Below are positions 1 through 64,000 of a stretch of 64,000 nt of DNA, one piece after another. Made by a program: the position numbers and the translations under genes. Each line of letters begins with the position of its first letter. Within the stretch, counting starts at the first letter, position 1. The stretch comes from Nitrospirota bacterium (GTDB lineage: Bacteria > Nitrospirota > Thermodesulfovibrionia > UBA6902): the NCBI GenBank assembly GCA_016213945.1, contig JACQZF010000045.1:1-64000 (forward strand). Direction: 5' to 3'. The notes beneath the pieces were generated by a model that was not told the DNA's origin, ran no database searches, and saw nothing but the letters and a program-made list of their open reading frames with translations.

Positions 1-16
1 CGATTTATTTTTTCCC

Positions 17-46
17 TTGACGAACGACAAAATATAATGTTATGCT
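17..46 (+). promoter_or_regulatory. Sigma70-type promoter for cold-shock gene
   Basis: A -35 box TTGACG at 17-22 and a -10 box TATGCT at 41-46 are separated by 18 bases. A TATAAT at 33-38 is too close to this -35 to pair with it. Transcription would begin near 53, giving a leader of about 110 bases before the csp start codon. That leader contains the terminator at 83-116. Confidence 0.5.
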
Positions 47-82
47 CAAAACAGAATTTTAGAAGTTTTTGCAGTTGATGAG

Positions 83-116
83 GCCACAAAGACTTTTGAC
101 TTTGTGGCTTTTTTAT
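83..116 (+). terminator. Intrinsic terminator in csp leader (possible attenuator)
   Basis: A perfect 9-bp stem (GCCACAAAG at 83-91 with CTTTGTGGC at 100-108) around an 8-base loop is followed by six T residues. It lies between the predicted promoter and the csp start. It could simply end an upstream gene, but its place downstream of a good promoter fits a leader attenuator. Cold-shock proteins of E. coli are known antiterminators, so autoregulation is a reasonable inference. Confidence 0.65.
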
Positions 117-163
117 TTGTGAGACCTCTGGGATTTCATCTTACAGAAAAGGAGGTAAAAGAA

Positions 164-364
164 ATGGCTAATGGAATAGTAAAGTGGTTCAATGATTCTA
201 AAGGCTTCGGCTTTATAAAAAGCGAAGACGGCAGCGATGTATTTGTACACCACACTTCGATCACTGGCAGTGGATTTAAGTCCCTTGCCGAGGGTGATTC
301 AGTCAGTTTTGATACTGAAAAAGGACCGAAAGGCCCCAAAGCAATCAACGTATCGAAGTTGTAA
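164..364 (+). CDS. CspA-family cold-shock protein
   Basis: Encodes a 66-residue single cold-shock domain that binds single-stranded RNA or DNA. The N-terminus [18 protein letters not shown] carries RNP1 (KGFGFI) and is followed by RNP2 (VFVHH), with the usual [21 protein letters not shown] second half. Start chosen at 164 because GGAGG at 151-155 lies at ideal distance; an in-frame extension to 104 would run into the upstream hairpin. Strong terminators sit on both sides of the gene. Which csp paralogue this is cannot be told. Confidence 0.95.
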
Positions 365-374
365 TTGGCAACCC

Positions 375-412
375 AAATCCCCCTTGCTCAGGAAGCAGGG
401 GGGATTTTTTTA
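375..412 (+). terminator. Intrinsic terminator after csp
   Basis: The arm ATCCCCCTTGC (377-387) pairs with GCAGGGGGGAT (395-405), with one G-T wobble, followed by a T run. It ends only about 16 bases before the next start codon at 428 and abuts that gene's Shine-Dalgarno. There is no room for a promoter in between, so the next gene seems to depend on readthrough. Confidence 0.8.
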
Positions 413-427
413 TTTTCAGGGAGGGAA

Positions 428-802
428 ATGATGAAAAGAAATGATTATGCCTTAAAGATGGAATTAAAAAAACAGAACAATCTCGCCGCAGGCCTGGTTT
501 CGGACCGGTTCCCCGCAGTTTCGGACATTGTTATTAATATGACTTATTATCAAAAAGGAGAAAGGCCCGTTCTTATGGTGCGCACTGTAAATATCTTCCC
601 TTCTTCTTATGCCCTTTTTAAAATGGATTGTATGATAAGAGGCTGCGATGGAGGCGGATTCGATCTGTCTTCTGTTGTCTCTGATATGGTTAAAACTCAT
701 AAAAAGGTAAAAAAGGGTGATCTCGAATGCTGCGGCAATATTAATAATCTTGCGTCTGCCCATGCGAGTATTAAGTATGAAGCCGTAATAACGTATAAAT
801 GA
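428..802 (+). CDS. Conserved-looking hypothetical protein downstream of csp
   Basis: A 124-residue soluble protein with no domain I recognise. Start at 428 (ATG ATG) is supported by GGGAGGG at 419-425. The protein is mostly beta-like in the middle (IVINMTYYQKG, PVLMVRTVNIFP). It has two cysteine patches (CMIRGCDGG near residue 76 and ECCG near 104) and ends in HASIKYEAVITYK. The cysteines could bind metal but this is a guess. It lies just past the csp terminator and so may be co-expressed by readthrough. Confidence 0.75.
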   Translation: MMKRNDYALKMELKKQNNLAAGLVSDRFPAVSDIVINMTYYQKGERPVLMVRTVNIFPSSYALFKMDCMIRGCDGGGFDLSSVVSDMVKTHKKVKKGDLECCGNINNLASAHASIKYEAVITYK

Positions 803-850
803 GCGAAGTTCCTGCCGCACTCTCTGATTCCTGCTTATCCATTTTTTATT

Positions 851-889
851 ACTTACGGCTTTCCCGCTTGCAGGTTTTCTCGCTTACTG
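851..889 (+). repeat. Short dispersed intergenic repeat, copy 1
   Basis: Contains CTTACGGCTTTCCCGCTTG followed by a degenerate second unit. Related sequences with the core GCTTTCCC(A/G)CTTA(C/T)GCT occur at about 1526, 5391 and 6740, always just past a gene end. Confidence 0.4.
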
Positions 890-912
890 TTTCCCGTGCT
901 TTTTTGTAACTG

Positions 913-940
913 TTGACACTACGGGAGCATTTTGATAAAA
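913..940 (+). promoter_or_regulatory. Possible promoter for small PLDc_N protein
   Basis: A perfect -35 TTGACA at 913-918 is followed after about 16 bases by an imperfect -10 (ATAAAA at 935-940). It sits about 35 bases before the next start codon. Confidence 0.35.
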
Positions 941-974
941 CAAACTATAGCTACCGGCACCTCAGGGGGGTGAT

Positions 975-1163
975 ATGATGGGAATGAAATTAGGTTTTTT
1001 CGGCCTGCTTATTTTGATAGCCGATGTATGGTCCCTCGTCAATGTTTTTCAAAGTCCAGCGTCGACTGCTTCAAAGGTTTTCTGGATTGTCCTTATTCTG
1101 GTCCTTCCTATCGCGGGCCTTATTATCTGGCTTTTTGCCGGCCCGAGGGGAAAAAGCTGGTGA
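975..1163 (+). CDS. Small membrane protein, PLDc_N-like
   Basis: A 62-residue protein with two hydrophobic helices: residues about 6-25 (GFFGLLILIADVWSLVNVF) and 34-55 (VFWIVLILVLPIAGLIIWLF), ending AGPRGKSW. The pattern W-x(n)-K-x-FW-x(3)-LxLPIxGLIxW-x(3)-GPR matches the PLDc_N / phospholipase D N-terminal-like small membrane family (PF13396). Such short proteins are common and their function is unknown. GGGGGG at 965-970 supports the start at 975 (or the ATG directly after it). Confidence 0.8.
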   Translation: MMGMKLGFFGLLILIADVWSLVNVFQSPASTASKVFWIVLILVLPIAGLIIWLFAGPRGKSW

Positions 1164-1170
1164 AGTTCCG

Positions 1171-1464
1171 TTATCTCAATCTGGTTCCGCAATGTCTGCA
1201 TACGCGTTTATGAATATCTTTGCCAAGATATTTTTTACATGAGGGGCATCTCCAGTTAAGCGCTGTAAAACCAATGAAAGCAGTTATTACCACAAGCTGA
1301 GCTGCGACAAGAGTATTTTTTGGATATTCTCCAAAGAGGTCATGGCGCTTATAGACAACGGCCAGCAATAAAACAAGAAAAAGTGCTACCGCTATAGCCA
1401 AAATCTGACGTCCCTGGCGCAACCAGAACTCACGCGTAATCTGTTTATCATCTCTTTTTTGCAT
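1171..1464 (-). CDS. Two-TM protein with C-terminal zinc ribbon
   Basis: About 97 residues from an ATG at 1464; a TTG start at 1509 would add 15 residues. After a charged N-terminus come two membrane helices (ILAIAVALFLVLLLAVVY and LVAAQLVVITAFIGFTAL). A cytosolic tail then carries CPSCKKYLGK and CRHCGTRLR, a classic four-cysteine zinc ribbon. No specific function recognised. It is tail to tail with the PLDc_N gene, 7 bases apart, and may end the minus-strand transcription unit that starts at the helicase. Confidence 0.75.
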   Translation of the reverse strand: MQKRDDKQITREFWLRQGRQILAIAVALFLVLLLAVVYKRHDLFGEYPKNTLVAAQLVVITAFIGFTALNWRCPSCKKYLGKDIHKRVCRHCGTRLR

Positions 1465-1525
1465 TGCCTTTTGTTTTGATATTATAACTTTCAGATTGCA
1501 GTTTTTCAAAACCTAAGGGCTATTT

Positions 1526-1552
1526 GACTTACGCTCTTTCCCGCTTCTAACC
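1526..1552 (+). repeat. Short dispersed intergenic repeat, copy 2
   Basis: GACTTACGCTCTTTCCCGC followed by TTCTAACC; same family as the copy at 851. Confidence 0.3.
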
Positions 1553-1629
1553 GGGGGATTATCCGAATGCTGTCATCAGGTTTCCGCTAAATTTAATATT
1601 TAAGACTGACCACATTCTGTTTCCTCAGG

Positions 1630-1731
1630 CTATTTATTTTTCTTCTTTTCCATCTTTGCCAGCTTCTTCTCTTTAGCTGTCTTCAACGGTTTTTTCTTAA
1701 CGTCTTTTTTTACGTTTTGTGACTTTGCCAT
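1630..1731 (-). CDS. 33-residue lysine-rich peptide
   Basis: An open frame below usual length cutoffs: it starts MAKSQNVKKDVKKKPLKTAK and ends KKKNK, and nearly half the residues are lysine. The start has an excellent AGGAG Shine-Dalgarno 8-10 bases upstream (in the AAAGAAAGGAGAAAAC stretch). I recall similar tiny KETKKKPAKT-type peptides in unrelated proteobacteria, so it is probably a real conserved gene. Role unknown; the composition suggests binding to RNA or DNA. It follows slyX and the helicase on the same strand. Confidence 0.65.
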   Translation of the reverse strand: MAKSQNVKKDVKKKPLKTAKEKKLAKMEKKKNK

Positions 1732-1796
1732 TTTTGTTTTCTCCTTTCTTTAAATTTCAGGATTTTATAATACCTAAATTGAGCGGTTTTTTTCAT

Positions 1797-2003
1797 CTAA
1801 TAATGCGGCGGTCTTTCGTCTTTCAAATTTCTTCCGGGGGACATGATGGATGGACCCATGATCTGGTCAATGAGGCGCTTCAGGGTCTCTTTCAGGGCAT
1901 CGATCTGTTTCTGCTGATCGTAGACAGTGTCGCTCAGGTCTTTTATTGTGTTTTCCTGAAAGGCCATCTTTGTTTCAATATCTGTTAACCTGTCTTCATT
2001 CAT
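1797..2003 (-). CDS. slyX: SlyX-family protein
   Basis: A 68-residue coiled-coil protein starting MNEDRLTDIETKMAFQENTI and ending in the family hallmark PPHY. The heptads (LTDIETKMAFQ, IKDLSDTVYDQQKQIDALKETLKRL) match SlyX (PF04102). SlyX has no firmly known activity. The start at 2003 is preferred because GGAG lies 9 bases upstream and the family begins here; an in-frame ATG at 2018 would add five residues. Either start lies just after the helicase stop at 2022, so the genes are co-transcribed. Confidence 0.85.
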   Translation of the reverse strand: MNEDRLTDIETKMAFQENTIKDLSDTVYDQQKQIDALKETLKRLIDQIMGPSIMSPGRNLKDERPPHY

Positions 2004-2021
2004 CCATTCACGCTCCATCTT

Positions 2022-3281
2022 TCATTTCTTCTTCTTTGCTTTTTTCGGGGACCTCTTTTTTCTTTTTCTGTTCGCTTCCCATTTCTCATGTTCATCGATC
2101 ATCTGCTGCAGGCCGAAATCCTCTCCGGATGAGCGGACGATGCTGCGGTAATCTTTTTTGTAGATCTTTATGACCTCAACATCTTTATTGATGAGCTGCT
2201 GGATATCATCAAGGAGTCCTTTCTCATCTGTGCTGCAGAATGAGATCGCTTCACCCAGATTAATGCCGCGGCCCGTCCTTCCGACCCTGTGCACATAAAG
2301 CTCTGGCTTGTCCGGCAGATCATAGTTGATCACGTAATCGATATCCGGCACGTCGATCCCGCGTGCGCTGATGTCCGTGGCTATCATGACGCGGCAGCGG
2401 CCCTCCCTGAACATCTTCATCACCTCAGACCGGTCGTCCTGTGTCTTTCCCCTGTGGATAGCAACAGTATCTATATTCACCCTCTCCATTGCCTTTGCCA
2501 CTCGTTCAGCGCGGACCCCGGTCCGTACAAATACGATGATCTTGCTTTCCGGATTTTCTTTAATAAATCTCTCAAGGAAAAACCGTTTGTCATCCATTTC
2601 CACAAACATGACAAAGTGCGAGACATTCTTTGAGACAGGGTCCTCCGGCGCTATCTGGATGCGTATCGCAGTGCTTTTGACCTGCGAGAAGGCGAGCTTC
2701 TTGATCTCCTTGCTGATCGTGGCTGAGAAGAAGAGCGTCTGGTGTTTATTTATGAGCTTCCTTTTCACATAGATGATGTCATCAATAAACCCGAGGTCAA
2801 GCATATGGTCGGCCTCATCAAGGACAAGTATCCTGACCCGTGAGAGGTCAACATATCCCTGGCTGATAAGATCAAACATCCGCCCCGGGGTCGCAATAAG
2901 CACGTCGATCCCGTCCTGAAGTTTTTTGATCTGCGGGTCCTGCTCAACCCCGCCGTACAAGGCAAAGGTCTTGACCTTCGTGTGCCGCGAAAGCTTTTCA
3001 AAGACCTCACCTATCTGCATTGCCAGTTCACGCGTGGGCACCATGACAATGCACTTGATCCCGTAGGACCGCCTGCTGCTCTTCTCCCTGTGGATCATGT
3101 CAATGATGGGAATAGCAAAGGCGGCAGTCTTCCCGGTCCCGGTCTGCGCAATAGCCAGCACGTCCTCGCCTTTGAGGATTGAGGGGATGGACTTGAACTG
3201 TATGTTCGTGGCCCTCTTGAAACCCATCAGGTCAAGGTTCTTTTTAAGTGTGTCTGATATATGGTACTTCTCAAATTTCAT
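2022..3281 (-). CDS. DEAD-box ATP-dependent RNA helicase (RhlE/CsdA type)
   Basis: A 419-residue helicase starting MKFEKYHISDTLKKN, with GGTGA 6 bases upstream. All core motifs are visible: Q motif near 20-33, Walker A AQTGTGKT 45-52, PTRELA 82-87, TPGR 131-134, DEAD 155-158, SAT 186-188, the ARGIDVPD region, and HRVGRTGRG in the second RecA domain. The tail is short and very basic (RKRKKRSPKKAKKKK), which may add nonspecific RNA binding. Enzymes of this type unwind RNA during ribosome assembly and mRNA decay, often in the cold. The nearby csp gene fits that role. An in-frame upstream start at 3308 lacks support. Confidence 0.93.
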   Translation of the reverse strand: MKFEKYHISDTLKKNLDLMGFKRATNIQFKSIPSILKGEDVLAIAQTGTGKTAAFAIPIIDMIHREKSSRRSYGIKCIVMVPTRELAMQIGEVFEKLSRHTKVKTFALYGGVEQDPQIKKLQDGIDVLIATPGRMFDLISQGYVDLSRVRILVLDEADHMLDLGFIDDIIYVKRKLINKHQTLFFSATISKEIKKLAFSQVKSTAIRIQIAPEDPVSKNVSHFVMFVEMDDKRFFLERFIKENPESKIIVFVRTGVRAERVAKAMERVNIDTVAIHRGKTQDDRSEVMKMFREGRCRVMIATDISARGIDVPDIDYVINYDLPDKPELYVHRVGRTGRGINLGEAISFCSTDEKGLLDDIQQLINKDVEVIKIYKKDYRSIVRSSGEDFGLQQMIDEHEKWEANRKRKKRSPKKAKKKK

Positions 3282-3375
3282 GTATTCACCTTTCGTCCGG
3301 CCTTGCATTCTTCCAATCTGAAATTACTTAATTATACTGGAATCGCGGGACGAGTGCGCAGATGTAATTTTACTC

Positions 3376-3406
3376 TTGAAACTTTTTGAGATAAAACGGG
3401 TATAAT
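3376..3406 (+). promoter_or_regulatory. Probable promoter of SWIB gene
   Basis: A perfect -10 TATAAT at 3401-3406 with a -35-like TTGAAA at 3376-3381. The spacer is 19 bases, slightly long. It lies about 50 bases before the SWIB gene start. Confidence 0.45.
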
Positions 3407-3458
3407 ATCTGGCCTCGAATATAATTCCATATAAACCTAAACATGAAGGAGTAATAAC

Positions 3459-3785
3459 ATGACAGAAGCAAAAGGATTGAATAAACCGGTAAAGCTGAAA
3501 AAGGAACTGGCAGAGTTTCTGGGAGCAACTGAACTTCCCAGGACAGAGATCACCAAAAAACTTTGGGACTATATTAAAGCAAATAAGCTTCAGACAAAGA
3601 CTGAAAATGGGAAGCCTGAAAACGCAGGCAAGTTCATTGTGGCGGATGCTAAACTGCTCCCGATCTTCAGGAACACAAAATCCACAAGCAAATCAGGTAC
3701 GGTCACTGACCTTACAAATATGAGTGAAGGCCAAACGATCAACATGATGCAGATGGCCGCTGTTGTTGCTGCAAACATAGAGTAA
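3459..3785 (+). CDS. SWIB/MDM2 domain protein
   Basis: 108 residues. Residues about 8-82 form a SWIB domain: LKKELAEFLGATELPRTEI, KKLWDYIKANKLQ and GKFIVADAKLLPIF follow the BAF60b/MDM2 pattern exactly. In eukaryotes this fold binds partner proteins in chromatin remodelling; free-standing bacterial versions have no settled function, though links to DNA topology have been proposed. The C-terminal 25 residues are Met-rich (MSEGQTINMMQMAAVVAANIE). AAGGAG lies 8 bases before the start. Confidence 0.9.
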   Translation: MTEAKGLNKPVKLKKELAEFLGATELPRTEITKKLWDYIKANKLQTKTENGKPENAGKFIVADAKLLPIFRNTKSTSKSGTVTDLTNMSEGQTINMMQMAAVVAANIE

Positions 3786-3791
3786 GCTAAG

Positions 3792-3829
3792 GGTGCAGGG
3801 CCTGCATATGAATAATGCAGGCCTGCACC
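3792..3829 (+). repeat. Long stem-loop between SWIB and ychF
   Basis: GGTGCAGGGCCTGCAT (3792-3807) pairs with ATGCAGGCCTGCACC (3815-3829), one bulged G, loop of 7. No T run follows, so it is not a canonical intrinsic terminator; it may block exonucleases or be a repeat. Confidence 0.6.
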
Positions 3830-3891
3830 ACCTCACCTTCTTCCCTCATTCATGCAGCAATAATTAAATAAACTTTTTAAAGGAGATCATC

Positions 3892-4992
3892 ATGGCTTTA
3901 AGTATAGGTATCGTCGGCCTCCCGAATGTGGGGAAATCGACACTGTTTAACGCGCTCACCAAGGCACAGAATGCCGCGGCTGCGAATTACCCGTTTTGCA
4001 CCATAGAACCAAACAAAGCAATCGTTGCCGTCCCGGACAAACGCCTGGACCGGTTATCGGACATTGTAAATCCTCAAAGGATACAAAACGCGATCGTGGA
4101 GTTTACCGACATTGCAGGTCTTGTCAGGGGAGCTTCAAAAGGCGAGGGGCTTGGCAACCAGTTCCTTTCGCACATCAGGGAAACCTCGGCTATCGTGCAT
4201 GTTGTGCGATGCTTTGAAAGCGAATCGATAATACACGTTGACGGCAATGTTGATCCTTTGCGCGATATTGAAGTCATCAACACAGAGCTGGTGCTTGCCG
4301 ATATCCAGACACTCGAAAACAGGATATCACGTCTCGATAAACAGGCAAGGGGAGATATAAAAGTACAGCCGCTGCTCGATATGGCAAGGAAGGCGCTCGA
4401 CCATCTTAACACCGGAAAGCCTGCGAGCAGCTTCAGCGAACGCGAGTCCGATACCTTCATAGAACTGAGTAGAGAAATACGCCTCATCTCTATGAAGCCG
4501 GTGATATACGCGGCCAATGTCGATGAAGAAGGGCTTGCTGAGGACAACGAATATGTTAAGGCTGTTCATAAATTTGCCGCAGAACAGAATGCACATTCAG
4601 TGAAGATCTGCGCAAAGATAGAGGAGGAGATGTCCGGGATGAGCGATGAGGAGCGCAATGAGTTTCTCGATGCGCTCGGCGTATCCGAAGGCGGGCTCGA
4701 CCAGATAATCAACAACGGTTATCACGCACTCGGCCTGATCAGTTATTTTACCGCCGGTGTCAAAGAGGTCCGTGCCTGGACCATCGAGCGCGGATGGAAA
4801 GCCCCTAAGGCCGCCGCAGTAATTCATGATGATTTTGAACGCGGTTTTATCCGGGCAGAGGTCATCGCGTTTGACGATTATATTGCGCATGAAGGAGAAC
4901 CCGGGGCGCGCGCCGCAGGCAAACTTCGTACAGAAGGCAAGGAATATTCCGTCTGCAACGGCGATGTGATGCATTTTCTTTTCAACGTGTAA
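3892..4992 (+). CDS. ychF: Redox-responsive GTPase/ATPase YchF (Ola1 family)
   Basis: A 366-residue Obg-family P-loop protein. It shows G1 GLPNVGKST (9-17), the switch region NYPFCTIEPN, G3 DIAGLVRGASKGEG, and NVDE in place of the GTPase NKxD motif; this replacement is why the family prefers ATP. A helical insert is followed by the C-terminal TGS domain ending YSVCNGDVMHFLFNV. YchF acts on ribosomes and in stress responses. The length is standard. AAAGGAG precedes the start by 7 bases. Confidence 0.97.
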   Translation: MALSIGIVGLPNVGKSTLFNALTKAQNAAAANYPFCTIEPNKAIVAVPDKRLDRLSDIVNPQRIQNAIVEFTDIAGLVRGASKGEGLGNQFLSHIRETSAIVHVVRCFESESIIHVDGNVDPLRDIEVINTELVLADIQTLENRISRLDKQARGDIKVQPLLDMARKALDHLNTGKPASSFSERESDTFIELSREIRLISMKPVIYAANVDEEGLAEDNEYVKAVHKFAAEQNAHSVKICAKIEEEMSGMSDEERNEFLDALGVSEGGLDQIINNGYHALGLISYFTAGVKEVRAWTIERGWKAPKAAAVIHDDFERGFIRAEVIAFDDYIAHEGEPGARAAGKLRTEGKEYSVCNGDVMHFLFNV

Positions 4993-5011
4993 AAGTAAAA
5001 AGAACAATAAA

Positions 5012-5377
5012 ATGAAATCGCACGCGATATCCGATGAGGTAATATTTAATTTTTGCACAAAGGTCCTTCCCGGTTTCCGCAAGATCATGAAGAACCTTGA
5101 AGGACTCGATCACGGTCTTTCTTCCCATGATTTGGCCCTGCACCTTATGGACCTGGGGAGAGAGCAGATGTCCGGGGTTGCCGACCCGGGCGAGAAGGAT
5201 GTTGAGCTGATGACCGGACATATTAAGTCACTTGATTATGATAATGCGGAGAAGGCTTTTTTTACCGCATTTGCCGGCGGCTGCGTGCTGGGGCTGGTAG
5301 CCATAAATGAAGTGGCCCGCGAGGATTTGAGCAGGGCTCTCTGCCTGATAGAGGATTTTACCCGGAAGGAATTTTAA
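5012..5377 (+). CDS. Hypothetical helical protein downstream of ychF
   Basis: A 121-residue protein with no recognised domain, 19 bases after ychF and without a strong ribosome binding site of its own. It is mostly helical. A small hydrophobic stretch, TAFAGGCVLGLVAINEVA near residue 90, could be a buried helix rather than a membrane span. It contains GVADPGEKDVELM. It probably shares the ychF transcript. Confidence 0.6.
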   Translation: MKSHAISDEVIFNFCTKVLPGFRKIMKNLEGLDHGLSSHDLALHLMDLGREQMSGVADPGEKDVELMTGHIKSLDYDNAEKAFFTAFAGGCVLGLVAINEVAREDLSRALCLIEDFTRKEF

Positions 5378-5390
5378 CGGGGATTATAAC

Positions 5391-5422
5391 TTTCACCCTT
5401 GCGGGCTTTTCCACTTACGCTT
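5391..5422 (+). repeat. Short dispersed intergenic repeat, copy 3
   Basis: Starts TTTCACCCTTGCGGGC and ends CTTTTCCACTTACGCTT. Closest to the copy at 6740. Confidence 0.4.
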
Positions 5423-5459
5423 GGAATGTGTCCCTTTTTCTTGATTGCCGACCTTCCGT

Positions 5460-5759
5460 TTATCTCATGAGCTTTTTAACCTGTTTTACATATTCGTCCT
5501 CTGTAATTATTCCATCGCTGTCAGCATCCCAGTATCTGCAATCCTTCTCTATCTTCTTTTTGTCTCTTGATACAGACATGCATTCTTCCATGCTGAGCTT
5601 GCCGTCTTTGTTCTTGTCCGCACCGGCGAGGATTTGCCGATAAGCGTTGCTGATCATTTCTGAAGACGGCCCACTCACCCCTTGGGCAAAGGAATATGTC
5701 AGAAAAAAAGACCCAAAGAGAACTCCCATGAAAATAAACCAAATGCTGTAGACTTTCAT
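5460..5759 (-). CDS. Exported EF-hand calcium-binding protein
   Basis: 99 residues with an N-terminal signal peptide or anchor (MKVYSIWFIFMGVLFGSFFL to about residue 25). Two EF-hand loops follow: DKNKDGKLSMEE (near 50) and DADSDGIITEDE (near 78). Both have acidic residues at positions 1, 3, 5 and 12, so calcium binding is expected. A clear AAGGAG lies just upstream of the start. It stands alone; the partner is unknown. Such calmodulin-like pairs are common in periplasmic proteins of sulfur and metal bacteria. Confidence 0.85.
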   Translation of the reverse strand: MKVYSIWFIFMGVLFGSFFLTYSFAQGVSGPSSEMISNAYRQILAGADKNKDGKLSMEECMSVSRDKKKIEKDCRYWDADSDGIITEDEYVKQVKKLMR

Positions 5760-5989
5760 ATGAACTCCTTCCGGCGCATCGGCCGTTTTCTATTAAATGA
5801 TTGACCCGTAATTTATATTCATCATGATAATTTTATCAGAGAGTTCTTGAAATACAAAATATATGTTTTGCGCCCGCAGTTCATGAACAGGCCCTCTTAT
5901 CCAAGTAATATTTGAGGATGCAATATAATTTTCTTGAATTATGTCGACAACTGAAGTATCCTTAAAACAAAACTTTTATTGGTTTTCAA

Positions 5990-6331
5990 ATGAAAAAGAC
6001 ATTAGAGCCACCTGTAAATAAATCCCTGATCAACACAATCATAAAGCAATTGGTAACTCATCTTGATGTAGTTAAGATTGTCCTGTTCGGCTCTTATGTA
6101 TCAGGTAAACCGACAAAGGACAGCGACCTCGATCTTCTCGTTATACTTAATACAAAAGAAAAAGGACTAAAGCGGTATGCCATGGTAAGCGAACTATTGG
6201 AACCGAGGAAAATACCGATAGACATCATTGTGAAAACACCGGATGAGATCAGGAAAAGGGAAAGAATGTTTGATCCTTTTTTAAGGAGCATTTTCAAAAC
6301 TGGGAAAGTCCTCTATGAAAAAACAACGTGA
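5990..6331 (+). CDS. MNT-type minimal nucleotidyltransferase (antitoxin-like)
   Basis: 113 residues. GSYVSGKPTKDSDLDLLV near residue 36 is the GSx(10)DxD signature of the minimal nucleotidyltransferase fold (PF01909), and PIDIIVKTPDEI supplies the third beta strand. In HEPN/MNT toxin-antitoxin pairs this protein adds AMP to the HEPN toxin. It overlaps the HEPN gene by 17 bases, the usual arrangement. It opens an accessory island that runs to about 9.2 kb. Confidence 0.85.
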   Translation: MKKTLEPPVNKSLINTIIKQLVTHLDVVKIVLFGSYVSGKPTKDSDLDLLVILNTKEKGLKRYAMVSELLEPRKIPIDIIVKTPDEIRKRERMFDPFLRSIFKTGKVLYEKTT

Positions 6332-6707
6332 TGTCCTTGAGTGGATATCCAAGGCTGAGCAGGACCATCAGACAGCCGTAACAATGGCTCGTAAGAGAAT
6401 GAAGCCTGTCCCGGACATTGTCGGTTTTCATAGTCAGCAGTGTGTTGAAAAGTATTTGAAGGCATTTCTTGTTTCAACAAAAGCAGATTTCCCCAAGACC
6501 CATGATCTAATAGAGTTGCTTGAAATTGCCATTACAAAAGATCCCTTGATAGAGATATTCCGGGCAGACCTGCGCATCTTAAACCCGTTTTCCGTGCAAT
6601 TCCGTTATCCCGGAGAAAGCGCCACCCTTGAAGAATCAAAGATAGCCTTGAAGACAATGAAAAAGGTCAGTAAGTTCTTCAGGGCGAAGTTTGGGTTGAC
6701 TGAGTAG
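6315..6707 (+). CDS. HEPN domain protein (toxin-like partner of MNT)
   Basis: 130 residues of the PF05168 HEPN family: an N-terminal helix (EWISKAEQDHQTAVTMA), then GFHSQQCVEKYLKAFLV and FPKTHDLIELLEIA. I cannot find the Rx4-6H RNase motif of classical HEPN toxins, so it may be non-nucleolytic or depend on its partner. It is translationally coupled to the MNT gene by overlap. Substrate unknown. Confidence 0.82.
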   Translation: MKKQRDVLEWISKAEQDHQTAVTMARKRMKPVPDIVGFHSQQCVEKYLKAFLVSTKADFPKTHDLIELLEIAITKDPLIEIFRADLRILNPFSVQFRYPGESATLEESKIALKTMKKVSKFFRAKFGLTE

Positions 6708-6739
6708 TCGTAACGGGTTTCTACAGTAATTTTCTCAAC

Positions 6740-6778
6740 TTCACCCTTCAAGCTTACGAGCTTTCCCACTTATGCTGG
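6740..6778 (+). repeat. Short dispersed intergenic repeat, copy 4
   Basis: TTCACCCTT, a short insert, then GAGCTTTCCCACTTATGCT. Shares its beginning and end with the copy at 5391. Confidence 0.4.
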
Positions 6779-6843
6779 CCGTTTCTTTTAATAATATTCG
6801 GGTCATCTTAACTCGCAAGTCGCTATTGATTGTTTCTTAATTC

Positions 6844-7506
6844 TTACGTTGTCAATAATACGGAAATAAATTTTATCTCATTTATCATTTGTTCATATCT
6901 GGTTGTTGGAACTGGATGATGTGAATGAATACCTCTTAAATATCCTATTGGCTTTTTTTCTTTTGAGTGCAATCCCCCGGTTGATGATATTATTTCTTTT
7001 TGAAAACGCTTAAAAGACTGTGAGCTTTTGTGTGCTAACACATTTCGGATTATTGAAATTTTATCAGTACTCTTTTCGATTCTTTTGTCAATGCTTGGTT
7101 GCATTGAAGTATCATGTCCAATATCGAATCCTGTAAATGGCAATCCATTTTCAAAAAACCTTTTTGCTCTTTTCTTAGTAAATTTTTCATAAGGCAACCA
7201 ATCAATATACGACCTTTCACCAAGAAGAACATTTCTGGCAAGAGTGGCTGATTTGAAAAATATTTTTGGCTTAACTTTTTTTGATGAATGTTTTACCCTC
7301 TGGGAAAGTAAATCAATAAATAAATCCTCAATAAATCTTTCGAATGAAACAACTGCTTCTATATACAGACCGCTATATATCACATCAACGTCTCTATTAG
7401 CTAATATTCCAACCTTTAATAACTCTTCAGACTTCTTTCTTGTTTTTTCGATGTTTGCTAAATGGCTGCTTAGCTTATTAGAAAGATTGTTTGCTGATTT
7501 AGCCAT
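6844..7506 (-). CDS. HEPN-like RNase of the MAE_28990/RiboL-PSP type
   Basis: A 220-residue protein. A helical N-terminus (residues 1-60: YSGLYIEAVVSFERFIEDLF) precedes IRNVLAHKS near residue 155, a textbook Rx4H HEPN active site. This resembles the HEPN family annotated MAE_28990/MAE_18760 or RiboL-PSP-HEPN, which are predicted RNases. Its start overlaps the end of the DUF262 gene by 8 bases, so the two are made together. Base composition is visibly AT-rich compared with the flanks, suggesting transfer. Probably the toxic effector of a two-gene defence or abortive-infection system. Confidence 0.75.
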   Translation of the reverse strand: MAKSANNLSNKLSSHLANIEKTRKKSEELLKVGILANRDVDVIYSGLYIEAVVSFERFIEDLFIDLLSQRVKHSSKKVKPKIFFKSATLARNVLLGERSYIDWLPYEKFTKKRAKRFFENGLPFTGFDIGHDTSMQPSIDKRIEKSTDKISIIRNVLAHKSSQSFKRFQKEIISSTGGLHSKEKKPIGYLRGIHSHHPVPTTRYEQMINEIKFISVLLTT

Positions 7507-8575
7507 CTATTCTGGTTTTAAAATATTTGAAAAGAATCTTTCTCTCAAGGGGGTTAGTCGTTCTTCGTGTTGCGGCTTCCATTATTTTCGTATCAGCACT
7601 ACCTTGGTCAAGGTCTTCACCAATATGCCTTAAAATATTTATTTGGTGAACAGTTACTTTATTATGGGTTTGAGTCACCAGTTCAGAGTTTATTCCGTAA
7701 CATATATCATAAATAGTAGCAAATAACATATAAAAAATTGTTTTTTTCTTGAAAGGGCTTTGCGCTATAAACTCCCCAAGAGTTTCATCGATAGTGTCCA
7801 TTATTATTTCAAATCGTTTTTCTATAACATTTTTTACTTTAAATGTACCTTCTTCATCATAATCATCGTATAATTTATCTAAAGCATTTTGTGATTTCCC
7901 AGTAATACCCTTTATCATTAAGCTATAAAATTCAGTTGACAGCTCAACTTCATCCATTCTTGAAATATTATCATCAGTAAAAACTTTCCATTTCCTCCAT
8001 GCATCAAAATATTTAAATGCCGATTCATATACAGACATTTTAAACTCTCCAAACCAGCCAGCATTGCGCAATTCTTGTCGATTTAATTTTGTTCCTGTCG
8101 AATTCATACGAGCAAATATTTGGAGAATATCTCGATCGCTAATATCTGCTGGAAGAACGTGAACACTAAATTGATAATCAAGAATAATTTGTTTTGTATC
8201 CTTATCTAAATCCTCAAATACTTTATTTGCAAGATCTTTATTATGCGATCTGGAAATTTTAAAATCGTCTTTTTCTGATTTGTAATCTTTTAAGTATTTG
8301 GGAGCAATAAAAGAAATTAAGGTTCTTAATCTTTGTTGTCCATCAACTACTTCTCTGAGAGGTTCAAGGGAGAACTCATCGGATTGTTTATCTCTAATAA
8401 ATATTATTGGAATTGGCAGTCCTCTTATAATTGTATCTATCAAATAAGATTTAGCTCCTTTTTTCCACACTGAGCGCCTTTGAAATGGTGGAGTTAAATC
8501 TAAGTTTCCAGCCTTCTGCCAAGAAAGGAAATCGCTTACTTTAAATGTTGTTTTATTAATTTGCCAAGTTTTCAT
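7499..8575 (-). CDS. DUF262 (GmrSD/ParB-like nuclease) domain protein
   Basis: 358 residues. The first ~170 are a DUF262 domain: PPFQRRSVWKKGAKSYLIDT, GLPIPIIFIRD and the catalytic DGQQRLRTL near residue 80. DUF262 has a ParB/Srx-like fold that uses NTP and is the N-terminal part of GmrSD and several phage-defence proteins. The C-terminal half (ISRMDEVELSTEFYSLMIKG onward) does not look like the DUF1524 HNH nuclease of GmrSD, so nuclease activity may come from the overlapping HEPN gene instead. Very AT-rich. AGGGG lies about 10 bases upstream. Confidence 0.85.
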   Translation of the reverse strand: MKTWQINKTTFKVSDFLSWQKAGNLDLTPPFQRRSVWKKGAKSYLIDTIIRGLPIPIIFIRDKQSDEFSLEPLREVVDGQQRLRTLISFIAPKYLKDYKSEKDDFKISRSHNKDLANKVFEDLDKDTKQIILDYQFSVHVLPADISDRDILQIFARMNSTGTKLNRQELRNAGWFGEFKMSVYESAFKYFDAWRKWKVFTDDNISRMDEVELSTEFYSLMIKGITGKSQNALDKLYDDYDEEGTFKVKNVIEKRFEIIMDTIDETLGEFIAQSPFKKKTIFYMLFATIYDICYGINSELVTQTHNKVTVHQINILRHIGEDLDQGSADTKIMEAATRRTTNPLERKILFKYFKTRIDG

Positions 8576-8646
8576 CGTTTTAAAACCCCTTTAATTTATG
8601 CAACTATCATAACCACGAACGGCTTCTTTTTCAAGAACTATTAATA

Positions 8647-8667
8647 AGCTGTCAGCAATCAGCTTTC
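8647..8667 (+). repeat. Dispersed repeat unit (AGCTGTCAGCAATCAGC)
   Basis: AGCTGTCAGCAATCAGCTTT shares its sequence with the inverted repeat between the two Ku genes at 38181-38230. It contains the stop codon of the ORF6N gene. Confidence 0.45.
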
Positions 8668-9180
8668 AATCTCTCTCCTAAACCCTATCTTCTTTTTCTT
8701 CTCCGGCGAAACCATCAATTGCCTTATCGCATCAAAGACCACTTTGAACTGAGCATCATATTTATTCTCAAGCTCATCAAGTCTTTGTGAAAGGTCTTTG
8801 TGTTGTAATAACAGCTCTCTGATCTTAGTGAATGTGCGCATGATCTGAATATTTACCGTTATAGCCCGTTCACTATTGAGGACACTTGACAACATGGCAA
8901 CCCCGTTTTCGGTGAAAACATGTGGCAAATATTTGATATTCTGTCCACGCTTCAAGATCACAAATTGTGATCTTGAAAGTTCCATAGCCTCTTCCTGGCT
9001 CAATTGAAACATAAAATCTTCAGGGAAACGGTTAATATTCCTTCTCACAGCCTGATTCAGCATCCTTGTTTCTACACCATAAAGCGTCGCCAAATCCCTG
9101 TCCAGCATCACCTTCTTGCCTCTGATGAACAGTATTTTACTTTCTATAACTTCCTGCGGAATAATTTCTGATGTTCCCAT
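8659..9180 (-). CDS. ORF6N domain DNA-binding protein
   Basis: 173 residues. Residues about 10-95 are an ORF6N domain (PF10543): ESKILFIRGKKVMLDRDLA, LYGVETRMLNQAVRRNINRF, PEDFMFQL and YLPHVFTENGVAMLSSVL. A helical C-terminus follows (LLQHKDLSQRLDELENKY) and a basic tail. ORF6N proteins are phage-derived and often ride on mobile islands, acting as antirepressor-like regulators. GGGG lies 8 bases before the ATG. It closes the accessory island. Confidence 0.88.
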   Translation of the reverse strand: MGTSEIIPQEVIESKILFIRGKKVMLDRDLATLYGVETRMLNQAVRRNINRFPEDFMFQLSQEEAMELSRSQFVILKRGQNIKYLPHVFTENGVAMLSSVLNSERAITVNIQIMRTFTKIRELLLQHKDLSQRLDELENKYDAQFKVVFDAIRQLMVSPEKKKKIGFRREIES

Positions 9181-9393
9181 ACCATGTCCCCTTTCTTTTT
9201 TATTACATGATGAATTAGATGGTTGCGGAATAACTTAGAGCCATTGTTTCCCCCATTTAAAAACTGAAAATATCATACGCAAAAACAGCGGTAAAGCGCA
9301 ATGAAACTCCCTTCCCATGTTAAACTTAACAGTGCTTAATAAATATTTAAGATCAATCCGCTTCTTTGCGCATATGTTTTTCAGGAGTGGAAT

Positions 9394-11292
9394 ATGGCAT
9401 TGGTGAGTTTAAAAGATGTGAGGCTTGCGTTTGGCGGCCCTGAACTGATCGACGGGGTGTCTTTGCAGATCGAACGCAGGGAGCGGGTCTGTCTGGTCGG
9501 CAGGAACGGGGCAGGCAAATCAACTCTTATAAAGATCATCAGCGGCGCGATCATCCCTGACGAGGGAGAGGTCATACGCGAGCAGGGGCTGCGGATCGCA
9601 TCGCTTGAACAGGAAGTCCCGCAGGCCCTGTCCGGGACAGTGTTTGAGACAGTGGCTTCAGGTCTGGGAGGCATGGTCGATCTGCTCTCTGATTACCACG
9701 CCGTGAGCTATCGTCTCACGCATGGAGACGCAGACGCAATCGCTGAACTCGAACGGGTACAGCACCTGATCGAGTCCTCCGGCGGATGGCAGCTTCAACA
9801 AAAAGTCGATACAGTCCTTTCACGACTCAGGCTGGACCCTGACGCACCTGTTGCCGAGCTTTCCGGCGGCAACAAGAGGAGGGCATTGCTTGCAAGGGCG
9901 CTTGTTAACGAGCCGGATCTTTTGCTCCTTGATGAGCCGACGAACCATCTCGATATCGAATCAATAAACTGGCTTGAGGAATTCCTGCTTGATTTCCGGG
10001 GCTCCATACTTTTTATTACCCACGACCGGAAGTTTCTGCAGGCGCTTGCAACACGCATAATTGAACTGGACCGGGGACGGGTCACTGACTGGCCGGGTGA
10101 TTACGCGACGTACCTGACGAGAAGGCAGTCCGAGCTCGATGCTGAGGCGACCCACAACGCGCTCTTTGATAAAAAGTTAGCGCAGGAAGAAGCGTGGATA
10201 CGTCAGGGCATCAGGGCGCGGCGCACCCGCAATGAAGGAAGGGTGAGGGCTTTAAAGGAACTGAGGAAGCAGCGCCTTGCGAGACGCGAACAGACCGGCA
10301 GCGCGGCAATGAAACTGAACGAGGCCGAGAGGTCAGGTAAATTAGTTATTGAGGCAAAAGGGATAAGTTGTATCTACGAGGGCAGTCACCTCTTTCGTGA
10401 TTTCTCCACGACCATCATGCGTGGAGACAAGATCGGCATTATCGGCCCGAACGGTTCGGGTAAGACCACGCTGCTCAGTATGCTGCTTGGATCAATGGGA
10501 CCCCACAGCGGCTCCGTACGCATGGGGACAAAGATAGAGGTCGCGTATTTTGACCAGCATCGTGAGCAGTTGATCGATGACAGGTCGGTCATGGACAATG
10601 TTGGGGACGGATGCAAGCATGTGACGGTCAATGGAAAGACGAGGCACATTATCGGATACCTTGAAGATTTCCTCTTCCCCCCGGAGAGGGCGCTCTCGCC
10701 TGTAAAGGTACTCTCCGGCGGAGAGCGTAACCGTGCCCTGCTTGCAAAGCTTTTCACGAAACCATCAAACGTACTGGTGATGGACGAGCCCACCAACGAC
10801 CTCGACACCGATACACTGGAACTCCTTGAGGAGATGCTGATCGAATACGAAGGCACTGTCCTCCTCGTCAGTCACGACAGGGAGTTCCTCAATAACATCG
10901 TCACGAGCACCATGGTATTTGAGGGTGACGGAAGGCTTGAAGAATATGTGGGCGGCTATGACGACTGGCTGCGGCAGCGCAGACCGCTTGCCACTGCGCA
11001 AACGGAAAAGCCCGTGAAGCAGGCAAGCCCCCGCCGGAAACAGGAGCGTCCGCGTATCCTGACATTTAAAGAAAAAAAAGAACTCGAAACGCTGCCTGCG
11101 TTGATCGAATCCCTCGAAGCGGATCGCGACGGGCTGTATGAAATGCTTGCAGACCCTGAATTCTATAAGCGCGAGGGAAACGGGATACAGGCGGCAAAGA
11201 CGAGGACCGGCGAACTCGAAAATGAGATCACTGAGGCTTATGTCCGGTGGGAACTTCTGGAGTCGATCTCAAATCAGCAAAATCTCTCCTGA
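9394..11292 (+). CDS. uup: ABC-F family ATPase Uup
   Basis: A 632-residue soluble protein with two ABC domains: Walker A GRNGAGKST (~36-44) and GPNGSGKTT (second half), signatures LSGGNKRR and LSGGERNR, and Walker B LLLLDEPTNHLD and VLVMDEPTNDLD. A C-terminal coiled coil (LTFKEKKELETLPALIESLE) is the Uup-specific DNA-binding arm. ABC-F proteins act on ribosomes or branched DNA; Uup limits transposon excision and affects ribosome assembly. AGGAG precedes the start. The 3' end overlaps the convergent gene by 65 bases. Confidence 0.94.
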   Translation: MALVSLKDVRLAFGGPELIDGVSLQIERRERVCLVGRNGAGKSTLIKIISGAIIPDEGEVIREQGLRIASLEQEVPQALSGTVFETVASGLGGMVDLLSDYHAVSYRLTHGDADAIAELERVQHLIESSGGWQLQQKVDTVLSRLRLDPDAPVAELSGGNKRRALLARALVNEPDLLLLDEPTNHLDIESINWLEEFLLDFRGSILFITHDRKFLQALATRIIELDRGRVTDWPGDYATYLTRRQSELDAEATHNALFDKKLAQEEAWIRQGIRARRTRNEGRVRALKELRKQRLARREQTGSAAMKLNEAERSGKLVIEAKGISCIYEGSHLFRDFSTTIMRGDKIGIIGPNGSGKTTLLSMLLGSMGPHSGSVRMGTKIEVAYFDQHREQLIDDRSVMDNVGDGCKHVTVNGKTRHIIGYLEDFLFPPERALSPVKVLSGGERNRALLAKLFTKPSNVLVMDEPTNDLDTDTLELLEEMLIEYEGTVLLVSHDREFLNNIVTSTMVFEGDGRLEEYVGGYDDWLRQRRPLATAQTEKPVKQASPRRKQERPRILTFKEKKELETLPALIESLEADRDGLYEMLADPEFYKREGNGIQAAKTRTGELENEITEAYVRWELLESISNQQNLS

Positions 11293-11848
11293 TCGTTTCA
11301 ATTTCATCCCTGTATTTCCTGCCGTCTCCATACTCAAAAAATTTATTGTAGCGGCTGTGAATGCCGCCGATCTTCCTGGCATGTTTGATCGGACACCAGT
11401 ATTGTTCCGTCCTGGCGGCTATCTCCTGCACATAAGCGATCAGGCCGTTGACGTACTCGCAATATATGCAATTTAACTTTTCTAACGGATTGAGGTAACT
11501 AAGGGCATTACGGTCCATTACTATATAATCGCCCCTGCGCACTTTAGGGATTTTATATACAGGGAAACATATGGACTGATAAATTGTTATGACCAGATCC
11601 AGGAAAACTGCCGGTACCAGGCAAAACCATATCAACGGGGCCGTCAGTATATTCAGCAATGAGGCATTGAGCAGATAAGTATGGAGCCCGCTGACAAGGG
11701 TCTTATGGTATCGTTCAGTGGCTTCCTCAAACCTGACCTTTTTCCCATGGACCTTATAGAAAAACTCCTCCTCTTTTTTCTGGATCTCCAGGGACAATAT
11801 TTTTTCAAGATGCTTTATCTGCTCTATAATATCCGGTATGTTTTTCAT
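11228..11848 (-). CDS. Conserved membrane protein with cysteine motif
   Basis: 206 residues: an N-terminal coiled coil (1-45), then two close membrane helices (residues ~65-100, LLNILTAPLIWFCLVPAVFLDLVITIYQ). A conserved-looking region follows: CIYCEYVNGLIAYVQEIA, then EQYWCPIKHAR. I have seen this last segment in uncharacterised proteins of many bacteria; function unknown. The CxxC plus later Cys/His could bind metal. Its 3' end is antiparallel to the uup coding end over 65 bases. Confidence 0.8.
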   Translation of the reverse strand: MKNIPDIIEQIKHLEKILSLEIQKKEEEFFYKVHGKKVRFEEATERYHKTLVSGLHTYLLNASLLNILTAPLIWFCLVPAVFLDLVITIYQSICFPVYKIPKVRRGDYIVMDRNALSYLNPLEKLNCIYCEYVNGLIAYVQEIAARTEQYWCPIKHARKIGGIHSRYNKFFEYGDGRKYRDEIETIRRDFADLRSTPEVPTGHKPQ

Positions 11849-12120
11849 TCGCCTCCCGATGAAATGCGCGTTTGTATCATTTAACCATTAAAATCATTTA
11901 GCTACAGATAATCGCAGATAACCACAGATAGAATAAAAAGTAATTCCAAATTCATATTTCATCCCAAAGGTGATACAGCACTTTTTGTACTCATTGAACA
12001 ATCCGAGTCAATCTGCGCAAATCTGCGGCTAACTTCTTAAACAGCTTAACAGATATGACATTGAATATGTTTTGTCAGGGGAAATAAGGAAGTCCTGGAG
12101 TCCGTATGCGGGGGTAAAAA
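11849..12120. other. Intergenic region between membrane protein and hcp terminator
   Basis: No convincing gene. It holds AT-rich sequence with a short tandem motif (CAGATAATCGCAGATAACC, then CACAGATAG), the kind of ATCTGCG-type degenerate repeat common between genes, and a second trace at about 12016 (CTGCGCAAATCTGCGG). Confidence 0.4.
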
Positions 12121-12150
12121 AACGGGAGAGCGTGGCGCTCCCCCGTTTTT
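12116..12150 (-). terminator. Intrinsic terminator of hcp (bidirectional)
   Basis: ACGGGAGAGCG (12122-12132) pairs with CGCTCCCCCGT (12136-12146), one wobble, loop of 3, flanked by A and T runs. On the minus strand it follows the hcp stop directly. Confidence 0.85.
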
Positions 12151-12155
12151 ATTCG

Positions 12156-13796
12156 TTATGCTTCTATCGGCTCTTCTTTGAGAATTTCAGAGAGGTCTTC
12201 ATCAGGTGTTTTTATCGGCTTGATGTTGTAGTTCTGTACAAGGAAATCAAGCACGTTCGGCGTCAGGAATGATGGAAGTGTCGGCCCAAGCCTTATGTCC
12301 TTTATCCCGAGGTATAAAAGGGTCAGTAATATCGCAACCGCCTTCTGCTCGTACCATGAGAGCACCATTGAAAGCGGCAGTTCATTTACTCCCACGTTGA
12401 AGGCCTTTGAGAGTGCGAGTGCGATCTGTATCGCAGAATACGCATCATTGCACTGGCCTATATCAAGCAGGCGCGGGATACCTCCGATGTCGCCGAGGTC
12501 TTTATCAAAGAACCTGAACTTGCCGCATGCGAGTGTCAGGACCACACAATCCTTGGGGACCTTCTCCACAAACTCCGTGTAATAATTTCTGCCCGGTTTG
12601 GCCCCGTCGCAACCGGCAACGAGGAAGAAGTGGCGGATCGCACCGCTCTTTACTCCTTCGATTACTTTATCGGCAACACCCATCACGGCATTTCTTGCAA
12701 AGCCCGTCATTACGGTCTTGCCGGGGGTGTCCGCTGTAAAGCCGGGCAGTTCGAGCGCCCGTGCAATGGCAGGTGAAAAGTCTCTGCCGGAGATGTGTGT
12801 GACACCTGGCCAGCCGACCAGCCCGCAGGTAAAAACATTTTTCCTGTACGAATCGTGCGGCTTCTGCAGGCAGTTAGTCGTCATGACAATAGCCCCCGGA
12901 AACTTGGCGAATTCCATATGCTGGTTCTGCCACGCGGTACCATAGTGGCCGTAGAAGTGCGGATATTTTTTCAACTCGGGATAACCGTGCGTCGGAAGCA
13001 TTTCGCCGTGAGTGTAGATGTTAATTCCCTTGCCTTCGGTCTGCTTTAAAATTACCTCAAGGTCCTGCAGGTCATGTCCTGATACCAGTATCGCCTTTCC
13101 TTTTATCGCGCCGAGCGGCACCGCTGTGGGCACGGGATGCCCGTATGTGCCGGTGTTAGCGGCATCAAGCAGTTCCATGGCCTTAAGGTTTACCTCTCCG
13201 CACTTCAATGCGATCTCTACCCAGTTTTCAAGGGTAAGTTCTTTATTCAGCATGGAACGCAAGGCCTCGTGAACGTATGCGTATACGGCATCGTCCTTCC
13301 GGCCCAGCACCTGTGCGTGATAGGCATATGCCGCAATACCTTTGAGGCCGTACAGCGTAGTCTGCTCAAGCGATGCGACATCGGCGTTTACCTCGTTAGG
13401 CGTGATCGTTACAGCCGCGCCCTGTTTTACCATTTCCCCGATAATTTTCGCGGGCACAAATGCGGCGGCCTCTTCGCTGAACTCCGTATTTCCCATCGCC
13501 GATTGTATCTTTTTCTTAAGCGCCTCTCTCAGTTCCACACATTCATTGATAAGTGTGACGAACCTCTCAGGATCAAAGTTTACGTTTGTCAGTGTAGAGA
13601 AGAGCGCACTGACCGCGAACTCATCGACCTTTCGGTCCACGATCCCTGCAGTCCTCCCTTCAACCGCGTAAAGCGAAAGTCCTTTTAATGCATAAACTAA
13701 AAGGTCCTGCAGCGCGGCCACATCTGACTTCTTTCCGCAGGCGCCGATCTTGATACATCCTCCCTGTGCAACCTGTTCACATTGATTACAAAACAT
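12156..13796 (-). CDS. hcp: Hybrid cluster protein / hydroxylamine reductase
   Basis: A 546-residue cytoplasmic iron-sulfur enzyme that removes NO or hydroxylamine during nitrosative stress. The N-terminal cysteines C3, C6, C14 and C20 (CNQCEQ...GGCIKIGACGK) have the tight spacing of the anaerobe-type protein with a [4Fe-4S] cluster. Hybrid-cluster ligands are visible in GHDLQDLE, TTNCLQKP, VAGCDGAKPGR and LACGKFRFF. Length matches the family. AAGGAGG precedes the start. The upstream palindrome and divergent Crp/Fnr gene indicate induction by an HcpR-type regulator. Confidence 0.97.
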   Translation of the reverse strand: MFCNQCEQVAQGGCIKIGACGKKSDVAALQDLLVYALKGLSLYAVEGRTAGIVDRKVDEFAVSALFSTLTNVNFDPERFVTLINECVELREALKKKIQSAMGNTEFSEEAAAFVPAKIIGEMVKQGAAVTITPNEVNADVASLEQTTLYGLKGIAAYAYHAQVLGRKDDAVYAYVHEALRSMLNKELTLENWVEIALKCGEVNLKAMELLDAANTGTYGHPVPTAVPLGAIKGKAILVSGHDLQDLEVILKQTEGKGINIYTHGEMLPTHGYPELKKYPHFYGHYGTAWQNQHMEFAKFPGAIVMTTNCLQKPHDSYRKNVFTCGLVGWPGVTHISGRDFSPAIARALELPGFTADTPGKTVMTGFARNAVMGVADKVIEGVKSGAIRHFFLVAGCDGAKPGRNYYTEFVEKVPKDCVVLTLACGKFRFFDKDLGDIGGIPRLLDIGQCNDAYSAIQIALALSKAFNVGVNELPLSMVLSWYEQKAVAILLTLLYLGIKDIRLGPTLPSFLTPNVLDFLVQNYNIKPIKTPDEDLSEILKEEPIEA

Positions 13797-13856
13797 AGTG
13801 TTCCTCCTTAAATTAATTTGATCACGAAATCCGTAATCCGTTCATCATCTGTCTCT

Positions 13857-13862
13857 ATCATA
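13857..13862 (-). promoter_or_regulatory. Candidate -10 box of hcp
   Basis: TATGAT on the minus strand. With transcription starting about 7 bases on (near 13850), the palindrome at 13885-13898 is centred near -41.5, the class II activator position. No good -35 is needed in that arrangement. Confidence 0.45.
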
Positions 13863-13883
13863 ACCAGAGTTAAAGAGGATAAC

Positions 13884-13899
13884 CTTGACGTAAGTCAAG
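13884..13899. promoter_or_regulatory. Palindromic operator, probable HcpR/Crp-Fnr site
   Basis: CTTGACGTAAGTCAAG has perfect 6-bp arms around a 4-base centre and lies between hcp and the divergent regulator gene. The half-site TTGAC matches the Fnr/HcpR-type TTGA(C/T) half-site known from regulators of hcp genes in anaerobes. Confidence 0.7.
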
Positions 13900-13924
13900 A
13901 AACGAGAAAAAATTTCAGGGAAGG

Positions 13925-14007
13925 CTCTCCCCTTTACAAGGGGAGGCAGGGAGGAGTATGAGGAATTTATCTAAACCTCCCCAACCCCTCCTTATAAAGG
14001 AGGGGAG
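13925..14007. repeat. Compound inverted repeat upstream of the regulator
   Basis: Left part CTCCCCTTTACAAGGGGAG and right part CCTCCTTATAAAGGAGGGG are each a hairpin. Together with the GCAGGGAGG and CCTCCCCAACC flanks they form one large inverted repeat. It looks like an interspersed palindromic element inserted between operator and regulator gene. Confidence 0.6.
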
Positions 14008-14038
14008 TATTTATGAATAATGTATTAAAATACCCGGC

Positions 14039-14740
14039 ATGAGCGAAAAGAGAGCAGACCGCCTATCTCAATTGAGGAACATACCTGTTTTCATGAAGCT
14101 GCCGGATTCAGCGCTGGGGATGCTTCACGGTATTTTAGCCGCGCGTTCATTTCACAAGGGAGAAAACATCTTTACCGAGGGCAGCGAATCCACCGGCTTT
14201 TACATAGTCACTAAAGGCCGGGTGAAGGTCTTTAAACTGTCGGCGGAGGGAAAGGAGCAGATACTTCATATCGTCGGGGCAAAAGAGCTTCTCGGCGCCG
14301 TCTCCGCTTTTGCCGGAGCGCCGTATCCCGCACATGCCGATGCAATGGAAAAGACCACGGCATTCTTTCTGCCAAGAAAAGATTTTCTCGCCCTGATCCA
14401 GAAAGAGCCTTCCGTAGTCATGAACATGATGGCGAATCTCGCCATGCGCCTTCAGCATTTTACCAGGCTGATCGAGGACCTTTCTCTGAAGGAAGTGCCG
14501 GGAAGGCTTGCCGCTTATCTTCTTTATCTGTGTGAACGGACGGGTTGCTCTGACGTTCTCGAAATAGATATTTCCAAAGGGCAGCTCGCGAGCCTGCTCG
14601 GAACAATACCGGAAACCCTTTCAAGAATCCTCCGTAAAATGAGCGATAAGGGCATCCTCGAAGTCAGGGGGCGAAGGGTCAGGCTGCTGAACAGGAAGGC
14701 CCTTCATGATATTGTCAACGGCGAGAAGATGGGACTTTAA
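14039..14740 (+). CDS. hcpR: Crp/Fnr-family regulator, HcpR-like
   Basis: 233 residues: a cyclic-nucleotide-type beta barrel (residues ~20-130, GENIFTEGSESTGFYIVTKG), a dimer helix (LAMRLQHFTRLIEDLSLKEV), and a winged helix with recognition segment GTIPETLSRILRKM. No Fnr-type N-terminal cysteines, so it does not carry an Fnr cluster. HcpR senses NO through heme in characterised bacteria. Divergence from hcp and the shared palindrome support the name. No Shine-Dalgarno is visible; a TATTAA at 14023-14028 ends 10 bases before the ATG, so the mRNA may be nearly leaderless. Confidence 0.8.
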   Translation: MSEKRADRLSQLRNIPVFMKLPDSALGMLHGILAARSFHKGENIFTEGSESTGFYIVTKGRVKVFKLSAEGKEQILHIVGAKELLGAVSAFAGAPYPAHADAMEKTTAFFLPRKDFLALIQKEPSVVMNMMANLAMRLQHFTRLIEDLSLKEVPGRLAAYLLYLCERTGCSDVLEIDISKGQLASLLGTIPETLSRILRKMSDKGILEVRGRRVRLLNRKALHDIVNGEKMGL

Positions 14741-14750
14741 CAGGAGCGGG

Positions 14751-17642
14751 TCAGGTTTTAGATAAAGTAAGCGCCGCATACTTCAATAAGTCAAGGTGAC
14801 CTTTCCCAAGGAAGGCTTCAACATTATCATCGTCCAGGGGTCTTGATATCAAAAATCCCTGGGCAAATTCGCAGTTCAATGATTTTATCTGCGTAAGCTG
14901 TTCCTCTGTTTCCACCCCTTCCGCGATAACTTCCATATTCAGGCTGTGGGCCAGCGTTGATATGGCCTTAACGATCTCAATATTTTCCCCGCGTTGGATC
15001 CTTGTGACAAAAGAGCGGTCGATCTTTAACACATCAATGGGGAAGTGGTGCAGGTAACTTAAGGATGAATAGCCTGTGCCGAAATCGTCAATGTGTATTT
15101 GAACGTGCAGGTCTTTCAGCTTCGACAGCAGAGGAGATACTGTTGAAACATTTTCCATAAACATGTTCTCGGTGATCTCCAGTATCAGGGTGTTTGGAGC
15201 AACTCCTGTTTCATCGAGGACTTTTTGTACCGCCTTAAAGAGGCTGGGGAACAACTGTTTGCTGGAAATATTTACGCTCATTGTCAGCGGCCGGGCTGAA
15301 GGATATTTTGCCTGCAATGAGCGCAGCCGCAGACATGCCTGTTGAAGCACCCATTCACCAAGCTGGATGATCAAACCTGTTTCTTCAGCCGTCTCGATGA
15401 ATTCCGCCGGGTAAATAAGGCCGCGTGCCGGATGCTGCCATCTGACAAGGGCCTCAAATCCCGTTATCATTCCGCTGTGCAGCGAAATTATAGGCTGATA
15501 GTGGAGCAGAAATTCATTTTGTTTGACTGCCTGCCTGAGGTCTGTCTCCATCTGCATCCGTGCCAAAGCATTATCGTACATTCTCTTGTCGAATATTTCA
15601 TAACGTGCGCTGCCTCCGTTCTTTGCGCAGTACATCGCGATGTCCGCGTCACGCAGGAAATGATCGGGAAGTTCATGCCCTATCGTGCTGAAAGTTATTC
15701 CTATGCTCGCTGAAGTGACCACGTCCTGCCCTTGTAAATTTAAAGGCCGCGACAGATTTTCCTGTATACGCCCGGCAACGTGAAGCGCTTCGTTTTTGTC
15801 TTTCAGGTCTTCAATGAGAATGGCAAACTCGTCCCCTCCAAAACGCGCAACTGTGTCACCGGGACGCAGGCTCTCCTGCAGTCTCTTGCTGATTGTAATA
15901 AGCAGTTGGTCACCCGCGGCGTGACCCAGACTGTCGTTGAGCACTTTGAAACGGTCAATATCCAGAAACAGCACGGCAAATAAATAATTGCCGTTACGCT
16001 TTTTGCGATTCAATGCGTGCCTGAGACGGTCCATGAAAAGGGCACGATTTGGAAGCCCTGTGAGAGAATCATGCAGGGCATCGTGCATAAGCTGCTCTTC
16101 AGCGGTCTTACGTTCAGTAATGTCCGTCATGGAGCCTGATATCCGGTAAGCCGTTCCGGTGGAATCGCAGACTGCCTGACCGCGGCTCAGCATCCAGCGG
16201 TACTTTCCGTCCTTGTGCAGCATGCGGTGTTCATTTTTCAAGTTGGGCGAGTTCCCTTTGATGTGGGCCGCCATTTCTTTTTCCACATGCGCCCGGTCGT
16301 CAGGGTGTACGCGTTTGAGCCATTCATCAGGAGAATCTTTGATCTCATTCTCCGCAAAGCCGAGCATGGATTTCCAGCGGGGAGAATAATAGACCTTGTT
16401 GGTTTTCAGGTCCCAGTCCCATAAACCGTCGTTGGCCCCCCGTGCGGCAAGCACATATCTTTCTTCGCTTTCACGCAGGGCGTCCTCGGTGAGCTTGCGG
16501 TCTGTTATGTCCCTGATGTATTCAACAACATGAGTAACATTGCCTTCTTCATTAAAAACCGGATACGTGTAAATCTCCATCCATATTTCCCCTCCATCCG
16601 GGTAAGCGTAACGCTTGTTCTTTGCGCAGGGGTCCTTTGATCTGAAGGTCTTTTCCACTATGCAATCTTCGCACACCACGTTTCTTTTTTGTAAGATCTC
16701 ATAGCATTTGCCTGAAGTAACACATTCCTGGTTTACTTTCCTTAGTTCTGCATACGCCTCATTAAACCTTACTATATTGTATTCACTGTCAATAATGCAG
16801 AACGGGTCGCGAATGCTGTCAAACATTGTGCTTAAAAACCTCTCGGATTTTATAAGCGCCTCTTCCGTTTGCGTGCGAACGGTTATTTCCCGCTGACTTT
16901 TCTCATGTCCGTCTTTTATCGCCGCGCTCATTGCATTAAAATTCAGCGCGAGTTCCCCGAATTCCGTGTTGTCATGATAGGGAATTACAACTCCGAAATT
17001 CCCTTTCGATATCATCCTTGTCGCCTTTACAAGCTCATTTACAGGACGCGTTATAAATCTCTTCAGGTTTATTGCTACGATAACGCTGAAAAGAAACGCC
17101 ATTATCAGTGTAATAAACAGAATTTTCCTGACGTCCTTTATCCGCTGCAATGTACCGGTTGTTATCGCTTCAAGATTGCCGCTTGCCTTGTGAGACATGT
17201 CATTTATAAGGTCAAGTATGCTGTCTCCGATTGCCGCTGCTTCGTTTTTATGCTCTATCCTTGCTGAATTTTCATGAACAGTCAGATAAAGGCTTAAGGC
17301 AGTTTTATAGTCTTTTATAAGTAATTGGACCCTTATTATACGATCGGTCAGGCTTGGGGGGTGATGACATGAAGTGCATTTACCGGCTAATGTACCGAGA
17401 TTCATCATATTTTCTTCCAGCGAATTAGTATCGCTGGAAAAGGGCGTATCTAAGGTGTACAGGCCGGATTGTACGGATTGTACCTTGATTATTAAAGACC
17501 TCCTGAGTTCCTCCACCTGGTGCAGCTTAACAATATAATCCATCTCTTCCGAGGTGTCCGTTATATACAATACGGCCACCGAAGCGCCCACGGTGTAGAA
17601 TATCAAAAGAGCCAGTAACGATAAGACTATCTTGCGTTTCAT
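14751..17642 (-). CDS. Membrane GGDEF-EAL protein with CxxCH heme sensor
   Basis: 963 residues. TM1 (~4-26), periplasmic domain with GKCTSCHHPP at ~88-96 (CxxCH, covalent heme c site), TM2 (~174-194), HAMP, PAS (with CYEILQKRNVVCEDCIVEK), a second PAS, then GGDEF and EAL. GGDEF is intact (ARFGGDEFAIL) with the inhibitory RxxD site (RPGD) five residues upstream. EAL is intact (FEALVRW, DDFGTGYSS, KIDRSF, EGVET). It can therefore both make and degrade c-di-GMP in principle. It is the last gene of the TonB-receptor operon but is separated from the previous gene by about 260 bases, so it may also have its own promoter. AAGG lies 10 bases upstream. Confidence 0.92.
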   Translation of the reverse strand: MKRKIVLSLLALLIFYTVGASVAVLYITDTSEEMDYIVKLHQVEELRRSLIIKVQSVQSGLYTLDTPFSSDTNSLEENMMNLGTLAGKCTSCHHPPSLTDRIIRVQLLIKDYKTALSLYLTVHENSARIEHKNEAAAIGDSILDLINDMSHKASGNLEAITTGTLQRIKDVRKILFITLIMAFLFSVIVAINLKRFITRPVNELVKATRMISKGNFGVVIPYHDNTEFGELALNFNAMSAAIKDGHEKSQREITVRTQTEEALIKSERFLSTMFDSIRDPFCIIDSEYNIVRFNEAYAELRKVNQECVTSGKCYEILQKRNVVCEDCIVEKTFRSKDPCAKNKRYAYPDGGEIWMEIYTYPVFNEEGNVTHVVEYIRDITDRKLTEDALRESEERYVLAARGANDGLWDWDLKTNKVYYSPRWKSMLGFAENEIKDSPDEWLKRVHPDDRAHVEKEMAAHIKGNSPNLKNEHRMLHKDGKYRWMLSRGQAVCDSTGTAYRISGSMTDITERKTAEEQLMHDALHDSLTGLPNRALFMDRLRHALNRKKRNGNYLFAVLFLDIDRFKVLNDSLGHAAGDQLLITISKRLQESLRPGDTVARFGGDEFAILIEDLKDKNEALHVAGRIQENLSRPLNLQGQDVVTSASIGITFSTIGHELPDHFLRDADIAMYCAKNGGSARYEIFDKRMYDNALARMQMETDLRQAVKQNEFLLHYQPIISLHSGMITGFEALVRWQHPARGLIYPAEFIETAEETGLIIQLGEWVLQQACLRLRSLQAKYPSARPLTMSVNISSKQLFPSLFKAVQKVLDETGVAPNTLILEITENMFMENVSTVSPLLSKLKDLHVQIHIDDFGTGYSSLSYLHHFPIDVLKIDRSFVTRIQRGENIEIVKAISTLAHSLNMEVIAEGVETEEQLTQIKSLNCEFAQGFLISRPLDDDNVEAFLGKGHLDLLKYAALTLSKT

Positions 17643-17903
17643 CTGCTGTACCTTCCCTCACTTATTAACATTTTCTCCGCTCCTTATCGTTCGCTTCTAT
17701 ATATTCAAATGTAATAACTATGAGAAAATTTGCAGCTAATACCTCCTGTATTAATGAACAGCAAGGTTTGTGCCTGTATATAAAACTTTTGAATCCATAG
17801 AGTTATAAAATAGGCGGGGACTTAATTGAAGGAATTAACATATAGCAGCGTTATATTACGCAGTGGTTACAGACAATAATATTTGATCGGTAAGGAATTG
17901 CTC

Positions 17904-20480
17904 TTAAATTGCAGTCTGTCCCTGCCTTAATACCGTTTCGACGTCCTTTACCTTTAATGGCCTGGAGAACAAAAAGCCCTGCACGTATCCGCACTGTAAG
18001 TTACATAACAAGTTATACTGTTCAACAGTTTCAACGCCTTCAGCAATCACATTCATATAAAGATTATGAGCCAGTGTAACAATAAGCTTGACGATTTCGA
18101 GCTTGTCTTCATTATCGTTCATAAGCTGGATGAATGATTTATCAATCTTCAGTGCGTCAACGGGAAAATGCTGGAGATAATTAAGGGATGAATACCCGGT
18201 GCCGAAATCATCAATCTGCAATCTGACATTCATTTCCTTCAGTTTCATGAGTAACTTGGCTGTCGCTTCAGGGTTATCCATGATAACGGTCTCGGTAATC
18301 TCCAGTATCAGGCTGTTTGAATCAAGCCCTGTTTCCCGCAGTACCCTTTTTATGTATTGAATTAATTGAGGGGCAAACTGTTTGCCGGAAATATTGACGC
18401 TTATTGTCAATGGAAAATCTGAAGAAAACTCTTCCTGCCATAGCCGCATCTGACGGCATGCCTCATGAAGCACCCAGTTGCCAATTCTAACAATAAGGCC
18501 TGTTTCTTCGGCTACTGGTATGAACTCCAATGGAGTGATGAGGCCATGCTCAGGATGTCTCCAGCGCAGCAGGGCTTCAAAGCCCTCAATCTTTCCAGTT
18601 TTAACAGATATAATCGGCTGGTATTCAAGAAACATCTCATCGCGTTCAATTGCATGCTGGAGGTCAGTTTCCATACGCAAAAACTTTACCGCTAATTCAT
18701 GCATTGAGGTGTCAAATAAAACATGACAGCCTCCGCCTTTCCTTTTTGCATGATACATGGCCGTATCTGCATCGCGCAGAAATTGCTCTGTGCAATCGTA
18801 CTCCTTGTCATTTATGGCTATTCCAATGCTGACGCTCAGGTAAATTTCCTGCCCCTCAATATTAAACGGCACAGACATTTCTTTGTGAATACGTTCTGAA
18901 ACAGTTTCCGCATCATGAATGCCTTTGATATTAGAGAGTATAATGGCAAACTCATCGCCGCCAAGACGTGCAACGGTATCATTTTTGTGAATGCAATTTC
19001 TCAATCTCTTTGCTACTGCGACAAGTAATTTATCGCCTATGACGTGTCCGAGGCTGTCATTTACTTTTTTAAAACGGTCCACGTCGAGAAACAATACACA
19101 GAAAAGCGACCCCGTTATCTGTTTAGCGTTGACTATGGCATAATCGAGACGGTCCTGGAATAAAGCTCGGTTTGGCAGCCCTGTAAGAGGGTCGTGGAGG
19201 GCGTCATTGATTAATTGCTCCTCCAGCATCCTTCGATTAGTGACATCGATCAAGTAACCAACAATCTCCACGGGAACCCCCTCTGAGTCCCGGATAAGCC
19301 GCAATTCATCGTAAAGCCATACGTACCTGCCATCATCGCGCATGAAGCGGTATTCCATTGAGTGCTGTCCCCTGTCAAATATGCGCTCTCTCTCGTTCAG
19401 GAACTGCCATACATCATCCCTGTGCACACAGACAGCCCATTTTTGGGGGTCTTCCAGAAATTCCCTGTAGCCGTATCCGAGCAGGGATTTAATGTTTTCA
19501 CTCATAAAGGTAACCACAAATTCTCTGTAGGGTTTACAACTGTAAATTACAGCCGGAGTATTTGAGAGTAAATGCTGAAGCCTTATTTTTGTGGCGGCAA
19601 GCGAGATTTCTGTCTCCTGACGGACCCTGATTTCATCAATTAGTTTTTCATTGGTTATGGAAAGCTCGTGAGTGCGGGCTTCGACCTGACAGCGATAGGC
19701 CTTTAAAGAACTCAGCATATTATTAAAGGAGCCTGCAAAGTCCGCTATCTCATCGTTTGTCCTGATATCCACGCAGCGGTCAAACTTACCTGCGGCAATC
19801 TCCTGAGTGACGAGGCTTAGTTCATTGATCGGAGACGTGATTTTCTTCGCTAAATATATCGCCAGGACTATGCCAAATACCACAAACAGGGCTGTAAACA
19901 GGACTGTTGAAAAAACAAAGCTGTTTGTCTTGTTTCTTGCCTCATCCAGTGTCAATCCAATTTGCAGATATCCAATGATTTTTTGTTTTCCATCCCTCTT
20001 TTCTCCAGTGAAAAGCAGGTTCTGAAATTCTTTCTGAGCGGAGACAATCGGAGCAATGATGTCTATATGATTCTCCTGGTGCGTGCTTATATTCTGTCTT
20101 ATATTATCGGGGAATAAATCAGCTTTCCTGCTGTCCTTGCCCTGTTGCGGATTCCCTGAAGTATTTTTTGCTTTGTGCGCCAGAACATTTTTATCCCTGT
20201 TATATATCCTTACATATATAATTTCGGGGTTTGTTTCCAGACTTTTCACAATCTGCTGCAGAGCTTCCAGGTTCTCAGTATAAACGGCATATTCAGAATT
20301 CTCTGCCATGATGACAGCCAGGGAATTGCCCTTTTCCAGCACTTCTTTATATGAATGAACTATCTCAGTTCTTATATTAAAGACAGCGATGACCAGTGAG
20401 GTTAAAACAATTAATGCACTGGTCAGGACAATAATCTTCTTCGAAATACTCGACCTGTTCTTCGTTGCCTTCAGTTTCAT
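17904..20480 (-). CDS. Membrane GGDEF-EAL protein with periplasmic CHASE8-like sensor
   Basis: 858 residues: TM1 (~15-35), extracytoplasmic domain ~36-190 (NSLAVIMAENSEYAVYTEN, IYVRIYNRDKNVLAHK; CHASE8-like), TM2 (~188-210), HAMP, coiled coil, PAS_3-type PAS (~310-420), GGDEF (ARLGGDEFAII) and EAL (FEALLRW, DDFGTGYSS, KIDKSF, EGVET). The position of the GGDEF inhibitory site reads HKND, so product inhibition is probably lost, unlike its neighbour. It follows the binding-protein gene by 9 bases; the periplasmic protein may be its signal source. Confidence 0.92.
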   Translation of the reverse strand: MKLKATKNRSSISKKIIVLTSALIVLTSLVIAVFNIRTEIVHSYKEVLEKGNSLAVIMAENSEYAVYTENLEALQQIVKSLETNPEIIYVRIYNRDKNVLAHKAKNTSGNPQQGKDSRKADLFPDNIRQNISTHQENHIDIIAPIVSAQKEFQNLLFTGEKRDGKQKIIGYLQIGLTLDEARNKTNSFVFSTVLFTALFVVFGIVLAIYLAKKITSPINELSLVTQEIAAGKFDRCVDIRTNDEIADFAGSFNNMLSSLKAYRCQVEARTHELSITNEKLIDEIRVRQETEISLAATKIRLQHLLSNTPAVIYSCKPYREFVVTFMSENIKSLLGYGYREFLEDPQKWAVCVHRDDVWQFLNERERIFDRGQHSMEYRFMRDDGRYVWLYDELRLIRDSEGVPVEIVGYLIDVTNRRMLEEQLINDALHDPLTGLPNRALFQDRLDYAIVNAKQITGSLFCVLFLDVDRFKKVNDSLGHVIGDKLLVAVAKRLRNCIHKNDTVARLGGDEFAIILSNIKGIHDAETVSERIHKEMSVPFNIEGQEIYLSVSIGIAINDKEYDCTEQFLRDADTAMYHAKRKGGGCHVLFDTSMHELAVKFLRMETDLQHAIERDEMFLEYQPIISVKTGKIEGFEALLRWRHPEHGLITPLEFIPVAEETGLIVRIGNWVLHEACRQMRLWQEEFSSDFPLTISVNISGKQFAPQLIQYIKRVLRETGLDSNSLILEITETVIMDNPEATAKLLMKLKEMNVRLQIDDFGTGYSSLNYLQHFPVDALKIDKSFIQLMNDNEDKLEIVKLIVTLAHNLYMNVIAEGVETVEQYNLLCNLQCGYVQGFLFSRPLKVKDVETVLRQGQTAI

Positions 20481-20489
20481 GGTTAACCT

Positions 20490-21464
20490 TTAATAAATTT
20501 TAAATGCATTCTTAACTACCGTCTCAGGAAAATTTATTTTCATGTGTTCCGCAGTCTTCAGATTCAGGGAATAAATCACGGTACGCGGCGCAGCAACGGG
20601 AATTGAACTTACACTCGAGCCGCTCAGTATCTTCAAGGCCATCTCGCCGCACTGCGCTCCAATACTTTTGTAGTCCCTGTCAAGGGAATACAGGGCCCCT
20701 GCCTTCACCCATTCGGAGGAAAGCCCGATGAAAGGAATGCGGTTGCGATATGAGAAAAGCAGAATGTGCTTTGCCGTCTCGGGGGTAAATACCATGTTGT
20801 CGTTTATGCCCCAAAAAACATCCGCCTTATTTGATATAGCGTCCAGGGCCGCCGGAATCTCTCCTGGACTGCTGATTTTTCTTACCTCAAGCCTGAAATT
20901 CATTTCTTTTGCAACGTGTCCTGCAGTATCAATCATTTGCTGGATCTGGCTGTAGCCGTATATGGTCCCTACCGTTTTAACTTCGGGAAGAAAGCGTTTC
21001 ATGATTTCAAACTGTGTTCTCACGGAAAAGTCAAGTACGACTCCAGTGGCATTTAATGATTTACTGAGCTTGTCGGTTCCCATGGTTAACCCAGTGATAA
21101 CAGGGACGTCAGTTATCTTTTCGAGGACCGTGTCTGCAGCAAGGGTTCCGAGGCTGTAAATCAGATGATAGTTTTTCTTTTTTATATCCTCAACTGCCTG
21201 TGCTGCTTTTGACACATCGCCTTTTAAGGGATAAATATCATAACGAACAGAGGCCTTGCTGGCAGAAAGATTCTCCCTGAACCCTTCAAGGGCGCTGCTG
21301 TACGGTAATGCGTCATGACTTAAAAGAACAGCCACCCGCACTTCCTCTGCAGGGGAGATCGGCTGTGCTGAGAGTGCAAGCAAGAGCACAATCAGGATAA
21401 AAATGATTCTCATAGGTGACAATGTAGCCCCCGGATTTATTGCAAGAATATTTTCAAAAAGCAT
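20490..21464 (-). CDS. Periplasmic ABC-type substrate-binding protein (PF04392)
   Basis: 324 residues from the ATG at 21464, which has AAGG upstream and overlaps the receptor gene by 11 bases. A second ATG at 21413 starts a cleaner signal peptide (MRIIFILIVLLLALSAQ). The mature part matches ABC_sub_bind: VRVAVLLSHDALPYSSALEG, YSLGTLAADTVLEKITDVPV, GTIYGYSQIQQMIDTAG, FWGINDNMVF. No ABC permease or ATPase is next to it; it lies between a TonB receptor and two c-di-GMP sensors, suggesting a sensing rather than transport role. Ligand unknown. Confidence 0.88.
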   Translation of the reverse strand: MLFENILAINPGATLSPMRIIFILIVLLLALSAQPISPAEEVRVAVLLSHDALPYSSALEGFRENLSASKASVRYDIYPLKGDVSKAAQAVEDIKKKNYHLIYSLGTLAADTVLEKITDVPVITGLTMGTDKLSKSLNATGVVLDFSVRTQFEIMKRFLPEVKTVGTIYGYSQIQQMIDTAGHVAKEMNFRLEVRKISSPGEIPAALDAISNKADVFWGINDNMVFTPETAKHILLFSYRNRIPFIGLSSEWVKAGALYSLDRDYKSIGAQCGEMALKILSGSSVSSIPVAAPRTVIYSLNLKTAEHMKINFPETVVKNAFKIY

Positions 21465-23541
21465 AAGTGACCTTAACTCTAACAGTCCTGCTGTCCTGCT
21501 CTATGGTATTCTGAAAATGTTCCATAGCTCCAAGGTCTCCATACTTTTTATTAAAAAGGTTATATACACTTGCAGATGCTTCAAGGGTTTTCCATAAATT
21601 CTTAGTATAAAGGGTCCCGTTTGTCAGGAAAAATGAACCTGCATAGCGGTCAAAAGGAAACCCCTCTTCCCTGAGTCCCGCCGGGAGACCTTCCTGCTTC
21701 TCCATGGAAAGCGTTCTTCTCCGGCCCGTGTACAGTTCTTCAAGGCCCAGGAATATTTTCTCTTTTATGACCGGGATGATCACATGGGCCTTTGCAAGAT
21801 GTTTTGGAGAATTCGAAAGCGCCCTTCCCGTCTGTTTGTCTTTAGTTTTCTGGTATGTGTAACTGACACTGCCCTCAAGTCCGCTATCACTTTTCCCTTC
21901 CATTTCAAACTCCGCACCGCCTGCAGTAACGTCATCATTATTATTAAATACCAGCAGCCCGTCATCAGGGTCCGTTTCCTGTTTGATGAGGTCGTTGAGC
22001 GTGTAATAAAAACCGGCAACTGTCCCGCGAAGATATTTCCCGATATATTGCTCATACACCAGTTCATATGTATTTATGGTTTCCGGTTTTAAATCGTTAT
22101 TGGCTTTTGCAGTGACCCCTCCGTCATTATAATAAAGTTCATATACGCTGGGAGCGCGGAAGGCGCGGCCATATATTGCCTTGAAGGTTGTTTTTTCAAG
22201 AGGGTTATAAATCAGTGCCACGCGGGGATTTGTGGTGCCCCCGAAGGCCTTATAATAATCGTGCCGCAGCCCTCCGTTAAGGATAACGTGTTCGCTTATA
22301 TTAAATTCGTCCTGGAGGAACAAGGCCCAATTATCGTTATGACGCCTGTCATCCAGTCGGCCCCAGTCTGAGGCCCCTGTATAGGAAACTTTCTGAACCT
22401 GTGTTTGATTGGCATGAAATGAGGCCCCGAATATTGTCCGGTGTTTATCTGTGAAAGATTTTGATACCTGCAGTTCTCCGGAAAACCATTTCCCTCTTCC
22501 CGAATCATTTAAAATAACAACGCCTGCTTCACCCTCTGCCGGATTTCCTTCATAGGGATATTCCCCGGAATAATTGTAATAGTTGTAATTGAGACGCCCG
22601 AAAACAGACAGCCGGTTTTCAAAGGTATGTTCATATTTCACATCTATCCATGAACGTTCATCTTTCGTATATGTTGTATCACTGTTGAATATGGTTCCAT
22701 AGGAGGCAGTAGGAATGCCTTTTTTCCTGCTGTGATAATTGCCCTGTATCGTAAAATCTTTAAACTTGATTCCGGTAAAGAAGTTTTTGTATCGGGCATA
22801 ATCTGAATTGTTGGCAATGCCGCTGTTAGTACCCGGATGATCAAATTCCCGGTAATACAAATGCTCGTCTCCGGCGCTGTCAAAGAAAGAAGATGAAAGT
22901 AAAAGTTCCAGCCCATTCTGATATCTGTTGCCGTAACTGATCCTGCTTTTGTAAGTATCAAATGTGCCTGCCTCACCGGATATCTCCACTCCCTTATAAC
23001 CGCGGCCTGTTTTTGTTATCACATTTATTACTCCGAAAAAGGCATTGCTGCCATATAATGAAGAACTGGGACCGCGTACAACTTCGATATAATCGATGAG
23101 GTCTATTTCCAGCGGAAACTCCGTTCCTATTAACGGCGCGTCAAAAATATTGTCGTTGATGCGGATTCCGTCAACGAGAACTAAAATACGGTTACTGTAA
23201 TCCGAAGGTAAACCAAAACCCCGGACCCCCAGATACTTATAATTTCTGTCATTGGTAACATAAAATCCTCTGATACTTTCCAGAATTTCACCGAAATCAC
23301 GATAACCGTATTTTCTGATCTCATCCGCGGTGATAATGCTTACAGATGAAGGGGCCTCTGTCACCTTCTGTTCATACTTGGAGGCGCTGTATACAGAAGG
23401 GATTTCCTGAAAAAGCATCATTTCATCGGTTGGACTAACAGGTTCTGAGAATGAATCCGACTGGATGTAAGCAAGCTGGGAAAACCATACCGTACAGAAA
23501 AATAAAGTTATAAGTTTAAATTTCCCGTTATTTTTTTTCAC
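21454..23541 (-). CDS. TonB-dependent outer-membrane receptor
   Basis: About 695 residues from a GTG at 23541 with GGGGGG 5 bases upstream; a TTG at 23559 would add six residues. Signal peptide KLITLFFCTVWFSQLAY. The plug domain follows (SVSIITADEIRKYGYRDFGE, VRGFGLPSDYSNRILVLVDG, IEVVRGPSSSLYGSNAFFGV), then a 22-strand-type barrel with TFKAIYGRAFRAPSVYELYY and NTYELVYEQ, ending in VRVKVTYAF with a terminal Phe. It resembles the BtuB/CirA group. Substrate unknown. It heads an operon preceded by a predicted c-di-GMP riboswitch. Confidence 0.93.
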   Translation of the reverse strand: MKKNNGKFKLITLFFCTVWFSQLAYIQSDSFSEPVSPTDEMMLFQEIPSVYSASKYEQKVTEAPSSVSIITADEIRKYGYRDFGEILESIRGFYVTNDRNYKYLGVRGFGLPSDYSNRILVLVDGIRINDNIFDAPLIGTEFPLEIDLIDYIEVVRGPSSSLYGSNAFFGVINVITKTGRGYKGVEISGEAGTFDTYKSRISYGNRYQNGLELLLSSSFFDSAGDEHLYYREFDHPGTNSGIANNSDYARYKNFFTGIKFKDFTIQGNYHSRKKGIPTASYGTIFNSDTTYTKDERSWIDVKYEHTFENRLSVFGRLNYNYYNYSGEYPYEGNPAEGEAGVVILNDSGRGKWFSGELQVSKSFTDKHRTIFGASFHANQTQVQKVSYTGASDWGRLDDRRHNDNWALFLQDEFNISEHVILNGGLRHDYYKAFGGTTNPRVALIYNPLEKTTFKAIYGRAFRAPSVYELYYNDGGVTAKANNDLKPETINTYELVYEQYIGKYLRGTVAGFYYTLNDLIKQETDPDDGLLVFNNNDDVTAGGAEFEMEGKSDSGLEGSVSYTYQKTKDKQTGRALSNSPKHLAKAHVIIPVIKEKIFLGLEELYTGRRRTLSMEKQEGLPAGLREEGFPFDRYAGSFFLTNGTLYTKNLWKTLEASASVYNLFNKKYGDLGAMEHFQNTIEQDSRTVRVKVTYAF

Positions 23542-23568
23542 AGCAACCCCCCATTTCAATTTTATCCC

Positions 23569-23609
23569 AAAAAAATTTAAAGCCCACCGTTGAATTTAAA
23601 GGGTGAGCT
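23569..23609 (-). terminator. Riboswitch expression platform: intrinsic terminator
   Basis: On the minus strand AGCTCACC (23609-23602) pairs with GGTGGGCT (23588-23581), one G-U pair, followed by TTTAAATTTTTTT. It lies between the aptamer and the receptor start. The 3' end of the aptamer, GTGGAGCT (23626-23619), can instead pair with AGCTCAC, an apparent antiterminator that competes with aptamer helix P1 (CCAC/GTGG). Read this way, ligand binding would favour termination. Confidence 0.75.
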
Positions 23610-23618
23610 ATGATGTCA

Positions 23619-23709
23619 AGCTCCACTTCGGCAGCCCCTCTACCCCTAAAGCTCCGGGGCAGGTTGCTTTGTGTCACCTGTTTACACAGGTTTTACCCTT
23701 TCGGTGGCT
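23619..23709 (-). promoter_or_regulatory. Cyclic di-GMP-I (GEMM) riboswitch aptamer
   Basis: Read on the minus strand, the leader has the GEMM landmarks in order. P1 5' strand CCAC; GGGTAAAACC; P2 CCTGT-GTAA-ACAGG with a GNRA tetraloop; GGTGACACAAAGC (consensus GGGACGCAAAGC); P3 CTGCCCC...GGGGTAG; GGGGCTGCCGAAG (consensus GGGUUGCCGA); and P1 3' strand GTGG. One conserved G is A here (GACAC instead of GACGC). The operon it precedes encodes two GGDEF-EAL proteins, exactly the context known for this RNA class. Confidence 0.75.
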
Positions 23710-23717
23710 GAGTTTCT

Positions 23718-23750
23718 TATATATACGGATGAATTAATGCATATATTCAA
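23718..23750 (-). promoter_or_regulatory. Possible promoter of the riboswitch operon
   Basis: Minus-strand TTGAAT (23750-23745) and a TATATA(TAA) stretch around 23725-23718, spacer about 19. It starts the transcript just ahead of the aptamer. Confidence 0.35.
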
Positions 23751-23865
23751 TATTCCTCTGTTGCCTTGTTTTATAATCAAACAAATTATAATTCCCTTTT
23801 CACCATAAAGATATCCCTGACTATTTACGAATTAATTTTATTAATGGAAACGGTTATAGTTGTGT

Positions 23866-23895
23866 TTGAATTTAGACTTTATTTTTGTGTAGAAT
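23866..23895 (+). promoter_or_regulatory. Probable ppdK promoter
   Basis: TTGAAT at 23866-23871 and TAGAAT at 23890-23895, spacer 18, about 60 bases before the start codon. Confidence 0.45.
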
Positions 23896-23957
23896 AATTA
23901 ACTCTTTAAGTTTTTGTTTAATAAAATTTAAACCTAAATACATTCGGGAGGATTGAG

Positions 23958-26801
<2,844 letters not shown>

Positions 26802-26833
26802 TTAAGTTATTCCCTTGAACTCAGAGTATATTG

Positions 26834-26865
26834 AAAGGGCGGTTTACGGACCGCCCTTTTCTTTT
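26834..26865 (+). terminator. Intrinsic terminator after ppdK
   Basis: AAAGGGCGGT (26834-26843) pairs perfectly with ACCGCCCTTT (26850-26859), loop of 6, followed by TTTCTTTT-like sequence. Confidence 0.9.
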
Positions 26866-26942
26866 ATAATTTCGCGCAAAAAAATCTCCGGTTATGCGGC
26901 AAACAAAACCGGAGATCATATCTTTCTTCACAGGAAGTACCC

Positions 26943-27116
26943 TCAGGACAAAGATACTTTTTCAAGGATTTTCTTTATGATATCTTCATCGTTGTGGAGA
27001 ATCGCTTTTAATTCGCGATCGTCTGTCCTGACTCTCTCGTACCTCACTTCTTCTTCAAAACTTTCAAGCGCGCGTTTTAACATCTCTTTTTCTATGTCAG
27101 TCAGCTCAAATACCAT
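26943..27116 (-). CDS. Small acidic/basic helical protein, 57 residues
   Basis: Frame MVFELTDIEKEMLKRALESF ... EEEVRYERVRTDDRELKAIL ... EKVSLS, with a GGGGGAG Shine-Dalgarno 6 bases before the ATG. It is probably two helices, one with many Glu, and has no membrane span or signal. I recognise no family, though the composition and clear ribosome binding site argue for a real gene. It stands alone between the ppdK terminator and the DUF4149 gene. Confidence 0.7.
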   Translation of the reverse strand: MVFELTDIEKEMLKRALESFEEEVRYERVRTDDRELKAILHNDEDIIKKILEKVSLS

Positions 27117-27227
27117 AGTGCTCCCCCTTCCCTCCCTGCCGACTTATGTCCCCAAAGAGGTTTGGAGTTATCCATCCTTCTCTATTTAAATATTATCACA
27201 TTCCCTGCAGTTGTCAAGGTTCCTGAC

Positions 27228-27704
27228 CTACTGTTTCTTCAAAAGAGTGCTGACAAAAGCGAGGGCCACGCCGTCGGCGAGGAGCAGGAGGTTCAGTGAC
27301 GCGCTTACAGCGTGCAATTTCCTGAACTCTTTTCTCAGCGGCGAATCATCTGCCGCCGGAGCTTCAAAGGAGTGGATCTCCTGCTTTACCTTAACAACAT
27401 CAGGATGCAGTTTAAATACTATGAAGAGATTTATAACGATGGCACACACGATAAGGACCAATGAGAGTTTAAAACCTGATCTTGCAAACAGATGCCGCGT
27501 GATCATCATCAGTATCAGGGCAAGGACAGAAAGCGCCATGTTATACATGAAATAGCCGGGGAATAATTTTCCAACGATCTTTCCTGCCATGTCCCTGTCA
27601 AAAGACCTGAAGATAACAGGGGTGATGATGAACGTAAAGATGGAGATACCGCCTATCCAGAGCGCAAGCGCAAGATTATAGCAGAAGCTCCAGATTATGT
27701 TCAT
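27228..27704 (-). CDS. DUF4149/TMEM205-like membrane protein
   Basis: 158 residues with four membrane helices: ~5-30 (LALALWIGGISIFTFIITPVIF), ~48-66 (YFMYNMALSVLALILMMIT), ~76-95 (FKLSLVLIVCAIVINLFIVF), ~133-153. The opening W-x-GG-x(6)-F-x(3)-PV(I/V)F is the DUF4149 signature. Function unknown; the family is related to human TMEM205. No strong ribosome binding site. Confidence 0.82.
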   Translation of the reverse strand: MNIIWSFCYNLALALWIGGISIFTFIITPVIFRSFDRDMAGKIVGKLFPGYFMYNMALSVLALILMMITRHLFARSGFKLSLVLIVCAIVINLFIVFKLHPDVVKVKQEIHSFEAPAADDSPLRKEFRKLHAVSASLNLLLLADGVALAFVSTLLKKQ

Positions 27705-27807
27705 ATGAACATTATACAGTCATCAGACAAAGAGTGCTATAGGTAGGAACGGCTAATGCGTAGATTAGATTTTTCATTGAAAATGTGCTAAAGAATCATA
27801 TGAAGTC

Positions 27808-27852
27808 AGAGGTGGACCCCCAAAATCGGACAGTCGTATAAAGTGTAAAATA
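27808..27852. mobile_element. Possible solo end of an IS3-type insertion sequence
   Basis: GAGGTGGACCCCCAAAATCG followed by GACAG resembles the TGGACCCCxxAAxxxGGACA terminal repeats of IS3-family elements. No transposase remains here. Confidence 0.3.
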
Positions 27853-27914
27853 CCGTTACTTTGCTGGTTATACCTGCTCCAGAGTTATGAAACATGGGCT
27901 AAAAGGAGGCCGCG

Positions 27915-29048
27915 GTGCTGTGGCTGGCATTGAAGACGCTTTTTCATGAGAAGGGAAGGCTTATCATCACCCTTATCGGGATAATATTTTCCACAGTCCT
28001 TTCGCTTACACAGGTATCGATGTATCTCGGCCTGATGGGAAACGCCACGGGCATAATCAGACATATTGACGGAGACATCTGGATAACGTCCAGGAATGTC
28101 CAGAACTTTGATTTTACAAATCCATTCCCCGAAGAAAGGGCCAACAGGATAAAGGCATTGCCGGAAGTACTGCGGGCCGACAAACTTATACTTACATGGG
28201 GCTTTTTAAAGTTGGCCGGCGGGGGGCAGGAGCAGGTGCAGATAATAGGGTTCAACCCCGACACAGGGGCCGGAGCACCGTGGAACATGCTGAATAACAG
28301 GAGCGCCTCTGAAGTAAAAGGCGGCCGATACATGATCATAGACAAGACCTCCGAGCAGAGGACCGGGACCCTGAAGGAGGGCACATTATGGGAATTAAAC
28401 AAGAAGATGTTCAAGCTCGTGGGACTCTCCGAGGGCATAAGGAGCTTCACCACCGCGCCGATAGTTTTTATGTCATTTAATCAGGCGCAGAACTTTTTCG
28501 CGGGAACGGTGCGCCAGAATGAGACGTCCTATATAGTTGCGAAGCTGAAGGACAGGGGAAAGATCAAAGAGGTTGTCAGGACCCTGAGGACGACAATGAA
28601 GGACAATGACGTTTTTACCAGAGAAGAGTTCATATTCAAGACCGTCATGTACTGGACTGTCCAGACAGGGATGGGAATGGGATTTTTCCTGACCGCTATT
28701 CTTGGGCTGATCGTTGGCGGCGCGATAGTGGGACAAACTGTGTATGCAAACACCATGGAGCATCTGAGGGAGTTCGGGACGCTCAAGGCGCTGGGAGCAA
28801 AGAACAGCGATATATATCAGGTCATCTTCGGCCAGGTCAGTATAAACGCCGTGATCGGTTACGCGGCCGGATCAATGATCATCATTCTCGCGCAGGGCGG
28901 AATTGAAAGGGCAGGGGTGAGCCTGTATTTAAGCGCAGGGTTATTTTTGGCGCTGTTTTTGATAATCCTCATGACATGTTTTTTGTCCGCTTATTTCTCT
29001 GTGAGAAAGGTGAGGACGCTGGACCCTGTGATGGTGTTCAGAACGTGA
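27915..29048 (+). CDS. ABC exporter permease, DevC/MacB (FtsX-like) type
   Basis: 377 residues from a GTG with AAAAGGAGG upstream. TM1 (~18-40, LIITLIGIIFSTVLSLTQV) precedes a large extracytoplasmic domain (~45-250). Three further helices at ~258-285, ~310-330 and ~340-365 make an FtsX-type C-terminal core (AIVGQTVYANTMEHLREFGTL). It ends DPVMVFRT, the usual FtsX end. It is followed by its ATPase and a membrane fusion protein, the DevCAB order of type-I-like exporters. Cargo unknown. Confidence 0.88.
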   Translation: MLWLALKTLFHEKGRLIITLIGIIFSTVLSLTQVSMYLGLMGNATGIIRHIDGDIWITSRNVQNFDFTNPFPEERANRIKALPEVLRADKLILTWGFLKLAGGGQEQVQIIGFNPDTGAGAPWNMLNNRSASEVKGGRYMIIDKTSEQRTGTLKEGTLWELNKKMFKLVGLSEGIRSFTTAPIVFMSFNQAQNFFAGTVRQNETSYIVAKLKDRGKIKEVVRTLRTTMKDNDVFTREEFIFKTVMYWTVQTGMGMGFFLTAILGLIVGGAIVGQTVYANTMEHLREFGTLKALGAKNSDIYQVIFGQVSINAVIGYAAGSMIIILAQGGIERAGVSLYLSAGLFLALFLIILMTCFLSAYFSVRKVRTLDPVMVFRT

Positions 29049-29092
29049 GAGTTAATATGAAATCAACCACAGAGTACACAGAAAAAAGGAAA

Positions 29093-29150
29093 GATTTCGG
29101 ACAAGCCGAAATGACGGACTATGTCATTCCCGCCTGTCGGGAATCTTTCT
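29093..29150. repeat. Dispersed palindromic repeat (TGTCATTCC family), copy 1
   Basis: An inverted pair: GATTTCGGACAAGCCGAAAT (then GACGG) followed by TGTCATTCCCGCCTGTCGGG (then AATC). The same element is at 53682-53753 and 62303-62376. Confidence 0.7.
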
Positions 29151-29212
29151 TTTCTGGAGAATGCAAAGTATCATCTTTGCTCATATGTAGTTTTTAGCTT
29201 AGTTAAGAATTT

Positions 29213-29905
29213 ATGACGCCGATACTTGAATTGAAGAATATCACTAAGATTTACGGAGATGAAGATAACAAGGTGGTTGCGGTGGACTCGCTGACCCTTT
29301 CTCTGAAAAGGCAGGGGGTGCTTCTTATCATGGGGCCGTCAGGCTCCGGGAAAACCACGCTGCTTTCAATGATGGGATGTATACTGCGTCCCACAAATGG
29401 AGAGGTTGTTGTAGACGGGCAAACAATCAGCAGGGGCGAAGGACAACCTTATATTTATGATGATGTCCTTCCCGACATCAGGAAACAATACTTCGGTTTT
29501 GTTTTTCAGTCGTTCAATCTTTTCCCGTCACTCACCGCAGTTGATAACGTAGGGCTAATACTGCGCCTCAAAAAACACGACAAACGGAAGATACAATCTG
29601 AGGCCTTGAGACTTATAGAAAGATTCGGGCTTGCAAAGAGGGCGAATTTTTATCCTTCAGATATGAGCGGAGGGGAAAAACAGAGGGTGGCATTGGCAAG
29701 GGCGCTGGCTGGAGACCCTCCAATTGTCCTTGCGGATGAACCGACTGCAAATCTCGATTCAAAGACCGGGCTTGATGTCCTTAAGCTTTTAAGGGAGTTG
29801 TCGGAAGAGGCGGGAAAGGCGATAGTTATAGTGAGCCACGACCCGAAGGCAGAGGCGATAGCTGACAGGGTTGTCTATTTAGAAGACGGTAAAATTAGGA
29901 ATTAA
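29213..29905 (+). CDS. ABC transporter ATPase, DevA/LolD type
   Basis: 230 residues. Walker A GPSGSGKTT (~42-50), Q-loop FVFQSFNLFPSLT, signature MSGGEKQRVALARAL, Walker B IVLADEPTANLD and switch H in VIVSHDPKAE. This layout is that of the MacB/LolD/DevA group, which powers FtsX-type permeases. It sits between the permease and the HlyD-like gene; the 164-base gap upstream contains a palindromic repeat. Confidence 0.93.
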   Translation: MTPILELKNITKIYGDEDNKVVAVDSLTLSLKRQGVLLIMGPSGSGKTTLLSMMGCILRPTNGEVVVDGQTISRGEGQPYIYDDVLPDIRKQYFGFVFQSFNLFPSLTAVDNVGLILRLKKHDKRKIQSEALRLIERFGLAKRANFYPSDMSGGEKQRVALARALAGDPPIVLADEPTANLDSKTGLDVLKLLRELSEEAGKAIVIVSHDPKAEAIADRVVYLEDGKIRN

Positions 29906-29921
29906 GAAGGGGTCATAAACC

Positions 29922-30947
29922 ATGAAGAAAATAGTTGCGGTAATTGGCTTGATATTTCTTTTTATCGCTGGGTATGTAATTTTTTCAAAAAACAAAAATG
30001 AGATATCAAAGACTGCCTTACCACAGACCACGCTCAGGAGATACGTTGCCGCGGAAGGAAAGGTTGAGGCGATGCGGGGCTATGAAGTGGAGGTAGGCAG
30101 CGAGATAGATGGAAGGATAGCGGAGTTTTATGTGGATGAGGGCGATGAAATAAAAAAAGAGCAATTGATAGCAAAGCTTGAGAACAAAGATCTTGACGCC
30201 AGGCTGAAAGAGGCAGAGGCTGAATTGGAGGTGTCAAGATCAAGGCTGAGTGAGGTGGCATCAGGGTCGAGGGAAGAGGAAATTAACAAGGCAACCGCCG
30301 CGCTTGCCGCTGCTGTCGCCGATATGGAATATGCAAAGGTAAGTCTTCAAAGGCATAAAGCGCTTTTCAGGGAAAGCTTGATACCGAAAGATTTCTATGA
30401 CGAAAAAGTAATGGCCTTCAGAGTTGCTGAGGCAAGGGTCAGGGAGGCTGAAGAGGAAGAGAGGCTCCTTAAAAAAGGGCCAAAGCTGGAGACGTTGAAA
30501 CTAAATGAAGACAGCGTGAAGCGAGCTGAAGCAAATGTCGATTATTTTAAAAAGCTCCTGGAAAAGACATATATAAAGGCCCCGATCTCAGGGACTGTAA
30601 TCCGCAAATATCTTCAGCAGGGTGAGATGATAAGCAAGGAGATGCTTATCGCTCTTGTCGCCATCGCCGATGTGGAAAAGACATGGGTAAACGCGGAGGT
30701 GGATGAGACGGATATCGGCAGGATCCAGCCCGGATACCCCGTTGAGATAACGTCAGAGGCATATCCGGAGAAGATTTTTCACGGGGAGGTCAAAGAGATC
30801 TCGGCGTACGTAGGCGCGAGAAAAGTAAAACCAAACGATCCCGCAAAGAATGTGGATATGAAAGCGATATCGGTAAAGATAGCCGTAAAAGAAAAGACGC
30901 CGTTCAAGCTGGGAATGACGGTGGATGTAAAGATTGTGCCGCAGTAA
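29922..30947 (+). CDS. HlyD/DevB-type membrane fusion protein
   Basis: 341 residues. N-terminal anchor (IVAVIGLIFLFIAGYVIF, ~4-21), a biotinyl-lipoyl-like half (VAAEGKVEAMRGYEVEVGSE), a coiled-coil hairpin (~75-190, EAEAELEVSRSRLSEV), the second lipoyl half (YIKAPISGTVIRKYLQQGE), and beta-barrel domains (VWVNAEV-like VEKTWVNAEVDETD). It links the inner-membrane exporter to an outer-membrane channel, which is not encoded here. 16 bases after the ATPase gene. Confidence 0.92.
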   Translation: MKKIVAVIGLIFLFIAGYVIFSKNKNEISKTALPQTTLRRYVAAEGKVEAMRGYEVEVGSEIDGRIAEFYVDEGDEIKKEQLIAKLENKDLDARLKEAEAELEVSRSRLSEVASGSREEEINKATAALAAAVADMEYAKVSLQRHKALFRESLIPKDFYDEKVMAFRVAEARVREAEEEERLLKKGPKLETLKLNEDSVKRAEANVDYFKKLLEKTYIKAPISGTVIRKYLQQGEMISKEMLIALVAIADVEKTWVNAEVDETDIGRIQPGYPVEITSEAYPEKIFHGEVKEISAYVGARKVKPNDPAKNVDMKAISVKIAVKEKTPFKLGMTVDVKIVPQ

Positions 30948-30950
30948 AAG

Positions 30951-31025
30951 TGGAGGCGACGAGCGGATTCGAACCGCTGAATAAAGGTTTTGCAGACCTC
31001 TCCCTTGCCACTTGGGTACGTCGCC
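30951..31025 (-). tRNA. tRNA-Cys (GCA)
   Basis: Cloverleaf read on the minus strand: acceptor GGCGACG/CGTCGCC, D-arm with AAGTGG, anticodon loop CTGCAAA giving GCA, T-loop GGTTCGAATCC, discriminator U typical for tRNA-Cys, and an encoded CCA. Confidence 0.95.
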
Positions 31026-31103
31026 GGCAAAGACAGAAATTATGAATAGTTAGTTTTACTTTTTACTAACAACTGACCACTCACAACTATTCACTGAAGT
31101 TTA

Positions 31104-31178
31104 TGGAGCGGGCGACGGGATTCGAACCCGCGACCCCAACCTTGGCAAGGTTGTGCTCTACCACTGAGCTACACCCGC
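31104..31178 (-). tRNA. tRNA-Gly (GCC)
   Basis: Minus strand: acceptor GCGGGTG/CGCCCGC, D-arm TAGCTCAGTGGTAGAGCA, anticodon stem-loop CAACC-TTGCCAA-GGTTG giving GCC, T-loop GGGTTCGAATCCC, encoded CCA. 78 bases upstream of tRNA-Cys, probably one transcript. Confidence 0.97.
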
Positions 31179-31189
31179 AATTAAAAGAA

Positions 31190-31210
31190 GGGCGTATTGC
31201 AATACGCCAC
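31190..31210. repeat. Palindrome GGGCGTATTGCAATACGCC
   Basis: A perfect short palindrome next to tRNA-Gly, of the same type as the GGGCGGGTTT palindromes downstream. Confidence 0.45.
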
Positions 31211-31233
31211 TACAACTCTTAACTCAAATCGTC

Positions 31234-31239
31234 TATAAT
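31234..31239 (+). promoter_or_regulatory. Possible -10 box of trpE
   Basis: TATAAT 43 bases before the trpE start. The -35 region 17 bases upstream (TACAAC) is poor. I see no leader peptide or T-box. Confidence 0.3.
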
Positions 31240-31281
31240 AGACAACTAACATAGTAATGAAAAAAAGAGAGTCTTGTCAAT

Positions 31282-32757
31282 ATGCTATACCCGGATTTTA
31301 ACGAATTTGAAAAGAAGTCGCTGGAAGGCAACCTCATTCCGGTCTACAAAGAGATACTTGCCGACCTTGAGACCCCGTTGTCCGCGTTCCTCAAATTAAA
31401 GGGGAAAACAGGCTTCCTGCTCGAAAGTCTTGAGGGCGGAGAGAAATGGGCCAGATACTCCTTTATCGGGAGCAATCCGTCCATGATAATCGAGGGCAAA
31501 GGGAAAAGCCTGACGATCAGCAGGGGCAGTCAAAAAGAGAAAGCCGCGTTCGTGAAGGACCCCCTTGAAGTGATCTCGGCAGAATTGAAAAAATATAAAC
31601 CGGTCAGTATGCCGGGGCTGCCGAGGTTCTACGGCGGCTTTGTCGGATATATCGGATATGACACTGTGCGTTATTTCGAGAAACTTCCTGACAGACATCA
31701 CACGGGGCTTAATCTCCCGGATATCTTTTTGATGTTTACCGACACACTGCTGGTTTTCGACAATCTGACACATAAGATCAAAGTAATATCAAACGCCCAT
31801 ATAGAAGGCAGCGCAAAAGAGGCATATGAAAATGCAGAGGCAAAGATTGAGGCCATAGTAAAAAAATTGCAGTCTAAGGCAGTGATAAAGAAGACGCCGC
31901 GGGACAAATCAACACAGCAGACAGCAGACTTTTCGTCGAACTTCTCAAAGGACGATTTCAAGAGGGCGGTGGAAAAGACAAAGGAATATGTTCACTCAGG
32001 AGACATTATTCAGGCGGTGATATCTCAGAATTTTCAGAGGGCAACTGACATCCCGCCGATAAACGCGTACCGTGCGCTCCGTGTTATCAATCCCTCTCCT
32101 TACATGTACTACATTGAGACCGGGAAGTGTACGCTTGTCGGGTCTTCCCCTGAAATACTGGTCAGGCTTGAAGATGATGATATAGAGTTGAGGCCGATCG
32201 CTGGTACAAGAAGAAGGGGCCACACAAAGGAAGAAGACCTGTCCATGGAGCAGGAGCTTAAGGCAGATCCAAAGGAGATAGCCGAGCACATTATGCTTGT
32301 AGACCTTGGGAGAAACGATGTGGGCAGGGTCGCGGACACCGGCAGCGTAAAGGTCACTGAATTGATGACAATAGAGAGATATTCTCATGTCATGCACCTC
32401 GTATCAAATGTCGTCGGCAAACTGAAGGACAACCATGATGCCTTCGATGTGCTCAGGGCGTCATTCCCGGCAGGCACAGTATCAGGCGCGCCGAAGATAC
32501 GCGCGATGGAGATCATCGAAGAAGTGGAGCCCACAAAACGCGGGCCGTACGCTGGTTCTGTGGGATACTTCGGATTCTCTGGCAACATGGATATGTGCAT
32601 AACGATAAGAACGATAATCTTTAAAGACAAGAAGGCCTACATTCAGGCAGGCGCTGGAATTGTTGCCGACTCTGATCCTGAAAAAGAATATCAGGAAACC
32701 GTTAACAAGGCAAAAGGCATGTTCAAGGCAATAGAAATGGCGGAGAAGGAATTGTAG
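31282..32757 (+). CDS. trpE: Anthranilate synthase component I
   Basis: 491 residues; converts chorismate plus glutamine-derived ammonia to anthranilate for tryptophan synthesis. The N-terminal domain holds the tryptophan-site-like LLESLEGGEKWARYSFIGS. The catalytic C-terminal half has PSPYMYYIETG, IAGTRRRGHTKEED, LVDLGRNDVGRV, PAGTVSGAPKIRAMEIIEE and QAGAGIVADSDPEKEY. The full length and N-terminus favour TrpE over PabB. The stop codon TAG lies in a palindromic repeat. trpG follows 51 bases later. Confidence 0.95.
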   Translation: MLYPDFNEFEKKSLEGNLIPVYKEILADLETPLSAFLKLKGKTGFLLESLEGGEKWARYSFIGSNPSMIIEGKGKSLTISRGSQKEKAAFVKDPLEVISAELKKYKPVSMPGLPRFYGGFVGYIGYDTVRYFEKLPDRHHTGLNLPDIFLMFTDTLLVFDNLTHKIKVISNAHIEGSAKEAYENAEAKIEAIVKKLQSKAVIKKTPRDKSTQQTADFSSNFSKDDFKRAVEKTKEYVHSGDIIQAVISQNFQRATDIPPINAYRALRVINPSPYMYYIETGKCTLVGSSPEILVRLEDDDIELRPIAGTRRRGHTKEEDLSMEQELKADPKEIAEHIMLVDLGRNDVGRVADTGSVKVTELMTIERYSHVMHLVSNVVGKLKDNHDAFDVLRASFPAGTVSGAPKIRAMEIIEEVEPTKRGPYAGSVGYFGFSGNMDMCITIRTIIFKDKKAYIQAGAGIVADSDPEKEYQETVNKAKGMFKAIEMAEKEL

Positions 32758-32781
32758 GGGCGGGTTTGAAACCCGCCCTAC
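32754..32781. repeat. GTAGGGGCGGGTTT palindrome, copy 1
   Basis: GTAGGGGCGGGTTT and AAACCCGCCCTAC form an inverted repeat. Its left end supplies the trpE stop codon. Other copies at 34510 and 36445. Confidence 0.75.
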
Positions 32782-32808
32782 AGAGTTTAGAGTCAGGAGT
32801 TAAGAGTT

Positions 32809-33378
32809 ATGTTATTAATGATCGACAATTATGATTCTTTTACCTACAACCTCGTACAGTATCTCGGGGAACTGGGTGAGGATATAACGGTATTCAGAAA
32901 CGATAAGATTACGATCTCAGAGATAGAGAAATTGGGTCCTGAAAGGATTGTTATCTCCCCTGGTCCCTGCACGCCGAAGGAGGCGGGCATCTCTATAAAG
33001 ACGATACAGCATTTTACGGGGAAGGTCCCGATACTCGGCGTTTGCCTCGGCCACCAGTCAATAGGCGCTGCGTACGGGGCCGAAATAGTGAACGCGCCAA
33101 GGCTGATGCACGGGAAGACCTCGATGATCCATCACGACGGTAAGACAATATTCAAAGACCTGCCCAACCCATTTGAGGCAACACGCTATCATTCGCTGAT
33201 TATAAAGAAAGACACCCTGTCTGCTGATTTTATAATAACCGCATGGACTGGCCAGGGTGAGATCATGGGAATAAGGCACAAAGAATTTATCCTCGAAGGA
33301 GTGCAGTTCCATCCTGAATCAATACTCACAAGGGCTGGAAAAGACCTTTTAAGGAATTTTATAAACCTGAAATATTAG
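32809..33378 (+). CDS. trpG: Anthranilate synthase component II (glutamine amidotransferase)
   Basis: 189 residues, a class I amidotransferase that feeds ammonia to TrpE and often also to PabB. It starts [20 protein letters not shown]. The catalytic cysteine is in [14 protein letters not shown] (~79), and the His-Glu pair in [11 protein letters not shown]. Typical length. Its stop directly abuts the stop of the convergent gene. Confidence 0.95.
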
Positions 33379-33726
33379 TTAAAACTTTGCGTTCAGCAGC
33401 GATGCGGAGTACAGCGTGCCGTTATTGGTTTTCTGTATTACAGGTGTAGGCACAGCCAGTTTAATTTTTCCGTTCTCTATCTCAGCAAGACTGCTCGTCT
33501 CTCTAAGACCGTAAAACAAGCCTCCAAAAGTCCCAATGAGTACCCCTGCGCCCACTTTTGTTCCAAAATGGTCGTCGTCAATCGCGTAAACAGCGACACC
33601 TAATAACGCCCCTATCGCGGCGCCGTAGAGTGTATCCCTGAAAACAATTTCTCCTTCACCAGCAGCAAATGCGGCGCCCTGAAAAACCATTATTGACAGG
33701 ACCGTAATAATTAGGATCTTCTTAAA
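33379..33726 (-). CDS. Exported protein with glycine-rich hydrophobic core
   Basis: 115 residues from an ATG with AGGAG 10 bases upstream; two further in-frame starts lie upstream (33735, 33798) but fit the ribosome binding site less well. Signal peptide MFKKILIITVLSIMVFQGAA. The core has two Gly/Ala-rich hydrophobic stretches (LYGAAIGALLGVAVYAI, VGAGVLIGTFGGLFYGL) like glycine-zipper outer-membrane proteins. No specific family recognised. Confidence 0.75.
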   Translation of the reverse strand, partial: FKKILIITVLSIMVFQGAAFAAGEGEIVFRDTLYGAAIGALLGVAVYAIDDDHFGTKVGAGVLIGTFGGLFYGLRETSSLAEIENGKIKLAVPTPVIQKTNNGTLYSASLLNAKF

Positions 33727-33982
33727 CATGTATTTCATTCTCCTTTTATTTATATAAAAAATTCCGGATTGATACTTTCTTATTGTAGTAAAGATCACAT
33801 TGATTTGTCCAGAATCCCTTTGAAATTTTTCCCCGCTGTCTGGTCACGCGATGGAATATTCCCACCTTCTGTGATATTCTATTTAAAAAAATAAATGTTT
33901 TCAGAAAGAAGTTTGGAATAGACGCAGTACGTTAACTCCCCTTTAAGCGGTCCCTTCCAGATAATTTCTCAAGGAGGATATT

Positions 33983-34501
33983 ATGAATAAAATCAAGTGG
34001 TGGATCTTTTTGGGCTTAATCCTTACCGGCTTAATTGGCTCACCATTACACAGCGCCGAAACAGTGAAAGGAGACAAGAAAATGACAGTTGCAGAAGGAA
34101 AGACAATTGGAATTGAGTATACACTCAAACTAAAAGATGATTCCGTAATTGATACGAACGTGGGGGCCGAGCCGTTAACCTATATTCAGGGTTCTCATCA
34201 GATCATTCCCGGATTAGAGAAGGAACTGGAGGGGATGAAGGTTGGCGAGATCAAGAAAGTCACGGTAAACCCGAAAGACGGATACGGCGAGATCAACGAG
34301 AAGGCCGTTGTTGAGGTCAACAAGGAACTGATTCCCAAAGATGTAAAGGTCGGGATGCAGCTTCAGGGAAGGAACGCCGACGGACAAGCTATCTCAGCGA
34401 CAATAAAAGAGATTAAAGAGAAGACGGTTTTACTGGACCACAACCATCCTCTGGCGGGAAAGACCCTGTTCTTCGATGTAAAGGTCCTCAGTATCGATTA
34501 A
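33983..34501 (+). CDS. Periplasmic FKBP-type peptidyl-prolyl isomerase (SlyD-like)
   Basis: 172 residues with a signal peptide (to about SAETVKG, residue ~28). The FKBP domain starts VAEGKTIGIEYTLKLKDDSV, has IQGSHQIIPGLEKELEGMKV and KDGYGEINEKAVVEV, then an insert-in-flap (KVGMQLQGRNADGQ, ~125-150) and ends GKTLFFDVKVLSI. This is the SlyD/FkpB arrangement but exported, so it should fold periplasmic proteins. AAGGAGG lies upstream of the start. Confidence 0.92.
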   Translation: MNKIKWWIFLGLILTGLIGSPLHSAETVKGDKKMTVAEGKTIGIEYTLKLKDDSVIDTNVGAEPLTYIQGSHQIIPGLEKELEGMKVGEIKKVTVNPKDGYGEINEKAVVEVNKELIPKDVKVGMQLQGRNADGQAISATIKEIKEKTVLLDHNHPLAGKTLFFDVKVLSID

Positions 34502-34509
34502 GAATTACC

Positions 34510-34534
34510 GGGGCGGGTTTTAAACCCGCCCCTA
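34510..34534. repeat. GGGGCGGGTTT palindrome, copy 2
   Basis: GGGGCGGGTTT and AAACCCGCCCC(TAC) just after the FKBP stop. Confidence 0.75.
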
Positions 34535-34579
34535 CACGCAGTCTTCCATTTCAGTAACCATTCAAATCAAACAGAGTTA

Positions 34580-36157
34580 TTATGAATCATTCTCCCTCAC
34601 TACTTCGCGTGCGGTTTTGTCTTCACGAAGCCGCAGGAAAACGGGCTGTCTCATGATGCCGTCTTCTGTCCAGCCAGTGAAGGTGACCTCGCACTTTACC
34701 CAGGTGTCCGCGGTATTGGTATCCGGTTTAATTGTAAAGGGGCATTCTTTTTGGACCAAGGGCTTCAATTTATTAAATATTGCCTTTAGATCTCTTTCCG
34801 AGAACCCGCCTCCCGAATGGCCGATATATTTCAACTCGTCCCCCTCGTACACGCCAAGGACAAGGGACCCGAAATACTTCCTGCCTGCTCCCGGTTCCGT
34901 GAACCCCGCAATCACGCACTCCTGCGTGAGCCGCGCCTTCACCTTCAGCCACTCCCGGCTTCTCTTTCCCATCTGGTAAACGCTTTGGGAATGTTTGGCG
35001 ATGATACCCTCCAGCTCCTTTCCCTTAACAACATTGAAAAACAGGACTCCCTCTTTCAATACGTGATCGCTGAATTTTATTTTTGGAGAAGACGGAAGGA
35101 TTTTTTTCAGCAGTTCTTTTCTCCTGAGCAGGGGCAGGTTTGTCAAATCATGTCCCCTGAAGTGCAGGAGATCAAAGACATAATAGAGCAGATGACCGCT
35201 TTTGGATTTCCGGTAATCCTGCAGCAACTGAAAATCCGGACGCCCCTGATCATCCACAACAACAATCTCTCCATCCAGAACAGCATCAAATCCGAGGTCA
35301 CGCAACGAGTCGGCAACGGGGAGAAACTTTTGAGTGAGTGAGATCCGGTTGCGGGAATAAAGCGAAACGTCGCCGTCCCTGATCTCTGCAATGGCCCGGT
35401 AGCCGTCCCATTTCATCTCAAAGACCCAGTCAGGATGATCAAACGGTTTTTTGGCCAGGGTCGCGAGCATAGGTTTTATATTGTGCGGCATAGGGCTGAG
35501 CGGCGCGTCCTTCAGATCTTCCTCTTCAAGCGCTTCGCTCAGACGTATCTGTTTCACTTTTTTTTGCCTGAAAGATTTCCCAGTCCCGGCTTCGGCAACT
35601 TTCTCAAGCGTCTTGCCCGAAACTGCAGAACGGCTCTCTTTCAGAATGGATACCTCGCTTGCATAACGGTCTTTCTTCTTAATAAGCAGCCACGACTTCT
35701 CATCTTTCCGCATCCTCACGAGGGCGAATTCTCCCTGAAGCTTTTCTCCATTGAGGACAAACTTCAGGTCTCCCTTCTTTAATCCTTCCCTGAGAAGCTT
35801 CTCGCTATCTTTTTTGTCTTTTGCTGCAGGGTGACTATAAAAGCCCCGGTCCCAGATGATTACGCTTCCGGCTCCGTAATTGCCCTCAGGGATGACGCCT
35901 TCAAAATCTTTGTAATCAAACGGATGGTCTTCAACCATCATGGCGAGCCTTTTTATGGAAGGGGCCAGTGAGGGGCCCTTGGGCACAGCCCAGCTCTTCA
36001 GGACGCCGTCCAGCTCAAGCCTCAGGTCATAATGGAGGTTTCGCGCCGCGTGCTTATGAACGACAAAAGTGAGCTGGTCTCCTTCAGGGCGCACCTCCGG
36101 TTTCGGTTCGGGGGTTTTCTCGAATTCCCGTTTGGATTTGTATTCTCTTAATCCCAT
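34580..36157 (-). CDS. ligD: LigD-type 3'-phosphoesterase and ATP-dependent DNA ligase
   Basis: 525 residues. The N-terminal phosphoesterase (~25-150) has HKHAARNLHYDLRLELDG, LKSWAVPKGPS and EGNYGAGSVIIWD. The ligase follows from ~225, with adenylation motif I EMKWDGYRAI (Lys in KWDG), LDGEIVVVD, EGIIAKH and REWLKVKAR. It seals broken DNA ends in bacterial non-homologous end joining. The polymerase domain found fused in Mycobacterium and Pseudomonas LigD is missing and encoded separately two genes upstream (36469-37371). Confidence 0.95.
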   Translation of the reverse strand: MGLREYKSKREFEKTPEPKPEVRPEGDQLTFVVHKHAARNLHYDLRLELDGVLKSWAVPKGPSLAPSIKRLAMMVEDHPFDYKDFEGVIPEGNYGAGSVIIWDRGFYSHPAAKDKKDSEKLLREGLKKGDLKFVLNGEKLQGEFALVRMRKDEKSWLLIKKKDRYASEVSILKESRSAVSGKTLEKVAEAGTGKSFRQKKVKQIRLSEALEEEDLKDAPLSPMPHNIKPMLATLAKKPFDHPDWVFEMKWDGYRAIAEIRDGDVSLYSRNRISLTQKFLPVADSLRDLGFDAVLDGEIVVVDDQGRPDFQLLQDYRKSKSGHLLYYVFDLLHFRGHDLTNLPLLRRKELLKKILPSSPKIKFSDHVLKEGVLFFNVVKGKELEGIIAKHSQSVYQMGKRSREWLKVKARLTQECVIAGFTEPGAGRKYFGSLVLGVYEGDELKYIGHSGGGFSERDLKAIFNKLKPLVQKECPFTIKPDTNTADTWVKCEVTFTGWTEDGIMRQPVFLRLREDKTAREVVRENDS

Positions 36158-36159
36158 GT

Positions 36160-36429
36160 TTACCTGGAAAACTTCCGGGCAGCGCGTGACCGAGCTTTGG
36201 CGGCCTCTTCTGCACGGCTCCTCGGCGGGGCATTAGTCTCAAGCGTACTCAGAAGTTTTGAGAAAGCTGCCGTTATGTCTTCAACAGCCGCAAGGAACGC
36301 AGCTTCGTTGGCCTTCGACGGCTTGTGGAAGCCGCTTACTTTTCTCACGAATTGCAGTGCGGCCCCGCGTATCTCCTCGTCCATCACAGGCGGTTCGAAG
36401 TTGAAGAGGGTCTTGATGTTTCTACACAT
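36160..36429 (-). CDS. DUF2277 family protein
   Basis: 89 residues starting MCRNIKTLFNFEPPVMDEEI, with AALQFVRKVSGFHKPSKANE and an Arg/Ala-rich tail, an exact fit to DUF2277 (PF10041). Function unknown. It lies inside the end-joining operon, 2 bases before the ligase gene, which suggests a DNA-repair link or simple hitchhiking. Related proteins occur in many bacteria without LigD. Confidence 0.92.
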   Translation of the reverse strand: MCRNIKTLFNFEPPVMDEEIRGAALQFVRKVSGFHKPSKANEAAFLAAVEDITAAFSKLLSTLETNAPPRSRAEEAAKARSRAARKFSR

Positions 36430-36444
36430 ATGCGTTACCCTGAT

Positions 36445-36472
36445 GCAGGGGCTGGTTTCAAACCGTCCCTAC
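36445..36472. repeat. GTAGGGACGGTTT palindrome, copy 3
   Basis: GCAGGGGCTGGTTTCAAACC followed by GTCCCTAC. On the minus strand its end supplies the TAG stop of the LigD polymerase gene, as copy 1 does for trpE. Confidence 0.7.
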
Positions 36473-37371
36473 AGATGAACTATCTTCTGTTTTTTCGTAA
36501 GCAACTCCCGGAAAAGATCGCCGTTTTTCTCTAACATGCTTATAGCATCCGAATGCATAACAACCATTTTATCAGGATCGCCCTGCTTGTCCAAAATTTC
36601 CAACTCCTCCCATTCAAGGGGGAACGAGACAGTCGGTTTCTCCCTTGCGCGCAGGGAGTAGACGCAGATCATTGTCTTTGAGGAGTCGTTCTGAGACCAG
36701 TTGATGAAAACTTTTTTTATACGTTGTTCCTTCGCCATCTTCGCGGTGACCAGTTCGGGATAGTTGCGCTGAAGGACTTCCGCCACGGCCCTTGAAAATC
36801 TCTTGGTGTCCTCAAAGGTCGCCTCTTTGCGGTTCAAAGGGACATATACGTGGAATCCTTTTTTGCCCGATGTCTTTGCATAGCTTTCAAGCCGCATTTG
36901 TAAAAGCAGGTCACGAAGTATCCGGGCCACCTTCGAGCAATCCAGGATGTTTGCCTGATCTCCGGGATCGAGATCAAAGACTATTGAATCAGGCGTATCA
37001 GGAGAAGCGGCCCTTGCCAGAGGAACATGCAGTTCAAGAGACGCAAGGTTCTCCACCCATATGAGCGTCTCAAGATCATTGACAAGGCAGACAGTCATCC
37101 GCTCTTCTTTATGATGCACCTCCGCTGTCTTCACCCAGGCGGGACGATGTGAAGGGCAGCGCTTCTCGAAAAAGAAATCCTTTTCCGTTCCATCGGGATA
37201 TCGCTTTAAGGTGAGCGCCCGGTCTTTCAAATGGGGGAGGATGAAGTCCGCGATCCGGCGGTAGTATTCAAGGACATGGGCCTTTGTGAAACCATAGGAG
37301 GGATAGAGGTCCTTTTTCAGGTTCGATAAGGAAAGTCTTCTCCCGGCAGTCTCAACGATTTTTTTGCTCAC
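36469..37371 (-). CDS. LigD polymerase (archaeo-eukaryotic primase fold)
   Basis: A 300-residue stand-alone end-joining polymerase. Visible motifs: LKRYPDGTEKDFFFEKRCP, IVFDLDPGD (metal-binding DxD ~135-137), KTSGKKGFHVYVPL, and FINWSQNDSSKT (~220). In characterised homologues this last motif is DWSQN or DYLxN, whose Asp is the third metal ligand; here it reads Asn. Either activity is altered or the motif varies in this lineage. It overlaps the Ku gene by 4 bases (ATGA). Confidence 0.93.
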   Translation of the reverse strand: MSKKIVETAGRRLSLSNLKKDLYPSYGFTKAHVLEYYRRIADFILPHLKDRALTLKRYPDGTEKDFFFEKRCPSHRPAWVKTAEVHHKEERMTVCLVNDLETLIWVENLASLELHVPLARAASPDTPDSIVFDLDPGDQANILDCSKVARILRDLLLQMRLESYAKTSGKKGFHVYVPLNRKEATFEDTKRFSRAVAEVLQRNYPELVTAKMAKEQRIKKVFINWSQNDSSKTMICVYSLRAREKPTVSFPLEWEELEILDKQGDPDKMVVMHSDAISMLEKNGDLFRELLTKKQKIVHL

Positions 37372-38153
37372 CGGTGCTCTTTCACTTTGCGCATGCTCTC
37401 CTCCAGAACTGCGACCAGATCGACCACGCCTTCTTCCACTTCTTCCTCAATTTCAGGGGCTTCCACTGTTCCTTTTTCTTTCGCTTTCTTTTCTAAAAGC
37501 TTTGTGATCTTCTTCCGGCGTTCGTCGGCGTATTTGTCCGGATGGAAGTCGGCGGTCATTTCTTTAATGATCTTTTTCATGCGGCTTTTCTCTTCGGGTC
37601 CGATCTTTTCTTCTTTCGGCAGGAGGTCCTCTTCGGGAAGTATTTCCCCGCTGTAGTGAAGCGTGATCAGCGTCAGCGCCCCGTCCATGCTCTTGACGGC
37701 AACGAGATACTCACGTTCACGCAATACGAACTTTGCGAGCCCGGCTTTGTGCGTCTGGCTCATCACCTCAGCCAGCAGCCGGTAGGCCTTTTCGCCCCCT
37801 TTGGAAGGAACGAGATAATACGGGTGATCATAATAGACCGGGGCTACATCTTTAATATCGATGAACTCAAGTATTTCAATCGTCCGGCTTCTCTCTGGGG
37901 AAACGGATTCCAGTTCCTTATCCGTTATCACGATGTAGTTGTCAGGGGCGATCTCATATCCCATGACGATCTCATCCGCCGGGACTATAGTTTCTTCTTT
38001 CGGACAATACATTTTTCTTGCGAGGGGGGAATAATCCTTGTTGTGAAGCATGCGAAAAGAGACACGCCCCGTCTCGACAGCCCTCACCAGTTTTACAGGT
38101 ATCGCAACAAGGCTGAAACTTATTGTCCCGTCCCATATTTCCTGTAATGCCAT
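37368..38153 (-). CDS. ku: Ku protein 1, end-joining DNA-end binder
   Basis: 261 residues starting MALQEIWDGTISFSLVAIPV, with AAGGAA 6 bases upstream; an upstream ATG at 38186 is unlikely. The Ku beta-barrel region has VRAVETGRVSFRMLHNKDYS, YYDHPYYLVPSKGGEKAYRL and KFVLREREYLVAV. It ends in a Glu-rich stretch and VDLVAVLEESMRKVKEHR, the short C-terminal segment that recruits LigD. It binds double-strand ends as a dimer. Confidence 0.95.
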   Translation of the reverse strand: MALQEIWDGTISFSLVAIPVKLVRAVETGRVSFRMLHNKDYSPLARKMYCPKEETIVPADEIVMGYEIAPDNYIVITDKELESVSPERSRTIEILEFIDIKDVAPVYYDHPYYLVPSKGGEKAYRLLAEVMSQTHKAGLAKFVLREREYLVAVKSMDGALTLITLHYSGEILPEEDLLPKEEKIGPEEKSRMKKIIKEMTADFHPDKYADERRKKITKLLEKKAKEKGTVEAPEIEEEVEEGVVDLVAVLEESMRKVKEHR

Positions 38154-38180
38154 TTTGTTCCTTAATGGGCCATTAGCTAT

Positions 38181-38230
38181 CAGCAATCAGCTGTCAGCTT
38201 TAGAAAGTCTTAGCTGACTGCTGATTGCTG
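38181..38230. repeat. Inverted repeat between the two ku genes
   Basis: CAGCAATCAGCTGTCAGCT (38181-38199) and AGCTGACTGCTGATTGCTG (38212-38230) pair at 18 of 19 positions. The same core occurs at 8647-8667. Confidence 0.75.
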
Positions 38231-38246
38231 TCCGCTGAGAGCTGTT

Positions 38247-39017
38247 TCATGCTACCTGCTTCAGACTCGCCTTCAGCGCTTCAAGAAGTTTGTCCGGCGT
38301 TGTGGGTTTTAAATGCCTGGGGCGCAGGAGCGCGATCTTTTCTCCACGCGTTTTTTTATCGATCAAATCCTGAAGCTTTTTTTGATGTTCATTTTCGAAT
38401 TTCTGAGGCTGAAAAGGGGCTGACAACTGATCGATCAGGTCTCTTGCGATCTTCAGTTCTTTTTCAGACAGGGGAGTTTTCTGAAGTTCAAGAGATTTTA
38501 CCGCTACAACTTCATCTGCATACCGCAGAGTGCTCAGGCAGAGGACCTTCCCGCTTATCTGCAGGGCCCCGAGATAGGACCGTCTTCTCATGGTCCAGGT
38601 GCATATCCCTGCCGTACCCGTTTCCTTCAATGCACCGGCAAGAGCGTTATATTCTTTTACCGTGGTGTCTGGCTCCAGATAGTACATGCGTTCAAAGAAG
38701 ACTGGATCGATCTGTCCGGTCTTGACGAATTCGTGGACCTCGATCATCCGGCCGTCTTCGGGATCGGTCTGTTCAAGCTCCGACGGGTCGACGATGATAT
38801 ATTTTCTCTCCTCCAGTTCAAACCCTTTGGCCTGTTCTTCCGGCGGCACCGGAACTTTTTCATACGCGCAGACCATCTGCTGGTGCAGTTTCACATGATC
38901 ACGCTTGTGCAGAAGATGAAACTGGATCCGGTCCTGCTGTACCGCGGTATGCAGCTTCACGGGCACATTGATATCGCTGAATTGGATATACCCTTTCCAG
39001 AGCGTCCTTCCCGACAT
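38247..39017 (-). CDS. ku: Ku protein 2
   Basis: 256 residues starting MSGRTLWKGYIQFSDINVPV, with AGGAGG upstream. The Ku core is clear (VKLHTAVQQDRIQFHLLHKRD, FFERMYYLEPDTTVKEYNAL, WTMRRRSYLGAL), ending TTPDKLLEALKASLKQVA. It differs from the first Ku in most positions, so the two are old paralogues that may form a heterodimer. It heads the operon ku2-ku1-polymerase-DUF2277-ligase. Confidence 0.94.
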   Translation of the reverse strand: MSGRTLWKGYIQFSDINVPVKLHTAVQQDRIQFHLLHKRDHVKLHQQMVCAYEKVPVPPEEQAKGFELEERKYIIVDPSELEQTDPEDGRMIEVHEFVKTGQIDPVFFERMYYLEPDTTVKEYNALAGALKETGTAGICTWTMRRRSYLGALQISGKVLCLSTLRYADEVVAVKSLELQKTPLSEKELKIARDLIDQLSAPFQPQKFENEHQKKLQDLIDKKTRGEKIALLRPRHLKPTTPDKLLEALKASLKQVA

Positions 39018-39126
39018 TTAAAATCCTCCTGAGTTTTCTATATCGGCCTATAAGAGAAATATAGCACACAATGTCCCTCTGTCAAGGTTAGGAAAAAACA
39101 TCAAGACATGTTCTTTGAATTTATCT

Positions 39127-39990
39127 CTATTTCCAGTGCTCTTGCGCCGCCCACTCCGGAAGCTTTATCAGCCTGACGCCGTAATTTTTCCCCAGTGAAT
39201 CGATATCGGCATTGTAACCGACACGGTCAAACCATTCCAGCATAACCGCGAAATCTTCGCTCCCTTTCCTTACCTCTTCAATGGGCTGTCTCACAAACTC
39301 AACCCTTTTGCCCATGGCCCTGCCGAGAATTTCAGCAGTCTCCGGTATCGTATGCTGATCTCCCGCTATGTCGAGGGCAACGCCGTTCATCTTCTCATGC
39401 TGCTCAAATGCAAGCAGTACAAATTTTCCTATGTCTTCGACCGCGTTCATTTGCAGCACGGTGTCCGGCTTTAACGCGACGATCAGCTTACCCTCCATCA
39501 GGCCCGGCTTGAATGATGGGGAGACGAAATTTTCCATAAAAAAAGCTGGACGTATAATTGTGTATGAGGGAAATGCAAGTCCCCGTATCCTCTCCTCAAT
39601 GCGCCACTTGTTATCAAAATGCGGAATGCCGGTGCTGCGATGCGCCGATCCAACCGACGAGTAAACAAAATGCATAACACCTTTTTTCCTGGCGAGCGCG
39701 GCAAAACGTTTCCCCTGCTCCTCTTCACGCACAACACCAGCTTCCCATGTATTCTGAACGGAGTATACCCCCCACACGTCTTTCAGCGCGCGGTCCAGCG
39801 ATCCATCGTCATCAAAATCTCCCTGAACAATCTGTGCCCCCATCGACGAGAGATCTTTTGCTTTTTTACTCTGCGGGTCCCGCGTCAATACCCTGATGCA
39901 ATACCCCTTCGACAACAGTTGACGCGCCGCAGCGCCTCCCTGTCTTCCCGTTGCTCCCGTTACCAGAATAATATCTTTAGTCTTGTCCAT
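39127..39990 (-). CDS. NmrA/HSCARG-type NAD(P)-binding protein
   Basis: 287 residues of the atypical short-chain dehydrogenase family. The Rossmann motif GATGRQGGAAARQLLSKGY (~12-30) binds NAD(P). Then come DFDDDGSLDRALKDVWGVY, HFVYSSVGSAHRSTGIPHFD and TIIRPAFFMENF. NmrA-like members act as redox sensors or as quinone/sugar-nucleotide reductases; the substrate cannot be inferred. AGGAGG lies upstream. Monocistronic by spacing. Confidence 0.9.
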   Translation of the reverse strand: MDKTKDIILVTGATGRQGGAAARQLLSKGYCIRVLTRDPQSKKAKDLSSMGAQIVQGDFDDDGSLDRALKDVWGVYSVQNTWEAGVVREEEQGKRFAALARKKGVMHFVYSSVGSAHRSTGIPHFDNKWRIEERIRGLAFPSYTIIRPAFFMENFVSPSFKPGLMEGKLIVALKPDTVLQMNAVEDIGKFVLLAFEQHEKMNGVALDIAGDQHTIPETAEILGRAMGKRVEFVRQPIEEVRKGSEDFAVMLEWFDRVGYNADIDSLGKNYGVRLIKLPEWAAQEHWK

Positions 39991-40055
39991 AATGCCTCCT
40001 GATGAGTTAATGCTGAAGTTCTTTTGTAAAAACTATATCACAGGATTCCGGGCTG

Positions 40056-41108
40056 TCAATAACGTTTTGAATTTGTGGGATGAGAAACTGCAAAAGCGTC
40101 TTCTGCACTCCACGGCAGTGAATGCAGTTTGCTCTTTAATAACTTCCTGTCAATAATTTTTGTTTTATATGTAGCAACCTTAACTGAGGTCAAGGCCTTA
40201 CTGATGGCTATACGAACGACCTCTTCATCCTTTGATTTGCAGAGAATTAAACCTACCGACGGGTTTTCTTCATCGAGCTTCAGTTTCTCATCAAGCGCAT
40301 CCAGGTAAAACTGCATCTTGCCTGCATACTCAGGCTTAAACTTGCCGATCTTCAACTCTATTGCTACGAGACATCTATATTGTCTGTGATAAAACAAAAG
40401 GTCAACATTGTAGTCCTCATTGCCGACTGTTATTTTGTATTCTTCACCGACAAAGGCCAGATGGCTGCCGAATTCAAGAAAGAACTCTTTCAGGTTCGCA
40501 ACGATTGCACGCCGCAGGTCATGCTCCGCAAAACAATCTTTTAATCCAAGGAAGTCAAAAATATACTCATCCTTCAAGTGAGTCATTTGGTTCTTTTCCT
40601 TTGAGTGTGGGACTATCTTATTGGTCTTTCTGGAGAGCATGGATCGTTCATAGAGCGAAGAATTGATCTGCCTTTCAAGTTCACGGCGAGACCATCTCTC
40701 AGCTATACTGGTCTTCAAGTAAAATTCATTTTCCTCTATAGGATCAGTTTGATGTACAATAACTAAATTATGAGACCAGGACAATTCTGCAACCAGTGGT
40801 TGCAGTTTTTGATTGTCTTTGTATTTTTCAAATATTTTCTTCATCTCCCATAAATTTCTACTCGAAAATCCCTTCATATCAGGGAACTCTTTCTGAAGGT
40901 CCTGCGACAGAGTTTCAACGATCCCCTGTCCCCATTTGGAAACCTCTACCTTTTCATAAATGTTTTCTCCTATACTGAGGTACAATTCAACTAATTGACT
41001 GTTAACGGTCTTGTATGCCTTCTGCCTTGCAGTTATGATCTCATCTTTCAACCTGCCCAGAAATTTCTTATAGGCATTCTTTTTTATTGAGCTCCTCTTT
41101 TCAGCCAT
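40056..41108 (-). CDS. YhcG/DUF1016-type PD-(D/E)XK nuclease
   Basis: 350 residues. The N-terminal DUF1016 helical domain (~10-165) has GENIYEKVEVSKWGQGIVET, FPDMKGFSSRNLWEMKKIFE and WSRRELERQINSSLYERS. The C-terminal nuclease has NEDYNVDLLFYHRQYRCLVA then IELKIGKFKPEYAGKMQFYL (D...ExK). Such proteins are linked to mobile elements and to DNA cleavage in recombination-promoting nucleases. AAAGGAG precedes the start. Its last codons are repeated 1.25 kb away at 41333. Confidence 0.93.
   Translation of the reverse strand: MAEKRSSIKKNAYKKFLGRLKDEIITARQKAYKTVNSQLVELYLSIGENIYEKVEVSKWGQGIVETLSQDLQKEFPDMKGFSSRNLWEMKKIFEKYKDNQKLQPLVAELSWSHNLVIVHQTDPIEENEFYLKTSIAERWSRRELERQINSSLYERSMLSRKTNKIVPHSKEKNQMTHLKDEYIFDFLGLKDCFAEHDLRRAIVANLKEFFLEFGSHLAFVGEEYKITVGNEDYNVDLLFYHRQYRCLVAIELKIGKFKPEYAGKMQFYLDALDEKLKLDEENPSVGLILCKSKDEEVVRIAISKALTSVKVATYKTKIIDRKLLKSKLHSLPWSAEDAFAVSHPTNSKRY
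40065..40088. repeat. 24-bp direct repeat, copy a (inside 3' end of yhcG)
   Basis: Identical to 41333-41356. On the minus strand it encodes VSHPTNSK, the penultimate residues of the YhcG-like protein. Confidence 0.85.
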
Positions 41109-41457
41109 GTATTCTCCTTTCCCCTATTCATTGAATTCGAATGTCTTGCTGCCATTTATTAAAAGCGGACGTCTCACGTTTATCATCGCAAATAGAACGG
41201 CTGAGATAGGTTAATGCGATTAATGAAAATTGAAAAAACTGCAACCATAGTCCCCATAATGAAAGTGATTATAACATACTGAAATGCAGTACGTGGAATC
41301 GAAGAAAACGGCAAAAGCCTCAAGTCGTTTTCTTTTGAATTTGTGGGATGAGAAACAGCAGTGGCTTGATTATCCCCTTTGACACAGAAGAAAAAAGTTC
41401 TTGTCTTTAACAGGTATTCGTAGTATCAGTAATAAATTTTTAGAGGAGGGGAAGAGA
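41109..41457. other. Intergenic region upstream of yhcG
   Basis: No intact gene. It holds the yhcG ribosome binding site at its left edge and the 24-bp repeat copy at 41333-41356; the frame around that copy reads AVSHPTNSKENDLRLL on the minus strand, as if left from another gene end. The rest shows nothing I can assign. Confidence 0.45.
41333..41356. repeat. 24-bp direct repeat, copy b
   Basis: Exact copy of 40065-40088. Together they bracket the yhcG gene, as attachment-site duplications do, or this copy is debris of a second yhcG-like gene. Confidence 0.85.
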
Positions 41458-41562
41458 TGCAAGAAGAAAGACCTGACCCTATGCCTTCTATGGGATATAT
41501 CCGGGACGGCGTTCGAAAAAATATGGGACAACGAAGAGGACGCTGTCTATGACAGCTTATAA
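41458..41562 (+). pseudogene. Remnant of a PemI/MazE-like antitoxin gene
   Basis: GAGGAGGGGAAGAG ribosome binding site and ATG at 41458, but the start frame ends early. The frame that reaches the stop at 41560-41562 encodes AFEKIWDNEEDAVYDSL, the C-terminus typical of antitoxins paired with MazF/PemK. A deletion or frameshift therefore separates start and end. Confidence 0.5.
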
Positions 41563-41644
41563 CATAGGGGACATTGTCCTCGTTCCTTTTAACGGTTATT
41601 TTACGGTTTACTTCTATCCCCGTTGCTCTCCAGTAATATTTTGA
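41549..41644 (+). pseudogene. Truncated MazF/PemK-like toxin gene
   Basis: Overlaps the antitoxin end by 14 bases in the usual TA manner. It begins MTAYNIGDIVLVPF, the first strand of MazF/PemK mRNA interferases, then diverges (NGYFTVYFYPRCSPVIF) and stops after 31 codons instead of about 110. A dead toxin. Confidence 0.6.
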
Positions 41645-41675
41645 AGTATAATGATTCAAAAGAAAGGAGAATAGC

Positions 41676-41861
41676 ATGGATAAAAAAACAATAGAAAAAA
41701 TTACTGAAGACTATTCAACGTTCAATATTTCTAAAGAAAAAATTCCTGCCTATGAAAATCCATATCAATTCTCTAAGACCTTCAAGAAGTGCTCGATTGT
41801 TGAATATAAGAGTATTTCATACTCCAATACTACTGTACAATCTAAAATTGTAATGCGGTAG
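41676..41861 (+). CDS. Small protein upstream of Clp-fold protease
   Basis: 61 residues, starting MDKKTIEKITEDYSTFNISK. AAAGGAG lies 8 bases before the ATG. Hydrophilic, no membrane span or recognised domain. It ends 8 bases before the protease gene and is probably co-translated with it, so it may be a partner, inhibitor or substrate. It could also be the remaining N-terminal part of a larger broken protein. Confidence 0.6.
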   Translation: MDKKTIEKITEDYSTFNISKEKIPAYENPYQFSKTFKKCSIVEYKSISYSNTTVQSKIVMR

Positions 41862-41869
41862 CCGCAATT

Positions 41870-42766
41870 ATGCCAAGTTGGAATGAAGTTTTAACAGAAC
41901 TGCAAACCTGCAATCGGGTTGATGCCCTTGACTATGTCCGTCGAAAATATCTTGTACAACTCCAAGAATATACTAACAGAAACGTGATCGCCTACTATTC
42001 TGGGTGGCTACAGAAACCTGGTCTCGGCAATGCCGATATTTGCGATGATGATAAAAACGGATTGATGGCGACTATTCACAAATTGGATAGAAGCAAGGGC
42101 CTGGACTTAATTCTTCATACCCCGGGAGGCGATATTGCTGCAACGGAATCAATTGTTGATTATCTAAGAAAGATGTTCGGAAATGATATCCGTGCCATCA
42201 TACCACAAACAGCTATGTCTGCCGGAACTATGATAGCCTGTTCATGCAAAGAGATTATCATGGGTAAGCAATCTAATATCGGTCCGATCGACCCCCAGTT
42301 TAATGGCATTCCTGCACTTGGAGTTCTAAAAGAGTTTGAGACGGCTCTCGCGGAAACGAAGAAAGATCCATCAACGATTCCGATTTGGCAGACAGTCGTA
42401 GCTAAATACCACCCGACTTTTATTGGCGAATGTAAAAACGCAATTGACTGGTCAACTCAGATCGTTTCAACCTGGCTGGAAACCAATATGTTTTCTGGGA
42501 ATCCAGATGCAAAGGAAAGTGCTGAAAAAGTGGTTGATCAACTGGGTAGTCATGAAGACACTAAGACACACGCACGGCATATACATATTGACGAAGCGAA
42601 AAGTTTTGGACTTACGATAAAATCCTTGGAGACTGATTTCCCGGATACTTTTCAGGATACGGTATTAACAATACATCATGCTTACATGCATACCTTTGCA
42701 AATTCTGTCGCGATTAGGATTGTAGAAAACCATATTGGTAACGCTATAGTTTTTAACATCAAATAG
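41870..42766 (+). CDS. SDH-family Clp-fold serine protease
   Basis: 298 residues of the serine dehydrogenase proteinase family (PF01972), a ClpP/crotonase fold. LDLILHTPGGDIAATESIVD (oxyanion region) and IPQTAMSAGTMIACSCKEII (nucleophile Ser in MSAGT) are both clear, followed by MGKQSNIGPIDPQFNGIPAL. The family lacks a signal peptide here, so it acts in the cytoplasm. Relatives are membrane-linked proteases or occur near mobile and defence genes, which matches this neighbourhood. Substrate unknown. Confidence 0.85.
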   Translation: MPSWNEVLTELQTCNRVDALDYVRRKYLVQLQEYTNRNVIAYYSGWLQKPGLGNADICDDDKNGLMATIHKLDRSKGLDLILHTPGGDIAATESIVDYLRKMFGNDIRAIIPQTAMSAGTMIACSCKEIIMGKQSNIGPIDPQFNGIPALGVLKEFETALAETKKDPSTIPIWQTVVAKYHPTFIGECKNAIDWSTQIVSTWLETNMFSGNPDAKESAEKVVDQLGSHEDTKTHARHIHIDEAKSFGLTIKSLETDFPDTFQDTVLTIHHAYMHTFANSVAIRIVENHIGNAIVFNIK

Positions 42767-42914
42767 TTTTTTATATAACCGGGGAACTCTGCGATAGATT
42801 TTTAAAGTAAATTTAGGTTCCTATATTATTATTCTCACGATTTCTTCTTTAATGTAAACAGATAGGGCTTCCGAGATATAAGAAAAAACCATTACTGTTC
42901 GGGCAAATGCCCCG

Positions 42915-43658
42915 CTACCCCTTCACCCCCTTAAGCACCGCCTTCTTCCCCCCAACTCCAGGTCGCTGCTCAACAGAAAACCCCACGTCAGTAAGCCCCC
43001 GCCTCACAGCTCCGGCAACTGTAAAGGTGGCAACAGCACCGCCGGTCACTGTTTTTTCCCCGATCGCCATAAGAAGCTCATGACGCCACATGGCGGGATT
43101 TTTCTTTGGCCCGTGACCATCCAGAAACCATGCGTCACAGGGAGTTGAGAGGGCATGTACCATATCAAGCGCCTCGCCGATCCAGAGATTCAGGGTGATG
43201 ATGCCGAAGGGCCGGGTGAGTTGTATCTGGTGCCACCCCGGTTTGGAAATCTCGATGCGGCTGTAGGCACTGACAAGCAGGTCAATAAGCGGACAGGCCT
43301 CTGTCCTGAATCCACTGAGAATGGAAGCCATCCGCTCAGACGTGACCGGATGCAGTTCAACGGAATTGTAGGTGATCGCTATGTCGGTGATGCCGCTATT
43401 GTCCAGAAAATCCATGAGGGCAATGAGCAGACGGCCTGCGCCGAAGCCTGTTTCCCCTATTATGAATTCTTTCCGCCCCGGACCTGCGGCACAAAGCGTA
43501 TCCATGATTCCTGTGCCCTGAAAAAAGATATGCTTCGCTTCTTCAATTGCATTGACCACATCGAAATAGCGGTCGTCATAATATTCGTTCACAAGATAGG
43601 GAGGGACATGCATTGTCGGAAGTGGCGGTCTTTCCTGGGTCATGAGCAATTGTAACAT
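42915..43658 (-). CDS. MnmC/MnmD-like tRNA-wobble methyltransferase
   Basis: 247 residues. The SAM-dependent methyltransferase part of MnmC (PF05430) is visible as FIIGETGFGAGRLLIALMDF (SAM site), YNSVELHPV, CDAWFLDGHGPKKNPAMWRH and GGAVATFTVAGAVRRGLTDV ending GVGGKKAVLKGVK. It would methylate 5-aminomethyl-2-thiouridine at the tRNA wobble position. The FAD oxidase half of the E. coli enzyme is absent, as in MnmD. GAGG lies 4 bases before the start; a second ATG at 43643 is possible. Confidence 0.88.
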   Translation of the reverse strand: MLQLLMTQERPPLPTMHVPPYLVNEYYDDRYFDVVNAIEEAKHIFFQGTGIMDTLCAAGPGRKEFIIGETGFGAGRLLIALMDFLDNSGITDIAITYNSVELHPVTSERMASILSGFRTEACPLIDLLVSAYSRIEISKPGWHQIQLTRPFGIITLNLWIGEALDMVHALSTPCDAWFLDGHGPKKNPAMWRHELLMAIGEKTVTGGAVATFTVAGAVRRGLTDVGFSVEQRPGVGGKKAVLKGVKG

Positions 43659-43713
43659 GAAACCTCACGTCTTGTTTCTTGCACATCTATAGTGACCCCG
43701 ATATTACATATTA

Positions 43714-43743
43714 TTGACATAACCGATAAATATTATGTACTAT
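43714..43743 (+). promoter_or_regulatory. Promoter of winged-helix/nucleotidyltransferase operon
   Basis: A perfect TTGACA at 43714-43719 and TACTAT at 43738-43743, spacer 18; start codon at 43787. Confidence 0.55.
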
Positions 43744-43757
43744 TATTTATGGTTAAA

Positions 43758-43776
43758 TTACCAATAAACATGGTAA
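43758..43776. promoter_or_regulatory. Palindromic operator for the winged-helix protein
   Basis: TTACCAataaacaTGGTAA lies between the -10 box and the start codon, a natural autorepressor position. Confidence 0.5.
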
Positions 43777-43786
43777 TGGAGTAAGT

Positions 43787-44116
43787 ATGCTTGAGGCCCT
43801 GTTCGGTAACCCGGTAGTAGAAAGAATATTCTTTACGCTCTTGATCTATAACGAAAGTTATCCTCTTGGACTGGCGAAGACTTTCAATGAACCGGTAAAT
43901 AAGTTTCAGCAGCAGTTAAAGAGGCTGGAAGATGGCGGGATCGTTGTAAGCCGCCTTGTCGGCAGGGTCCGTATCTATACGTTCAATCCCAGGTACACTT
44001 TTCTAAAGGAATTAAAGGAATTAATTTCCGGTGCGTATGAATTTGTGCCGGAGACAGAAAAAGAAAAGTTTTATACCAAGCGCACAAGACCGAGGAGGGC
44101 AGGTAAGCCGCTGTGA
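43787..44116 (+). CDS. Winged-helix regulator, partner of nucleotidyltransferase
   Basis: 109 residues with a winged helix in ~1-75 (NPVVERIFFTLLIYNESYPL, FQQQLKRLEDGGIVVSRLVG) and a basic tail (KRTRPRRAGK). It matches small ArsR/MarR-like regulators that precede AbiEii-type nucleotidyltransferases. The 4-base overlap (GTGA) with the next gene and the palindrome at its promoter suggest it is the antitoxin-like autorepressor. Confidence 0.8.
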   Translation: MLEALFGNPVVERIFFTLLIYNESYPLGLAKTFNEPVNKFQQQLKRLEDGGIVVSRLVGRVRIYTFNPRYTFLKELKELISGAYEFVPETEKEKFYTKRTRPRRAGKPL

Positions 44117-44646
44117 AGATCAACTGGAAACAAATAAAAATAAAAGAACTCGCGGCGCTTGTCTGTCATAAACTTAACGAGAAGGACATTGACGCGGTTT
44201 TGGTAGGAGGGGCATGTGTTTCAATTTATACAAAATATAAATATGTTTCATATGATCTTGATTTCGTTTCATATGCGGCGCTGAAAGACATTACATCGGC
44301 ATTAACTGATTTAGGATTTAAAAGAGAAAGTTCACGTCATTTCGTCCGGAAAGATTGTCCATATTTTATCGAGTTTGTTGCCCCTCCCCTGTCAATAGGC
44401 AGTGAACCGGTCAAACAGGAAGAGAAGATAAAGACACGGTTTGGGAGCATTACTCTTCTCACACCTACGGACAGCGTAAAGGACAGACTCGCAGCGTATT
44501 ATCACTGGAATGACCCCCAGGCGCTGGAGCAGGCCGTCATGATCGCAAAAGCACAAAAAGTTAATCTTAAGGATCTAAAAAGATGGTCTGATGCTGAAGG
44601 GCACAAAGAGAAGTGCGAAACTTTTATCAAATTGATCAGGAAATAA
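44113..44646 (+). CDS. AbiEii-like nucleotidyltransferase
   Basis: 177 residues from a GTG start. VLVGGACVSIYTKYKYVSYD followed by LDFVS has the GGxxxS and DLDF residues of the nucleotidyltransferase fold. TPTDSVKDRLAAYYHWNDPQ is the following helical part seen in AbiEii/DUF6036 proteins. AbiEii toxins block tRNA use by adding nucleotides; with its regulator this looks like a type IV-style toxin-antitoxin or abortive-infection pair. Confidence 0.8.
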   Translation: MKINWKQIKIKELAALVCHKLNEKDIDAVLVGGACVSIYTKYKYVSYDLDFVSYAALKDITSALTDLGFKRESSRHFVRKDCPYFIEFVAPPLSIGSEPVKQEEKIKTRFGSITLLTPTDSVKDRLAAYYHWNDPQALEQAVMIAKAQKVNLKDLKRWSDAEGHKEKCETFIKLIRK

Positions 44647-44665
44647 CTTCCCAGGGAGGCGGCTC

Positions 44666-46249
44666 TTGTATTTAATAATAAGCAATCTGCGGATACCTGT
44701 TGAAAAGGACGGGGTGGATGAATATGTAAGGGCCGCTTCGCAGAAGATGAACATCAGCGAAGATAATATTCAATTCAATAAGATCCTGAGCAAGTCACTT
44801 GATACGGGCAGTAAAGAACAGTTCTACTATAAAATCTCAATAGTGGTAAGCGCCCCTGACAGCTTTGAGAACAGTGAGAACTTTCCAACTTACGAGGAAA
44901 AAATAAAGCCGAACAACAGATCAGCGGCCATCAGCGAGAGGCCCATCATAATAGGTTTCGGCCCTGCGGGAATGTTCGCTGCCCTTGAGCTGATCGATTA
45001 CGGTATCAAACCTCTGATATTTGAAAGAGGTAAAAAGATAGAAGAACGCTCTATCGATGTTCAACAATTTATTAAAGAAAGGGAGCTGGACCCTGAATCA
45101 AATATCCAGTTCGGCGAAGGCGGGGCCGGGTCATACTCTGACGGGAAGCTGTTTTCAAGGATAAAGAATTCGCGATATGCAGACAGGGTGCTGGACACTT
45201 TCATTAAATTCGGCGCGCCTGAAGAGATAGGGTACGTCAGCAAACCCCACCTGGGCACGGACGTGTTGTGCAGGATAGTCAAAAACATGAGGAGCTACAT
45301 CCTCGATAGAGGCGGTGAAATACACTACAACTCAAAAATGACGGACCTGCTTATTTCAGACGGCAGCGCCGCAGGCGTAGTGATAAACGGGAATATGGAA
45401 TATCGTGCTTCAATTATCTTTCTTGCGCCGGGACATTCCGCGCGTGATACATTTGAGATGGTCCGAAATAAAGGCGTTGCCGTTGAGCAGAAGCCGATCT
45501 TTGTAGGGGTGAGAATAGAGCATCCCGTCGAGATCATTAATCTCATAAGATATGGAGATAAATATAAGGACTTCCCCGGCATAGGCGCTGCCAATTATTC
45601 TTTCACCTACACCAATCGAAAAATAGGGAGGGGTGTTTATACCTTCTGCATGTGTCCCGGAGGTGAGGTGATAAATGCTTCATCTGAAGAGGGCCTGCTC
45701 GTAGTAAACGGCATGAGTTATTCGGGAAGGTCTTCGTCGTTCTCAAATTCAGCGATAGTTGTAACCTGTCATACGGATGATTATGGATCAACTGACCCAT
45801 TGGCAGGTATTCAATTCCAAAAGAATATAGAGCGAAAGGTTTTTGATGCCGGAGGAGGAAGATGGAAGGTCCCTGCGCAGAACCTGATGGATTTTTTACG
45901 CGGGAGAATCTCTGCCGACTTAAATTTAAGTTCTTACAAGATGGGGGCCTCATCTGCCGATATGAATGAAATCTTTCCCTCATTTATTTACGAGATGTTT
46001 TTGTCCGCATTTAATAAATGGAAAGAGGATTATCCACTATTTGTTTCAGAGCACGCGATATTGTTGGGCGCAGAAACAAGGACTTCCTGCCCGGTAAGAA
46101 TTAAACGCAGCGAAAAATATGAGTCCGTAAATATAAAGGACCTGTACCCAATAGGCGAAGGTTCAGGCTATGCAGGCGGGATAACGAGTTCCGCCGCTGA
46201 TGCCATAAAGGCCGTGGAAAGCAGTCTGCTATCCCATTCAGCCGCCTGA
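44666..46249 (+). CDS. FAD-dependent dehydrogenase (COG2509 type)
   Basis: 527 residues from TTG 44666, with GGGAGG 6-7 bases upstream. A ~95-residue N-terminal extension typical of the family precedes the FAD site (PIIIGFGPAGMFAALELIDY). Then come IQFGEGGAGSYSDGKLFSRI, FLAPGHSARDTFEMV, and the closing YPIGEGSGYAGGITSSAADA. Enzymes of this type are widespread but their substrates are not established. It overlaps the convergent sui1 gene by 12 bases. Confidence 0.92.
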   Translation: MYLIISNLRIPVEKDGVDEYVRAASQKMNISEDNIQFNKILSKSLDTGSKEQFYYKISIVVSAPDSFENSENFPTYEEKIKPNNRSAAISERPIIIGFGPAGMFAALELIDYGIKPLIFERGKKIEERSIDVQQFIKERELDPESNIQFGEGGAGSYSDGKLFSRIKNSRYADRVLDTFIKFGAPEEIGYVSKPHLGTDVLCRIVKNMRSYILDRGGEIHYNSKMTDLLISDGSAAGVVINGNMEYRASIIFLAPGHSARDTFEMVRNKGVAVEQKPIFVGVRIEHPVEIINLIRYGDKYKDFPGIGAANYSFTYTNRKIGRGVYTFCMCPGGEVINASSEEGLLVVNGMSYSGRSSSFSNSAIVVTCHTDDYGSTDPLAGIQFQKNIERKVFDAGGGRWKVPAQNLMDFLRGRISADLNLSSYKMGASSADMNEIFPSFIYEMFLSAFNKWKEDYPLFVSEHAILLGAETRTSCPVRIKRSEKYESVNIKDLYPIGEGSGYAGGITSSAADAIKAVESSLLSHSAA

Positions 46250-46573
46250 GCGTTTCGGTCTGTAGCCCGATTTTGTCAATGCTGCGATGAGCGCGTCGCA
46301 GTGGTCGCCCTGGATCTCAAGAGACGTGTCCTTGACTGTGCCGCCTGTGCCCAGTCCGGTCTTCAATTCCTTGAGCAGGGCTTCCCTGTCTTTTGCCGGG
46401 AGTTGTAGCCCTTCGATCACCGTAACGGATTTTCCGCCCCTCCGCTTCCGGTCGAGCCGGACGATCACCTTCGCAGGGACGAACGGCCGTTCGCCCCTAC
46501 TGCCGGCCGGTCTTTCCTTTCGGGAGATGAGCTTGTCGGTGGAGTAGACCAATTTAGATTTTTCTTCAGGCAT
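46238..46573 (-). CDS. yciH: SUI1/eIF1-like translation factor (YciH)
   Basis: 111 residues with a SUI1 fold in ~35-111: VIVRLDRKRRGGKSVTVIEG, LKTGLGTGGTVKDTSLEIQG, and the end ALTKSGYRPKRSGG. YciH-type proteins check start-codon choice on the 30S subunit. Typical length. No strong Shine-Dalgarno. Confidence 0.93.
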   Translation of the reverse strand: MPEEKSKLVYSTDKLISRKERPAGSRGERPFVPAKVIVRLDRKRRGGKSVTVIEGLQLPAKDREALLKELKTGLGTGGTVKDTSLEIQGDHCDALIAALTKSGYRPKRSGG

Positions 46574-46614
46574 TGTTCATTTTAGCACGGGCCGTTTTTA
46601 TTTCACCGGCCCAT

Positions 46615-47406
46615 TCAAAGCTCAAGCGCTTCGATCTTCTTTTTTCTTGTGAGTTTTTTTAAATCGCATTCAAGTCTTCTCGCTTCTCCGGCATCCTTGC
46701 ATGGAACTGTCTTGACAAGCTCAAACGGCCTCCACGATCTTACGAATTTGCTGCCGGTGCCGAGATTATGCTTTTCAATCCTCTTTTCAAGATCATTTGT
46801 CATCCCGATATATAAAGAATTATTGCGGCACCTGAGCACATAGACGCACCAGCGCCCGCTGTTCGTCTTGGCCCGTTCTTCCGCTAACTCATTCAGCCAG
46901 ACCTTTAAGGCCTTCCTTGCCTCCTTGTCCACAAATGAGAAGATCCGGTGACCGGTGTCGTGAGTGCGGGATCTGGAATGTCCTGCCATCTTTACAATGT
47001 GAAAGCCCAGCTCGTCGTGCAGTTCGTAAAATGCGCGGTAGAGAGAAGCGTTGCCTATTTGCCGGTTTGTCTTTTTTGAAATGAACCCTCCTGCTAACAA
47101 GCGGGGTTTTCTCTGAAGAAGGCCTGTAACGCACTGGGAATCGGAATATATTGTCAGGCTTCCATGCGGTCCCTGCCGGTTCTCTGTAAGCGCCCATAAA
47201 ACGGTCTGAAGTTCGAGCCTTGTCGATGAAGTGCCTTCAAATCTCCGCACCTTTATCCGCCCGGTTATTTCGGGTCTTGCAATAACTCCGGAAGAGGACT
47301 CTAAAAATAAAGCAGGGATTATGACATAGACGCCCACACCGAGCTTAAGTCCAGGACTTACACTCACATCGGTGAAAAGGGCAAGATCATTCATGACAGA
47401 ATTCAT
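46615..47406 (-). CDS. RNase H-like / GIY-YIG nuclease fusion
   Basis: 263 residues. The N-terminal half is RNase HI-like: ALFTDVSVSPG (D), STRLELQTVLWAL (E), IYSDSQCVTGLL (D) and, after AGHSRSRTHDTGHRI, FVDKEARKAL (D). The C-terminal 80 residues are a UPF0213-type GIY-YIG domain: CVYVLRCRNNSLYIGMTNDL with EKRIEKHN and RPFELVK. All four RNase H acidic residues and the GIY-YIG core look intact. I do not know this fusion as a characterised protein; a role in removing RNA from DNA followed by incision is speculation. Confidence 0.82.
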   Translation of the reverse strand: MNSVMNDLALFTDVSVSPGLKLGVGVYVIIPALFLESSSGVIARPEITGRIKVRRFEGTSSTRLELQTVLWALTENRQGPHGSLTIYSDSQCVTGLLQRKPRLLAGGFISKKTNRQIGNASLYRAFYELHDELGFHIVKMAGHSRSRTHDTGHRIFSFVDKEARKALKVWLNELAEERAKTNSGRWCVYVLRCRNNSLYIGMTNDLEKRIEKHNLGTGSKFVRSWRPFELVKTVPCKDAGEARRLECDLKKLTRKKKIEALEL

Positions 47407-47728
47407 TCTCTATCTTACCTCGGGGCGGTATCGACTTGACAGAGTTACAGAAAGCCGCTGCCGCTCCAGGTAAAGTGGCCCGGTTTTCTTCCTGATATCC
47501 CTCCTCTCTTGAAAATCACGACTTAAGGGGGGTATGATATTCAGGTACATTGCAGGAACTCTACATTATCCGAATAATTTATTCTGAAATGTCTACAAGA
47601 GGTCACCTTCAATATACCTGAAAAAATATTTTAGGGATAAAAAGCTATAGTGCTTTGCCACATTAATAAAAACCTGTTTTTAACAGGCGTCAGAATCTTT
47701 CACACGGAAATCATAACGGAACTTTAAG
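47407..47728. other. Intergenic region, no gene seen
   Basis: Holds divergent control regions for the RNase H fusion and the nitronate monooxygenase gene. The only structure I see is a short hairpin (CCTGTTTTTAACAGG near 47670). Confidence 0.4.
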
Positions 47729-48799
47729 ATGAAAATGAAATTACCTGAATTGCGGATAGGCGACTTAACAATTTATCCTCCCATTATACAGGGCGGCATG
47801 GGAGTGAGGGTCTCACGTTCGAGGCTTGCCGCGGCAGTTGCAAATGAAGGCTGTGTTGGGGTGATCGCAGGAGTCGGCCTGGGGAAGTTTGAAGACCTGC
47901 CGCGTTTAGAATATGAATCCGTGAACAATGAGGCATTAAAGGCAGAGATAAGAAAAGCCAGGAGTATGAGTAAAGGCATAATCGGCGTGAACTTGCTGGT
48001 TGCGCTTTCCAACTATGAATCGCTGGCAAGGACCGCTGCGGATGAGGGTGTTGATCTGATCATATCCGGGGCCGGGCTTCCTCTGGAACTTCCAAAATTT
48101 GTAGAAGGGAAAAACATTAAACTGGTCCCGATTGTTTCATCTGTAAGGGCTTTAAACATCATCTGCGGTAAATGGAAAAGAAACTTCAACAGACTGCCGG
48201 ACGCCGTAATAGTTGAAGGGCCCAAGGCAGGCGGTCATGTCGGGTATGACTTTCAGGATCTTGTTGAAGAAAAAGCCCCGTCACTTGATGAGTTGCTTGT
48301 TGAAATTGTGAAGTTTGCAAAAACATTTGGCCCGCCAATCCCGGTCATCGCCGCTGGAGGAATTTATGACGGCAAAGATATCGCCCGGGTGCTTGCATTA
48401 GGAGTTTCAGGCGTACAAATGGGGACCCGGTTTGTCTGCACAGATGAATGTGATGCTCATGAAAATTTCAAACAGGCGTTCATAAAAGCCGGCAAAGAAG
48501 ATATGGTGATCATAAAAAGTCCGGTTGGATTACCCGGCAGGGTGATTAAAAGTAAGTTTGTTGAGGACATTAAGAAAGGCCAGACTAAACCTAAGTCCTG
48601 CAAGTACCGCTGCCTGAAAAACTGCGATCCCAAAACGGTCCCGTATTGCATTGCCAAGGCGCTGACAAATGCGGCAGAAGGGAATCTTGAGGAAGGCTTC
48701 GTTTTTGCGGGGGCCAACGCGTACAGATGCACGGAAATTATTCCGGTGAAAAAACTGATTGAAACATTAATACAGGAATATAATCAGGTCCCTGATTGA
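47729..48799 (+). CDS. Nitronate monooxygenase-like flavoprotein with Cys-rich tail
   Basis: 356 residues, FMN-binding TIM barrel of the 2-nitropropane dioxygenase group: PIIQGGMGVRVSRSRLAAAV, GVNLLVALSNYESLARTAAD, EGPKAGGHVGYDFQ, PVIAAGGIYDGKDIARVLAL, GVQMGTRFVCTDECDAHENF. The C-terminus adds CKYRCLKNCDPKTVPYCIAK, four cysteines that could bind an iron-sulfur cluster or zinc, seen in a subset of anaerobe homologues. Real substrate unknown; enoyl-reductase-like roles are possible. Confidence 0.88.
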   Translation: MKMKLPELRIGDLTIYPPIIQGGMGVRVSRSRLAAAVANEGCVGVIAGVGLGKFEDLPRLEYESVNNEALKAEIRKARSMSKGIIGVNLLVALSNYESLARTAADEGVDLIISGAGLPLELPKFVEGKNIKLVPIVSSVRALNIICGKWKRNFNRLPDAVIVEGPKAGGHVGYDFQDLVEEKAPSLDELLVEIVKFAKTFGPPIPVIAAGGIYDGKDIARVLALGVSGVQMGTRFVCTDECDAHENFKQAFIKAGKEDMVIIKSPVGLPGRVIKSKFVEDIKKGQTKPKSCKYRCLKNCDPKTVPYCIAKALTNAAEGNLEEGFVFAGANAYRCTEIIPVKKLIETLIQEYNQVPD

Positions 48800-49124
48800 C
48801 TTCGACCGGCACCAGGGATAATTGCTTTCGAGACTAATCCTCTATCTGTATCTGCGGATTCCAGACCACTTTTCACAAATGACCATCGGGGTCCTTAAAA
48901 TAACCGCCATAGCCGCTTTAATGCCTAAATTCAAATGTTCAAACGTTAGAACAGTCGAACAATTGAACATAAAAAATATTGGAGAAATACAGACTCTGTC
49001 CCCGGATTGGCTGATTGATTATGACATAAGAAAAGCACATAAGACGGACACCAGATGACCAGGTTTTTTACAAAAGGGATTAAGTTTCTTATGCCGTATG
49101 ACGATATAACCTTAAGGCCGTGAT
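48800..49124. other. Intergenic region before glgP
   Basis: A 78-codon open frame (48822-49058) exists but has no ribosome binding site and no family character, so I do not call it a gene. Nothing else assignable; it presumably holds the glgP promoter. Confidence 0.4.
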
Positions 49125-51605
49125 ATGCAACCAGTGAAATACATTGAAAAAGTAAAACAGAGGATTGAGAAGTTAGAGTCAACGGTCAAGGGCTATATAG
49201 AGCACCATCTCGGTAAGGACTGCGAAAGGTCTCATACCTTTGACTTTTATATCGGACTTGCCTATGCCATCCGGGACAGACTTATAGAGGCGTGGCTTGC
49301 CACACAGAGGTCTTATTATAAGAAAAAGGCAAAGCGTGTTTATTATCTTTCTCTCGAATTTCTTGTTGGAAGAACGCTTGGCAACAGTATGGTGAACCTG
49401 GGAATTGAGGATGAATGCACCAGGTCCATGGAGGCGCTGGGCTGCAAGATGGAGGATATAAGGGAGGCAGAGTGGGACGCTGGGCTTGGCAACGGAGGAT
49501 TAGGCCGTCTTGCTGCCTGTTTTCTCGATTCCTTTGCTACCTTGGGAATCCCTGCTTACGGATATGGAATACGATATGAATATGGACTCTTTTACCAGAA
49601 GATTAAGGAGGGGTATCAGGCTGAAACTCCTGATAACTGGCTGAGATACGGCAATCCATGGGAAATAGCCAGGCATGGGCATTTTTTCTCAGTCCATTTT
49701 AATGGAAGGGTAAACCAGTATACAGATTCAAAAGGAATATTGAAAAGTGAGTGGGTTGATACCGAAGAAGTCATGGCAATGGCTTGCGATACCCCGATTC
49801 CGGGCTACAGGAACGACAATGTAATCAATATGAGACTCTGGACCGCAAAGTCTTCAAGGGATTTTGATCTGCATTTTTTTAACGGCGGCAATTATATCCA
49901 CGCAGTCGAGAACAAGGCAAAGTCGGAGAGCATCTCAAAGGTGCTATATCCCTCGGATCACATTATGGAAGGTAGGTTCCTGAGATTGAAACAGCAGTAT
50001 TTCTTTGTATCCGCAACCTTTCAGGACATTATCAGGAGATATAAAAAAGAAGACCTTGGTTTTGGTAATTTTACAAAGAGAGTGGCTGTGCAACTCAATG
50101 ACACTCATCCCGCCATTGCAATACCTGAGCTTATGAGAATTTTAGTGGATATCGAAGGGCTTTCCTGGGAAGAAGCCTGGGATATTACAATCGGGACCTT
50201 TGGGTATACAAATCACACCGTCATGCCCGAAGCCCTTGAAAAATGGCCTGTCTCAATGTTTGAAAATCTGTTGCCGAGACATCTGCAGATAATCTATGAG
50301 ATCAACAGGAGGTTCCTTGAAGAGATAAACTGGCGTTTCCCCGGAGATTTTGAAAAGAGAAAGAGGATGTCGCTCATTGAAGATGGTGATGAAAAGCTGA
50401 TAAGGATGGCAAATCTTGCTATTGTAGGGAGCCACTCTGTCAACGGGGTTTCAAAGCTTCATACCGAGATACTCAAAAACCAAATATTTAAAGATTTTCA
50501 TGATATGTTCCCTGAGAGATTCAACAATAAGACAAACGGTATTACACCGCGAAGATGGCTCAAGAAGGCAAATCCCCTCTTGTCCGACCTTATCACAGAA
50601 AATATAGGCGATGGATGGATCACTGATCTTAATGAGTTAATAAAACTTGTTCCACTTTCTGAAAATACGGAATTCAGGGAAAGATGGATGGAAGTCAAGA
50701 CAGAAAACAAAGAACGCCTCGCTGAATACATTTTAAAAATGAACAAGATAAGGGTTGACGCAGACTCTATGTTTGATGTCCAGGTCAAGAGGGTCCATGA
50801 ATACAAAAGACAGCTTCTGAATGTCCTGCATGTTGTGACCCTCTATAACAGGATACGGCGCGGTTCAGGCAAAGGACATACACCCCGCACTGTTATATTT
50901 TCCGGCAAGGCGGCCCCTTCATACTGGATGGCAAAGCTTATAATCAAGCTCATTCATTCAGTGGCAGACGTTGTCAACCACAGCAAAGAGGTGGGAGACA
51001 GGTTAAAGGTGGTTTTCCTCAGTAATTATAATGTCTCTCTGGCAGAAAGGATAATACCCGCCGCTGATTTGTCAGAGCAGATCTCAACTGCAGGGACAGA
51101 AGCCTCCGGCACAGGGAATATGAAGCTGTCATTAAACGGCGCATTAACAATAGGCACACTTGACGGCGCAAATATAGAGATAATGGAAGAGGTGGGCAGG
51201 GACAACATATTTATCTTCGGGCTGACCCCGCAGGAGGTCACGGGATTAAAGGGATCAGGTTATAATCCTTACCACTATTATGAGAAGAACCATGAATTGA
51301 AAGAGGTTTTAGACATGATAGGGAGCGGATATTTTTCTCCTGAAAATACCGGTCTCTTCAAACCTGTTGTTGACTCCATTCTCTATCACGGTGATCCATA
51401 TATGGTCCTTGCTGATTACGATTCCTATATCAACTGTCAGGAGAGGGTCGGCAAGCTCTACGAAGACAAACATGAATGGGCTAAAAAGTCTATCTTGAAT
51501 GTTGCAAACATGGGAAGCTTCTCAAGCGACCGCACCATAATGGAATACGCAAAAGAGATATGGGGGATAGACATTGAGAATAATCAGTCCCTCATCACCG
51601 AATGA
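49125..51605 (+). CDS. glgP: Glycogen/starch phosphorylase
   Basis: 826 residues, full length for the maltodextrin/glycogen phosphorylase family (GT35); releases glucose-1-phosphate from alpha-1,4-glucan. YYLSLEFLVGRTLGNSMVNL, EWDAGLGNGGLGRLAACFLD, VAVQLNDTHPAIAIPELMRI and VKRVHEYKRQLLNVLHVV are typical. The pyridoxal-phosphate lysine lies in TEASGTGNMKLSLNGAL. It indicates glycogen as carbon store. AAGG lies about 8 bases upstream of the ATG. Confidence 0.97.
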   Translation: MQPVKYIEKVKQRIEKLESTVKGYIEHHLGKDCERSHTFDFYIGLAYAIRDRLIEAWLATQRSYYKKKAKRVYYLSLEFLVGRTLGNSMVNLGIEDECTRSMEALGCKMEDIREAEWDAGLGNGGLGRLAACFLDSFATLGIPAYGYGIRYEYGLFYQKIKEGYQAETPDNWLRYGNPWEIARHGHFFSVHFNGRVNQYTDSKGILKSEWVDTEEVMAMACDTPIPGYRNDNVINMRLWTAKSSRDFDLHFFNGGNYIHAVENKAKSESISKVLYPSDHIMEGRFLRLKQQYFFVSATFQDIIRRYKKEDLGFGNFTKRVAVQLNDTHPAIAIPELMRILVDIEGLSWEEAWDITIGTFGYTNHTVMPEALEKWPVSMFENLLPRHLQIIYEINRRFLEEINWRFPGDFEKRKRMSLIEDGDEKLIRMANLAIVGSHSVNGVSKLHTEILKNQIFKDFHDMFPERFNNKTNGITPRRWLKKANPLLSDLITENIGDGWITDLNELIKLVPLSENTEFRERWMEVKTENKERLAEYILKMNKIRVDADSMFDVQVKRVHEYKRQLLNVLHVVTLYNRIRRGSGKGHTPRTVIFSGKAAPSYWMAKLIIKLIHSVADVVNHSKEVGDRLKVVFLSNYNVSLAERIIPAADLSEQISTAGTEASGTGNMKLSLNGALTIGTLDGANIEIMEEVGRDNIFIFGLTPQEVTGLKGSGYNPYHYYEKNHELKEVLDMIGSGYFSPENTGLFKPVVDSILYHGDPYMVLADYDSYINCQERVGKLYEDKHEWAKKSILNVANMGSFSSDRTIMEYAKEIWGIDIENNQSLITE

Positions 51606-51654
51606 AAATGGGCCGCGCCTTGATGACTTTGGATAGTTTCGTTTGTTTTCTTAC

Positions 51655-52386
51655 TTAATTATCTTCCCGCCCCAAACTATTTCCCCTTGAACCGGCAAGC
51701 TCACGAAAGCGGATTGCCATTTCCGGCCCTTTGGCCTCTTCCTCATGTTTAAAGAACACGAAAGCCTTCTTCCATTTTTGCGAAAGGACCCTTTCCATCC
51801 ATTGCGACAGACCGGCATCCGTATAATCGGAACGGCGCAGGCGCAGGTACCCCCATGACGCCGTGCTGACGACCTCATTTGCCGGATTCTCATCGGTATC
51901 CGCGGTGCACAGGCTGCATCCCTTTTCACGAAGGAGGTCCGGGATTTCACCATCGAGCCAGGATGGGTGGCGAAACTCGAATGCGCATGATGTACTGCCT
52001 GGAAACAGTTTGAGAAATTCCTTCAGCGCAGGATGGTCCGCGTGAAAACTCTTTGGAAACTGAAAAAGAACCGGCCCCAGTTTATTGCCCAGAACCGACA
52101 GCGTCCTGAAGAGGTGCTCTGTATCCTCCTCCACATTTCTCAACTGCTTTAAATGCGTTATGACCTGAGGCGCCTTGAGCGCAAAGACAAAATCATCGGG
52201 GACCTGTTTTGCCCATGATGCGAGGACGTTCTCTGCGGGCATGTGATAAAAGGTATTATTTATCTCGACCGTGCTGAGTCGTTCCGAGTAGAAGCGAAGC
52301 ATTTCTTTCGACGAGATCTTTTCAGGATAGAATATTCCTTTCCATTCCTTGTACCCATACCCGCTTGTCCCGACATAAATTTGCAT
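51655..52386 (-). CDS. DUF72 family protein
   Basis: 243 residues with a TIM-barrel DUF72 domain (PF01904): IYVGTSGYGYKEWKGIFYPE, FYSERLSTVEINNTFYHMPA, GPVLFQFPKSFH, CAFEFRHPSW and YLRLRRSDY. Function unknown; E. coli YecE is the reference. Length normal. Confidence 0.92.
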   Translation of the reverse strand: MQIYVGTSGYGYKEWKGIFYPEKISSKEMLRFYSERLSTVEINNTFYHMPAENVLASWAKQVPDDFVFALKAPQVITHLKQLRNVEEDTEHLFRTLSVLGNKLGPVLFQFPKSFHADHPALKEFLKLFPGSTSCAFEFRHPSWLDGEIPDLLREKGCSLCTADTDENPANEVVSTASWGYLRLRRSDYTDAGLSQWMERVLSQKWKKAFVFFKHEEEAKGPEMAIRFRELAGSRGNSLGREDN

Positions 52387-52448
52387 AGTTAGACCATATC
52401 ATTCATACCCCTGGCGCAAGTATGGTGAGAAGACATATTGCGCGATAC

Positions 52449-52530
52449 CAACAAAGTAACGAGTAACAAGTTACGAGTTGGGACGTGTATCCTATTCCCG
52501 TCACTCGTTACTCGTCACTTATCAGTTGTG
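52449..52530. repeat. ACGAGTAAC-type repeat cluster
   Basis: AAGTAACGAGTAACAAGTTA on the left and TCACTCGTTACTCGTCACTT on the right are inverted copies of the same AGTAACGAGT unit. Confidence 0.5.
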
Positions 52531-52532
52531 AC

Positions 52533-52892
52533 TCACATGCCTGCTTTTGTCTGCCATAGTCCTAAAGTTGCTCCGGTCGGGTCTGTAATTACACTGAACC
52601 ACCCCATGTTCGGGACCTCGGTGACATCCTTGCAGATCTTGGCCCCGAGGGCCTGCGCCTTTTTTGTCGAGGCTGCAACGTCATCAACCAGGATATAGGG
52701 AAGCCAATTGTCCGGCATGTCAGGAACAGGCTTCTTCATCATCCCTCCGCCGGTCCCCTCACCAACGTTGATTATCGTGTAGTCCATGCCCGGGATCTCA
52801 TCCAGCTTCCAGTCGAACATGGCTGAATAGAACTTCTTTGATTTTTCTATGTCCTGTGTCTCTAATTCAATGTGAACAAAAGGATTTGCCAT
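52533..52892 (-). CDS. VOC-family (glyoxalase-like) protein
   Basis: 119 residues starting MANPFVHIELETQDIEKSKK, with FYSAMFDWKLDEIPGMDYTI and VPNMGWFSVITDPTGATLGL, a single vicinal-oxygen-chelate domain of the YaeR/fosfomycin-like short group. His and Glu ligands for metal are probably H7 and acidic residues in the second repeat. Substrate unknown. AGGAGG upstream. Confidence 0.9.
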   Translation of the reverse strand: MANPFVHIELETQDIEKSKKFYSAMFDWKLDEIPGMDYTIINVGEGTGGGMMKKPVPDMPDNWLPYILVDDVAASTKKAQALGAKICKDVTEVPNMGWFSVITDPTGATLGLWQTKAGM

Positions 52893-52956
52893 ACTGCACC
52901 TCCTAAAGGCTATTTATAAAAAGAAGTATAGCAAAGATATGCCGTTCGTCAAGCTA

Positions 52957-52976
52957 TTGTATAAGTTAGAGACTTA
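52957..52976. repeat. TTGTATAAGTTAGAGACTTA repeat, copy 1
   Basis: A 19-base match (one mismatch) occurs inverted at 58669-58687. Confidence 0.55.
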
Positions 52977-53081
52977 GTCGAGAGTTTATTGGCAGCGAAC
53001 CTATGGTTTACGCAGACAACGGATGTCACCGGTTTGGAGCTTCCCTCATGGTGATAAGATAAAAGGCGGGGAGGTGAGTTA

Positions 53082-53633
53082 TTACAACTCCCCTGAACAT
53101 CCGATTGCATCAAACGCGCGGACGATCCTTTTTTCCTTCTCGATTCTCTTTGAATCAAGTTTTATAAATTCGATTTGTGCTATTGCGGAGGCAAGATGCT
53201 TTTTAGAGGGGATGGCATTCATGCTCTCACCGATAACATCTCCCGAAACAGTATCGAGCACTATCGCATCAAGACCGTCCGTTACGACTGCAAACGGCAC
53301 CTGATAGGAATCGAGCAATCTTGCGCAGGCAAGGGCATGTCTTTCCCGCGATACGAGCGAATCCGGAGCGCACTTTATTGAGACAATCCTCTTGCCGTTG
53401 ATGCAGACAGCAAGGTCCACTGTGGATTTAACGGCCTCGCAGCCGATCGTGACATCGAATTCACAGGCGGTCTCTATCTCATCACGTGAATAACCTTTTG
53501 CCTCAAGCAGAAATCTCTCAATACGGTGACGTACCGCAGACAGCATGGATTCAACGGTCTCGAACTCTTTTTTCAGGAGCGCATCAATCGCATCTTCCTT
53601 GTTATCAAATCCTTCAGGCAGTTTATAATCCAT
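53082..53633 (-). CDS. HsdR_N-like (PD-(D/E)XK fold) protein
   Basis: 183 residues similar to the type I restriction HsdR N-terminal domain (PF13588): AVRHRIERFLLEAKGYSRDE, STVDLAVCINGKRIVSIKCA, SRERHALACARLLDSYQVPF, AVVTDGLDAIVLDTVSG. The expected ExK of the nuclease core reads SIK, so cleavage activity is doubtful. Stand-alone copies are common in anaerobes with unknown role. GGAG precedes the start. Confidence 0.82.
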   Translation of the reverse strand: MDYKLPEGFDNKEDAIDALLKKEFETVESMLSAVRHRIERFLLEAKGYSRDEIETACEFDVTIGCEAVKSTVDLAVCINGKRIVSIKCAPDSLVSRERHALACARLLDSYQVPFAVVTDGLDAIVLDTVSGDVIGESMNAIPSKKHLASAIAQIEFIKLDSKRIEKEKRIVRAFDAIGCSGEL

Positions 53634-53681
53634 TTTATCTCCGCAGGTCCGGGTTTCTCCGCTCTGGACCTGTTAGGTTAT

Positions 53682-53753
53682 CTGTCATTCCGGCCTGCCC
53701 GGAATCTTTCTCCAGGAAGGATTCCCGACGCGCTCAGCTTGCGGGAATGACAG
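53682..53753. repeat. Dispersed palindromic repeat (TGTCATTCC family), copy 2
   Basis: CTGTCATTCCGGCCTGCCCG at one end and GCGGGAATGACAG at the other, with GGAATC and GATTCC inside; an imperfect inverted repeat of about 72 bases. Confidence 0.75.
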
Positions 53754-53860
53754 ATTGATATGTCTATTCAATAATATAAAGTATGCCATGATTTAACCTG
53801 ACATGTAAATCTTTGCAACTGGTATCCGCGAATTCTTCAATGGATGTTGAGGTAGTTTTT

Positions 53861-54331
53861 CTAAAAAACCGAAGAAAGTCTCTCAACGGCCTTGCGTAAA
53901 CGTATCGAAATAATCTGGTTCAGCCCCTTCAGTATTTTTATTGCAATATGGGGATATTCATTTATGATCGTTTCCAATGCCTGATACTGGAGGATTATCA
54001 GTTCTGAATTCTCAAGGGCCACTACAGTGGTCGAGCGTGGTTGATTCGGGTCAATCAGGGAAAGCTCGCCGACAAAAGATCCCTTGCCTAAGATCGCAAC
54101 CACGATCTGCCTGTCTTTAAATTCGGTTTGCTTTTTAACTTCCAGCAGGCCGTAGCTTATAAACCCGACAAAACCTCCGGGGTCGCCTTCATTAAATAAT
54201 ATCGCCCCCTTCGGGTAATCAACCGCTTCAAGAAAAGGGACAACTTTTTCCATTTCATCTTCTTTGAGTAAATGGAAAAGTATCAGTTCGTTTCTGGATG
54301 CGTAAATAAGTTCTCTTAAACCGGTGCCCAT
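53861..54331 (-). CDS. Stand-alone cyclic-nucleotide-binding domain protein
   Basis: 156 residues. A single cNMP-binding barrel (~20-135): VDYPKGAILFNEGDPGGFVG, ISYGLLEVKK, GKGSFVGELSLIDPNQPRST (phosphate-binding cassette with GELSL and R) and VALENSELIIL. No DNA-binding domain follows. It is the last gene of the mla operon, 1 base after mlaC, so it may sense a nucleotide or simply scaffold the transport system. Confidence 0.85.
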   Translation of the reverse strand: MGTGLRELIYASRNELILFHLLKEDEMEKVVPFLEAVDYPKGAILFNEGDPGGFVGFISYGLLEVKKQTEFKDRQIVVAILGKGSFVGELSLIDPNQPRSTTVVALENSELIILQYQALETIINEYPHIAIKILKGLNQIISIRLRKAVERLSSVF

Positions 54332-54332
54332 A

Positions 54333-54986
54333 TCAACTTTTCCCCTTGCCCGCAGTCTCTTTATTTTCGAGGATGTTTATCTCATCAAGTTTACTCTTCA
54401 TTTTCTTAAGCAGGCCGCTATAAGATTCATTGACGATAATCTGATTATACTGGCTTCTGTAGGTGCTGATAAAACTGACCCCTTCTATCACTACGTCGTA
54501 GACCCACCATTTGTCTTCCTTGAGCATAAGCCTGTATTCAATCGGGATGTTGACGTTTTTTGTAACAATTGTGGTGTCAACCCCGGCATACTTGCCGTCG
54601 CCTTTTAAGGTCTCTTTGCCATATGTGATCTTTTCGTCAGTGTATGATTCTATTTTTCCTATGTACGAGGACCTTAGAAGTTCAGAGAAAAGGTTGACGA
54701 ACTCTTTCTTCTCTTCCGGGGACCTTTCGCTCCAGTGCCTTGCCAGGGAGCGCTGGGACATCTCTTCAAAATCAAAACGGTCGCTGATTAACGCCTTTAT
54801 CCTGGACCTTCTTTCCTGCTTTTTGTCCGGGGCGGAGAGGCCCCTGTCTTTTAATGTATCGATGACGGCGTCAACGGTGGACTTAACAGCTTCTGTCGGG
54901 GTGTTAACGGCTAAGGCAGATGTACGGAAGCTCAGGATTGAAAACGCAGTAAAAGTGACAAGCAAAAGTACTATTATTGTCTTCAT
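54333..54986 (-). CDS. mlaC: MlaC-type periplasmic phospholipid carrier
   Basis: 217 residues with signal peptide (MKTIIVLLLVTFTAFSILSF to ~24). Ttg2/MlaC domain (PF05494): DRFDFEEMSQRSLARHWSER, EEKKEFVNLFSELLRSSYIG, IPIEYRLMLKEDKWWVYDVV, IEGVSFISTYRSQYNQII. It ferries lipids between outer and inner membranes. Located 12 bases after the TolC-like gene. Confidence 0.93.
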   Translation of the reverse strand: MKTIIVLLLVTFTAFSILSFRTSALAVNTPTEAVKSTVDAVIDTLKDRGLSAPDKKQERRSRIKALISDRFDFEEMSQRSLARHWSERSPEEKKEFVNLFSELLRSSYIGKIESYTDEKITYGKETLKGDGKYAGVDTTIVTKNVNIPIEYRLMLKEDKWWVYDVVIEGVSFISTYRSQYNQIIVNESYSGLLKKMKSKLDEINILENKETAGKGKS

Positions 54987-54998
54987 GATCTATCTTTC

Positions 54999-56372
54999 CT
55001 ATTTATAAGAAATTTCTTCTCCCGCCAACCCGGAGGCCTGCAGCACATTGGCATAACTCATGTTGAAGTTGTAGACCGACTTGATATATTGCTCTTTCAT
55101 ATTACCGTATGCAGCTATCGCGTCAGCGGCATCCTTGGCTTCGCCTATTCCCATATCATAATTCATCACAGCGCCGATCATCCACTTACGCGCAGACTCG
55201 AAAGCCTTTCTTGTAGCTTCAATGCTGTTTTTTGCCTCTATCATTTCCCTGTAAGATTTTTCAACCTGAAGTGGGATCCCGGCAGAGGCGTGTTCATGCA
55301 GGCTTTGAAGCTTCAGGTAATCCGCCCTTGCGCGGTGAACCTGCGAGCCGGTTATGCCGAAATCAAAATTCCATTTCATCCCCAGAGCGGCCCCTCCGGC
55401 CTGATGCCTGAAGTAATCATAGATCCACGGGTTAGTCACCCGGTCCCTTTCAGTGGCGTCTGAATATGAATAAAACGCGGCGGCGAATATTTTGGGATAA
55501 TAATCAGCTTTCGCCATATTGAGCAGGGACTCTTTCGCTTTTAAACCTTCCCTGAGTTGGGCGAACTCGGGCCTTAACTCTTTGCTCTTTTCCGAATAAA
55601 ATTTTAGTTCCCGGACATCGGCGTCAACAGGTTTCAGGGCCTCGTCCTTCAGACTGAATATGGCATTCCCGTCCAGGCCCATAAAGGTGCGCAGCGCGTC
55701 TTTGCTCAGGATGATATTCTTTTCCGCTTCCCCCCTGTATTTTGCCAGCAGCCCCTGGTATGTCTCAAGCTTGTTAAGGTCCAATTCCGTAGCGCGCCCT
55801 GATTCGGATTCAATAAGTTTTTTTGTCTTTTCAATGGTTGAATCAAGATAGCCCTGAATTTCGTCAACCAATTTTTCCCCTTCCAGAGCGGCGAGGTGTC
55901 CGTAATAGTATTGCTTTATCTCAAGGGCCACATCGGTCGCCTTTTGCTTAACCTTTGATGCTTCCACCATGATCCCATGTGAAGCCGCATTCTTTGCCTC
56001 TGTGATTTTCCCGAAGGTGTAGATCGGCTGCACCACCTTTATATCAGCGCTGCCGAAAACCCCCAGACCCTCGATCCCGTCGTTTCTGTAATCGGAATTG
56101 ATCTGGTTGCCCCGCGCTTTCGGCGACGGCCCGAATAATGTCATAATTTCAATCTGCGGAAACTGATAGCCGTCTGCCTCTTCCAGTCTCGTTTTTGCTA
56201 TTTCAACTTCATGCTGCTGCCCTTTGATCTGAGGGCTGAATCTCAAGGCCGCGCTAATGCATTCATCAAGCGAATAAACGCGCCCCTCCTGCGAGAAGGC
56301 TTCATGAGGAATGAATACAAGACATAATAATGAAATAATGAGACCGTATCTTTTTATCTTAATTGTCTTCAC
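54999..56372 (-). CDS. TolC-family outer-membrane protein in mla operon
   Basis: 457 residues with signal peptide (to about HEAFSQ, 28). TolC repeats: SLDECISAALRFSPQIKGQQ, ARTRLEEADGYQFPQIEIM-like start of repeat 1 and the second-half equivalent (SLLNMAKADYYPKIFAAAFY), with long coiled-coil helices. It overlaps mlaD by 4 bases and precedes mlaC. Standard Mla operons encode the MlaA lipoprotein elsewhere and no TolC; a channel protein here suggests a transport path spanning the outer membrane. Confidence 0.9.
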   Translation of the reverse strand: MKTIKIKRYGLIISLLCLVFIPHEAFSQEGRVYSLDECISAALRFSPQIKGQQHEVEIAKTRLEEADGYQFPQIEIMTLFGPSPKARGNQINSDYRNDGIEGLGVFGSADIKVVQPIYTFGKITEAKNAASHGIMVEASKVKQKATDVALEIKQYYYGHLAALEGEKLVDEIQGYLDSTIEKTKKLIESESGRATELDLNKLETYQGLLAKYRGEAEKNIILSKDALRTFMGLDGNAIFSLKDEALKPVDADVRELKFYSEKSKELRPEFAQLREGLKAKESLLNMAKADYYPKIFAAAFYSYSDATERDRVTNPWIYDYFRHQAGGAALGMKWNFDFGITGSQVHRARADYLKLQSLHEHASAGIPLQVEKSYREMIEAKNSIEATRKAFESARKWMIGAVMNYDMGIGEAKDAADAIAAYGNMKEQYIKSVYNFNMSYANVLQASGLAGEEISYK

Positions 56373-56815
56373 TGCTTCTCTTTCTCAAAAATATATTTAC
56401 CGATCAGCTCTTCCAGTTCTATAGCGGACTCGGTTTCAAGGACTTCCCCGCCGGGCTTCAAATATTTTTCAGACCCTCCGGGCTTGATCCTGACAAACTT
56501 ATCTCCGATGATACCCTGAGTCCTTACTGAGGCTATCGAGTCTTCCTGAAGTCTTACCTCCGGGTTAATGAACAAATCCACGAGGGCCTCATAATTATTA
56601 AGGTGCACTTTACCGACCTTCCCTATCGTAACGCCTGCGATCTCCACTATTGCGCCCTCCTTAAGACCTGATATGTTTGCAAAACGCGCTTTGAGAGTGT
56701 ATTGCCTTGTGCCGAACAGATGGACGTCTCCTAATTTCACTGAAACATAGGCCAGGCATAGAAGTCCGAGGATAATAAAGATTCCCACGCCTGTTTCAAT
56801 ATTGATCTTCTTCAT
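56369..56815 (-). CDS. mlaD: MlaD-type MCE-domain protein
   Basis: 148 residues: an N-terminal anchor (VGIFIILGLLCLAYVSVKLG, ~9-28) and one MCE domain (YTLKARFANISGLKEGAIVE, GVTIGKVGKVHLNNYEALVD, ASVRTQGIIGDKFVRIKPGG). It forms the hexameric periplasmic ring of the lipid transporter. Overlaps mlaF and the TolC gene by 4 bases each. Confidence 0.95.
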   Translation of the reverse strand: MKKINIETGVGIFIILGLLCLAYVSVKLGDVHLFGTRQYTLKARFANISGLKEGAIVEIAGVTIGKVGKVHLNNYEALVDLFINPEVRLQEDSIASVRTQGIIGDKFVRIKPGGSEKYLKPGGEVLETESAIELEELIGKYIFEKEKQ

Positions 56816-57588
56816 ATCGCATCCTCCATTTTGCTTGAATAAAGGGGCCCCATGGTTGTCTCAACATATTCCCTGATGACCGGATCCTGCGAGAGCTGAA
56901 ATTCCTCCGGCGTGAGAAGGTCCCGTATGGCACCATCATGCAGCAGGGCCACGTAATCAGCCAGCTTCAGCACCTTTGGCACGTCATGACTCACGATAAC
57001 CGCAGTGTATCCCAGCCTTGCCTGTGTCTGGTAAAACACGCGGTATAGCTCCCTGCTTTTTGCGGCGTCAAGGCCTGTTGTCGGTTCATCAAAAAAAATT
57101 ATCCTTGGATCCAGCACGAGGGCGCGCGCAAGCCCGACCCTCTTTCTCATGCCTCCGCTTAGCTGGGCAGGGTACTTGTCATCGTTTCCTCCAAGGTCCA
57201 TAATAGCGAGTTTTTCATGCACGATCTTTCCAATCTCTCTCTCGGTTTTTCTGGTGCGCTCTCTCAGGGGAAGCGCCACGTTGTCATATACTGTCATTGA
57301 ATCAAAGAGCGCCGCATTCTGGAAAAGCACGCCGAAATTCATCCTGATCTCCATGAGTTCTTTTTTGCTGACCCCGGTTATTTCCTTCCCGCAAAACAGC
57401 ACCTTCCCTTTGTCCGGTTTGACAAGACCGAGGATGTGCCTGACGATAAGGCTCTTTCCCTGTCCGCTTGCTCCGACAATAACGGTGGTCTTGCCCTCTG
57501 TGACGGAGAGATTGACTCCCTTTAATACCTGCTGGGAGCCGAATGATTTCCAGACATCGATCAGCTCAATAACCGGCTGTGTACTCAT
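56812..57588 (-). CDS. mlaF: MlaF-type ABC ATPase
   Basis: 258 residues with Walker A GASGQGKSL, Q-loop FGVLFQNAALFDSMTV, signature LSGGMRKRVGLARAL, Walker B IIFFDEPTTGLD and switch VIVSHDVPKV. GMRKRVGLARA is characteristic of MlaF/Ttg2A. It powers lipid movement by MlaE-MlaD. Confidence 0.95.
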   Translation of the reverse strand: MSTQPVIELIDVWKSFGSQQVLKGVNLSVTEGKTTVIVGASGQGKSLIVRHILGLVKPDKGKVLFCGKEITGVSKKELMEIRMNFGVLFQNAALFDSMTVYDNVALPLRERTRKTEREIGKIVHEKLAIMDLGGNDDKYPAQLSGGMRKRVGLARALVLDPRIIFFDEPTTGLDAAKSRELYRVFYQTQARLGYTAVIVSHDVPKVLKLADYVALLHDGAIRDLLTPEEFQLSQDPVIREYVETTMGPLYSSKMEDAI

Positions 57589-58373
57589 AAAAGCACCGAC
57601 GTCAGAAAATAATCAAACAGCAATATCGTTACTGACGCCATGACCACCGCGCTGGTAGTTGTGTAACTGACTCCCTCCGCGCCGAAGCCGCCTCCTTTTT
57701 CCAGATGGACATAGAAACCTTTTGAGGCCGTGATCAATATGATCAGAAAACCGAAACAGACCGCTTTTATAAACCCCATATAAACGTCCTGAAAGTCGAC
57801 GTCTTTATACATGCTTGAAAAATACGCTCCTTCATCAGCCCCTAAGAGTTTAACCCCTACGACATAACCGCCTAAAATGCCGATTACATCAAAGATGGCG
57901 GTCAGAAGCGGCATGGAGATAATCCCGGCAATAAATTTCGGGGCTACGATGAATTTATGCGGATCAATCGCCATACATTCCAGCGCGTCAATCTGCTCTG
58001 AGATGCGCATGATCCCTATTTCAGCGCAAATGGCGGAACCGGCGCGCCCGGTCACCATAAGCGCCGCGAGCACGGGGCCTAATTCCCTGATAAGACTGAG
58101 CGCGACAGCAGAGCCGAGAAGCCCTTCTGCCCCGAACTTCCTAAGCGTATGATAGCCCTGTAAACCAAGCACCATCCCTGTAAAAGCCCCTGTGAAGATG
58201 ATAACGAATATTGAGAGCGTGCCTATGACATATATTTGCCTGACAGCCGGGAAGATTTTATAAGGTGGTCTCAGGATACTGATGACGGAGTAAAAAAGAA
58301 ACACCCCCATCCTGCCGGTCTGATTGATATAATACAGCGCATTGCCGCCAAGCTTTTCAAGAAAATCGGGCAT
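57585..58373 (-). CDS. mlaE: MlaE-type permease
   Basis: 262 residues with about five to six membrane helices (PF02405): YVIGTLSIFVIIFTGAFTGM, GSAVALSLIRELGPVLAALM, VTGRAGSAICAEIGIMRISE, QIDALECMAIDPHKFIVAPK. The RxGSAIxAEIGxMRxxEQIDAL segment is the family signature. GGAG lies 7 bases before the ATG. First gene of the operon. Confidence 0.95.
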   Translation of the reverse strand: MPDFLEKLGGNALYYINQTGRMGVFLFYSVISILRPPYKIFPAVRQIYVIGTLSIFVIIFTGAFTGMVLGLQGYHTLRKFGAEGLLGSAVALSLIRELGPVLAALMVTGRAGSAICAEIGIMRISEQIDALECMAIDPHKFIVAPKFIAGIISMPLLTAIFDVIGILGGYVVGVKLLGADEGAYFSSMYKDVDFQDVYMGFIKAVCFGFLIILITASKGFYVHLEKGGGFGAEGVSYTTTSAVVMASVTILLFDYFLTSVLL

Positions 58374-58535
58374 TCAATTCTCCGTAGTGAAACCATATAA
58401 GGCTTAGCAATATAAGATTTGTTCTTGAATATTCATGCATGTATAAAAATAAATTTACTGTCCTTGTGATGTGCAGGACCGGCGACATTCTCTTTTACAC
58501 ACTATTATCATAAAACGCTTTAGAGTTCAAGATGT

Positions 58536-58689
58536 TGTATAAGCCACAAACTGTTTCGACAAAGCCCTTTCTGAGAGGAGACAATCGATGGGACTTTTAA
58601 GCCCTAAAGACTTATGTGGTCGTTCTGTATTATAGAATATACATCATTGATAATGGAGGATTGCCGCATAAGCCTCTAACTTATACACC
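58536..58689. mobile_element. MITE-like element with TTGTATAAG ends
   Basis: Starts TTGTATAAGCC and ends GGCTTA-like CTCTAACTTATACAC, giving short imperfect terminal inverted repeats. The right end shares 18 of 19 bases with 52958-52976. No coding capacity. Confidence 0.35.
58669..58687. repeat. TTGTATAAG-type repeat, copy 2 (inverted)
   Basis: On the minus strand TGTATAAGTTAGAGGCTTA, one mismatch from the copy at 52958-52976. Confidence 0.55.
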
Positions 58690-58726
58690 CTATTGTTAAG
58701 AAAAGAAATTTAGGCTAATATATTTT

Positions 58727-60886
58727 ATGTATCATCTGTTTACGAGAAAGTCTGTTTTCGCACTTTCTTTTATTCTTCTCTGCTTCTTCCCCTGTGCCGG
58801 TAACGCTTCCGAAATAAGATCAGACGGCGCTAAAGAATCGCAACTGCATCAATTCGCCGGCGAGCCGGAAAACCGGATTGAAAACGCAGTTCACCTGATC
58901 AATACTCATTCCTATAAAAAGGCGGCAGTACTGCTGCTCGATATTGTCAGGGATAACCTCCCCGAAAAAGACAAGGCCGTCTTTCTGCTCGGCAGGCTTT
59001 ACAAGGAAGAAGGTTCTCCGGCAAAGGCTGAGAGTTTTTTCATAACAGCGGCTGATGCTTATCCGCTGTTAAGTGATTACTCACTCAGTTCTCTGGTAGA
59101 CATTTACATGTCAGCCGGGAAATATGAAAAAACCCTGGAAGCCGCGCGCCGGATAAAAAACATCCTCCTGCTGCAATATGCGAAACAGTCTGAAATAAAT
59201 GCATTGCTTGAATTAAAAAGAACAGCAGAGGCAAGAGAGGCGCTTGCTCAATATGTTGAAGCTTATCCTCCTGACTGGGATTATAAATTGACCCTTGCAG
59301 TGCTCCTGAAAAATGACAATGAAACTGATCAGGCGGTCCGCGTTCTGAAAGAGATTTACATCAACGCCGTGCCTCTTTCCAACAGCGCGTTAAAGGAACT
59401 GGTCCTGCTGAAAGCCGATACCTTTACCAAGGACGAGATATTAAAAAGGGCCGACAAGCTTTTCGAAAAAAACAACTTTCAGCGCGCGGAGACCGAATAC
59501 CAGAAGGCTCTGACGATGTGCGCTGATTTCGAGAGCGCCAAGATTATGCTTTCAATTGGCATGTGCCAGTTCAGGATGAAGCGCTATACCGATTCCTCCA
59601 GGACCTTCGGCCTGATCAATACACCCGAGGCGCTTTACTGGCAGGCGCAGGCTTTCTACAGGATGGACGACAGGGCCGGGTTTGAGAAGATTAAAAACTT
59701 ATTCGAGAAAAACTATCCTGATGACGACAGGCTCGGACTTTTGCTGATAATGGAAGGCGAGGATTTCAGAAGACAGGAAAAGTTCAGCGACGCCGGGAAA
59801 AGCTTTAAGCAGGTGCTGGAGAAGTTTCCCTCAAAGGCGGAAGATGCCTTATGGGGGCTCGGCTGGATGAACTACACGTCGGGCGATTACAGCAGCGCGT
59901 ATAATTATTTTTCAAAGCTCGCCGTCAATGAAAAAAGCAGCGACTATTACAAGTATCTTTACTGGAAGGCAAGAAGCCATGAAAAAGCCACCGAAGCGTG
60001 TTTGAAGCACAAGGTGTCTTTGCAGGCGACTGGCAGCAAGGAACCGTGCGACGGGGAAGGCAGAGACTTTTTCGACGGGCTTCCTGCTGACAGGAGCTTT
60101 TACGGCTATCTTATAAAAATGCGCTCTTCAAAATACGTGGCGCCTGAGATGGTTGAAGTTTCAAAACCTTCCCGGCCCGCAGGGGAACTGTATGAAAGGA
60201 TAGATGCGCTGGCATCGCTTGGCATGAGGGAAGAGGCTGTAAATGAGATAGTTGACTCCCTGAAGCGCGATAAAAATAAAAACGACTTTATGTATCTCGG
60301 TTATGTAGCGATGGAACTGGGCGAATACAGAAAGGTGATTGCCCTTGCCGAAAAAGAGACTGACCGGGAATTCCTACCCTTCTCATATCCTTTCGGTTTC
60401 GGTGACACCATAGAAGAGGCCGCCGGCCCAAGGAACGTGGATAAATATCTTGTGGCGGCGGTGATAAGGGAAGAGAGCCGGTTTGACCCGAAGGTGGTTT
60501 CATGGGCCGGAGCAGTGGGACTTATGCAGCTGATGCCCGCTACCGCCTACAAGTTAAAGAAGGACATAAAGCTCCGTCTGAAAGACCGTTCAGAGATACA
60601 TGATGTGAAAAAAAATATCCTGATGGGGACCCACTACCTGTCGCAGCTTATCAGACAGTTTAAGGAAATCCCCCTCGCGCTCGCGGCCTATAACGCGGGA
60701 GAGAACGCCCTTAAAAGATGGATGGCTAAATACGGCAGGGATGACCTTATCGAATTTATCGAAAATATCCCGTACAAGGAAACACGGTTCTACGTGAAAA
60801 AAGTATTGAAGAGCTACTGGCGCTACCGCACCATCAACGGCCTGCCTATCGAAGATTCTCAAATAGTCGCCCAGAGAAAATTGTAG
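58727..60886 (+). CDS. Slt70-like lytic murein transglycosylase with TPR region
   Basis: 719 residues. Signal peptide (VFALSFILLCFFPCAGNASE, to ~28), a long superhelical TPR-like part (~50-540: KAVFLLGRLYKEEGSPAKAE, ALWGLGWMNYTSGDYSSAYN), and an SLT domain (~565-690). The SLT domain has AAVIREESRFDPKVVSWAGA (catalytic Glu in EES), GLMQLMPATAY and ALAAYNAGENALKRWM. It cleaves peptidoglycan in the periplasm. The ribosome binding site is weak (TTTAGG, 13 bases away). Confidence 0.93.
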   Translation: MYHLFTRKSVFALSFILLCFFPCAGNASEIRSDGAKESQLHQFAGEPENRIENAVHLINTHSYKKAAVLLLDIVRDNLPEKDKAVFLLGRLYKEEGSPAKAESFFITAADAYPLLSDYSLSSLVDIYMSAGKYEKTLEAARRIKNILLLQYAKQSEINALLELKRTAEAREALAQYVEAYPPDWDYKLTLAVLLKNDNETDQAVRVLKEIYINAVPLSNSALKELVLLKADTFTKDEILKRADKLFEKNNFQRAETEYQKALTMCADFESAKIMLSIGMCQFRMKRYTDSSRTFGLINTPEALYWQAQAFYRMDDRAGFEKIKNLFEKNYPDDDRLGLLLIMEGEDFRRQEKFSDAGKSFKQVLEKFPSKAEDALWGLGWMNYTSGDYSSAYNYFSKLAVNEKSSDYYKYLYWKARSHEKATEACLKHKVSLQATGSKEPCDGEGRDFFDGLPADRSFYGYLIKMRSSKYVAPEMVEVSKPSRPAGELYERIDALASLGMREEAVNEIVDSLKRDKNKNDFMYLGYVAMELGEYRKVIALAEKETDREFLPFSYPFGFGDTIEEAAGPRNVDKYLVAAVIREESRFDPKVVSWAGAVGLMQLMPATAYKLKKDIKLRLKDRSEIHDVKKNILMGTHYLSQLIRQFKEIPLALAAYNAGENALKRWMAKYGRDDLIEFIENIPYKETRFYVKKVLKSYWRYRTINGLPIEDSQIVAQRKL

Positions 60887-60948
60887 GACACTCGCCGCTT
60901 GATGATCACGTCACTCATTTAGTCTCAGACATCTGCCCGGAAAATTTT

Positions 60949-60977
60949 TAAACATAATTTTTATTTTGCGGTATAAT
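60949..60977 (+). promoter_or_regulatory. Promoter giving a leaderless NYN-gene mRNA
   Basis: A perfect -10 TATAAT at 60972-60977 with TAAACA at 60949-60954, spacer 17. The start codon is at 60983, so the predicted transcription start falls at or next to the ATG. Confidence 0.5.
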
Positions 60978-60982
60978 ATCGC

Positions 60983-61516
60983 ATGGAAAATATTCTTATT
61001 AACCAGTCGGTGGCGATCCTTTGCGACGGCAACAATATCGAACGCAGCATCCATGACCTCTCCCAGACGAAAAACGCGATGATCAATTTTGACAAGCTGA
61101 TCCCTAAGCTGCTGAACGGAAGGGGGTTGAACAGGCTGCTCTACTTTCGTGAAGGCAAGGCCATTTCCTCCAAGTTCGCTGAAAGGCTTTACGAAAATTA
61201 TTACGGATCTGTTATTCCGTGTCACAAGTCAGCGGATATCCCGCTCTCAATAAAGGCGACCCAGCTCTCTTCAAAGGTCGACACCATCATCATTATGTCG
61301 GGAGATTCGGATTTTGTGGACCTGGTCACCCACCTGAAGGGGGAAGGCGTAAGGGTGGAGATTGCCGCCGTAAGAAAAACAGCCGCACATATATTAATTG
61401 AAGAAGCAGACCATTTCCTTGAGATAACACTGGAAGACTGCTTTATATACAAGACCCCTGGCAAAGCACCTGTCAAAAAGAGATTCAGAACTTCAGAGCC
61501 CCATGATCAGTCTTGA
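60983..61516 (+). CDS. NYN-domain (LabA/DUF88-type) putative RNase
   Basis: 177 residues with a PIN-like NYN fold: VAILCDGNNIERSIHDLS (first acidic residues), KSADIPLSIKATQLSSKVDT, IIIMSGDSDFVDLVTHLKGE. These carry the conserved Asp residues expected to hold metal. Such proteins are predicted or known RNases. There is no Shine-Dalgarno; TATAAT lies 5 bases before the ATG, so the transcript is probably leaderless. Confidence 0.9.
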   Translation: MENILINQSVAILCDGNNIERSIHDLSQTKNAMINFDKLIPKLLNGRGLNRLLYFREGKAISSKFAERLYENYYGSVIPCHKSADIPLSIKATQLSSKVDTIIIMSGDSDFVDLVTHLKGEGVRVEIAAVRKTAAHILIEEADHFLEITLEDCFIYKTPGKAPVKKRFRTSEPHDQS

Positions 61517-61694
61517 AATAGAGACGGGAAATCCGGCTTACCTTAATGAAAAAATCATCTCCAGTTTCAGCTTCAAGCTTCTGACTCTTTGCTTCTTAAC
61601 TGCTTTTTAACAGGGTTTACTTTTTAGTCTGATTTTGATAATTTACATGCTGATGCAACAGGGTCTGTTTAATTATTCTAAGGAGGGCACATCT

Positions 61695-61964
61695 GTGGAA
61701 AAGATACAGATGCTTGAAGAGAAGATCACGAAGGTGGTCGACAAAATCAAAGCGTTAACAGAAGAAAACGACAAGTTGAATGCCAAAGTAACCAAACTGC
61801 ACGAAGAGCTGGCGGAGAAAGACGAAGAGATCGCTTCTATCAGGCGTGAACTGAAAAATTCCGATATTCTCAAGTCAGACATAGAGAAACTTACCGGCGA
61901 GCGTGAGACCGTAAAGTCTCAGTTGGAGAATTTAATAAGAGAGCTTGAGTCAGTGGAGATTTAG
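61695..61964 (+). CDS. ZapB-like coiled-coil cell-division protein
   Basis: 89 residues from a GTG at 61695 with AGGAGG 8 bases upstream; an upstream in-frame start at 61635 lacks support. Continuous coiled coil (VEKIQMLEEKITKVVDKIKA, LTEENDKLNAKVTKLHEELA). It directly precedes zapA by 3 bases, a common pair in bacteria that lack classical ZapB. It probably links ZapA-FtsZ filaments. Confidence 0.82.
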   Translation: MEKIQMLEEKITKVVDKIKALTEENDKLNAKVTKLHEELAEKDEEIASIRRELKNSDILKSDIEKLTGERETVKSQLENLIRELESVEI

Positions 61965-61967
61965 TTT

Positions 61968-62234
61968 ATGCAGTCCGTTGAAGTCCAGATACTGGGCCAG
62001 AGCTACTCGATAAAGACCGACGAAAACGAGGTTTATATAAAATCTCTGGCAAAATATGTTGACGAGAAGCTGAAAGAAATATACAGCGTGGCCCCCAACA
62101 TAAACCAGTCAAGGGCCATGGTCATGACGGCGTTCGGCATTACCGATGAGCTTTTCAAGCTCAGGATGGAGCTGCAGCACATAGACAGGATGATCGAGGA
62201 AAAGACAAAAATCCTATCCGGTTTCCTTGAGTAA
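61968..62234 (+). CDS. zapA: Cell-division protein ZapA
   Basis: 88 residues of the ZapA family (PF05164): VEVQILGQSYSIKTDENEVY, KSLAKYVDEKLKEIYSVAPN, MVMTAFGITDELFKLRMELQ. It bundles FtsZ protofilaments at the division site. Ribosome binding site GGAG lies in the end of the preceding gene. Confidence 0.94.
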   Translation: MQSVEVQILGQSYSIKTDENEVYIKSLAKYVDEKLKEIYSVAPNINQSRAMVMTAFGITDELFKLRMELQHIDRMIEEKTKILSGFLE

Positions 62235-62302
62235 ATAAAAAGTACAGCAGTTTATTAAAATTACTCTGTTAAGGATTTCATATTTAAACAAATCATAAGT
62301 GC

Positions 62303-62376
62303 CTGTCATTCCGGCTTGTCCGGAATCCTTCTGTCACCACTTTAAAAGAAAGATTCCCGACAAACGGGAATGACAG
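62303..62376. repeat. Dispersed palindromic repeat (TGTCATTCC family), copy 3
   Basis: CTGTCATTCCGGCTTGTCCG with GAATCC inside on the left and AGATTCCCGACAAACGGGAA with TGACAG on the right; an inverted repeat of about 74 bases between zapA and lysS. Confidence 0.8.
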
Positions 62377-62418
62377 AAAGAACAAATTCTATTTCAACTC
62401 CTTTTTGAAAGGTGAACA

Positions 62419-63915
62419 TTGGACGAAACTAACGACTTAATACAGGAGAGGCTGAAGAAACTCGGCAGGCTTCGTGACGCGGGCCTTGAGCCTTATGGAA
62501 ACCCCTTTACCGCAGTTGACAAGGCGTCAGACATACTGAGCAAATTCGGGGCCCTGAGCAAAGAAGAGCTTGAGCCTAAAAAAGAAAAATGCACGCTTGC
62601 AGGACGCATGATCTCCTTCAGGGATTTCGGCAAGACGGCCTTCGCCCACATCCAGGACACTACGGGAAGGACACAGGTTTATTTCTCAAAAGACATCATT
62701 ATTTCCAATCCGGATATATTCAAGAATCTCGACATCGGAGACATTGTGGGAGTAAGCGGGCAGTTGTTCAGGACCAGGACCAATGAGCTTACCGTTAATG
62801 CCGACAGTCTCACACTGCTCTGTAAATCCCTCAGGCCTCTTCCCGAAAAATGGCACGGCCTGAAAGATATTGAAACGCGTTGCAGGCAGCGTTATGTGGA
62901 CCTTATCGTCAACCCTCACGTAAAAGAGCTTTTTCTCAAACGCAGCAAATTGATAAAAGCCCTCAGGAATTATTTCGACGAGAGGGGTTTTATAGAAGTC
63001 GAGACCCCGATGATGCACCAGATCCCCGGAGGGGCAACCGCGCGTCCATTTAAAACCCACCACAATGCGCTGGGGCTCGACCTTTACCTCAGGATAGCTC
63101 CTGAGCTTTACCTGAAGAAACTCCTCGTTGGAGGATATGACAAGGTATATGAGATCAATAAAAATTTCAGGAACGAGGGGATATCCTCAAAACACAACCC
63201 TGAGTTCACCATGCTCGAATTCTATATCGCCTATGAGGATTACAACTTCCTGATGAATTTTACAGAAGAACTCATTCCCAATCTCTGCAAAGATATTAAC
63301 GGCGGGCTTCGTGTGCCCTTTGGCGAGAGCGCTGACCCAGCGGATAATGTAGTCATTGATTTCACTCCTCCATGGACCAGGATAAGCATGGTTGACGCTA
63401 TGTCAAAGGAAGGTGTTGATCCCTCGGTCTTTAAGGATGTGGAAAAGGCGAGACAATTTGCGCTCGATAACAAGATTGACGTTGACAAAAAAACCACACA
63501 CGGCAAGATACTCGATGAGATATTCAAGAAGAAGGTCGAGTCGAGGCTTATACAGCCGACCTTTATTACCGATTATCCTGTTGAGCTTTCTCCTCTTGCA
63601 AAAAGAAGAAAGGACAATCCTGACTTTGTGGAGAGGTTTGAGCTTTTTATCGGCGGCAGGGAAATCGCAAATGCCTTTTCAGAGCTCAATGACCCCTCTG
63701 ATCAGAAAGGAAGATTTCTGGAGCAGGTAGAGGCGCGCAAGCAGGGAGACGAAGAAGCGGGGTTTATGGATGAAGACTTTGTCAGGGCGCTGGAGTACGG
63801 TATGCCTCCTGCGGCAGGAGAAGGAATAGGGATTGACAGGCTGTTCATGCTCCTGACGAACACATCCTCAATCAGGGACGTGATCCTGTTCCCGCAATTA
63901 AAACCTGAACAATGA
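62419..63915 (+). CDS. lysS: Lysyl-tRNA synthetase, class II
   Basis: 498 residues from a TTG with AAAGGTGA upstream. The N-terminal OB fold (~55-150: CTLAGRMISFRDFGKTAFAH, IQDTTGRTQVYFSKD) binds the anticodon. The catalytic class II core has motif 1 (FIEVETPMMHQIPGGATARP), motif 2 (FRNEGISSKHNPEFTMLEFY) and motif 3 (GMPPAAGEGIGIDRLFMLLT). Standard length. It overlaps the next gene by 4 bases. Confidence 0.97.
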   Translation: MDETNDLIQERLKKLGRLRDAGLEPYGNPFTAVDKASDILSKFGALSKEELEPKKEKCTLAGRMISFRDFGKTAFAHIQDTTGRTQVYFSKDIIISNPDIFKNLDIGDIVGVSGQLFRTRTNELTVNADSLTLLCKSLRPLPEKWHGLKDIETRCRQRYVDLIVNPHVKELFLKRSKLIKALRNYFDERGFIEVETPMMHQIPGGATARPFKTHHNALGLDLYLRIAPELYLKKLLVGGYDKVYEINKNFRNEGISSKHNPEFTMLEFYIAYEDYNFLMNFTEELIPNLCKDINGGLRVPFGESADPADNVVIDFTPPWTRISMVDAMSKEGVDPSVFKDVEKARQFALDNKIDVDKKTTHGKILDEIFKKKVESRLIQPTFITDYPVELSPLAKRRKDNPDFVERFELFIGGREIANAFSELNDPSDQKGRFLEQVEARKQGDEEAGFMDEDFVRALEYGMPPAAGEGIGIDRLFMLLTNTSSIRDVILFPQLKPEQ

Positions 63916-64000
63916 ACCTGCCCTATCAATTCTTTATAGCCTTCCGTTATTTCAGATCAAAAAAGAAGCACAGCGGTATCTCCATCAATACTGTAATATC
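63912..64000 (+). CDS. LolC/LolE-type lipoprotein-releasing permease (start only)
   Basis: Begins at an ATG overlapping the lysS stop (ATGA) and stays open to the window edge, 29 full codons: MNLPYQFFIAFRYFRSKKKH then SGISINTVI. This is the characteristic beginning of LolC/LolE permeases (FIAxRYxRxxxxxxFISxIxxxS). lysS followed by lolC/lolD is a common order. Confidence 0.8.
   Translation, partial: MNLPYQFFIAFRYFRSKKKHSGISINTVI

Follow-up and report, generated by a model that had tools for sequence, protein, structure and literature searches.

The protein P0001, encoded at positions 14751–17642 on the reverse strand of the window (the whole 64,000-nucleotide stretch of Nitrospirota DNA that was analysed), is predicted to be a four-helix heme-c receptor that converts a change at its heme iron into a change of c-di-GMP. 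We give this explanation as a whole a probability of about 65%. Cys89 and Cys92, in the turn that joins helices 2 and 3, would bind one c-type heme covalently, with His93 as the proximal ligand. The trigger would be the oxidation state of the heme iron, or the displacement of a weak sixth ligand by a small molecule, for example NO. The change at the iron would then shift the bundle, and the shift would pass through the second transmembrane (TM) span, the HAMP domain and two PAS domains to the GGDEF-EAL region, altering c-di-GMP. In most relatives the bundle probably receives a second input from a docked PhnD-type protein. The cyclic-dinucleotide level would also feed back on transcription, through a GEMM-I riboswitch and its terminator in front of the cluster. 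P0001 probably turns a chemical signal outside the inner membrane into a change of this biofilm messenger. If this is true, bacteria that are mostly uncultured gain a direct means of setting c-di-GMP by the redox or NO state of the periplasm. The helical scaffold with its strict CxxCHH would also be a second one, and sensors would then have acquired heme c on more than one occasion.

Architecture of P0001 and its predicted heme-attachment motif

P0001 comprises 963 amino acids, arranged as a TM span, a periplasmic four-helix domain, a second TM span, HAMP, two PAS domains, GGDEF and EAL; all positions given for it are on the reverse strand. The first TM span (17562–17633, about residues 4–27, within model helix 2–63) and the second (17061–17129, about residues 172–194) were placed by hydropathy, inside hydrophobic stretches of about residues 4–29 and 170–198. 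Between them lies the all-helical sensor domain (17130–17561, about residues 28–171), for which there is no Pfam model; residues 1–194 matched no Pfam family. Pfam matches were obtained for the HAMP domain (16914–17060), the first PAS domain (PAS_4, 16494–16823) and the second PAS domain (PAS_3, 16131–16394). The GGDEF domain (15609–16079) has an intact GGDEF motif and the I-site RPGD (15855–15866), and the EAL domain (14838–15542) retains the EAL, EITE, DDFGTG and EGVE motifs; judged by these motifs, both enzyme domains look intact. The contrast between the I-sites of P0001 and its sister protein P0002, already pointed out in the original prediction, was reproduced, as P0001 reads RPGD-x5-GGDEF and P0002 reads HKND-x5-GGDEF, where the I-site Arg is absent.

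The first PAS domain contains Cys307, Cys313, Cys324, Cys327 and Cys339 in a GKCY...VCEDC pattern. A GKKCY...CxxC form is present in the orthologues L046, L048 and L049 and unmatched in seven others, and the pattern is a possible metal or Fe-S site.

A CxxCH heme c motif had been claimed for the periplasmic part of P0001, and this was confirmed. The motif CTSCHH (residues 89–94; 17361–17378) contains the sole CxxCH of the protein and sits between the two hydrophobic spans, where Cys89 and Cys92 are the only cysteines. The numbering alone had to be amended, as GKCTSCHHPP covers residues 87–96 and not 88–96. When the segment between the spans was shuffled, CxxCH arose in 0.05% of trials. C89, C92, H93 and H94 were identical in 67/67 relatives, down to about 27% identity, in a set of distinct members of which 20 were chosen among the most divergent and whose independence is weakened by being drawn mostly from one phylum. 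The retention of all four residues is decisive evidence that CxxCH is not a chance motif. Identity to P0001 among the sampled full-length family proteins ranged from 20 to 72%.

The source genome also encodes five Cytochrom_C_asm ORFs and several ResB ORFs, which constitute a system-II set for cytochrome c maturation. Taken together, the strict conservation, the topology and the maturation genes lend good support to a heme c in a periplasmic sensor coupled to GGDEF-EAL, and covalent attachment of heme at the CxxCH of P0001 is very likely.

Fold of the periplasmic domain and its possible inputs

The AlphaFold2 model, obtained with a 31-row alignment, showed helices at residues 2–63, 72–91, 96–121 and 125–212 and no strand, with a mean pLDDT of 85.7, and placed CxxCHH in the turn linking helix 2 to helix 3. 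The original prediction had proposed structure prediction of this region but had missed the fold, which the model presents as an all-helical bundle. The order of TM span, up-down helical bundle, TM span and HAMP is that of four-helix-bundle sensors such as NarQ, Tar and Adeh_2942. The best VIA-align match by Z was the structure of LytS together with the binding protein XylFII (5xsj, Z 15.9), and PcaY and McpN, which are four-helix periplasmic ligand domains, were also among the fold neighbours. As Z values of about 13 are common for helical bundles, such matches name a generic fold and not kinship. The only described helical sensor family of Pfam among the 25 families listed at E 1 was HBM, in one of the 31 members (E 0.026); a missing match of this kind does not disprove kinship.

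Counting 1.5 Å per residue along the predicted helices, the near-invariant E44, L46, R47 and M149 lie level with C89–H93. The mean conservation of this heme layer was 2.28 bits against 2.17 bits for the rest of the domain, a weak difference, so the layer argument is carried by a few near-invariant residues. Arg47 (17502–17504), identical in 66/66 relatives having the position, is from its helix register a candidate heme-propionate or anion contact. Met149 (17196–17198) is kept in 61/67 relatives and is, in most members, the leading candidate for a sixth heme ligand that could be displaced; it is I or L in the other six, so Met ligation cannot be universal. Gln58 is kept in 64/66 relatives.

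Of the 42 other unique members with 1 kb or more of sequence ahead of the gene, 26 have a PhnD-type (PF12974) gene in the same orientation 0–79 nt upstream; the window gene is excluded from the count. This partner gene, usual in the relatives, had been overlooked, and its position suggests that the PhnD-type protein is a second input to the sensor in the relatives having the gene. It is absent at the window gene, where the sister gene lies 261 nt upstream instead, and no remnant of a solute-binding protein (SBP) gene was seen in the 261-nt gap. The partnership bears on a reading in which the heme c is held but does not sense, stabilising the bundle or passing electrons, while the SBP or another ligand is the true input. 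The PhnD-type gene adjoining most members and the LytS-XylFII complex as the best fold match by Z both agree with it. So does L005:75–2736 in the same genome, where the gene of a PhnD-type binding protein precedes that of a GGDEF-like protein lacking CxxCH, a pair that resembles a non-heme version of the PhnD-receptor pairing. The motif is, however, kept also in every member without a PhnD-type neighbour, the window gene included, and a purely structural heme would be unusual in a one-heme sensor bundle. We therefore regard a non-sensing heme as unlikely, although not far-fetched.

The second histidine of the motif raises two further readings. In multiheme cytochromes, the second His of CxxCHH ligates another heme. 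H94, kept in 67/67 relatives, could accordingly ligate a heme across the receptor dimer or a second heme in a partner, forming a two-heme redox gate. With only one CxxCH per chain, we find this distinctly unlikely. In the explanation that we prefer, H94 may serve in a pocket or across the dimer. Less probable still is a site without heme, at which CxxCHH binds a metal (Zn, Cu or Fe) or forms a redox-active disulfide. Two Cys and two consecutive His can hold a metal, and H94, which plain heme attachment does not need, is as invariant as H93. Against this, a periplasm-facing CxxCH is the normal substrate of the heme lyase-type machinery, for which several genes are present, and the exact C-x2-C-H spacing occurs in 67/67 relatives.

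It is improbable that P0001 senses nitrate or nitrite in the manner of NarX/NarQ while also carrying heme, Arg47 then corresponding to Arg50 of NarQ, which binds nitrate. NarQ was the top Foldseek match of the model (E 1.2e-3, followed by Adeh_2942) and L46-R47 can be aligned with L49-R50 of NarQ, but an E-value of about 1e-3 is modest, conservation does not extend to the remainder of the NarQ P-box, and a profile search of PDB sequences returned only chance-level helical matches, with NarQ absent.

For the heme-iron sensor that we prefer, stable O2 binding would be the least favoured signal compared with redox and NO, by analogy with the sCache_heme family (PMC12889525).

Gene neighbourhood and possible riboswitch control

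Upstream of P0001, on the same reverse strand, are the genes of the sister P0002 (17904–20480), of P0003, an ABC_sub_bind periplasmic binding protein (20490–21464), and of a TonB-dependent receptor (21454–23559, Pfam match). The best match of the TonB receptor below threshold was a heme receptor family. P0002 has the architecture sCache_4-HAMP-PAS-GGDEF(HKND)-EAL. It had been described as CHASE8-like and without heme; the absence of any periplasmic Cys agrees with the latter, whereas sCache_4 scored above the cut-off and CHASE8 below it, so that the CHASE8-like label fits only roughly. That both GGDEF-EAL genes belong to one operon is a possibility: the TonB, ABC_sub_bind and sister genes are contiguous or overlapping, whereas P0001 lies 261 nt beyond the sister. 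No terminator-like site was found in this gap and promoter-like sites were no more frequent than expected. Transcription may continue through the gap into P0001.

In a genome of the same genus, the heme gene (L016) and the three-gene TonB/ABC_sub_bind/sister module (L096 and L111) occupy separate loci; against this background, the originally proposed operon with two inputs is no more than a possibility. A pyruvate phosphate dikinase gene is situated divergently upstream at at least nine family loci, as it is in the window, and this recurring neighbour makes the heme-sensor locus look old. The TonB module was probably a later insertion in the lineage of the window.

Genes for Hcp (hydroxylamine reductase family) and a Crp/Fnr regulator adjoin the P0001 gene (window 12156–14740). 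Neither was found in the flanks of the relatives at E 1e-6, and a reading of NO as the signal from these neighbours was dropped because they are not conserved beside the relatives. Elsewhere in the window (34580–39017), LigD-like ligase and primase ORFs occur with two adjacent Ku-like ORFs, apparently a non-homologous end-joining cluster.

The cluster is headed by a GEMM-I (c-di-GMP-I) aptamer (RF01051) at 23627–23707 on the reverse strand, which scored 60.2 bits against a gathering threshold of 35. An intrinsic terminator hairpin lies behind it (23581–23609, reverse strand), with an 8-bp stem and then a U-rich tail. This c-di-GMP-type riboswitch had escaped the original prediction. The source genome has only two GEMM-I aptamers; the second (L036:3421–5819) immediately precedes the gene of a predicted exported protein of 742 aa, in whose sequence fibronectin-like and Cys-rich repeats could be read.

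Aptamers were located ahead of seven family loci (L042, L044, L023, L026, L027, L031 and the window), perhaps not all independent, as L026, L027 and L031 are possibly close relatives. A terminator hairpin with a U-rich tail followed the aptamer in the window, L042, L044, L023 and L111; none was found in L027, and none that was convincing in L026 and L031. The 5' part of the terminator, ACCCUUU, complements AAAGGGU of the aptamer in the window, L042 and L044, and the L023 terminator includes 11 nt complementary to this core. In our own alignment, the AAAGGGU core has a G at what is presumably the Vc2 G20 position.

GEMM-I riboswitches exist in both ON and OFF versions. In the ligand-free lowest-energy fold of the window leader (−51.6 kcal/mol), ACCCUUU and AAAGGGU were paired and the terminator was open; when P1 was forced, the terminator formed (−44.2 kcal/mol). 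These predicted folds suggest an OFF switch, although the energies alone do not settle the direction. The Cd1 riboswitch is of the OFF type, and a G at the Vc2 G20 position is a selectivity factor and not a hard filter (PMC9262584); some GEMM-I aptamers may bind cGAMP (PMC6456294). The arrangement suggests that the riboswitch gives cyclic-dinucleotide feedback on transcription of the cluster, and its recurrence makes such feedback open to reporter testing in laboratory strains. In another genome, the TonB module has its own riboswitch (L111) away from the heme gene, and the window riboswitch may belong to this module.

Family distribution and comparison with known systems

Relatives of the N-terminal 215 residues of P0001 were detected in 109 of the 396 genomes of the phylum, and the family is widespread in Nitrospirota. 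A scan of named genomes, with a six-row family alignment as the query, returned mostly Nitrospirae/Thermodesulfovibrionia MAGs together with a few others, namely single Deltaproteobacteria, Desulfuromonadales and Deferribacteres MAGs. Among the 36 full-length family proteins scanned, HAMP was present in all 36, GGDEF and EAL in 12, HisKA in 24 and HATPase_c in 23. A paralogue in the same genome (L035:5300–8471) carries a heme domain 45% identical to that of P0001 on a hybrid histidine kinase. It adjoins a PhnD-type binding protein, with cobalamin-type methyltransferase-like ORFs beyond.

In the open-access literature, subscription papers aside, we found neither a helical heme-c sensor family or domain nor PhnD proteins with heme-c receptors. 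The helical family of predicted heme-c sensors is real and apparently undescribed. A broader proposal is that an undescribed four-helix heme-c family, independent of sCache_heme, uses its bundle to integrate heme and a PhnD-type SBP, with c-di-GMP or kinase output and with some operons under riboswitch control. We offer this as a tentative view, at rather less than even odds.

To our knowledge, periplasmic c-type heme sensing has so far been seen in Cache-fold (PAS-like) domains. The sCache_heme family (DUF3365, PF11845; Tll0287-like, GSU0582, GSU0935) resembles P0001 in having a periplasmic sensor, one CxxCH and HAMP, with a covalent c-type heme that is predicted here. That family has a Cache fold with CXXCH conserved at ~99%, its signalling members show NO-sensor-like chemistry, and it is common in Nitrospirota with HAMP and kinase, MCP or GGDEF/EAL outputs (PMC12889525). 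Its fold is mixed alpha/beta with CxxCH between beta3 and beta4, whereas the P0001 domain is predicted to be all-helical. PF11845 had no match in P0001 at E 0.01 and did not figure in the 25 families that were listed at E 1 for the 31 members; it occurs at three other loci of the source genome. A profile-profile comparison with PF11845 aligned only 27 columns around CxxCH, with a probability of 46%. Membership of P0001 in sCache_heme was rejected, as the profile, the fold and the profile-profile comparison all stood against it.

DcrA of Desulfovibrio vulgaris was the first c-type heme periplasmic receptor reported; it is said to sense redox potential or O2 and has a cytoplasmic PAS domain, as P0001 does (PMC8396549). 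Unlike P0001, it has a chemotaxis output and is placed among the PAS-type heme c sensors. NarQ/NarX and Adeh_2942 share the fold and the TM-bundle-TM-HAMP topology of P0001, but they have no heme, and their input is a direct small ligand or unknown. XylFII-LytS resembles the P0001 family in its four-helix periplasmic domain and in the binding-protein gene near the receptor, an example of the general principle of binding-protein-activated receptors (PMC11113362). It differs in lacking heme and in its sugar-type SBP, the partner in the P0001 family being of the PhnD type.

Heme state governs a c-di-GMP enzyme in DosP (PdeO) and DgcO (PMC8846402), and a Met is the displaceable heme ligand of DosP (reference 229, as cited in PMC8846402). 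Unlike P0001, these proteins are cytoplasmic and hold heme in PAS or globin domains without CxxCH. The periplasmic domain of the CHASE4 diguanylate cyclase PA14_53310 binds heme (PMC13277305); this binding is reversible, of the b type and within a CHASE4 fold, whereas P0001 is predicted to hold a covalent c-type heme in a helical bundle.
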